A stretch of DNA of 32,951 bases from Deltaproteobacteria bacterium (lineage in GTDB: Bacteria; Desulfobacterota; Desulfobulbia; Desulfobulbales; Desulfobulbaceae): assembly GCA_024280455.1 (NCBI GenBank), contig JAJRQC010000002.1, positions 1-32,951 of the forward strand. Direction: 5' to 3'. Positions 1 to 32,951 of this stretch are shown piece after piece. Position numbers and translations under genes: made by a program. Numbering within the stretch: position 1 is the stretch's first letter; the number at the start of each line of letters is the position of its first letter. Under the pieces are notes generated by a model. That model did not search any database and was not told the DNA's origin. It was given only the letters and a program-made list of their open reading frames with translations.

Positions 1-221
1 CCAACATGAAATGGGCGTCCCGGCTGCGGCGCGGTGGTTGCATGGTTGATGGGCGGTGCCCATCCTACGGGAAATATTGGGTTGGTTATTGCCAATCCAG
101 AAACGTAGGTTGGGCACGGCCCAACATAAAATGGGCGTCCCGGCATGCGGCGCGGTGGTTGCATGGTTGATGGGCGGTGCCCATCCTACGGAAATGTTGA
201 TGGGCAATGCCCATCCCACGG
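1..221. repeat. REP-type hairpin array upstream of the RAYT gene
   Basis: A unit of about 71 bp at 1-71 is repeated almost exactly at 121-191. Two short palindromes recur: GATGGGC-ggt-GCCCATC (48-64 and 169-185; the variant with loop aat is at 199-215) and GTTGGGC-acg-GCCCAAC (109-125). The 7-bp stems are invariant and only the three loop bases change. This is the arrangement expected of paired REP hairpins (BIME-like) that are moved or processed by the adjacent RAYT protein. The array runs up to the RAYT start region and may extend left beyond the window. Confidence 0.85.
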
Positions 222-241
222 AGGGAATGGGATACAACACT

Positions 242-787
242 ATGGTTACGTACCGGAGAGCCGACATTCCCGGCGGCACCTATTTTTTTACGGTGGTGAC
301 GCATAAATGCCGAAAAATTTTTGCGAGCTCCGAGGCGAGAACCTTTCTCCGGGAAGCCATTGTCGAGGTACGGCAACAACATCCCTTTGCTATTGATGCC
401 TGGGTGCTGCTGCCCGAGCATCTTCATTGCATTTGGACATTGCCGCCTGGAGATCATGATTTTTCCAAACGGTGGGGCCTGATCAAGGCCGGTTTCAGCA
501 GGCGGGCAAAAGGATTGCTCCATGATGAAGCGTTGCTTACAAAGAGCAGGATGAACAAGCGGGAAAGCACGATATGGCAGCGGCGGTTTTGGGAACACGC
601 CATTTGTGATGAGGCGGATTTGCGATCCCATATGGATTATATCCATTATAACCCGGTGAAGCATGGTTTGGTGGAGCAGGTTTGCGATTGGCCATATTCG
701 ACCTTTCATCGGTTGGTGGCCGAGGGTATATATCCGCGCCATTGGGGCGCGGAAATGACCCCCCCCAGTGGCACGTTCGGCGAATAA
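242..787 (+). CDS. REP-associated tyrosine transposase (RAYT, IS200-like Y1 family)
   Basis: A 181-residue protein of the Y1_Tnp/RAYT family, a single-strand DNA endonuclease thought to cut and spread REP hairpins. The N-terminus (YRRADIPGGTYFFTVVT) is typical of the family. The metal-binding HUH motif is H60-L-H62 (LPEHLHCIW), and the nucleophile is the Tyr of YIHYNPVKHGL (Y133). An upstream ATG at 56 would add 62 residues translated from REP repeats, so I reject it. ATG 227 lies directly against a GGAGG, too close to use well, and adds only five residues. ATG 242 matches the family N-terminus. REP hairpins flank both sides, which supports a RAYT over an ordinary IS200. The protein looks intact and no IS ends are evident. 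Confidence 0.9.
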   Translation: MVTYRRADIPGGTYFFTVVTHKCRKIFASSEARTFLREAIVEVRQQHPFAIDAWVLLPEHLHCIWTLPPGDHDFSKRWGLIKAGFSRRAKGLLHDEALLTKSRMNKRESTIWQRRFWEHAICDEADLRSHMDYIHYNPVKHGLVEQVCDWPYSTFHRLVAEGIYPRHWGAEMTPPSGTFGE

Positions 788-805
788 CAGGCAGTGGGGG
801 ATGCA

Positions 806-955
806 TCCAGGTTGGGCACCGCCCAACACAAAACGGATGCGGCAAGATCCGGCCCGGCGTATGCATGTTGATGGGCGGTGCCCATCCTACGGGTTGTATG
901 AGATGACGGGCATGCCGTGATGTGTAGGTTGGGCATCGCCCAACATAAAACGTGC
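806..955. repeat. REP-type hairpins downstream of the RAYT gene
   Basis: Three more hairpins of the same two classes lie here: GTTGGGC-acc-GCCCAAC at 811-827, GATGGGC-ggt-GCCCATC at 870-886 and GTTGGGC-atc-GCCCAAC at 928-944. Stems are identical to those upstream, while the loops differ. With the upstream array they bracket the transposase gene. Confidence 0.85.
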
Positions 956-1012
956 ATGCTAACATCTTAAGTCTTTGCTGCAAAACGGGAATGTACCCGT
1001 TGGAGAGTTGAT

Positions 1013-1945
1013 GTGGGTGAAATTGTAATACAGGAATATGAGTCGAAATACCGGGCAAGCTGTATTGAATTATTAGGTGCAACATTTCGCGGGACCAGTA
1101 ATGAGCAAACGTTTCAGTATCGCTTTGAAGAAAGGTCGACCCCGCCGTTAATAGTTATTGCTTTAGATGGAGAGGAAGTCGTTTCTTTCAACTCCTGGAT
1201 TCCATGGAAATTCAGGTATGAACAAGAGGAACTTACAGGATTTCAATCCGGCGAATCGGCCACCGGGATGAATCATAGAAGAAAAGGAATATTTGGTAAA
1301 ATACTACGGTATGCCGATCAGATTGTTGAGGACAAAGACATAGATTTCTTTTTCGGCTTTCCGGGGCCGATGAGTTACAGCATTTTCTTCAAGTCCGGTT
1401 ATCGACCGATAACAACATCATATTTCAGCCTGAAACTGATACCTCCGTTTAGAAAAAGAGAAAAAAACAGTCCTGCTGCGGCAGGCCCTTGCTCTAGCGA
1501 GTACCTGTATCAGAGTGATAAGATAACCCCTGTGTTCGATCAGGGATATTTTTCATGGAGATACTTGAAAAACCCGAAGGAGTATGACATTGTCGAATAC
1601 CGGGAAAATTCAAGTAAGGCCGTTTTTGTTCTCAGAAAAATGAAATGGAAAAATATTCCTGAACTTGTATTGCTTGACTGTCAGTTAAACAGCTATAACC
1701 AGGAATTTATCCGTAAGGCTTTTTCTTATCTGATGAGTATATATGCCGGTAAAGCATTTTTTATGCGGACATATTTTAACGAGAATTCCGACCGGGGAAG
1801 GGCGTTAAAGAAGATTTTTAAAATTACGGTAAAAAAGGGCTACGATGTCTTTGTCGTTAAACCGATCTCCGACAAGGTTGATGAAAATATTATATATAAT
1901 CTGAATAATTGGGATGTCATGCCGCATTGTGTTGACGATATATAG
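1013..1945 (+). CDS. GNAT-family N-acetyltransferase-like protein
   Basis: A 310-residue protein read from GTG 1013, with GGAG at 1002-1005 seven bases upstream. The ATG at 1011 is in another frame and stops at once. The N-terminal half has the GNAT pattern: a strand/helix start, then an acetyl-CoA binding loop HRRKGIFGKIL near residues 88-98, followed by FFFGFPGPMSYSIFFKSGYRP near 115-135, which resembles the family's C-terminal acceptor region. The substrate cannot be told; relatives often sit in surface-polysaccharide clusters. The gene is visibly richer in A/T than its neighbours and lies between REP arrays and a transglutaminase-like gene, which suggests horizontal gain. The C-terminal half is not recognised. 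The assignment is by motif only. Confidence 0.6.
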   Translation: MGEIVIQEYESKYRASCIELLGATFRGTSNEQTFQYRFEERSTPPLIVIALDGEEVVSFNSWIPWKFRYEQEELTGFQSGESATGMNHRRKGIFGKILRYADQIVEDKDIDFFFGFPGPMSYSIFFKSGYRPITTSYFSLKLIPPFRKREKNSPAAAGPCSSEYLYQSDKITPVFDQGYFSWRYLKNPKEYDIVEYRENSSKAVFVLRKMKWKNIPELVLLDCQLNSYNQEFIRKAFSYLMSIYAGKAFFMRTYFNENSDRGRALKKIFKITVKKGYDVFVVKPISDKVDENIIYNLNNWDVMPHCVDDI

Positions 1946-2074
1946 AAAGGTGTGAAATACAGTGAGGCAAGTAACCGCAAGGCTGGTGGGCTGGTGGATC
2001 AGCAGGAGTTCAGAGCAGTGTCGCCGGTTGGATAAAAGGCCTCCATTCACAAAAAAACAACGGAACCTGTCGTC

Positions 2075-3367
2075 ATGAAGCGGTGTACATGGAAATTTAA
2101 ACTTTTTACCCTGCTGACGCTGGGAGTGGTGGCGGTGGCCTGTTATATCTGGGTGTATGCCATCGCCATCCGCAAAGATACGGACTTCCGTTATCGTGCC
2201 GCTAGTCTTGCCGAACTGTATATCCCTGCTGAGGCACCAGTTGTCACCGGGTTTCAATTTCCTGGTCGGGGCGAACTGGTGCTTGAAATCTCTCCCCCTC
2301 CACTTGCCGATTCAACCTGGATAATCATTACCGATCAGGGGCCTCCGTCTGCGACCACCGGCTCGTACCCGAAAATATCTTTACTGAAAAAAGAACACAC
2401 CTACAGGCTTCAGCAGAATAACGGGCATGACGATCTCTTGTCCCGGATTGATTTAACAATGCGAGTTGACTACGCACCTCGAGAATTCTATGCCGGCTAC
2501 AGTGACGCCGTTGGTGACACTTATCGCATTATTTCTTCAACCATTCCTGTGGGAAAGTATCGGAGATATCCACTTGAGACCTTTATAGATGAGGCCTATT
2601 CCAGCGACGACAGGCAGGAAGCCCGGAGAATCCTTGACGAAGAAGTCGGTATCCAGAGTAGTGACAGCACAAGGGAAAAGATAGAGAAAATTGGTCTGTT
2701 TGTCTTATCCGCACTTGATGATAAACGGGGTGTGCCTGTTCAGGGACTGAGCCAGAAAGCTATGGACGAGTATAAATGCGCTCTTGATGGAACATCCAAA
2801 ATCTGGTGTGTTCAGTTTGCGAGAATCTACGCATTGTTTGCAAATGTTGCCGAGGTCCCGACCCGGTTTGTTTCCCTGGGCGGCAGGGTCGACGGGGTCG
2901 CCCTCAGTGCCCATGGTTTTACTGAAAGCTTTGTTCGGGAAACTGGGCAATGGGTGTATGTGGACCTGTTTTCAAGGGTTTTGCTGGTCTCCAACAGACA
3001 CGGCAAGCTCTTGAATACGCTTGACCTGTTCATGCTGCAGCAGGCAGGGGTTGAAGAGGGATTATCGGCAGCGGTCTTTAAAAACGGCAGGATACGTCGT
3101 GTCCCGTATGCCGAGGTTGCCGATGATATAGCCTATTATTTCAACCGGGACGCCACCTTTATTTTTTCGAGAAAGAAAATTCAGCCGTTGAAGCAATACA
3201 GGAGGCTTGAACTGGCGATTAAAATCGTTCTTAACCCCGACCTGTCCTTTTCCTTGAAAAATTCATCCGCCAAACATTTTCTTGCCGTAGGTCTGTTTTA
3301 TGCGGTTCTGTTTCTTCTCTTCATCTGGCTGTTCCTGTTTGTCCGGATGTTCACCCGCCATCGGTGA
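2075..3367 (+). CDS. membrane-anchored transglutaminase-like protein
   Basis: A 430-residue protein with an N-terminal hydrophobic segment (about residues 8-30) and a C-terminal one (about 402-426), leaving a large domain probably outside the cytoplasm. Residues about 200-300 carry a transglutaminase/cysteine-protease-like core: Cys245 in IWCVQFARIYALF, His280 in SAHGFTESF and Asp297 in QWVYVDLFS, spaced as in the family's catalytic triad. Residues about 50-160 form a beta-rich region I do not recognise. The role is unknown; such proteins act in peptide or amide cleavage or cross-linking at the envelope. It follows the GNAT gene by 129 bp, and the two may belong to one accessory surface locus. 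No strong ribosome site precedes ATG 2075. A long hairpin terminator follows at 3506. Confidence 0.6.
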   Translation: MKRCTWKFKLFTLLTLGVVAVACYIWVYAIAIRKDTDFRYRAASLAELYIPAEAPVVTGFQFPGRGELVLEISPPPLADSTWIIITDQGPPSATTGSYPKISLLKKEHTYRLQQNNGHDDLLSRIDLTMRVDYAPREFYAGYSDAVGDTYRIISSTIPVGKYRRYPLETFIDEAYSSDDRQEARRILDEEVGIQSSDSTREKIEKIGLFVLSALDDKRGVPVQGLSQKAMDEYKCALDGTSKIWCVQFARIYALFANVAEVPTRFVSLGGRVDGVALSAHGFTESFVRETGQWVYVDLFSRVLLVSNRHGKLLNTLDLFMLQQAGVEEGLSAAVFKNGRIRRVPYAEVADDIAYYFNRDATFIFSRKKIQPLKQYRRLELAIKIVLNPDLSFSLKNSSAKHFLAVGLFYAVLFLLFIWLFLFVRMFTRHR

Positions 3368-3505
3368 TCAGCAGCAACCAACCATTTCCGGCAACCTTGA
3401 TCAGAGGCGTCGCCGGCAGGAACGTCGACCGCTCCTTTAAACCTGAAGAAATAACAACACCTTCTCTTTACCTGTAAGCAATTTTCAGGTAAAGTACGGA
3501 TCAGG

Positions 3506-3557
3506 AAAAAGCAGATAGAGCAACTCCCGCTTCCGGGAGTTGCTCTATCTGCTTTTT
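3506..3557. terminator. long perfect hairpin, bidirectional terminator
   Basis: A 19-bp perfect stem (3511-3529 with 3534-3552) with a CTTC loop is extended by an A5 tract on the left and a T5 tract on the right. It would work in both directions. It lies about 140 bp after the transglutaminase-like gene and is its most likely terminator. Confidence 0.8.
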
Positions 3558-3664
3558 GACTGTTGAGGGACTGCATACAATAATGGTACAGTACTTTTGT
3601 ACACGCCATGGGCGGGTGTATTTCCATTGTGTCGCAAATACGAAAACGTCTTGTCAGTGTTGAT

Positions 3665-3745
3665 TTTCCGTGGGCGATGCCCATCCTACATACACATACT
3701 CCAATTTGTTGTTTTGTGGTAAGGGTGGGCACCGGCCACCAATGT
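3665..3745. repeat. degenerate REP-like hairpins
   Basis: GTGGGC-gat-GCCCAT followed by CCTAC (about 3670-3690), and GTGGGCACCGGCCAC (about 3724-3739), are decayed relatives of the REP hairpins around the RAYT gene. They mark a second REP site about 2.7 kb from it. Confidence 0.6.
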
Positions 3746-3943
3746 AAAGCATGGTAAAATCGTACGCTTTTTATGTCTGGCTAATGCAATAAGGCGGAAA
3801 CATGTATTTTTCAACAAAATGGGAATACATCTGGCCGGGGATAAGACGTTTTTTTAAAATCAGTACAGCTTAGATATCAGCCTGTTTCTCGTAACCGGTT
3901 TGTTTCTGACCTTTATTAGAGACAACAAAAAAGCTCTCACTGC

Positions 3944-4016
3944 AGATAAACCAGCATGGCTGGACGGCACAACAAGCACTGAAAATCAACGACTTGCGTT
4001 ATGAATACGTAATTTC
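3944..4016. repeat. dispersed structured repeat, copy R1
   Basis: This copy begins GATAAACCAGCATGGCTGGAC (CCAGC-atg-GCTGG hairpin at 3951-3963), continues with a GGCACAACAA block and GAAAATCAACG, and then forms an AACG/CGTT mini-hairpin. Related copies lie at 4196-4280, 4281-4365, 19384-19478 and 19479-19572. R1 is divergent from the rny-tyrS copies beyond the first block. Confidence 0.65.
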
Positions 4017-4176
4017 TCAATAAATAGTGGTATAAAGTTGTAAAAAGTAGGTTGGAGTCTCGTACCTCGCTACCTGGGTTGAGGAACGAAACCCAACATT
4101 AGAGGGTATTCTGTTGGGTTTCGTTCCTCAACCCAACCTACACGTTTTGTCATTACCTCGGTTATTGAGAAGTTAC
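4009..4176. repeat. nested inverted repeat (MITE-like palindrome)
   Basis: A 23-bp perfect inverted repeat (4076-4098 with 4112-4134; core GGGTTGAGGAACGAAACCC) has a 13-base loop. It is enclosed by GTAGGTTGG at 4047-4055 and its complement up to 4141. Further out, GTAATTTCTCAATAA (4009-4023) is nearly the inverse of TTATTGAGAAGTTAC (4162-4176). The whole could fold as a long cruciform with a 20-base bulge on the left arm. No open reading frame is present, so this is a non-autonomous or REP-like element. Confidence 0.7.
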
Positions 4177-4195
4177 AGAAATACTGCGTAATTCG

Positions 4196-4365
4196 ATTTT
4201 CGGATAAACCGCCATGCTTTTTCGGCACAACAAACAATGAAAATCAACGACTTACGTTAAAAATACTGCGCAATTCGATTTTCGGATAAACCAGCATGGC
4301 TGGACCAGGATTTTCTTAACGTCACAGCCACAATCAACCATGAAAACAACCTGAAAAAATGCAGC
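4196..4365. repeat. dispersed structured repeat, tandem copies R2 and R3 upstream of trkA
   Basis: Two head-to-tail copies start at ATTTTCGGATAAACC (4196 and 4277; period about 81-84 bp). R2 has a decayed first hairpin (CCGCCATGCTTTTTCGG) but keeps GGCACAACAAACAATGAAAAT. R3 keeps CCAGCATGGCTGG (4291-4303), then AACGTCACAGCCACAA and ATGAAAACAACCTGA. R3 ends about 40 bp before the trkA start and so lies in its leader or promoter region. Confidence 0.75.
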
Positions 4366-4402
4366 CTTGAAGGCAAATTTTTTGGGATGAAAGGTATGTT
4401 GC

Positions 4403-5743
4403 ATGAACCTCTTGATTTACGGAGCGACTGAACTGGGCTACATGATAGCCCTGAGGTTGTATCAGGAACACAGCGTTACCCTGATTGACGATCTGGAGAA
4501 GTTGCCCGAGAAATTCAACAGCCTTGATATCAGTTTCATCAGCGGCAGTGGCGCCGATGTTGATGCTCTGGAACAGGCGGAAATGAAAAAATGCGGACTG
4601 TTTATTGCCTGTTCCGGCCTTGATGAGGCCAATATAGTCGCATGCTGGACCGTAAAAAAGATTGTCGATATTGAGACTATCTGTTTCGTCCGCACCATGG
4701 AACTCTACCGAAACCTTTCTTCACCGAAACAGAATCGCTACCAGACCCGCTACGACATTGACACCGTCATCTGGCCGGAGCAACTTCTTACCCAGGATAT
4801 TTTTCGTATTATATCCGTGCCTGATGCCGTTGATGTGGAATATTTTGCCGAAGGGCGGGCAAAGCTGTTTGAGTACCGGATAAAGGAGGATTCCAAGCTG
4901 CGTGACACCAGGGTCATGGACTGCTCCTTTCCAAAAGATGTGCTTATCGTCGGAATCACCCGTGACCAAAACCTTTTTATCCCTGACGGTTCGACTGTGA
5001 TCCAGGTCGACGACAAGGTTATATTCATGGGCACAGGGGCTGCCCTGGACAACTTGGCCGGGAGTATCTTTCAGACAAAAAACAGTATAAAAACGGCAGT
5101 CCTCATCGGCGGGGGCAGCGTTGGGTTCATGCTGGCCCAGAAACTTGAGCAGGCCGGGATAAAGGTGAAGCTCATTGAACACGATAAGGACAGGTGTGTC
5201 TTTCTGGCCGATAAACTGAAAAAAAGCCTTATTTTGCATGGCGACGGGACCGACCTGGAATTGCTTGAGGGAGAATACGTCGGCGATGCCGGTGTGATTG
5301 TCTGTATCACCAACAATGATGAAAAAAATCTGCTCTGTTCCCTGCTGGTCAAACAACTCGGTTCGGATCGGCGAATTATAACCCGAGTGAGTAACGCCCG
5401 GACCGCCCAACTTTTTGAGCGGGTTGGTATTGATGTTGTGGTCTCGCCACGGGAATCAGCGCTTACCGAGCTTCTCAACCGTGTGCAGGCTCGTGATGTG
5501 GATATCCTGGCCCTGGTGGAAGGGGGGCAGGGCGAGGTCCTGCGCCTGACCCTGCCGGAGGATTTTCCGAAGACCAGAGTTATTGATCTGAAGTTTGATG
5601 TTAAAGCGGTTATCGGTGTGGTTAAACGTGGACGACGTCTCATTGTCCCATGTGGAGAAACCGTTATTCAGGCCGGAGATCAAGTGAAGATATTCACCAT
5701 GGCAGAGGATGCCGAGGCTGTTAAAAAACTCTTTGCCAGATGA
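4403..5743 (+). CDS. trkA: Trk potassium uptake system, peripheral NAD-binding protein TrkA
   Basis: TrkA binds NAD(H) and nucleotides on the cytoplasmic face and gates the TrkH potassium channel. The 446 residues fit the usual two RCK_N/RCK_C repeats. The first Rossmann start is LLIYGATELGYMIA near residue 3, and the second is VLIGGGSVGFMLAQKL near residue 232, followed by LIEHD. Each is followed by an RCK_C-type beta domain. The glycine motif of the first half (GATELG) departs from the usual GxGxxG, while the second is intact, so nucleotide binding may be unequal. AAGG lies 8 bases before ATG 4403. The stop overlaps the trkH start as ATGA, so the two genes are translationally coupled. A dispersed repeat lies immediately upstream. 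Confidence 0.93.
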   Translation: MNLLIYGATELGYMIALRLYQEHSVTLIDDLEKLPEKFNSLDISFISGSGADVDALEQAEMKKCGLFIACSGLDEANIVACWTVKKIVDIETICFVRTMELYRNLSSPKQNRYQTRYDIDTVIWPEQLLTQDIFRIISVPDAVDVEYFAEGRAKLFEYRIKEDSKLRDTRVMDCSFPKDVLIVGITRDQNLFIPDGSTVIQVDDKVIFMGTGAALDNLAGSIFQTKNSIKTAVLIGGGSVGFMLAQKLEQAGIKVKLIEHDKDRCVFLADKLKKSLILHGDGTDLELLEGEYVGDAGVIVCITNNDEKNLLCSLLVKQLGSDRRIITRVSNARTAQLFERVGIDVVVSPRESALTELLNRVQARDVDILALVEGGQGEVLRLTLPEDFPKTRVIDLKFDVKAVIGVVKRGRRLIVPCGETVIQAGDQVKIFTMAEDAEAVKKLFAR

Positions 5744-7206
5744 AGATAACCACCATCCTGAATGCTCTGGGGATCATCCTGGTCGCCTTTGGCATAATAA
5801 TGCTCTTTCCCATAGCCGTTGCCGTAATGGAGCGGGAGTACACCTCGATCCTCCCCTTTATTACCGCTTCGTTAACTTCAGTTACCCTTGGTTTGCTCTT
5901 TCAAAAATATGGCGGATTTTCTCGAAATTTTGACGATCTCAAGCGAAACGAGGGCCTGCTGATAGTCTCTCTGGCCTGGGTCGTTACCGCGGCCATGGGA
6001 GCCATTCCGTATCTGTTTTACGGCCTGAGTCCCCTTGATGCCTATTTTGAATCCATGTCCGGAATTACGACCACCGGAGCAACCATCCTGGTCGATTTTT
6101 CCCTCTATCCTAAAGATTTCTTTTTCTGGCGCGCTCTCAGTCAATGGTTGGGCGGTATGGGAATCATTGTCCTGTTTGTCGCCATTCTGCCGCAGTTTGC
6201 GGTGGCCGGAAGGCAGATGTTTTTTGCCGAGGCCCCCGGCCCGACTGAGGAAAAGGTAACGCCGCGCATCACCCATACCGCCAAGGCCCTCTGGCTGGTC
6301 TATGTATTTTTGACCGTGCTGGAAGTGATTCTGCTTGTCAGTGCAGGAATGCCTTTTTTTGATGCCGTCTGTAATGCTTTTGCAACCATGGCCGCCGGTG
6401 GTTTCTCACCCCACCCTCGTTCCATTATGGGCTATGAAAATTCAGCGGTCATCTGGATCATCACCTGTTTTATGTTCCTGGCCGGTAGCAATTTTGCTCT
6501 TCAGTATCGTCTGTTTATACAGCGAAAGCCCCTTGCCATGGTTAACAGCGAGGAGTTTCGTTTCTACAGTATGATCGTGGTGCTGTGTTCCGGAGGGCTC
6601 TGGGTTGCCCTTGCTGCCGGCGGAGCGGGAGAGTCCCTGACCTCCCTTCGCGACAGTCTGTTTCAGATTGTCTCCATCCTTACAACCACCGGTTTTTCTT
6701 CGGCTGATTTTGCCCTGTGGAGCGTTGCCGCGCAAACCCTTATCTTTACGACCATGCTGATTGGTGGCTGTGCCGGATCGGCAGGTGGAGGGGTCAAGGT
6801 GATCCGGGTACTTTTCGGGTTTAAATACCTTAAGCGTGAGATAACCCAGATTGTCCACCCCAAGGCGATTCTGCCGATTAAAATTGATCGAAAAACCGTG
6901 GATGGAGATGTGCAGAGGCAGATCCTTGGCTTTCTTCTCTTCTACCTGATCCTGACAACCTGTTCCGCCCTGGTGGTGACAATTATAGAGGGAGATGCTG
7001 CCATCGGGCTGGTGGGAACCGCCGCAACTATCGGCAATATCGGGCCCGGTTTTGGTGAGATCGGCCCCATGGGCAGCTTTGGCGGGCTGTCCCCTTTGAC
7101 CAAGGGTATTTTTATTCTCAATATGGTCGTCGGCAGACTGGAGGTGATCCCGTTTCTTGCCATGCTTCACCCGGATTTCTGGAGTCTGAAGAAAAATTCT
7201 TTTTAA
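5740..7206 (+). CDS. trkH: Trk potassium channel/transporter subunit TrkH
   Basis: An integral membrane protein that carries potassium, working with TrkA. At 488 residues it has the normal family length and many hydrophobic segments. Four pore-loop selectivity segments can be picked out: SMSGITTTGATIL (about residue 100), NAFATMAAGGFS (about 215), SILTTTGFSSADF (about 310) and AATIGNIGPGFGEIGP (about 425). The C-terminal GRLEVIPFLAMLHPDFW is also typical. It starts inside the trkA stop codon. Its stop codon overlaps the stop of the convergent Sel1 gene by two bases, and no terminator hairpin separates them. Confidence 0.95.
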   Translation: MKITTILNALGIILVAFGIIMLFPIAVAVMEREYTSILPFITASLTSVTLGLLFQKYGGFSRNFDDLKRNEGLLIVSLAWVVTAAMGAIPYLFYGLSPLDAYFESMSGITTTGATILVDFSLYPKDFFFWRALSQWLGGMGIIVLFVAILPQFAVAGRQMFFAEAPGPTEEKVTPRITHTAKALWLVYVFLTVLEVILLVSAGMPFFDAVCNAFATMAAGGFSPHPRSIMGYENSAVIWIITCFMFLAGSNFALQYRLFIQRKPLAMVNSEEFRFYSMIVVLCSGGLWVALAAGGAGESLTSLRDSLFQIVSILTTTGFSSADFALWSVAAQTLIFTTMLIGGCAGSAGGGVKVIRVLFGFKYLKREITQIVHPKAILPIKIDRKTVDGDVQRQILGFLLFYLILTTCSALVVTIIEGDAAIGLVGTAATIGNIGPGFGEIGPMGSFGGLSPLTKGIFILNMVVGRLEVIPFLAMLHPDFWSLKKNSF

Positions 7207-7835
7207 TTCGTTCCGGAAGATCTATTGTTTATCCATCCAGCATACTGTTCATAACGCCTGCTGAGCAGAGTCCTTTCATGTTCAGTTAACGCCCGTTTTA
7301 TTTCCATGTATTTTTCTTCTGCCTGAGGGTACCCCTGCTCACTTGCCAGCTTCAGCCATGCCCCCGCGTCTATTCGATTCGTCATGGATCTCTTATCGAG
7401 CAGGAGCATGGCCAGTAAATACTGGGCCATGGCCCAGCCTTCAACCGCAGCCTGTTCGTACAGCTTTTCAGCATCATTTATATTCTGTTGAACTCCATTA
7501 CCGAATTCAAATTTCATTCCCAGGTAGAGGCAGGCAATCGGTAGATTCTGCTGTGCCGCTTTGCTCAACCAGTACACGGCTTTTTGGGAATCAGGTTCCA
7601 CAACCCGCCCCTCTTCATACATAAGAGCCAGACTGAACTGAGCTTCAGCGTCACCCTGTTGCGCAAGGCCCAGCATCTCTGCTTTGAGATCCCGGGTGTC
7701 CCCATTCCCGTGTACAAGGGGGGAGAAAAGGAAAGAAAAGAGGAGGAAGGAAATAAAAAAGCAAGTACAATTGATCGGATGGCACCTGTTTTTCGCAGGC
7801 GAAAAACAGGTGCCTGCTACGAAAACAGGACCCAT
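7203..7835 (-). CDS. Sel1-repeat (TPR-like) exported protein
   Basis: Contains three or so Sel1-like repeats, helix pairs that mediate protein-protein contact: AEAQFSLALMYEEGR, then IACLYLGMKFEFGNGV with AEKLYEQAAVEGWA, then AQYLLAMLLLDKR with AWLKLASEQGYPQAEEKY. A strongly hydrophobic stretch (CFFISFLLFSFLFSPLVHG) before the repeats looks like a signal peptide. The frame is open to 7883. I use ATG 7835 because it leaves a shorter leader, but the start is uncertain: a 15-bp hairpin (7781-7814) falls inside the first codons and no ATG, GTG or TTG lies between it and the signal peptide. The partner is unknown. It is transcribed in the same direction as the ParB-like gene 77 bases upstream and could be the last gene of that run. 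Confidence 0.7.
   Translation of the reverse strand: MGPVFVAGTCFSPAKNRCHPINCTCFFISFLLFSFLFSPLVHGNGDTRDLKAEMLGLAQQGDAEAQFSLALMYEEGRVVEPDSQKAVYWLSKAAQQNLPIACLYLGMKFEFGNGVQQNINDAEKLYEQAAVEGWAMAQYLLAMLLLDKRSMTNRIDAGAWLKLASEQGYPQAEEKYMEIKRALTEHERTLLSRRYEQYAGWINNRSSGTN
7781..7814. repeat. REP-like hairpin inside the 5' end of the Sel1 gene
   Basis: A perfect 15-bp inverted repeat: GGCACCTGTTTTTCG at 7781-7795 pairs with CGAAAAACAGGTGCC at 7800-7814, with a 4-base loop. It resembles a mobile REP-type palindrome and encodes the residues just before the signal peptide. Confidence 0.7.
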
Positions 7836-7912
7836 TCTGTCTGAACGTGAACGATGGGGATGGCGTGTAGTTCTAAAAAACATATCTTTGGTTGACCGGT
7901 CGGCAGAGAATA

Positions 7913-9655
7913 TTATTTGAGGATATTGAATAATTCGTCAAACTGTTTTCTATCGTTTAAAAGAGATTTCAGGTTTTCTATTACCTGTTCAATATTCTGC
8001 TCTTTCAGGCGGACTGACATCGTGATCCCGCCTTTGCCTGTTTTGCCGTTCGGGGTTATATTGAAGTCCTGCCTGTTTGCCTGTTCGCCAAAAACACCTT
8101 TTCGCAGAGTGTCGATCCGCGTATTGAAGGCCTTCTTTTTTTGTACCTGTCCCTGGGTTCCCTTTTGTCCCTGGAGGAGGCGGTTAAATGTACCAGCCTT
8201 CTGCTTTGCCTTACAGGCCTTTTCCAGGGCTCGTTTGACGGATGCCTTTGCGATAGCCTGAGCCGGGTGCGGGTGAATGGCGGCAAGGAGTTTTATAATT
8301 TGCAGAAGCTGGGGGCGTGTAGGGGCAAGCGGCTTGATAACCTCGAGGTAGAGGATGTCGCGGTCGGCGGGATTCTTGATCGGTGCCAACACCTCTGCGG
8401 CAACAGTGAACTGCAATTTATCGTTGAGTACATCGGAAATCATCTGTGCTGATTCGCCGCGTTCCCTGATCTGGTTGAGTTTTCTGTACTTGTGAATAGT
8501 GGATTGCGACACTTTTTTTCCTGGTTTGCCAATACCCAGAGTCTCGCCGAACTGTTCGGCAAGGCGGGTGTTGTTGAGCCCCATATCCCTGCTTGCTGAT
8601 TCAAGAAAGTTGCCGATTTCAATTGGATTTAAATTTCTTCGTTTGGTGTTTTCCGCCAGGGAGATATTAAAAAAATCTTCGGTGGTAAAGTCTTCTTCGT
8701 TAAAGGCCTTTGCCTCAACCCATTTCCAGCCCAGCCGTCTGATTGCCTGATACCTGCGAAATCCGCAGAGGATTTTGTATCTGCCGTCTTTTTTCTGCAG
8801 CAGAACCAGGGGGTGGAGCAGGCCGTTTCGTTTTATGGATCGGGAAAGTTCATCGATATAGGTTTGGCGGACCATGTCGTTATACGGATTGTCTCCGTGC
8901 ACACGAAAAATATAGCGCATATCCTGACTGCTGACCGTATCAATGGTGCTCATGGCAATTCGTCGAACCAGGGACATGGGGGCGGAAAATTCCAAGAGAA
9001 CATTGGTCAGTCGTTGAGCAGTCTCTTCGGCCTTTTGCCTGTCGTTTACCAGGTGCGGGGCAATGGTCAGTATGATTGAGCGAACCGAGGGATCATAGAA
9101 CCCGTCCACATAATTTTTTTGCCGAAACAGTTGATTTAAGTGGTATGATTCCCGGCCGCAGATGGCTGAGGCGGTAGCGGCAATCTCCGTACTGAACCCT
9201 TGATCCTCTGCAGCAACACGGATTTTTGAGAGCAGGGTGGGTGAGATGGTCGGCCGATGCGGCCTGTCCTCACGGCCCCGCTCGCCCTGTCCGTAGCCGA
9301 AAAGCAGATCAGCCTGTTGTTGCGCAGAATCCGTTCTCTGTTGCAGGATGAGAACAAGGGGTAATAAAGTATTTTCACTGATCTCCTCTTTGAACTGCTT
9401 GATCCTGGTCAGGAAATCATTGGTCACTTTTTTTCTTTTACGTATGGCCCGTACGTCGGCCATGTCAAGAATAGACTGTTTATATTTCCCATTGATGACC
9501 ATGTAGCACCCAAGGTGTGCTGCCAGACTGCGGCCAAGGATTGCCATGGGCGATACATCTTCTTTCAGCTGTTCCCGGTGAGCATGGGGGATGATAACCA
9601 GAATATTATTTTTTCCCAGCAGGGTGTCTATGGTTCGTTCATTGGTCTGGAGCAT
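7913..9655 (-). CDS. ParB/Srx-domain protein with an N-terminal amidohydrolase-like domain
   Basis: A 580-residue protein from ATG 9655, preceded by GGGAG at good spacing; the frame is open 50 codons further up, inside the yihY end. Residues about 245-345 form a ParB/Srx nucleotide-binding domain: the box CGFRRYQAIRRLGW (about 297-310) is the GxRR CTP-binding motif and ENTKRRNLNPIE (about 335-346) is the next conserved box. A helix-turn-helix-like region (about 360-396) and a basic C-terminus follow. The first 230 residues (IIPHAHRE near 21-28, SILDMADVRAIRK, YGQGERG, SVRSIILTIAPHL) read like an N-formylglutamate amidohydrolase fold with altered metal or catalytic residues; that is my inference. 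There is no parA beside it, so a plain chromosome-partition role is unlikely. It overlaps the upstream yihY by 17 bp, which implies coupling. Confidence 0.75.
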   Translation of the reverse strand: MLQTNERTIDTLLGKNNILVIIPHAHREQLKEDVSPMAILGRSLAAHLGCYMVINGKYKQSILDMADVRAIRKRKKVTNDFLTRIKQFKEEISENTLLPLVLILQQRTDSAQQQADLLFGYGQGERGREDRPHRPTISPTLLSKIRVAAEDQGFSTEIAATASAICGRESYHLNQLFRQKNYVDGFYDPSVRSIILTIAPHLVNDRQKAEETAQRLTNVLLEFSAPMSLVRRIAMSTIDTVSSQDMRYIFRVHGDNPYNDMVRQTYIDELSRSIKRNGLLHPLVLLQKKDGRYKILCGFRRYQAIRRLGWKWVEAKAFNEEDFTTEDFFNISLAENTKRRNLNPIEIGNFLESASRDMGLNNTRLAEQFGETLGIGKPGKKVSQSTIHKYRKLNQIRERGESAQMISDVLNDKLQFTVAAEVLAPIKNPADRDILYLEVIKPLAPTRPQLLQIIKLLAAIHPHPAQAIAKASVKRALEKACKAKQKAGTFNRLLQGQKGTQGQVQKKKAFNTRIDTLRKGVFGEQANRQDFNITPNGKTGKGGITMSVRLKEQNIEQVIENLKSLLNDRKQFDELFNILK

Positions 9656-11048
9656 GGGTATCTCCCTGGCTGTGGATGGAAAAGGTCGGTCTTGGCACAC
9701 CTGAGGCGGCGGCATTGATAACCGTATCGGCAAAACGGCCGCCTTTTGAATGGAGGGTGTCTTTGTCTTTGCCCAGTACCAGTTCCAGAATCGTCTTGGT
9801 TTCAAGCTGGTCCATGGGGAGTGCCGGGGTCATTACCAGTTCGGAATTTCCTTCTACCCGGCGGAGTAATCCTCCTGTAATCAGACTTTCGCACAGGGCA
9901 TTCAGGTCCGCTGTTGATTCCGCAGGCAGGGACTGACTGAGCCGATCCATACTGGTGGGTTGTTGTCTGTTAAAGTCATCGTAGACCGTCTGCAGGATAT
10001 CAAAGGTCAACTGCAGACGACGGTGAGGGGTCAGGGCATTGCCGGCCTGAGGGTGATAGCTGTTTCTGTTCTGGACTGCGTAGGCCAGGGCAGCTCCGAG
10101 GAGCAGGAACATCCAGCCCAGGTGGAGCCAGACCAGGAACAGAGGGATAGTCGCAAAAGAGCCGTAAATGGCATTGTATTTAGAAACCCCGATCTGCAGA
10201 GTAATGTAGAATTGCTGGACGATAAACCAGCAGACAGCTGAGAACAGGGCCCCGGTAAAGGCGGCATATGTTTTGACCCTGGCGTACGGAAAGAATCGGT
10301 ACATAAACGTAAGGCAGCCGACGATAAAAATAAAGGGCAGCCCTTTAAAGAGCATCTTCACCAGCCAGGCCGACGGAATGACAGTGGTGATATAGCCCAT
10401 CATCTTTTCACTCTGCAGGATGGCGTCCCCGGCAAAGGCGACATTGAGCGAGATCGGAAGCAGAATGAGCAGGGCAAGATAGTCCATAACTTTTCGGCCG
10501 AGAGGACGGCTTTTCCTGCTGTGCCAGATGGCATTCATAGTCACCTCAATATTATTCAACATCAAGAGGACGACAAAGAGCAGGCCGACGATACCAAAGG
10601 CGCCAAGTGCGGCAAAGTTTGTCCTGTCGACATAATCAAAGATCATTTCGACCCCGTTTCGCAGATGATCGGTCATTGATACCGCAGTCTCTTTCTTTGG
10701 CATATCGGGGGTGCCCTGAAGTGTCTGGTCCGTGGCTGGAGTGATAGTCCCGGTTTCTACGACCGGCCGGGTGCCGGCGGGATCAATTTGATCTATCAAC
10801 CGGTAGGCGGCGATTTTAAGTTCATTTTCATTGCCCAGACCTTTGAGGATCGCCGTGCTCATGGCCAGCATGGGAACCAGCGACAGGATTATGGAATAGG
10901 TTAATGCCGAAGCCCGGAGTGGTATATCGGTTTTGAAAAATACATGGATCACGATCAGAAGTATCCGGTTTAATGCCCGCAGAAGCGCCATCATTTTGGA
11001 TTCACCAGTGTTTGCGGCAAAGGCCCAGTTCTGAAAACGAGTAACCAT
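9639..11048 (-). CDS. YihY/BrkB-family inner membrane protein
   Basis: A 469-residue polytopic membrane protein of the YihY/virulence factor BrkB family (formerly mislabelled RNase BN). Family features are the start RALNRILLIVIHVFFKTDIPLRASALTYS, then NNIEVTMNAIWHSRKSR, YRFFPYARVKTYAAFTGAL and VSKYNAIYGSFATIPLFLVWLHLGWMF, with six hydrophobic segments. A cytoplasmic C-terminal tail of about 130 residues (from about 335) looks like a winged-helix region plus a low-complexity end. A charged/polar insert sits near residues 90-125. The molecular function of the family is unsettled; roles in envelope transport have been proposed. ATG 11048 lies four bases after the kinase stop, and its 3' end overlaps the ParB-like gene. 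Confidence 0.85.
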   Translation of the reverse strand: MVTRFQNWAFAANTGESKMMALLRALNRILLIVIHVFFKTDIPLRASALTYSIILSLVPMLAMSTAILKGLGNENELKIAAYRLIDQIDPAGTRPVVETGTITPATDQTLQGTPDMPKKETAVSMTDHLRNGVEMIFDYVDRTNFAALGAFGIVGLLFVVLLMLNNIEVTMNAIWHSRKSRPLGRKVMDYLALLILLPISLNVAFAGDAILQSEKMMGYITTVIPSAWLVKMLFKGLPFIFIVGCLTFMYRFFPYARVKTYAAFTGALFSAVCWFIVQQFYITLQIGVSKYNAIYGSFATIPLFLVWLHLGWMFLLLGAALAYAVQNRNSYHPQAGNALTPHRRLQLTFDILQTVYDDFNRQQPTSMDRLSQSLPAESTADLNALCESLITGGLLRRVEGNSELVMTPALPMDQLETKTILELVLGKDKDTLHSKGGRFADTVINAAASGVPRPTFSIHSQGDTHAPDQ

Positions 11049-11052
11049 TTTT

Positions 11053-13212
11053 CTATCCGTCCATTCTTATCCGGTTGATCCACTTTTCGATGATTTCAAA
11101 GACGATTTCACGTTTAATAGGCTTGGTAATGTAGTCGTTCATTCCCGCATCAATGCATATCTCTCGATCGCCTTTCATGGCATTGGCGGTCATGGCGACA
11201 ATGGGAACGTTGTTGAAGCCGCGGTCCCTGAGTGCTTTGGTTGCCTCAAGGCCGTCCATCTCAGGCATCTGAATGTCCATAAGGATAAGATCAAATTTGT
11301 CGGGATTGCTTGTAAATCGTTCAACGGTTTCCTTGCCGTTTCCCGCACTCTCTACTTTGTAACCGGCTTTGGTCAGAATCAGGGTCGCCAGCTTCAGGTT
11401 GACGGGGTTATCTTCGGCAAGCAGAATCCGCACCGAGCGTTTCATCTCTTCCCGGACGGAATACTGGGTGATGAGTTTTTCTTTTTTTTGCTGTTGTCTT
11501 TCCTCCGGTGATGCCAGCAGCTTTTCCATGGTTTTGAAGAGGATCTCCCGTCGGGCAGGTTTGGTGAGAAAGGCATCAAAACCGGCCTCTTTGCAGCGGT
11601 TGGCATTTCGTTCCGTGGAAGAGGTGTAGGCCAGCAGCGGGATAGAGGAGGTGAACTCCAGTTCGTTTTTCAGCATCCCGGCCAGGGCATAGCCATCAGG
11701 TGCGGGCATCTGTATATCCAGGATGACGAGATCAAACAGTCTGTTTTTCTCTTTTGCCTCCTGGACGATATTCCGCACCATGCTGCTGTCCTGGATCGCT
11801 GTGACCTTGAGGTCGGCCGATTCCAGAATGTGTTGGAGAATGCTCAAGTTGGTGAGGTTGTCATCAACAATGAGAATCCGTTTGTCGGTCAGAGTAACTT
11901 TTTTGAAACTTTTTACCTCCGGCCGGGTTGCCTTTTTCATTTTGGAGGTAAAATGAAAAACAGACCCGTTGCTCCCATCACTCTCGGCCCAGACATTGCC
12001 GCCCATCAGTCCGGCTATGCGGCGACAGATGGATAAGCCCAGTCCGGTGCCGCCGTATTCACGGGTTGTCGATCCGTCCGCCTGTTTGAAGGCCTCAAAG
12101 ATGGATTCCAGCTTGTCCTTTGCAATCCCGATCCCGGTATCCCGGACTGTTGCGTGCAGTATAAGCCCGTCATCGTTCTCATCTTCAACCATGATCGCAA
12201 GCTCAAGTTCACCTTTTTTAGTGAATTTTGCCGAATTGCCCATCAGGTTGACCAGCACCTGGCGATAACGGCCGGGATCTCCCATGACCTTGGCCGGCAG
12301 GGCGTTGTCAATTCTGCAGAGGACCTCTATGGGACGGCCGATAACCTTGGGCCGAACCAGGTCGCAGACATCCTGGGCGGTAATCTCCGGGTCAAAATCA
12401 ATACATTCCAGGTCCAGTTTGCCTGCCTCAACTTTGGAAAAATCCAGGATGTCATTGATGAGCGAGAGCAGTGCGTCGGCACTGCGCTTAATGGTGCGGG
12501 CAAATTCCACCTGCTCGTCATCAAGACCGGTATCAAGGAGTATATCCGTAAAGCCGATAATCCCATTCATCGGCGTCCGAATTTCGTGGCTCATGGCGGC
12601 CAGAAATTCACTCTTGGCAACATTGGCCGACTCGGCCGCTTTTTTCGCGGAGCGGAGTTCGGCGGTCTGCTGCTGGATCTCTGCCTGCAGCGTTTTTGAA
12701 TAGTTGAGCTGTTGTTCTTGTATTTTCAGATAGTTCTGTTCATTTTCCGCCATGATATCCTGGAATTTTTTTTCCAGGACGCTGGCCTTGCGATCAACCT
12801 GTTTTTTCTGGATCCGCAGCCGGTTGGCGGGTTTTTTGATCTCCCTGTCGGCAAAGAAGAGACGGACTGCAAGATTGAGAACATGTCGGCTCGGGTAGGT
12901 ATCCTGGTCTGCCGGGTGGAGATCAATGGTCAGCAATGAGAGCTCCTGTTCCGGCAAAGAAGTCAGGAGGCAGTTGTATTTCTGCAGGGTGAAATCCGTC
13001 TGAAGAGCTTCAGTCGTCTCCGGCCGGTGCTTGCGTATCTGTTCAATGGCCTGTTCTTCTTCAAGGGGAAAATCCTGTGAGGCCAGATGGTTTCCCTGTC
13101 GGTCGTAGAGGAAGAACAGCAGGTTATCGGTCTCCTGCTCCAGATGAACGAGCAGCGCCGCCAGCTCTTTGCTGGTGTCGACAAGATCGGAAAAGAGTGC
13201 TTTGGATGCCAT
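11053..13212 (-). CDS. soluble hybrid histidine kinase with two receiver domains
   Basis: 719 residues with no membrane segment. The first 125 residues are an unrecognised sensory domain ([18 protein letters not shown] suggests a PAS/GAF-like fold). A coiled coil occupies about 130-200. The HisKA box [21 protein letters not shown] carries phospho-acceptor His209. The ATPase domain has the N box [13 protein letters not shown] (about 319-331), G1 DTGIGIA, F box [19 protein letters not shown] and G2 GTGLGLSI. Receiver 1 (about 445-560) has the phospho-acceptor Asp499 and receiver 2 (about 594-710) Asp646, each with a conserved TKP lysine. This is BarA/RpfC-like tandem-receiver architecture without an HPt, so a separate phosphotransfer protein is expected. 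It sits 8 bp after the HDOD gene and 4 bp before yihY, so is almost certainly cotranscribed. Confidence 0.92.
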
Positions 13213-13220
13213 GCTGTACC

Positions 13221-14066
13221 TCAGTTCCCGTAAAGGTTGCGAACCCGTTCTATTTCTTCGGGAAGATCTTCCACCAGAACCTGATACTCATCCAGGTTCT
13301 CCTTTATATAATGGGCCAGGGTGTCTGAGAGTGAAACCGGAATGTTCTTCTTAAGGGTAAAGTCCAGCTGACTGAGTATATACTCACTCATCTGCAGGAT
13401 TCCAGTGAGTGATTCCGGAGTAGTGCTCTCGTTTTTGCTGTGGTGGTCCCGGATCGCCTCACATAAACTCTCCGACATCTGCCACTCTCCGGCCAGCAGG
13501 TATCCTATTTCACAGTGATCGGTTCCAATATACTCCTGTTCCAGTTCAATGATGGACGGCCCGTCGGGTTGCAGCTGGTTGTAGACCTCCAGAAATTTTT
13601 TTTCAGCCTCCTGCCATTCAACAATCAGCCCAATGTCATGGAGTATGCCGGCCAGATAGGCATCGTCTCCATTAATGGAAAAAATACGTTCTGCAACCAT
13701 TTTGCTGCAGATACCAGTGGCCGCACAGTGGATCCATAAACGATCATGGGAAAAAGTCGCGTTGCACTTCTTTGACCGGAACATGCCTTTCAAGGCATCG
13801 GTAACGGCAATATTGTGCAGGTTTTTCATGCCAAGCAGGGCAATGGCCCTGGAAACAGAATCAACCTTGTGAACCAGGCCGTAATAGGAACTGTTGACAA
13901 GCGTGAGCAGGCGACCCACCAGGGCCGGATCCAGGCTGATAATCTCTTCAAAGTCACGCAACGTTGAGTCCTCATCGTTGATAAGCTGGGCCAGCCGGGT
14001 GACGATATGGGGCAGAGTGTTTCCACGCTTGTATTTCTTAATCAGTCGTGCTGCTGTGGTGGGCAT
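13221..14066 (-). CDS. HDOD-domain signalling protein
   Basis: 281 residues made almost wholly of an HDOD domain, a catalytically degenerate HD-type scaffold used in signalling. Typical features are [20 protein letters not shown] (about 44-63), [21 protein letters not shown] (about 72-92) and [13 protein letters not shown] with the HD pair His143-Asp144, then [17 protein letters not shown]. No output domain is attached. It lies 17 bp downstream of the mltD-like gene and 8 bp before the hybrid kinase, so it probably works in the same signalling route as the kinase. ATG 14066 follows a GGAGAG at suitable distance. Confidence 0.88.
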
Positions 14067-14083
14067 GGGCGTACTCTCCTTTT

Positions 14084-15601
14084 TTACGGTTTTCGTTTTG
14101 CCCTGTCCTTTAATATGGGGATTCTTTTTGAACTCTTTGCTGTTTTTCCCCTGGGCAGTACAAGTTTCTGACCAATGCGGATGGTTGCTTTGCGGTTCAG
14201 GTTGTTTACCCGGATAAGCTCACGGGTGGAGACCCCGAATCTTCGGCCGATGGAGCCGATGGTGTCACCTTTTCGAACAGTATACTTTTGATCACGGATC
14301 TGCCTGGAGTGATAAAAACGTGTGCCCATCTTTCCTGCCCGCTGGCGGATGAGTTTTGTCGCCGGCAGGCGCAGGAGATATCCCTTGGGGATGTATTTTT
14401 TTCCTTTTAAGACCGGATCACGCAGAGCCGGATTGAAGCGGGCAAAGTCTTTGCCGGAAAGCTTGAAATAGCGACGTATCTCCCCGGCGTCAGCATAACC
14501 TTCCATGCGTATACTCAGCGTTGCCACCGGACGATCACGAATAATCGAACGGTCTTTTTCCAGCTTGCGGGCGACCCGAAGTGCGGCTACAAATTCCGAG
14601 TAAAAATTCCGGGAGGCAAATTTAAAGATTTTGGTTTTATGGTTTTTAAAGATATTTTCATATGATTTTTGAGTACGCAGAGCCCGGACCATTCCTGCCC
14701 GTCCATAATTGTAGGCGGTCAGGGCCAGAGGCCAGCTGCCGAGCTGGCGGTAATTCTTTTTCAGCAATTTGGCTGCGGCCTGACTGGAGAGAAAGGGATC
14801 ATAACGCTCATCAAGTACGGTGTTGATGGTCATGAAATTCCTGCCTGTTCCCCGAGTGAACTGCCAGAGGCCGACGGCTCCGGCCTTGCTGTGCGCTTTG
14901 GGATTGAAAGAAGATTCAACATGGGGCAGGTAGGCCAGTTCGACCGGCATGTTATGGGCCCGAAGAATAGTCTGCAGGTCCGGCATATAAGCTCCTGAGC
15001 GGATGACTCCCTGGAGAAAACGGTCTTTCTGGCCGATCTGCAGCCTGATATTGTCCCTGGCCTTTAGGTAGCGGGTATGTTTTTTGGGCGGAAAAAGGGC
15101 CGCAATACGTTTTTCTTCACTTGTCCGCGGTTTCTGGCCACGACCGAGAGCATTTAAAATGTTCTTATATCGGTGCCGGGCCAGCTTGATCAGGTTTTTG
15201 TTGATCCGGGCTGCCCCCGGAGTGTTCCAGTCGACAAGATCGATTATTCCATAGACGATGGCGAGATTATTCTTGTCGTGCAGGATACCCTGGCGACTGC
15301 TATACCTGCCGTACACATCCTGCCAGAACTGAACATTGACTTCAATGACTGGATATACCGGAAATCGTACGTTTTTTTTTGCCAGTCCTTGTGCCGGAGC
15401 CAAAAGGAACACAACCCCGAGAAAGAGAGTGAAGAGTTTCCCTGACAGCGCTCTGGTTCTCTGACGTCTGGTCAGCGTGGGTACCCGGCAGCTCTGCTGG
15501 GTCGGCCGTAACGAAGACAGGTATGGGCGGGTAAGGAGCTCGGCTGGGAAAAAATAAGTAAAGAGTGTTTGTATTTTTCCTGCATTTCTAATATTCAACA
15601 T
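14084..15601 (-). CDS. mltD: MltD-type lytic transglycosylase with LysM domain
   Basis: A periplasmic enzyme cutting peptidoglycan glycan strands to anhydro-muropeptides. The SLT domain is at about 212-330: catalytic Glu229 in LAYLPHVESSFNP, then KAGAVGLWQFTRGTGR and LTAYNYGRAGMVRAL. One C-terminal LysM repeat (KYTVRKGDTIGSIGRRFGVS, about 440-484) binds the wall. The signal peptide core GKLFTLFLGVVFLLAPAQG begins only near residue 54, giving an unusually long, basic leader (RRQRTRALSG). No ATG, GTG or TTG lies closer to it in frame, so ATG 15601 is kept although its ribosome site is weak. There is no lipobox cysteine, unlike E. coli MltD. It heads the minus-strand run through HDOD, kinase, YihY and the ParB-like gene. 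Confidence 0.85.
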   Translation of the reverse strand: MLNIRNAGKIQTLFTYFFPAELLTRPYLSSLRPTQQSCRVPTLTRRQRTRALSGKLFTLFLGVVFLLAPAQGLAKKNVRFPVYPVIEVNVQFWQDVYGRYSSRQGILHDKNNLAIVYGIIDLVDWNTPGAARINKNLIKLARHRYKNILNALGRGQKPRTSEEKRIAALFPPKKHTRYLKARDNIRLQIGQKDRFLQGVIRSGAYMPDLQTILRAHNMPVELAYLPHVESSFNPKAHSKAGAVGLWQFTRGTGRNFMTINTVLDERYDPFLSSQAAAKLLKKNYRQLGSWPLALTAYNYGRAGMVRALRTQKSYENIFKNHKTKIFKFASRNFYSEFVAALRVARKLEKDRSIIRDRPVATLSIRMEGYADAGEIRRYFKLSGKDFARFNPALRDPVLKGKKYIPKGYLLRLPATKLIRQRAGKMGTRFYHSRQIRDQKYTVRKGDTIGSIGRRFGVSTRELIRVNNLNRKATIRIGQKLVLPRGKTAKSSKRIPILKDRAKRKP

Positions 15602-15680
15602 ACCAGTATCTTATCATATTGTAGACAACTAGGAGAAGGAAGATTTCCACTTCTCTTCGGATTTTTTTTTAGAGCCGTTC

Positions 15681-16166
15681 ATGTACACCCCCATTGTCGG
15701 AACCCTTGGTTATATCCTTTCGCCTGACGGCAGCCGGGTCCTGCTGGTGCACCGTAACGCCAGGCCGGATGATCAGCACCTTGGAAAATTTAACGGGCTT
15801 GGAGGCAAGATGCATGCAGATGAAGATGTTGTAACCTGCATGCGGCGGGAAATTTTTGAAGAATCGGGCCTTGTCAACCTGGAAATGTCCTTGCGTGGAG
15901 TCATTAACTGGAGTGGTTTTGGAAAAAAAGGTGAGGATTGGCTGGGATTTATATTTTTGATTACCCGATTTACCGGGAGCCCGGTTGTGCAAAATGAAGA
16001 AGGCAGACTTGACTGGCATACTGTTGATGCTCTGGACGCCCTGCCTATGTGGGAGGGTGATCGCCATTTTTTACCCCTGGTTTTTGACGATGATCCAAAG
16101 GTGTTTCACGGCCACATGCCCTACAGGAATGGTCGTCCGGTCAGCTGGACCTATTCCAGGGTATAA
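15681..16166 (+). CDS. Nudix hydrolase, probable 8-oxo-(d)GTP diphosphatase
   Basis: A 161-residue Nudix protein. The Nudix box runs from Gly42 to Leu64 and is complete: GKMHADE, then seven residues, RE, two residues, EESGL, with the metal-binding glutamates E57, E60 and E61. The preceding LGKFNGLGGK and the ending with MPYRNGRPVSWTYSRV resemble the MTH1/MutT-like 8-oxo-dGTP branch, which removes oxidised nucleotides. Substrate assignment is by similarity only. It is divergent from mltD across 79 bp. A GAGAAG/CTTCTC hairpin (15633-15655) followed by a T9 run lies between them and might attenuate its transcription. A separate promoter precedes zapB downstream. Confidence 0.85.
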   Translation: MYTPIVGTLGYILSPDGSRVLLVHRNARPDDQHLGKFNGLGGKMHADEDVVTCMRREIFEESGLVNLEMSLRGVINWSGFGKKGEDWLGFIFLITRFTGSPVVQNEEGRLDWHTVDALDALPMWEGDRHFLPLVFDDDPKVFHGHMPYRNGRPVSWTYSRV

Positions 16167-16210
16167 GTCCATGCGCAAGGTGCAAAATTATTCAATTGCG
16201 GGCAAAAGAC

Positions 16211-16239
16211 TTGCACTTGAAGTCCAAGCTCTGTATAGT
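16211..16239 (+). promoter_or_regulatory. sigma-70-type promoter for the zapB-zapA genes
   Basis: TTGCAC (16211-16216), a 17-bp spacer, then TATAGT (16234-16239). Both boxes are close to consensus with ideal spacing, about 70 bp before the coding region. The leader then carries a small hairpin (GTTATCAC/GTGGTAAC, 16274-16294). Confidence 0.7.
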
Positions 16240-16314
16240 AGTAATCTGATTTTGTTTTCTTTGATTTCAACTGGTTATCACCTTTAGTGGTAACTGTTCA
16301 GTAGGGAGGACGTG

Positions 16315-16620
16315 ATGGAAAGTAATGCCGAATTGGCTCGATTGGAACAGTTTGTCGATAAGTTACTCACTAAATACCGTGAGCTCAAGGAAGAGTATCA
16401 TGCCCTGCAGGCGACATTGCAGGAGCGGGAGGGCGAATGTGCCGAGCTCAAAGAGAATTTAGCTGATTTATCCAGTGAGCGCAGTATTGTCGGTGAACGG
16501 GTAGCCGGCTTGATTGGCCGTATTGAACAGTGGGAAACCGAGCAGGATATTCCTTCGGATGAGGATCAGAGGGGCGTCCAGGGTTCTTTGTTTGAAGCGG
16601 AATCGGAAGCCAATAGATGA
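16315..16620 (+). CDS. ZapB-like coiled-coil cell division protein
   Basis: A 101-residue, strongly charged, almost continuous heptad-type helix (about residues 3-80: LEQFVDKLLTKYRELKEEY and onward), without membrane segments. Its size, coiled coil and position directly before zapA point to a ZapB/DUF904-like factor that links the Z-ring to other division proteins. ATG 16315 is preferred over the GTG at 16312 because GGAGG (16305-16309) then sits five bases away. Sequence identity alone would not prove the family, since coiled coils resemble each other. Confidence 0.6.
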   Translation: MESNAELARLEQFVDKLLTKYRELKEEYHALQATLQEREGECAELKENLADLSSERSIVGERVAGLIGRIEQWETEQDIPSDEDQRGVQGSLFEAESEANR

Positions 16621-16640
16621 GACGGCTGTAATTGTCTGCC

Positions 16641-16925
16641 ATGGAAGACCGTCTTGTCCGTTTTGCCCTGTTTGGCCAGGAATTTACGTTTTACAGTGAT
16701 GCTCCGGAGGCCGATGTCGAAGAGGTCGTCGAAGTTTTACGAAGTGAGCTTGAGGGAACCGAAGGTGAATATGTCAGCACCGTTCCTTCTAGTAAGTTGC
16801 TGGTTCTTGGCTGCCTGCGTATAGCGGCCAGGTATATTAAGGTAAACAGGGAGTTTAATGCATATCGGAATCGTCAGGGGCAGTCTATTGACGATCTGAT
16901 TGATAAGATGTCTGATATTGACTGA
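16641..16925 (+). CDS. zapA: cell division protein ZapA
   Basis: ZapA binds FtsZ and promotes bundling of the Z-ring. The 94 residues from ATG 16641 show the ZapA pattern: RFALFGQEFTFYSDAPEADVEEVVEVL at the N-terminus and VSTVPSSKLLVLGCLRIAARYIKVNREF leading to a C-terminal coiled helix. A TTG at 16632 would add three residues; the ribosome site is weak for both. It follows the ZapB-like gene by 20 bp. The 6S RNA candidate beginning about 105 bp downstream agrees with the widespread zapA-ssrS order. Confidence 0.85.
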   Translation: MEDRLVRFALFGQEFTFYSDAPEADVEEVVEVLRSELEGTEGEYVSTVPSSKLLVLGCLRIAARYIKVNREFNAYRNRQGQSIDDLIDKMSDID

Positions 16926-17000
16926 GTTCTTGAGCGTGCAGGTAATACTCCCGGGTTTGTGAAACTCCAGGGACTTTTATAAAATATCATTTTGTTTCGA

Positions 17001-17029
17001 TTGGACATCTGTTATACTTGATTTATAAA
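17001..17029 (+). promoter_or_regulatory. promoter of the 6S RNA candidate
   Basis: TTGGAC (17001-17006), a 17-bp spacer, then TATAAA (17024-17029). A start near 17035 would fall at the beginning of the closing stem of the predicted RNA. Confidence 0.6.
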
Positions 17030-17030
17030 A

Positions 17031-17217
17031 GAAGATATCCTGCGGGCCCTTAGGGATTACAGGAGATTTTTTCTTAATATACATTGCAGGCGTCGACTCG
17101 TTACCATAGCGGATCGATGGATACATTTTTTGAGTTCCCTGCGCTGTTGGTGATTAATGAAGTATTGAGCCAACTCTCATGATTAGGGCAGCCAAAGTGT
17201 TGAAGAATGGAAATCTT
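17031..17217 (+). ncRNA. ssrS: candidate 6S RNA
   Basis: About 187 bases with no coding frame, directly after zapA and behind a good promoter. The ends can pair: GAAGATATCC (17031-17040) with GGAAATCTTC (17208-17217), nine of ten positions. A second stem GCCCT/AGGGC (17046-17050 with 17185-17189) follows after an internal loop, and GTTGG/CCAAC lies further in. Length, long-rod folding and zapA linkage all fit 6S RNA, which binds sigma-70 RNA polymerase. The conserved central bubble was not proved by eye. Exact ends are estimates. Confidence 0.5.
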
Positions 17218-17239
17218 CATTGATTACCAGGAAGCGGCA

Positions 17240-17275
17240 TGGGCTTTGCCCACCTAATTTAATTAGGTTTAATCA
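17240..17275 (+). terminator. paired small hairpins, possible terminator of the 6S candidate
   Basis: TGGGC-ttt-GCCCA (17240-17252) is followed at once by the palindrome CCTAATT-t-AATTAGG (17253-17267) and a T-rich tail. This is weaker than a classical terminator but well placed after the RNA. Confidence 0.35.
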
Positions 17276-17819
17276 TTTCATTGACACGGCAGGGCGGGGA
17301 TTTTTTTATAACAACAGCAAGAGTTTTGCTGTTTTACATATAGAGCTGAGACACCATTTCGATGTCCCGGCCGTGAGTGATCAGGCAGGGCGCAAGCCCG
17401 GTGAAATAAAAGAGAATACTGATACGATCAGGTTTGCCATATATGATGGTCTGGTAAAAAACTCGGTTTCGACCAGTTTTTCCGTGATAACCACCTGAAA
17501 TCATTAGAGCCAAGAATATTTTTTGACTTTTTACGATACCGTCATATACGAGTAATCCATCAAGTAGGTTATCCGTGGGGCAAGGGGATACCGGGATTTT
17601 TTCCGGTTGTACATCCGGCCTGCCGCTGACCTGTCGTTGAACAGATCCGGGATCGCCGGGGGACATCGTGCCCCGTTTGGCTTCTCAGATTTCGGATAAT
17701 CAGAGTATCCCCCCTTTTAGCACCGATCCGTGTGAATCACCTGCCACTTTCTGTATTTTTTTTCGCAGGTCTCTGAACGGAGTCTTTCCGTCAGCTGCAT
17801 AACATACGGGTATCCACCA
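17276..17819. other. gene-free leader region upstream of rny
   Basis: About 540 bp without a convincing gene. Short frames on both strands here lack ribosome sites and family motifs. A GGGG/CCCC hairpin near 17658-17675 and a pyrimidine-rich tract before rny are the only structures noted. I saw no clear promoter for rny. Confidence 0.4.
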
Positions 17820-19385
17820 ATGAATATAAATGCTATGACTCTGTTTTTGTTAGGGTTTGATCTGATTGTCGGTGCGGTTATCGGGTTTTTCCTTCGCAAA
17901 AAGCTGGTTGAAAAAAACCAGCTCAACGTAGAGGATCAGGGACGGCAGATCATCGAAAATGCTATCCAGGATGCTGAAAAAATAAAAAAAGAAGTCGTCC
18001 TGCAGGCCAAAGAGGAAGCCTATCAGGTTAAGCAGGACGCGGACCGCGAGGCCAAGCAGAGCAGGCAGGAGATTAAAGACGAGCAGCGCCGACTCGGCAG
18101 GCAGCTGGATGAGGTACAGGGGGAGTTTTTAGCCCTTGAAAAGCGTTCTGAGAAGTTAGAGCAGCAGGCTGAAAAGGTCACCGCCAGGGAACAGCAGGTC
18201 AATAAACGGGCAAAAGATCTTGAGTCCCTTATCGATGAGCAGCGCTATAAACTTGAGAAAATAGCAGGTATCGGCCGTGAAGAGGCCAAAAAAGAACTGA
18301 TGGCGTCCATCGAGAGCGAGGCTCGCATGGATGCAGCCAAGCGGCTCTGTCGGATCGAAAATGAAATGAAGATTGAGGCTGATCGCAAAGGAAAAAATAT
18401 TCTTGCCCTTGCCATTGCCCGTTATGCCGGTGATTATGTCGCTGATAAAACAGTCTCCATGGTGCCGCTGCCCAATGATGAAATGAAAGGGCGTATTATC
18501 GGGCGCGAGGGGCGAAACATCAGGGCCATTGAGGCGGCAACCGGCATTGACATTATTATCGACGATACTCCGGAAGCCGTTATCCTGTCCGGCTTTAATC
18601 CCATTCGGAGGGAAGTCGCCCGCCTTGCTTTGGTCCAGCTTATATCCGATGGTCGGATCCATCCAGCTCGTATTGAAGAGGTGGTCGCCAAGGTGACGGA
18701 GGAACTTGAGGTTGAGATCCGTGAGGCCGGAGAGCAGGCCACCTTTGATGTCGGCGCCCATGGAATGCATGTGGATCTGATCGAGTTGATCGGCCGGCTG
18801 AAATATCGAACCAGCTACGGACAGAACATTCTGCAGCACTCGCTGGAAGTGGCTTTTCTCTGTGGAGTTATGGCGGCTGAACTTGGCCTGGATGTGAAAA
18901 AGGCCAAGCGGGCCGGTCTGCTCCATGATATCGGCAAGGCCGTGGATCATGAAGTTGAGGGCTCGCATGCCGTTATCGGTCGTGATCTTGCCAAAAAATA
19001 CGGTGAACCGGAAGACATTGTCTATGCCATCGGTGCCCACCATGAAGATCAGCCGCCTAAAAGCGTGCTTGATATACTGGTCCAGTCCGCGGACGCCTTG
19101 TCAGGGGCCCGTCCTGGTGCCCGCAAGGAGATGCTGCAGAGTTATGTCAAACGGCTTGAAGATCTGGAAAATATAGCCAACAGCTTTAACGGGGTGGAAA
19201 AATCCTATGCCATTCAGGCCGGCCGTGATCTGCGCATTATTGTGGACAGTCAAATGGTGCATGATAACGAGGCAACCCTGCTCAGTCGTGATATTGCCCG
19301 GGCCATCGAAGAACAACTGACCTATCCCGGGCAGATTCGGGTAACTGTCATCCGGGAAACCCGGGCAGTGGAATTTGCAAAGTAA
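17820..19385 (+). CDS. rny: ribonuclease Y
   Basis: RNase Y is a membrane-tethered endoribonuclease that initiates mRNA decay. The 521 residues follow the family plan: an N-terminal membrane helix ([21 protein letters not shown], about residues 8-28), a long coiled coil (about 35-180), a KH RNA-binding domain with [19 protein letters not shown] (about 223-241), and the HD nuclease domain with [12 protein letters not shown] (about 367-378) and GAHHED (about 401-406). ATG 17820 is preferred; an in-frame ATG at 17835 would cut into the segment before the helix. The stop codon abuts a copy of the dispersed repeat, which supplies the sequence right after TAA. Confidence 0.96.
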
Positions 19386-19572
19386 CCAGCATGGCTGGAC
19401 CAGGATTTATAGGTCACAGCCACAACAAACAATGAAAATAGTCTGATACGACACAGCTTCGCGGGTTATTTTCGGATAAACCAGCATGGCTGGACCAAGA
19501 TTTTTTAACGTCACAGCCACAACCAAGGATGAAAATAGCCTGATACGACATCACTTCGTGGGTTATTTTCTG
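19384..19572. repeat. dispersed structured repeat, tandem copies R4 and R5
   Basis: Two head-to-tail copies with a 95-bp period fill the rny-tyrS gap. Each has CCAGC-atg-GCTGG (19386 and 19481), a TCACAGCCACAA block, and a terminal hairpin GAAAATAGYC...GGGTTATTTTC enclosing a small inner stem. The inner stem is GC-ttc-GC in R4 and AC-ttc-GT in R5, a compensatory change. The same element occurs upstream of trkA (4277-4365) and more decayed at 3944 and 4196. R5 ends 18 bp before the tyrS start codon. Confidence 0.85.
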
Positions 19573-19590
19573 ATGAAGCAGGAGAAGAAG

Positions 19591-20805
19591 ATGAAAAGTG
19601 TTGAGGAACAGGTAGCTCTGATTGAGCGGGGTACCGTTGACCTGATTTCTCGTGAAGAGCTGGTCAGGAAGTTGATCCGTTCTCGTGAAACCGGTAAACC
19701 GCTGGTCATTAAAGCGGGCTTTGATCCAACTGCTCCGGATCTGCATCTCGGCCATACTGTTTTACTGCAGAAACTACGCCATTTCCAGTTGCTGGGGCAT
19801 CAGGTCAATTTCTTAATCGGCGATTTTACCGGCCTGATTGGTGATCCCACCGGCAAGTCTGATACCCGGCCGCCGCTAACCCGGCAGGATGTAGAACGTA
19901 ATGCCGAGACCTATAAAGAGCAGGTTTTTAAAATTCTTGATCCGGAAAAGACAAAGGTTGTCTTTAATTCAACCTGGCTTGGCGAATTAAGCTCCTACGA
20001 GATGATCAGGCTGGCCTCCAGGCTGACTGTGGCCCGGATGCTTGAACGAGATGATTTTAAAAAACGGTTCGAGTCCAACCGCCCGATTTCCATCCACGAA
20101 TTTCTTTATCCTCTTATCCAGGGCTATGATTCAGTGGCCATTGAATCCGATGTGGAACTTGGCGGAACCGATCAGCTGTTTAACCTGTTGATGGGCCGTG
20201 ATCTGCAGAAAGCCCATAATCAGGAATCACAGGTCGTGTTGACGATGCCGCTTTTAGAAGGGCTGGACGGGGTCAACAAGATGAGCAAGTCTCTTGGCAA
20301 TTATATCGGTATTTCCGAGCCCGCAGACGATATTTTCGGCAAGGTGTTGTCAATCAGTGATGAGTTGATGTTCCGCTACTATGAGCTGCTCAGTGACCTT
20401 TCCATGCAGGAGATTGAGCAGCTCCGGCAGGATATGGAGGCTGGGAAGATTCATCCCAAGGCGGTCAAGGTACAGCTGGCTAAAGAGCTGGTGGCCCGTT
20501 TTTATGACCAGGATACAGCTGATGCCGCAGAACGGAATTTTGAGCAGGTCTTTAAGAAACATGAACTGCCCGAGGACATACTGGAAAAAGAACTCGCTGT
20601 CGATGGGGAGGCCGTCTGGCTGCCCAAGCTCTTGCAGGAGGCCGGCCTGGTGAAGTCGACTTCGGATGGCCGGCGGATGGTCAAGCAGAATGCGGTTTCC
20701 GTTGACGGGCAAAAGGTCACGGATGTTGATACCGATATCTCCGCCAAAGGAACCGTACTCCTCCAGGTGGGAAAGAGGCGTTTCTGCAGGGTGACCTTTA
20801 CCTGA
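19591..20805 (+). CDS. tyrS: tyrosyl-tRNA synthetase
   Basis: Charges tRNA-Tyr; class I aminoacyl-tRNA synthetase. The 404 residues carry the HIGH-type signature DLHLGH (HLGH at 52-55), the KMSKS loop exactly as KMSKS (230-234), [19 protein letters not shown] between them, and a C-terminal S4 RNA-binding domain (about 340-400). The frame is open 35 codons upstream, but that part is translated from the dispersed repeat. GGAG at 19581-19584 sits six bases before ATG 19591, which fixes the start. A bidirectional terminator follows. Confidence 0.96.
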
Positions 20806-20863
20806 AAATTGGTTATCTGAACCTCGATCCTTGAAAAAGAATTAAAAATTTCTGGAAGAGAAT

Positions 20864-20907
20864 AAAAAAAAGCGGTTGCCCCCTGACGGGAGCAATCGCT
20901 TTTTTTG
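20864..20907. terminator. bidirectional terminator between tyrS and the octaheme cytochrome
   Basis: GCGGTTGCCCC pairs with GGGAGCAATCGC (20872-20899) with one wobble and one mismatch, bordered by an A7 tract on the left and a T7 tract on the right. It serves both convergent genes. Confidence 0.85.
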
Positions 20908-20919
20908 TTAACGGATTTT

Positions 20920-22218
20920 TTATTCTTTGCCGGCGGTAGCACGCATTGTTCGTGCCAGTTCCTTTATTTCTCCAAGATCCTTGGTCATCTCATTCCAGCC
21001 ATACCAGTAGGCATAATCAGGATTAACATGGAAGAACCCCTGGTAGGTGCGCATGCGATGCTTCATGTACATCTGCACCAGAACCTGATCAATGTAGGAC
21101 AGTTTATCCAGATCTTTGTCCCAGGCTGTTCCATTGGTGTGCATGAACATCAGCAGGAACGGATAATTTGCCGGGTACCCGGCAGGTTGTTTGATCAAAC
21201 CATCTTCATATAGACCGGCAACAGTTGTAATCGCCTCTGCCATTAGGCGGTCGGCCTTCATCATGATGGAATCGCCGGCATCCAGTTGTTCTTTGGCATA
21301 GGCGGAAGAATGACATTGTGAGCAGATTTTGAGCATTTTGTCCCGCTCTTTCTGCCAGGATTCCTGATCAAGCCGGGCCATGTCCACGGCCTTGACCGCA
21401 TCAAGGATCGGCGTCGGCTGACCTGTTTTAGGATCAAGAACACCCAGAGCCTTGAGGATGGTTACCCGGTCTGCGGCAGCCTGCTCATCATCGGGCAGCG
21501 GCAGTCGAACGCCGAGAAAGCCCCAGGCGGTGTGATTTTCATGGGTGCCGTCGGGCAAATGGCAGGTCTGACAGGTCGGAGCTGCTGCACCGTCGGGCAG
21601 GTCACCGTTTTGTTTTGCAAACCAGCGCTCACCATGTTTGGAGCTGGACCACATTTCCCACTGCGGATGATCATACCCCATATGGCATTGTTGACAGGCG
21701 CGCGGACTCTGGGCCTCTTTTTTAGAGAAAGAATGGCGGGTGTGGCATTCGTCACAGGAGTTGTTCTGGTAGCGGTAGCCCTTGTCGTGCTGCTCTTTTT
21801 TCTGGGCCTCCGTCTTGATACCCATGTTATGGCAGCCGCCGCAACCGCGTCCACCCTCGATGAGCTCATCCGGGGCCATGTGTGTTGCCGGAATGGCATT
21901 GAGACTGGTCCAGCCGTAGTTATGCTTACCCTTTGCAAAAGAATCAAACTGTTCCTGATGACATTCCGCACATTTTGCCTCATCGGGAAGAACAGCCAGT
22001 TTGTAATCATCGGCCGTCTGATGTTTGGTGCCGTGACATTCGGAGCAACTCACGTCATTTTCGGCATGCTTGCTCACCTTCCAGTCCTGAACCTGGCCTG
22101 GAGAAATTTTGCTATGGCAGTCGATACAACTATCGGCCGCCATGGCTCCTGTTGTTATCAGCAGTGCAGCAAATGCACCACCAACGCCTGTAATCACCTT
22201 CCGCATCTTGTTGTTCAT
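20920..22218 (-). CDS. octaheme c-type cytochrome, hydroxylamine oxidoreductase (HAO)-like
   Basis: A periplasmic multiheme cytochrome of 432 residues with a signal peptide (cleavage near AMA-AD, residue 27). Eight CxxCH heme sites are seen: C31, C58, C83, C126, C155, C175, C216 and C299. The gap between the seventh and eighth and the Tyr/Trp-rich end (NPDYAYWYGW, 399-408) fit the HAO/octaheme reductase family. In non-nitrifiers such proteins are thought to reduce nitrite or hydroxylamine, or detoxify NO. It appears shorter than characterised HAO, and whether a cross-linking tyrosine is kept needs an alignment. AAGGGGG precedes the ATG. No redox partner or quinol oxidase gene adjoins it. An FNR-type site lies upstream. 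Confidence 0.88.
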   Translation of the reverse strand: MNNKMRKVITGVGGAFAALLITTGAMAADSCIDCHSKISPGQVQDWKVSKHAENDVSCSECHGTKHQTADDYKLAVLPDEAKCAECHQEQFDSFAKGKHNYGWTSLNAIPATHMAPDELIEGGRGCGGCHNMGIKTEAQKKEQHDKGYRYQNNSCDECHTRHSFSKKEAQSPRACQQCHMGYDHPQWEMWSSSKHGERWFAKQNGDLPDGAAAPTCQTCHLPDGTHENHTAWGFLGVRLPLPDDEQAAADRVTILKALGVLDPKTGQPTPILDAVKAVDMARLDQESWQKERDKMLKICSQCHSSAYAKEQLDAGDSIMMKADRLMAEAITTVAGLYEDGLIKQPAGYPANYPFLLMFMHTNGTAWDKDLDKLSYIDQVLVQMYMKHRMRTYQGFFHVNPDYAYWYGWNEMTKDLGEIKELARTMRATAGKE

Positions 22219-22298
22219 TGTTTCCCCCTTTAAGAAAAGTAAGATGTGGTGGAACTGTCCTTTGCAACAGCCATTGCTGCAGTGATCCCGGACAATAT

Positions 22299-22315
22299 AG
22301 AGTAATATATACTCT
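22299..22315. promoter_or_regulatory. palindrome at the predicted start of octaheme cytochrome transcription
   Basis: AGAGTA-atata-TACTCT is a perfect 6-bp inverted repeat over the position where transcription should start if the FNR-type site upstream works as class II. It could be a repressor operator. No regulator is assigned. Confidence 0.4.
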
Positions 22316-22355
22316 TATTACCAGTGATTGAAGAAAAAAACTTGATCTGGATCAA
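22315..22355 (-). promoter_or_regulatory. FNR/CRP-family binding site and -10 box for the octaheme cytochrome
   Basis: TTGATCTGGATCAA (22342-22355) is an exact match to the FNR consensus TTGAT-N4-ATCAA. On the minus strand TAATAA (22320-22315) follows 21 bases later, close to the usual 22-base gap of a class II FNR-dependent promoter. The site lies about 125 bp upstream of the cytochrome start. An FNR, DNR or HcpR-type regulator could use it, which implies control by anoxia or nitrogen oxides. Confidence 0.75.
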
Positions 22356-22453
22356 GAAATAATGGATAAGCAGAACGGGGAAAAGACAGCTCCGGGAAAC
22401 AGAAATTCGGAGAATCGGTGAAGAGGACTGGGCTGGAAAGAGTTCAGGACATT

Positions 22454-22497
22454 AACAAAAAAAACGGGAGCCGATTAAAAATATCGAGACTCCCGTT
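22454..22497 (-). terminator. terminator of the perR gene
   Basis: Read on the minus strand, AACGGGAG (22463-22470) and CTCCCGTT (22490-22497) form a stem with an inner CGAT/ATCG helix, followed by a run of T (the A tract at 22456-22464 on the plus strand). It lies just after the perR stop codon. Confidence 0.75.
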
Positions 22498-22518
22498 ACC
22501 GTATATCAATTCAAAATG

Positions 22519-22938
22519 TTAATGAATAGTCGAAACACCCTCTTTCTTCTGACACTCTGCACATATGCCGGTAAACTCAACATGATGCCCGATGATCTGG
22601 TAGGCTGAATTTTCAGCCGCGTCTCCGACAAGTGATTCGATAACCGGAATATTGATATCATCAACCTTGCCGCAATAGGAACAGCGAATGTGGTAATGGG
22701 CATCGGTGGTTGCATCAAAGCGTTTCTGGGTGCCCCCGACCTCAAGTTTTAAAATCATACCGTTTTCAGCCATTAACTCAAGGTTGCGGTATACGGTACC
22801 CAGGCCGATTCTGGGCAGTCGTTTACGGACCATGTCATACACTTCACTGGCTGTAGGATGCGTTTTGACCTTGGAAAGTTCTTCAAGGATAATCTGTCGC
22901 TGGGTGGTTAAACGAATCATCGGTGTTGGTGCATTCAT
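22519..22938 (-). CDS. perR: Fur-family metalloregulator, PerR-like
   Basis: A 139-residue DNA-binding repressor. The winged helix covers about 1-75 (THPTASEVYDMVRKRLPRIGLGTVYRNL). The regulatory metal ligands match PerR rather than Fur: His27, Asp75 (KRFDATTD), His81 and His83 (HYH) and Asp94 (GKVDD), where Fur carries glutamates at the Asp positions. Two CxxC pairs (C86/C89 and C126/C129) form the structural zinc site. This supports a peroxide-sensing role by metal-catalysed histidine oxidation, an inference from residues alone. A palindromic site at 22982 suggests autoregulation. It is transcribed towards the octaheme cytochrome but a terminator separates them. Confidence 0.8.
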   Translation of the reverse strand: MNAPTPMIRLTTQRQIILEELSKVKTHPTASEVYDMVRKRLPRIGLGTVYRNLELMAENGMILKLEVGGTQKRFDATTDAHYHIRCSYCGKVDDINIPVIESLVGDAAENSAYQIIGHHVEFTGICAECQKKEGVSTIH

Positions 22939-22981
22939 GATCTACTCTATGGTATAGTGGTTGCGGTTCAATGATATAAAC

Positions 22982-23003
22982 ATTATTAAATAATCATTCT
23001 CAA
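22982..23003. promoter_or_regulatory. candidate Fur/PerR operator between perR and dus
   Basis: ATTATT-a-AATAAT (22982-22994) is a perfect palindrome resembling the PerR box, and it runs into AATCATTCTC, which matches nine of ten bases of a Fur-box half. It lies 44 bp upstream of the perR start and about 80 bp from the divergent dus gene, so it could control either. Confidence 0.5.
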
Positions 23004-23082
23004 TGGCGAATAGTACATGATTCCTGAGTTTTGTCAAGAGAAACGGATTGTGGGTTTGGTTTTTTTTTTCACCCGGTCGGAT

Positions 23083-24099
23083 ATGTTGACGATAAAAAAC
23101 AGAACCCTTGCGACACCGCTGCTGCTTGCCCCCATGGCTGGTTTGACCCATTCTGCACTCCGAACCCTCCTCCTCTCCTGCGGAGGTGTTGGGTTGTTGT
23201 CCACGGAAATGCTCTCGGCCAGACGGTTACCGATGGAAAATTCGAAGATCTCTCCGTATCTGGTTCGAACAGAGGATGAAAATCCACTTTCATACCAACT
23301 GCTTGTAACCGATAGCAAAGAGATTGCTCCGGCTCTAGAGGCGTTGCATAAATTCTCGGCTGATTTCGTTGACCTGAATTTTGGTTGTCCTGCCCCGAGG
23401 GTTCGAAAGGCCGGCGGGGGTATTTCCCTTATGTCGTATCCTGTCCGGGTGCGGGAAATTATCCGTACCGCCCGCCGGGGAACAAATCTCCCGTTGTCGG
23501 CAAGAATTCGCCTGGGTGAACGTCTGGACGAAGCATGGTTGCGTGATTTCTGTCTGATGCTGCAAGATGAAGGCCTCGATATGCTCACTGTGCATGCCCG
23601 TTTGCGTGGAGAATCGTTTTGCCGTAAACCCAGGTGGGGGTGGGTGGGTAAGGTTAAACAATGGCTTAAAATCCCGGTGGTAGCCAACGGCGGGATTTTC
23701 TCGGTAGAGGATGCGGCCCGGTGCCTTGCAGAGAGTAGGGCCGACGGTCTGATGCTCGGCAGGGCTGCGGCCCAGAGACCCTGGTTGTTTGCCGAAATTG
23801 CCCGTGAAATATACAACATCGACGTACCCAATACCGGAATCAATCTGCCCCGGCTGTATGCGCAGTTTGCCCTGGGTCTGACTCGTTTCCGACCGGAACG
23901 GCGACTGGGGCGCCTGAAGGAGTTCACCCATTATTTTGCTCTCAACTACCCCTTTGGCCATCATCTGGCAATGGGAGTCCAGAAAAGTACAACCCCGGTT
24001 GGGGCCTGGCAGCAGGCGGTTGATTTTTTCAGCACAACGGATCCGGACGGACTGAACATGGTTGAAACGCAAGCGGTTGCAGCCGCGCTTGCCGGGTGA
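23083..24099 (+). CDS. tRNA-dihydrouridine synthase
   Basis: An FMN enzyme that reduces uridines in tRNA. 338 residues from ATG 23083, which puts the conserved LLLAPMAGLTHSALR at residues 13-27; the frame is open 22 codons further up, without family likeness. The catalytic Cys102 lies in DLNFGCPAPRVRKAGGG, followed by TVHARLRGESF, VVANGGIFSVEDA and GLMLGRAAAQRPWLF, the usual phosphate and substrate loops. Where most members have VKIRLG, this one has ARIRLG, replacing a conserved lysine by Arg141. The subfamily (DusB or DusC like) is not clear. It is divergent from perR and convergent with the radical SAM gene, whose stop is 12 bp away. Confidence 0.9.
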   Translation: MLTIKNRTLATPLLLAPMAGLTHSALRTLLLSCGGVGLLSTEMLSARRLPMENSKISPYLVRTEDENPLSYQLLVTDSKEIAPALEALHKFSADFVDLNFGCPAPRVRKAGGGISLMSYPVRVREIIRTARRGTNLPLSARIRLGERLDEAWLRDFCLMLQDEGLDMLTVHARLRGESFCRKPRWGWVGKVKQWLKIPVVANGGIFSVEDAARCLAESRADGLMLGRAAAQRPWLFAEIAREIYNIDVPNTGINLPRLYAQFALGLTRFRPERRLGRLKEFTHYFALNYPFGHHLAMGVQKSTTPVGAWQQAVDFFSTTDPDGLNMVETQAVAAALAG

Positions 24100-24111
24100 T
24101 TTTCCCTTTTT

Positions 24112-25404
24112 CTACTGCAGGGCGGGATTAAAATAGCCGAACCGCAACCATGGAAACTGTTGTTTGAGCTCTCTGTGCCAGTTCATCATTCCCATGGCAG
24201 GCCCTGCAGGTGAAAAATCGATGGAACGTAGGTAATATTCCGGATCCAGATTCAGATTGCGCAGTTGAATAAGATCCGGTCGCTCGGCGGTGATCAACTC
24301 GCAGAGGGCACTGAACTCTTCCTGGTCGTCGGTAAAGCCGGGCAGGATAAAGTAGTTAAGGGAAACGTGTCGTCCATGGGCCTTCATGATTTTTATGGAG
24401 CGGCGGACATCGGAAAAATCAAATCCCCTTGGTTTGTAGTAGCGGCCATGGTATTTGATCTGGGCGCTGTTTATGGAGATTCGGATGGAATCCAGCCCGG
24501 CGGCAGCCAGCTGTTCCACCGCATCCGGCAGACTGCCGTTGGTATTGAGGTTGATTGTGCCCTTATCGGTCCTGGCACGGATACGTTGAATGGCACGCTG
24601 TATGGTTTCGGCCTGGAGCAGTGGTTCTCCCTCGCAGCCCTGACCAAAGCTGACCACCGGTTTGGGTGCCGTCTGCAGGTGTGCAATCGCAACCTCGGCA
24701 ATTTCGGCCGGGCTCGGTACAAACCGGATACGATCCTGGGTGGACCGGCAACAGCCGGAGGGCTGCAGGGAAATACAGCCGACGCAGGAAGCATTACAGG
24801 TCGGTGAGCAGGGAAGCGGCGCTTCCCAGCGATTCAAGAACAGGTTGCGTGCGGCCGGGCAGCCATAGGTCAGGCAGCATTTACCCAGGTGCTGGATCAA
24901 GCGGTTGTCCGGATATTCCTGTAGTTTTTTCCAGGTTTTTCTATTTATGCGATCTTGATCAAATTGTACCGGATCCTGGCGAATGTCTGCATCGGACCTG
25001 AAGGCGGCAACGTAAAACTTACCATCACTCCAGCCCACAGCGGTGTAGGCAAAGAGCGGCAGCAGGGGGGCATCGTCACCAATGGTCTGGTAGGCTGCCG
25101 TATAGACGGCGGTATGGGCCGGAGCCATAAATGCGGCGACCGCCTGAATGGTCTCGCCGGGCGTATAGGGATTGGTGTCGAGCAGTGCCGGTTCCAGGGT
25201 GTCCGGTTCAAGGCCCACCGGCAGGCGGGAAGGGAGAACAAACAGTTCACTGCCCTCGGGCAGCTCTATAAGTTCTTCTGCGGTCGGATTGCAAAAGATC
25301 CCTGCGCTGCAGCCGGCCATGTGCAGACCGTCATAATCCAGGATATCGCCGCTGCTGTTGGCAAAAACCAGATTCAGCTTACTGGGCCGGGAAGACAAAA
25401 CCAA
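24112..25404 (-). CDS. radical SAM protein with extra cysteines
   Basis: A radical SAM protein of up to 430 residues. The 4Fe-4S motif is C203-x3-C207-x2-C210 (CNASCVGC), followed by SFGQGCEGEPLL (a GGEP-type motif), TINLNTNGSLPDAVEQL and SIRISINSA, all typical of the core barrel. The N-terminal 190 residues form a separate domain I do not recognise. It is rich in cysteines just before the motif (C176, C177, C182 and C199), perhaps for another cluster. The reaction is unknown. The start is uncertain: 25404 is a TTG with no ribosome site, and another TTG lies at 25398. It shares direction with the 140-residue gene 77 bp upstream and with glgP. Confidence 0.8.
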   Translation of the reverse strand: MVLSSRPSKLNLVFANSSGDILDYDGLHMAGCSAGIFCNPTAEELIELPEGSELFVLPSRLPVGLEPDTLEPALLDTNPYTPGETIQAVAAFMAPAHTAVYTAAYQTIGDDAPLLPLFAYTAVGWSDGKFYVAAFRSDADIRQDPVQFDQDRINRKTWKKLQEYPDNRLIQHLGKCCLTYGCPAARNLFLNRWEAPLPCSPTCNASCVGCISLQPSGCCRSTQDRIRFVPSPAEIAEVAIAHLQTAPKPVVSFGQGCEGEPLLQAETIQRAIQRIRARTDKGTINLNTNGSLPDAVEQLAAAGLDSIRISINSAQIKYHGRYYKPRGFDFSDVRRSIKIMKAHGRHVSLNYFILPGFTDDQEEFSALCELITAERPDLIQLRNLNLDPEYYLRSIDFSPAGPAMGMMNWHRELKQQFPWLRFGYFNPALQ

Positions 25405-25481
25405 GGTGGCAGAGTGTAGTGGTTACAGGTAGAAGGCCGCATGGGTACTGAAATCATGTGCCGGTGCTGTGTCGATTTTGG

Positions 25482-25904
25482 TCATCTCGGCCTGATTTTT
25501 GACATGATGGAGTCAACGGCCCGGTACACATCAAGATCATCCCCGAACACGTCCTGAATATGAGGATGATTGATAAGGTCTTCAACAATATATTGAGTGA
25601 TAAAGAGGCTGATGATATTTGGATCCTGAGTCAGGGTCCGGAGCGGGGCAATTTTAAACTGCATATCAAATTCCTCCATGTCGCTCATTGCTCCCAGCTG
25701 CTTTTCCATGACTTCACGAATGGCCTGATCTGAATTGGTTTCAATGATATGCTGGTCAAGCAGGCGCTGGACAAGTGCGGTTGATAGCTCGGCGGCATTG
25801 TCTCTGGCCTTGCGCAGCATAAAACGGCGTTCTCGTTCCCGCTTGCGGTCAATGGCATCAATAGTTTTGTTTGTGGAACTGCTCGGGTTCATGTGACGGG
25901 CCAT
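25482..25904 (-). CDS. unrecognised 140-residue protein
   Basis: I do not recognise this protein. It is soluble, charged and helical, with a basic N-terminus (RKRERERRFMLRKARDN, about 20-36) and a C-terminal segment NIISLFITQYIVEDLINHPHIQDVFG. There are no cysteine, signal or membrane features. The start is well supported: AAGGAG stands six bases before ATG 25904. It lies 63 bp after glgP and 77 bp before the radical SAM gene in the same direction, so cotranscription with either is plausible. Confidence 0.75.
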   Translation of the reverse strand: MARHMNPSSSTNKTIDAIDRKRERERRFMLRKARDNAAELSTALVQRLLDQHIIETNSDQAIREVMEKQLGAMSDMEEFDMQFKIAPLRTLTQDPNIISLFITQYIVEDLINHPHIQDVFGDDLDVYRAVDSIMSKIRPR

Positions 25905-25967
25905 GACATACTCCTTAAATAGAATAGTAATGCATATTCGGCGTGATAGACGATTTGTGCACTGTGT

Positions 25968-28157
25968 TTACTGGTCGCTGTCGCTTTGATACAACTGCTG
26001 AAAAGCCTCAACTGAAGCCGCCGTTTTGCTTTCCAGCTTCAGATCGTATTTCTTAACGTATTCCGCAGCCATCCGGTGGGTATTGAAAATCGGTACATTG
26101 AACCTGAGGTTGTTGACGGCAATCTGCATGTACTTGTCGGGATGATTATAAAAAAGGTTTAGTATTTCAGGCAACAGCTGATAAAACGAGAGAGAATCCT
26201 CGCCATAAAGGAGTGAATCCGGATCCTCGCTCAGATTTGCGTCCTCAATCGGGCCTTCATAACCGAATTTCCATCCGGTCAGGCCGTCGTGATACCCCTC
26301 CACCCACCAGCCGTCCATAACGCTGATGTTCGGGGCTCCGTTTATGGCGGCCTTCATGCCGCTGGTTCCGGATGCCTCAAGCGGGCGTTTTGGGCTGTTG
26401 AGCCAGGCGTGCACCCCGGAAACCATCATTTTGGCAATCAGCATATCATACCCGGGAATAAAAACCAGTTTTGCCAGACCGTTACTCTTACGGTACAACT
26501 CTTCCTGATTATCAAGGATCAGCTTGAGCACGGATTTCCCAGGCTCATCAGCCGGGTGGGCCTTACCGGCAAAGACAAAGTTGACCGGCTGGTTTTTTTT
26601 GGTCAGGATCTCCGCCAGGGTGGATATATCATCAAAAATCAGATCTGCTCGTTTGTAGGTCGAAAAACGGCGAGCAAAACCAATGGTAAAGGCACCCGGT
26701 TCAAGTTTTAGAGTTTCAGGGAGCCGGGAAAGATAGTTAGGTGGATCAATCCAGGTCTCAAGCATCTGGTTTCGATGCGTTGTCAACATGGTGTTGATAT
26801 AATCAATCAGGGCAATATTATCTTTTTCCCAGGCCGCTCTAAGATCCCGGGAAAGCTCGGGGACGTCGGCTGCCAGTTCGGCAAAGATACCAGGGTTGTC
26901 TCGCCATCCGGTAAGTTCAGGATGGTTGTCAAAAACCCTGGCCCGGTTTTCGCTGATCCAGGTCAGGTGATGAACGCCGTTGGTTACAGCGGTGATCTTG
27001 TCGGCAAATTTGGGGAATTGCCTGCGGGTGACGTCCCGATGCAGTCGACTGACACTGTTGACCGCCCGGTTGACCCGCATGGCCAGGGCCGTGAAATTGT
27101 ATTCACCCGGGTACTCTTCGTCTTCGGCCAGCAGGTCAAGGATACGCTGACAGACCTTGTGGTTGATCCCGGAATACATGGCTCTCGGGAAACGGTCATG
27201 CCCTGCCTTGACCGGTGTATGGATGGTGTAGACAATCCGTTGGGAAACGGTATCCACAGCCTGCAGGATATCCTGCTCGCTCATGGTGTTATAAAATGTA
27301 TCTCCCAGCTGTTTTTTCAGTTCCCTCTGAATCAGATGCAGGGAAACGGCAACTCCGTGCTGTTCATTGAGGTGAATTGTATGGGCCGTAAAGCCCAGCG
27401 TTCGCATGAGCGGGAGCGCACAGGAACCCAGCATCCGTCGCTGGTTGGCTTTCATGACCATTGTCTTGGCATTGTACAGCTGTTCAGCGGCCTCTCGTAT
27501 CCAGGGCGGTGAGGATGGGATCTTGTAATCAATGAGAAACTCGGGCACAAAGTAATCGAGTTCTTCACTGATTTCCATCTTCATCCAGACCTGGGCTTTG
27601 ATCTGTTCCGGTTCGTCTTGTGTGTTGAAGAATGGTACGGTTATTTCAAGAGGCGCATCCGGATTTTGGGGATCATGGAGTTGAAACAGGGTAGGGGTTT
27701 CCTCCGGCATCCAATGCGTGGCCTGGTCGATCTGACCAACCTTGGAATCGACAAACTGGGAAAAATATCCCTCCCTGTAGAGCAGGCTGATTGCCAGCAC
27801 CGGAATATGCATGTCGGCCAGGCTCTTTAGCGTATCTCCAGCCAGTACCCCGAGGCCGCCGCTGTAGTTGGGAATTTTTCGCGGTCCATGCAGGTATTTC
27901 TGGATAAAGGCATTAACCACCGGGTCATCACTGTCCGTGATGTTCTGCTCATGAAGAAAATCCAGCAGTGGATGAAAGACATCCGGATCAGCCCCGATTT
28001 CCATGGAAATATAGGCCACTGAATTTCCGTCTGCTGTCCGGAGTCCGGACCAGACCTTATCGAAAATTGCCTGAGGAATACCAAAAAAAGTCCCAAATTC
28101 GTTATGGGAGACCAGTTCTTTTTCCGTGTCGATTGTAATTGCTTTTTCTGCTGTCAC
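25968..28157 (-). CDS. glgP: alpha-glucan (glycogen) phosphorylase
   Basis: Releases glucose-1-phosphate from glycogen or maltodextrin; GT35 family, PLP-dependent. 729 residues, the compact form without the long N-terminal regulatory extension of muscle-type enzymes. Landmarks are VAYISMEIGADPDVFHPLL, NYSGGLGVLAGDTLKS, HLNEQHGV, TIGFARRFSTYKRADL, FAGKAHPADEPGKS and the PLP-binding loop EASGTSGMKAA with Lys602. The start codon is GTG 28157 and has no clear ribosome site, so it is moderately uncertain. Other glycogen genes are not in the window. It is probably followed by the 140-residue gene. Confidence 0.93.
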   Translation of the reverse strand: MTAEKAITIDTEKELVSHNEFGTFFGIPQAIFDKVWSGLRTADGNSVAYISMEIGADPDVFHPLLDFLHEQNITDSDDPVVNAFIQKYLHGPRKIPNYSGGLGVLAGDTLKSLADMHIPVLAISLLYREGYFSQFVDSKVGQIDQATHWMPEETPTLFQLHDPQNPDAPLEITVPFFNTQDEPEQIKAQVWMKMEISEELDYFVPEFLIDYKIPSSPPWIREAAEQLYNAKTMVMKANQRRMLGSCALPLMRTLGFTAHTIHLNEQHGVAVSLHLIQRELKKQLGDTFYNTMSEQDILQAVDTVSQRIVYTIHTPVKAGHDRFPRAMYSGINHKVCQRILDLLAEDEEYPGEYNFTALAMRVNRAVNSVSRLHRDVTRRQFPKFADKITAVTNGVHHLTWISENRARVFDNHPELTGWRDNPGIFAELAADVPELSRDLRAAWEKDNIALIDYINTMLTTHRNQMLETWIDPPNYLSRLPETLKLEPGAFTIGFARRFSTYKRADLIFDDISTLAEILTKKNQPVNFVFAGKAHPADEPGKSVLKLILDNQEELYRKSNGLAKLVFIPGYDMLIAKMMVSGVHAWLNSPKRPLEASGTSGMKAAINGAPNISVMDGWWVEGYHDGLTGWKFGYEGPIEDANLSEDPDSLLYGEDSLSFYQLLPEILNLFYNHPDKYMQIAVNNLRFNVPIFNTHRMAAEYVKKYDLKLESKTAASVEAFQQLYQSDSDQ

Positions 28158-28362
28158 TTGCGGATACGTATATAGCTCAAAAAAGGAATGTTTCGGAGGC
28201 GTCGCTTCGTTTTTAACTCTGTTGTTCCCTGATATCTAAAGTCGACCTGAATTTCTAAGACTCTCAAACTAGAAGGGCTGATGCTGTTTTGCAAGCTAAT
28301 TTCTTTTGTCTGAAAAAAATGTAACGGTTCCGGAAGAGGTAAAACTTTCCTTTACCCGGGCA

Positions 28363-28472
28363 TGTAACTGTTCAGGAGTGCCCCAAATTTGCTGATTTAG
28401 GTCTTTGAAGCATACTTATACTCTTCGAGAAGGCCGAAATGAGTGAAGATGGGATGCTCCTGAACAGTTACA
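28363..28472. mobile_element. MITE-like element with 16-bp terminal inverted repeats
   Basis: TGTAACTGTTCAGGAG at 28363-28378 and its exact complement at 28457-28472 bound a 110-bp non-coding element. No target-site duplication is evident. A near copy of the end (TGTAACGGTTCCGGA) lies at 28319-28333. The element ends only 9 bases before the predicted pal promoter. The parent insertion sequence was not identified. Confidence 0.65.
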
Positions 28473-28480
28473 AAAAAATG

Positions 28481-28528
28481 TTGTATTCCTTTTGCAAAGA
28501 AGTAGAATTATGAACCAGTTGAACTGGT
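28481..28528 (+). promoter_or_regulatory. possible pal promoter with palindromic operator
   Basis: TTGTAT (28481-28486), a 16-bp spacer and TAGAAT (28503-28508) make a plausible promoter. Immediately downstream, ACCAGTT-g-AACTGGT (28514-28528) is a perfect palindrome at the predicted transcription start, where a repressor could bind. Confidence 0.4.
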
Positions 28529-28578
28529 GCAGGCTTTTAAATCGGTAGGCCGTACGATGTATCCACTGGGAGGATAAC

Positions 28579-29100
28579 ATGCAGAAAGACGTATCGTTGT
28601 GGAAGTTTTTTGTGTTGGCTTTTTTTTTCAGCGTACTTTTAGTTGGTTGTAGTGAAAAGGCCCCGAAGCCGGAGGAGTCCATGACGGCAACAGAGGGGTT
28701 GGGCCCGGCAGAGTCTCTGGACACGCAGGCAAGCGAAATCGCTGTCACCATGGAAGGGAGAACCTCCGGACCGATGTTGCCCGTGTACTTTTCTTTTGAC
28801 TCCGCTGCCATAGAAGGTGATCAGGTTTCCAGGGTTGAGAAGAATGCTGATTTTATCAAAGAAAATTCCACAATCCAGGTGCGAATAGAGGGCAATTGCG
28901 ACCCTCGGGGAACCAGAGAGTATAATCTGGCCCTGGGGGAACGTCGGGCACAGAGTGCCAAGAAATATCTGGTTAATCTCGGTGTTGCCGGCGGGCAGTT
29001 GACTACGATCAGCTGGGGCGAGGAAAAATTGTTGTTGTATGGGCATGATGAGTTGTCCTGGGCCCAGAACCGACGCGCTGATTTTGTGATAGTGAAATAA
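28579..29100 (+). CDS. pal: peptidoglycan-associated lipoprotein (Pal, OmpA family)
   Basis: An outer membrane lipoprotein that ties the membrane to peptidoglycan in the Tol-Pal system. 173 residues; signal peptide with lipobox LLVGC, so lipidation at Cys24. The OmpA-like domain (about 65-173) has VYFSFDSAAIEGD, QVRIEGNCDPRGTREYNLALG and ERRAQSAKKYLVNLGV, and ends NRRADFVIVK; the Asp/Arg pair of the diaminopimelate-binding site is kept. GGGAGGA precedes the ATG. The other tol genes are not adjacent in this window. A terminator follows at 29175. Confidence 0.9.
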   Translation: MQKDVSLWKFFVLAFFFSVLLVGCSEKAPKPEESMTATEGLGPAESLDTQASEIAVTMEGRTSGPMLPVYFSFDSAAIEGDQVSRVEKNADFIKENSTIQVRIEGNCDPRGTREYNLALGERRAQSAKKYLVNLGVAGGQLTTISWGEEKLLLYGHDELSWAQNRRADFVIVK

Positions 29101-29174
29101 GACTAAGCATCGTTTGCCGGATGGAGATGTAGGCCTCTATCCGGTTCCAGAAACTCCTCAAGGTTGCCTCAAGT

Positions 29175-29195
29175 GCGACTCAGTCGCCTCTTTTT
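29175..29195 (+). terminator. terminator after pal
   Basis: GCGAC-tca-GTCGC (29175-29187) followed by CTCTTTTTATT. Confidence 0.65.
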
Positions 29196-29233
29196 ATTAT
29201 CTGGACGAATTTTTCCGGTGCAATCTAATAGTT

Positions 29234-29275
29234 AGTGTTCGACTATACACTCCGAGTGTTCGACTATACACTCCG
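29234..29275. repeat. perfect tandem repeat, two 21-bp hairpin units
   Basis: Two identical 21-bp units lie back to back (29234-29254 and 29255-29275). Each contains AGTGT...ACACT and can form a small hairpin. A decayed third half (CAGTGTCCGG) follows. It lies in the pal-skp gap (29101-29459), which otherwise shows only the pal terminator. Confidence 0.8.
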
Positions 29276-29459
29276 GGGTCAGTGTCCGGCAGTGTGTATC
29301 AGCACGACTGAACTGTGAAAATGGTTAGGAAACCCGGGATGATCTGTTTCCCTGTATCCCCGGGGGGAGTGTTTAAGTTACAGCAGCTCTCTTATGGTTG
29401 CTCTGCAGTTGCGTATTCATAACAATCTGTTACATTTTTAATGTATGAGGAAGGTAAAA

Positions 29460-29993
29460 ATGAAAAATAAAATCTGGTTGAGCAGTGTGTTCATGGTTGG
29501 TGTGTTTTTTGCGATGTCTCTGGTAACGACCGGCAGCGCCTTTGCCGGGGACACAAAAATCGGCGTGATTAACATGCAGAAAGTACTGGCAAGTTCCGCC
29601 GCCGGCAAGAAGGCCCAGAAAGAACTGGAAAAGAAGATGAATGAGTTGAAGGCAACCTTTAAGAAGGATGAGGATGCTCTTTTAGCCTTGCAGAAGGAAA
29701 TCGAGAAAAAAAGCTCGGCCTGGAGTGATGAGATGAAGCAGGAAAAGGCTATTGAGTTTCAGAAGAAACGACGGGATCTCGGGACCAAGCAGGAAGATGC
29801 CAATATAGAATTAAAGCAGCTCCGTGAAAAACATCTGGCGCCTATCCTCAAAAAGCTTGAGCGAGTCGTCAAGGATGAGGCTGAAAAGGGCGGATACACC
29901 ATTATTCTGCCGAACAATGCCGTACTCTACAAATCCGATGATGCTGATATAACAGCGGCGGTCACCAAGGCCCTTGATGCGGCAATGAAATAG
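29460..29993 (+). CDS. skp: periplasmic chaperone Skp/OmpH family
   Basis: Escorts unfolded outer membrane proteins through the periplasm. 177 residues from ATG 29460, which has GGAAGG at good spacing; an ATG at 29445 would add five residues. The signal peptide ends SAFAGD near residue 29. The mature part starts KIGVINMQKVLASSAAGKKAQ, followed by two long charged helices (about 50-140, the Skp tentacles) and the closing strand YTIILPNNAVLYKSDDADIT, typical of the family. It heads a run with the DUF3786 gene (25 bp away), rfaE1 and yicC. Confidence 0.9.
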   Translation: MKNKIWLSSVFMVGVFFAMSLVTTGSAFAGDTKIGVINMQKVLASSAAGKKAQKELEKKMNELKATFKKDEDALLALQKEIEKKSSAWSDEMKQEKAIEFQKKRRDLGTKQEDANIELKQLREKHLAPILKKLERVVKDEAEKGGYTIILPNNAVLYKSDDADITAAVTKALDAAMK

Positions 29994-30018
29994 AGCCGGT
30001 TCAGGCAATCAGCTCATT

Positions 30019-30840
30019 GTGAACCCACTTGAGTTTATAGCGTATACGCCGAAAAGCAACTGTGGCAGCTGTGGACACCCCACCTGCCTGGCCTTTGCCG
30101 TTGCCGTGACCAAAGGCGGGGCTCCGGCAACAGATTGTCCGTATGTCGATCCTGCCGCCCTGCCGCCTGAATTCAGGCAGGGAAAAGCAGACGGAAATTT
30201 ACAGGCGGTGGAGCGGGGCCAGGACGAGCGCGATATGGCGCTGGTTGCCCATTTGAAATCCAAGATCAGAGACCTGGATTTTCAGCAGCTCTCCAGGCGG
30301 CTTGGTGCCCGCTGGTCTCCTGATCGGCCCGATATTTTACAATTTATTTACCTGGGCCGTCAGGTGGAGATAGGACGCAATCACCTTGAGGTCGATGGTG
30401 GGCAGCTGGTGGACCCCAGGGATCAGATACTGGTATACAACTATGTTGCATTCGGTGGGGGGCAGGCTCCTGAAGGGACCTGGGTGGGGATGGAAAGTCT
30501 GCCCAATTCCATTTCCAAAATTCGCACTCTGGCCACCTACTGCGAGCAGCGGCTGGCAGAGTGTTTTTCCGGTCGTGGCGGGCGGTTGACCGAACTCTGC
30601 CTGTGCGTCGGAGGTGTACAGGGGCCTGCCGATCAGAGTGCTGATGTCGGTATGATCTTACCGGTATTACCCTATGTGCCGCTGTATCTCTTATTCTGGG
30701 ATGAAGAACCGGAAGACGGTTTTGAGGCGAAGATAAAAATTTTGTTTGATCATCAGGTTATGGATTTTCTTGATCTTGAGTCATTGGTTTTTGCTGCCGA
30801 ACGGATGGCGGATCGGTTGATGGAGCTTGACCGGGCATGA
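30019..30840 (+). CDS. DUF3786 protein with N-terminal 4Fe-4S domain
   Basis: 273 residues from GTG 30019. An N-terminal iron-sulfur domain of the CdhD/RnfB type has Cys15, Cys18, Cys23 and Cys40 (NCGSCGHPTC then DCP), which should bind one 4Fe-4S cluster. The rest (about 65-270) matches the DUF3786 pattern as I know it: DILQFIYLGRQVEIGRNHLEV, DQILVYNYVAFGGG, VGMESLPNSISKI and LPVLPYVPLYLLFWDEEPEDGF. Such proteins are common in strict anaerobes and their function is unknown. The start lacks a strong ribosome site. The stop overlaps the rfaE1 start as ATGA, which implies coupled translation with an LPS heptose gene. Confidence 0.8.
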   Translation: MNPLEFIAYTPKSNCGSCGHPTCLAFAVAVTKGGAPATDCPYVDPAALPPEFRQGKADGNLQAVERGQDERDMALVAHLKSKIRDLDFQQLSRRLGARWSPDRPDILQFIYLGRQVEIGRNHLEVDGGQLVDPRDQILVYNYVAFGGGQAPEGTWVGMESLPNSISKIRTLATYCEQRLAECFSGRGGRLTELCLCVGGVQGPADQSADVGMILPVLPYVPLYLLFWDEEPEDGFEAKIKILFDHQVMDFLDLESLVFAAERMADRLMELDRA

Positions 30841-31844
30841 GTACCGCAGAGTTAATAGATGCCGTTGCCCGCTTCGGCGATATCCGTATCCTGGTCATCG
30901 GCGATATTATTGTCGATCATTTTGTATGGGGCAGTGTATCGAGGATTTCTCCGGAAGCCCCAGTCCCGGTGGTCAACGTCAGCAAAGAGGAACTGCTGCT
31001 CGGCGGCAGTGCCAATGTTCTGCGCAATATTGCCTCACTCGGAGGCGGAGGTGCCCTCTGCGGACTGATCGGGTCCGACCCCATGGGTGAGGAGGTCCTT
31101 CGTCTGATGGGAGGCTTGCCGGCTCCGGTCTCCGGACTTGTTGCCGGTAAACGTCCGACAACTGTGAAGACCAGGGTCGTTGCCCAGGGCCAGCAGGTGG
31201 TTCGCTTTGACCGGGAAGAAACCGGTCCGCCGTCTGCGAAAACCCTTGACCTGCTCCTGTCCTATCTTGAGGATCATCTTGCCGGTTTTGATGCTGTTAT
31301 TGTCTCTGATTACGCCAAGGGCGTGGTCAACGAGCAGCTGATGATTCGTTTGCACCAGCTGTTGGCCCGGATTCGTGAGCGGGAAAATACTCTGCTGCCG
31401 CTCATCGTTGATCCCAAGCCCATGAATCTGCACCGGTTTGTCGGTGCGACCATTATAACCCCGAACCACCATGAAGTAGAGAAGATGAGCGGGATGCTGG
31501 TTGTTGACGACCAGAGCCTGCTGGCCGCAGCCAGGCAGATTCGGGAGGAGATAGACTGCCGGGCGGTTCTTGTGACCCGGGGCGAGGCCGGTATGGCCCT
31601 GTTGCAGGACGACGACACCCTGGTGACCATCCCGACCATGGCCAAGGAAGTCTATGATGTGACCGGGGCCGGGGATACGGTTGCCGCAACCCTTGCACTC
31701 GGGCTGGCGGCGGGATGCTCCATGAAAGATGCGGCGATTCTGGCCAATCATGCGGCCGGTATCGTGGTCGGTAAGGTGGGCACGGCCTCGGTGAGCAGCC
31801 TTGAATTGCAGGAAGCACTGGTCATTGCTGACGGATCAGTATAA
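30837..31844 (+). CDS. rfaE1: D-glycero-beta-D-manno-heptose-7-phosphate kinase
   Basis: Phosphorylates heptose-7-phosphate at C1 in the route to ADP-heptose for the LPS core. 335 residues of the PfkB/ribokinase family: DIRILVIGDIIVDHFVWG (about 16-33), VSRISPEAPVPVV, LGGSANVLRNIASLGG (about 55-70), VKTRVVAQGQQVVRFDRE, ITPNHHEV, and the anion-hole/catalytic motif DVTGAGDTVAATLALG (about 275-290). The cytidylyltransferase half found in fused HldE is absent, so a separate RfaE2/HldC gene is expected elsewhere. It overlaps the DUF3786 gene and precedes yicC by 28 bp. Confidence 0.92.
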   Translation: MSTAELIDAVARFGDIRILVIGDIIVDHFVWGSVSRISPEAPVPVVNVSKEELLLGGSANVLRNIASLGGGGALCGLIGSDPMGEEVLRLMGGLPAPVSGLVAGKRPTTVKTRVVAQGQQVVRFDREETGPPSAKTLDLLLSYLEDHLAGFDAVIVSDYAKGVVNEQLMIRLHQLLARIRERENTLLPLIVDPKPMNLHRFVGATIITPNHHEVEKMSGMLVVDDQSLLAAARQIREEIDCRAVLVTRGEAGMALLQDDDTLVTIPTMAKEVYDVTGAGDTVAATLALGLAAGCSMKDAAILANHAAGIVVGKVGTASVSSLELQEALVIADGSV

Positions 31845-31872
31845 TTCCGGAAGAGAACTGGGAGAAAAAAAT

Positions 31873-32754
31873 ATGCGGCCACGAAGTATGACCGGTTTCG
31901 GACGGGGTGAAGCCCAGGCCGAGGGGCGAACCTGGACGGTTGAAATAAAAACCGTCAACCATCGTTTTCTGGATCAGCGCATCGTCCTGCCCCGGAGTTT
32001 CAGCGGCCTGGAGGAGCGGGTAAAAAAACTGATCGCCGGTCGGCTTGACCGCGGCCGGGTCGAGGTCAATGTCGGCCTGCAGGGTGATACCTCAGCCGGG
32101 GTCAGCCTGCAGGTCAATATGAACCTTGCCGAACAGTATCACCGCTGCCTGCAGCAGATCAATGAAGAACTTGGGCTCGGATACCATATCGGCCTTGGCG
32201 ACATGCTCACCCTGCGTGACGTTATTCGTCAGCAGGAAGAGGGGGTTGATCTGGATGCGGAGTGGAAGACTCTCAGCCAGGCGGTCACTGCGGCGCTTGA
32301 TGAATGTGATCGCATGCGGGAACAGGAAGGGCAGTCCCTGAAGAATGATCTGGGCGGCCGCCTGCAGAGTTTTACCCGGATTGTTCGGACCATAGAGGAA
32401 CAGGTGCCCGAGCTTCTGGAGCTGCGGCAGCAGGAGTTGAAGGTACGGATCGAAAAGCTGCTGGATGGACTTGATATGGATCCGGCTCGTTTTGCCCAGG
32501 AAGCGGCCTACATGGCGGATAAGGCCGATGTGACCGAGGAAATAGTCCGATTGCACAGCCATATTGATCAGTTTGATCGGTTTCTGGCCGGTGATGAGCC
32601 GGTCGGCCGCAGGCTTGATTTTCTTCTCCAGGAGTTCCTGCGTGAAGTGAACACCCTGGCCTCGAAGATCAGTAATGGCTCCATTGCCCATCTTGGAGTG
32701 GAGATGAAAAATGAGATCGAGAAACTGCGCGAGCAGGTGCAGAATATAGAGTAG
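31873..32754 (+). CDS. yicC: YicC-family endoribonuclease
   Basis: 293 residues from ATG 31873, with GGGAG eight bases upstream; the open frame begins 24 codons earlier inside rfaE1. YicC-type proteins are endoribonucleases linked to RNA decay and stress. Family features are MTGFGRGEA at the start, VEIKTVNHRFLDQRIVLPRSFSGLE (about 22-46) and the C-terminal ADKADVTEEIVRLHSHIDQF with RRLDFLLQEFLREVNTLASKI (about 215-275). In many bacteria gmk follows; here the sequence continues into an imperfect palindrome and the window ends. Confidence 0.93.
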   Translation: MRPRSMTGFGRGEAQAEGRTWTVEIKTVNHRFLDQRIVLPRSFSGLEERVKKLIAGRLDRGRVEVNVGLQGDTSAGVSLQVNMNLAEQYHRCLQQINEELGLGYHIGLGDMLTLRDVIRQQEEGVDLDAEWKTLSQAVTAALDECDRMREQEGQSLKNDLGGRLQSFTRIVRTIEEQVPELLELRQQELKVRIEKLLDGLDMDPARFAQEAAYMADKADVTEEIVRLHSHIDQFDRFLAGDEPVGRRLDFLLQEFLREVNTLASKISNGSIAHLGVEMKNEIEKLREQVQNIE

Positions 32755-32858
32755 ACTTCAGGCAGAGTTGTTTGCCGCTATGGACAACAGACTTAAGAAT
32801 TGCTGATACCACTTAGGGCTTGTAGGAAAATAACATGGCTGATATTGCGCTTAGGTTT

Positions 32859-32951
32859 GGGTCAGATTTGGATGAGGAGATTGAACAAAACCGCAGGCGT
32901 AGCAGGGCTACGTCGAGGATTTTGTGATTGAGCCTCATTCAAATACGACCC
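32859..32951. repeat. imperfect terminal palindrome, possible mobile-element end
   Basis: GGGTCAGATTTGGATGAGG (32859-32877) is the inverse of the last 19 bases of the window (32933-32951) at 15 of 19 positions. An inner CGTAGC-agg-GCTACG hairpin lies near the middle. A 30-codon frame (32835-32927, MADIALRFGSDLDEEIEQ at the start) with a weak AGGA site overlaps it, and I cannot say whether it is expressed. The element may continue past the window. Confidence 0.5.

Follow-up and report, generated by a model that had tools for sequence, protein, structure and literature searches.

The gene studied here probably belongs to the HcpR regulon and encodes a periplasmic, stand-alone octaheme cytochrome c of the HAO family whose task would be to eliminate nitrite, NO or hydroxylamine, most likely through reduction, a reading to which we assign a probability of roughly 60%. 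It lies within a window, the whole stretch of 32,951 nucleotides that was analyzed, whose relevant features are collected in the table below. The family, the fold, the promoter site, its partial conservation and the occurrence of the same site at hcp and ygbA were all observed in silico. We infer from them the following course of events. When nitrite or NO appears, HcpR, a nitrosative stress regulator of the CRP/FNR type, would bind a palindrome at a class II position and switch on the octaheme gene together with hcp and probably a ygbA-type gene. The octaheme enzyme would then remove nitrite, NO or hydroxylamine in the periplasm, the most likely reaction being a reduction that yields ammonium and draws its electrons from the cytochrome pool of the periplasm. 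The regulatory part of this proposal, which like the rest is read from sequence, appears more secure than the direction of the enzymatic reaction.

Table. Coordinates in the window of the octaheme cytochrome gene, its key codons and its surroundings.
Feature	Position	Strand	Basis
Hairpin with T run, terminator-like, between cytochrome gene and convergent tyrS	20865..20906	-	
Octaheme HAO-family cytochrome c (P0001, 432 aa)	20920..22218	-	ORF, CxxCH sites, PF13447, fold
Codon of Tyr404	21007..21009	-	Alignment to Tyr467 of Nitrosomonas HAO 4fas
Codons of Asp183-His184	21667..21672	-	Alignment to D-H pair 267-268 of Nitrosomonas HAO 4fas
Candidate -10 hexamer TAATAA	22315..22320	-	By eye
FNR-like palindrome, probable HcpR site, TTGATCCAGATCAA on minus strand	22342..22355	-	Pattern match, conservation, published motif
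Inverted repeat, then T run on minus strand, between PerR-like gene and cytochrome gene	22463..22497	-	
PerR/Fur-family regulator, upstream neighbour	22519..22938	-	Profile match

The first-pass annotation had described the gene product as an HAO-like cytochrome with eight CxxCH sites, and both statements hold. All eight motifs were located in the ORF, at residues 31, 58, 83, 126, 155, 175, 216 and 299, the N-terminus carries a segment that looks signal-like by eye, and the PF13447 match reaches 94.7 bits for a curated cut-off of 21.9. The CxxCK motif, the mark of NrfA and of octaheme nitrite reductases, does not occur in the P0001 sequence. The structure model (pLDDT 80.8, pTM 0.81) displays the HAO fold: Foldseek gave 11 matches at E values of 0.001 or below, all of them in the HAO family, with TM scores of 0.52-0.59 on the query, and in the fold comparison nine HAO-family chains were found at Z 15.5-18.9, the next unrelated chain scoring 8.4. 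By a small margin, the reductive HAO of Kuenenia (6h5l) is the best fold match. The Z of NrfA and the octaheme nitrite reductases is about 7, no better than that of unrelated helical proteins. P0001 is a variant within the known HAO family.

Asp183 and His184 are invariant in 19 aligned sequences and align with D267 and H268 of Nitrosomonas HAO (4fas), which we take to be an active-site pair with a catalytic role. The cross-linking tyrosine, named at first pass as a point to check, has a counterpart as far as alignment can tell: Tyr404 pairs with Tyr467 of 4fas, the cross-linking residue of that chain, in both the profile and the MAFFT alignments, and a Y-x-x-G pattern is common to P0001, 4fas and 4n4j. 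The equivalence of Tyr404 and Tyr467 is likely but not secure because loop lengths differ, by one residue, and the tyrosine of Kuenenia 4n4j aligns two columns further on, with Tyr406. The cross-link itself is a chemical bond, which a sequence does not reveal. Among 102 distinct proteins with 60% identity or more, 101 have a tyrosine in the HAO-Tyr467 column, the exception (L171) being a sequence that ends at its contig's end. Outside this tyrosine clade, which has a support of 97/99 in the tree, ten relatives at 44-52% identity have a threonine and the four most distant have a histidine. The available text of a recent paper reports a separate His-to-Tyr change at the key site within Desulfobacterota and ties the tyrosine to oxidative HAOs (PMC12758564, 2025); the clade meant there may be that of P0001.

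A phylogenetic comparison with IhOCC, also suggested at first pass, places P0001 apart from it: in a tree built with partial reference chains and containing long branches that meet, 4qo5 (IhOCC) pairs with a second octaheme protein of the same genome (support 100/99). This second protein (L055:6093-10477, contig C57) is nearest to IhOCC, with 158 bits to 4qo5. Its operon contains a tetraheme, an FeS and an NrfD-type subunit, and has an HcpR-type site and a divergent YgbA_NO gene next to it.

The cytochrome gene looks monocistronic, since hairpins or inverted repeats with T runs flank it on both sides. Around it in the window lie genes for TyrS, RNase Y, a regulator of the PerR/Fur type, a Dus and a radical SAM protein, and the ten ORFs scanned from 17820 to 29993 yielded no redox partner, as the first reading of the locus had it. 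The order RNase Y, tyrS, octaheme gene, PerR-like gene, Dus, radical SAM recurs in Desulfobulbus sp. HyVt-437 (L101), Ca. Desulfobulbus rimicarensis (L104) and a Desulfobulbaceae MAG (L105), so that the gene is native to its contig; for the same reason a foreign contig is unlikely, despite a contamination given as 4.83% for this genome of 4.15 Mb that is 99.85% complete. In these three loci the PerR/Fur-type gene (22519-22938) keeps its place beside the octaheme gene; it is regarded here as a neighbour only. The nearest named relatives of the host are Desulfobulbus MAGs, in agreement with its original description as an organism probably best known for sulfur metabolism.

Upstream of the gene, the 14-mer at 22342-22355 reads TTGATCTGGATCAA on the plus strand and TTGATCCAGATCAA on the minus strand, an exact TTGAT-N4-ATCAA palindrome that equals the FNR consensus letter for letter. 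The hexamer TAATAA stands 21 bases after it on the minus strand (counted by eye), which confirms both the consensus match and the distance of the candidate -10 box described at first. The class II promoter proposed with them is supported in its geometry, which is class II-like, since a spacing near 22 recurs in homologous promoters; spacings of 22-24 bases are near that of a class II site. TAATAA itself does not fit the TAnnnT pattern counted in those promoters. A generic sigma-70 scan listed no promoter at the position of the palindrome and TAATAA, as expected of an activator-dependent promoter that has no -35 box. In the 4.15 Mb of the genome the exact FNR pattern occurs at 11 places (reversed control pattern: 0) and the broader TTGAY-N4-RTCAA at 28 (reversed control: 11). 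Most of these 28 sites fall within predicted genes, 23 of them inside predicted ORFs, and a second copy of the window's 14-mer sits inside a predicted 373-aa ORF on contig C12. A single match is therefore weak evidence, and the palindrome draws its weight from conservation upstream of homologous loci.

Homologs with E up to 1e-10 are present in 148 of the 257 genomes of the class. Site conservation was assessed on 113 distinct loci, each with 120 or more bases upstream of the gene, near-identical loci, loci with shorter upstream regions and L055 being left aside; of 80 fetched loci, L119, L158 and L166 were dropped since they gave no clean ORF. Exact TTGAY-N4-RTCAA sites precede 26 of the 113 genes, compared with 0.3 in dinucleotide shuffles, and sites with one mismatch precede 10 (shuffles: 6.0). 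In all, 87 of the 113 loci, including these 10 and most of the more distant orthologs, carry no exact site. Sorted by identity to the window protein, the exact site is found in 8/24 loci at 78% or more, 13/75 at 60-78% and 5/14 below 60%. For the 25 exact sites followed by enough sequence, TAnnnT starts after 22 bases in 9, 23 in 4 and 24 in 6 (one locus may count twice), with a total of 1 at offsets 14 to 21. At the Desulfoprunum benzoelyticum loci (L117), no site within one mismatch was found upstream.

Searching the whole genome with the HTH_Crp_2 profile (E 0.001) uncovered two proteins, encoded on contigs C112 and C55, neither of them FNR-like. The C112 regulator (221 aa) is an HcpR ortholog with the recognition helix PETLSR and no cysteine; the DNR protein 3dkw figures among its PDB relatives (105 bits, sixth best). 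Its gene is divergent from hcp, whose product scores 818 and 753 bits to hydroxylamine reductase models, and the intergenic region holds TTGACCTATGTCAA, 21 bases before TATAGT (by eye). The site that the first-pass annotation proposed to look for at hcp is thus present in the same genome, with the layout seen at the octaheme gene. The C55 regulator has the helix RTVVNR. The genome encodes 12 cNMP-domain proteins, and the five examined comprise the two HTH proteins and three devoid of a visible HTH. No FNR protein with Fe-S cysteines is found among the two HTH_Crp_2 proteins, and FNR was rejected as the regulator in the absence of any FNR-like candidate among these or the cNMP-domain proteins examined. 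The FNR-type control first suggested consequently stands for the sequence of the site and not for its reader, which is likely to be HcpR. Because the regulator with an FNR-type helix is an HcpR ortholog that lacks cysteine and is encoded beside hcp, NO or nitrite, and not O2, is probably the inducing signal, and the link to nitrogen oxides made at the outset gains support.

Five of the 28 TTGAY-N4-RTCAA sites lie outside genes: at hcpR/hcp, at two genes that by eye look pseudopilin-like and transposase-like, at the window's own promoter and on C57, the last placed there by judgement. The script assigned the C57 site to a 93-aa ORF antisense to a YgbA_NO gene (115.5 bits), an ORF judged spurious because the latter gene occupies the opposite strand. 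YgbA_NO is the 'nitrous oxide-stimulated promoter' family, and a hexamer TAGACT is found 22 bases from the site on the side of the ygbA-type gene. In the partly available literature, the HcpR motif of Geobacter, Desulfotalea and Desulfuromonas is given as wyTTGACnnnnGTCAArw (Rodionov and colleagues, PMC1274295), which TTGAY-N4-RTCAA fits, and a second motif as ATTTGACCNNGGTCAAAT (PMC545781). The table published by Rodionov and colleagues in 2004, as far as it is available, lists TTGATCTGGATCAA as a candidate HcpR site before Desulfuromonas hcp3 (PMC545781), identical to the window's own 14-mer. The genome therefore presents two features of an HcpR regulon, an HcpR ortholog beside hcp and an HcpR-type palindrome at an activator position. 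HcpR orthologs, all with PETLSR, were found in 30 of 30 chosen genomes whether or not these carry the octaheme gene, so that the presence of HcpR does not discriminate. A script detected an hcp start at 10 of the 30 fetched HcpR loci, each with an exact site; its hcp pattern was narrow, and at the other 20 it detected no hcp start and no exact site. According to the available parts of the respective papers, Porphyromonas HcpR is a heme protein that responds to NO (PMC12750200), and Desulfovibrio desulfuricans has an HcpR1 that binds heme as well as a CRP-like site, and an HcpR2 modelled as an hcp repressor inactivated by NO (PMC5701242). As the HcpR family varies in this manner, activation is not certain; the position of the site suggests that the octaheme gene is activated rather than repressed.

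The genomic company of the octaheme gene in relatives points, together with the promoter, to the handling of nitrogen oxides. The nrfH and nrfA genes adjoin it in L088 and L095/L212, with a nap cluster carrying an exact site within about 11 kb in L212, and nrfA lies about 2 kb upstream in L213. Genes of the hemerythrin type are near it in L018, L082, L084, L085 and L086, the hemerythrin-PAS identity coming from a Pfam scan of L082 and the other four being genes like that of L082; hcp is near it in L121 (Desulfoprunum) and L157 (NaphS2). Most of the neighbour-searched loci have no nrfHA, hemerythrin or hcp genes. The hemerythrin-PAS type gene encodes about 318 aa, and a small cupin gene is also close by in L085 and L086.

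No match to NrfA was found in the window's own genome, which leaves the nrf homologue, where the first-pass annotation proposed to look for the same site, without a counterpart there. NapA is present (over the model's cut-off with its neighbours in frame). HcpR control of the own nap cluster was rejected, the 14 kb fetched around napA containing only one-mismatch sites. Carriers of the octaheme gene were compiled by hand among the matches listed, giving 70 genomes with six partial genes included. Deposited strains that carry the gene include Desulfoprunum benzoelyticum DSM 28570 and Desulforhopalus sp. IMCC35007. NrfA was scored as present at E values of 1e-100 or lower, which 120 genomes reached, and as absent for 13 weaker matches, of which one belongs to carrier G112. 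On this basis it occurs in 34/70 carriers and is independent of carriage over the 257 genomes (Fisher p 0.78). NapA occurs in 36/70, a link that is not significant (p 0.066, 257 genomes), and 17/70 have neither. Of the 11 carriers that belong to the window's family, 10 are devoid of NrfA.

Carriage varies at small scale. In five genus mates (G026, G028-G031) the best match among the matches listed is a paralog about 46% identical, which makes the gene patchy within the genus; in G030 there is, in addition, a short fragment of 71% identity that contains a stop and may be a remnant. Desulfoprunum benzoelyticum possesses two octaheme copies (L117, L121), one of them next to hcp, and a second copy in another genome (G102:C58:34643-35839) contains two in-frame TGA codons, which may mark a pseudogene or encode selenocysteine.

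The reductive direction is favoured on account of the nearest fold, by its small margin, and of the stress regulon, whereas the tyrosine points to hydroxylamine oxidation. An oxidative enzyme would use a tyrosine-cross-linked P460 heme to convert hydroxylamine, originating from incomplete nitrite reduction, into NO or N2O and would pass the electrons to periplasmic cytochromes. The near-invariance of Tyr404 within its clade (101/102), the Y-x-x-G pattern common to 4fas and 4n4j and the oxidative role that the available text of PMC12758564 ties to the tyrosine, with its His-to-Tyr change within Desulfobacterota, all speak for such an activity. We nevertheless consider it unlikely: producing NO inside a regulon that responds to NO would be counterproductive, the best-scoring solved fold is a reductive HAO, the one-residue difference in the loop and the 4n4j tyrosine at the Tyr406 column make the equivalence insecure, and the promoter site is also found in part (5/14) among the relatives with threonine or histidine. 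It may even be, although we advance this tentatively and with more doubt than conviction, that a tyrosine-bearing, possibly P460-cross-linked HAO clade widespread in Desulfobacterota serves reductive nitrogen oxide detoxification under HcpR. If true, this would break the rule that a tyrosine cross-link denotes oxidative function, and the response of anaerobes to nitrosative stress would gain an HAO.

A respiratory role was also weighed, in which the cytochrome would act with Nap in place of NrfA to convert nitrate into ammonium, as proposed for the pOCC of cable bacteria. The own genome, with NapA and no NrfA match, suits this scheme, as do the scarcity of NrfA in the window's family (10/11 carriers without it), a genome (G009) in which the octaheme gene, nrfHA and a nap cluster with the exact site TTGACTTAGGTCAA lie within about 11 kb, and the combination of Nap with an octaheme cytochrome proposed in the available parts of the cable-bacteria papers. 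Co-occurrence gives no support to a replacement of NrfA over 257 genomes, given its independence of carriage and its presence in nearly half of the carriers, and the non-significant link with NapA and the carriers without both enzymes also speak against it, so that we doubt that respiration is the main role. Control by a true FNR-type oxygen sensor, with nitrogen oxides incidental, would account for the letter-for-letter FNR consensus, yet the genome offers only two HTH_Crp_2 proteins, the one with a fitting helix has no cysteine, and the other three of the five cNMP-domain proteins examined out of 12 display no visible HTH, making this the most improbable of the readings considered. Hardly more plausible is an action on sulfur compounds such as sulfite or tetrathionate, with the site reflecting general anaerobic control of electron transport. 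The host is related to sulfur-metabolizing bacteria, and multiheme nitrite reductases can reduce sulfite; against this, the fold is that of HAO, far above NrfA and the octaheme nitrite reductases (Z about 7), and the company in some relatives consists of nrfHA, hcp and hemerythrin. The preferred reading thus remains reductive disposal of nitrogen oxides under HcpR.

For the octaheme HAO homologs found in sulfate reducers and related bacteria, functions have been proposed but not proven. The HcpR-type promoter supplies a direct and testable inducer, NO or nitrite, and with the near-invariant tyrosine one can ask, in an anaerobic organism, if the cross-link is formed and if it dictates the direction of the reaction. 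The joint occurrence of an octaheme cytochrome and HcpR was not found in the main texts searched, and an earlier mention may exist in supplementary tables.

Among known systems, the reductive HAO of Kuenenia (kustc0457/0458, 6h5l) shares the octaheme HAO fold and provides the best Z (18.9) and the best profile score (149 bits), but it is 27% identical, has a tryptophan in the tyrosine column and comprises a chain of 517 residues instead of 432. Nitrosomonas HAO (4fas, 1fgj) shares the D-H pair, the tyrosine at the aligned position and the number of eight hemes; it differs in sequence (26% identity over 327 residues, Z 17.4), and P0001 comes from an anaerobe and has an HcpR-type promoter. IhOCC (4qo5) shows the multiheme fold of the HAO family (Z 16.2) and groups with the second octaheme protein of the genome (100/99) rather than with P0001. 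The epsilon-HAO class (reverse HURM) lacks the tyrosine; P0001 has a Tyr at the aligned column, the equivalence of which is likely but, with differing loop lengths, not secure. An epsilon-HAO gene has an adjacent NapC/NrfH-type quinol dehydrogenase gene, of which the ten scanned ORFs of the window gave no example. The pOCC of cable bacteria and the octaheme cytochromes c of Desulfurivibrio resemble P0001, by their descriptions, as octaheme cytochromes c of Desulfobulbales for which reduction of nitrite to ammonium has been proposed; one Desulfurivibrio octaheme protein has a CXXCK motif, in contrast to P0001. In the parts of the papers available, a nitrite reductase function is proposed for octaheme cytochromes of Desulfurivibrio and cable bacteria (PMC12142623, PMC12093952, PMC11247825, PMC13047784), the gene of the second octaheme cytochrome c of D. 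dismutans shows the strongest upregulation within its cluster when cells are grown on nitrate, an unusual nitrite reductase is named in Desulfurivibrio alkaliphilus (PMC5516251), and a microbial-mat study links hao and hcp genes (PMC8940962). As for the HcpR regulon of Desulfuromonas, Geobacter and Desulfotalea, the available main text of PMC1274295 names no HAO-family member, but that regulon resembles the present one in its motif, in the position of hcpR beside hcp and in the cytochrome c-like members mentioned there.
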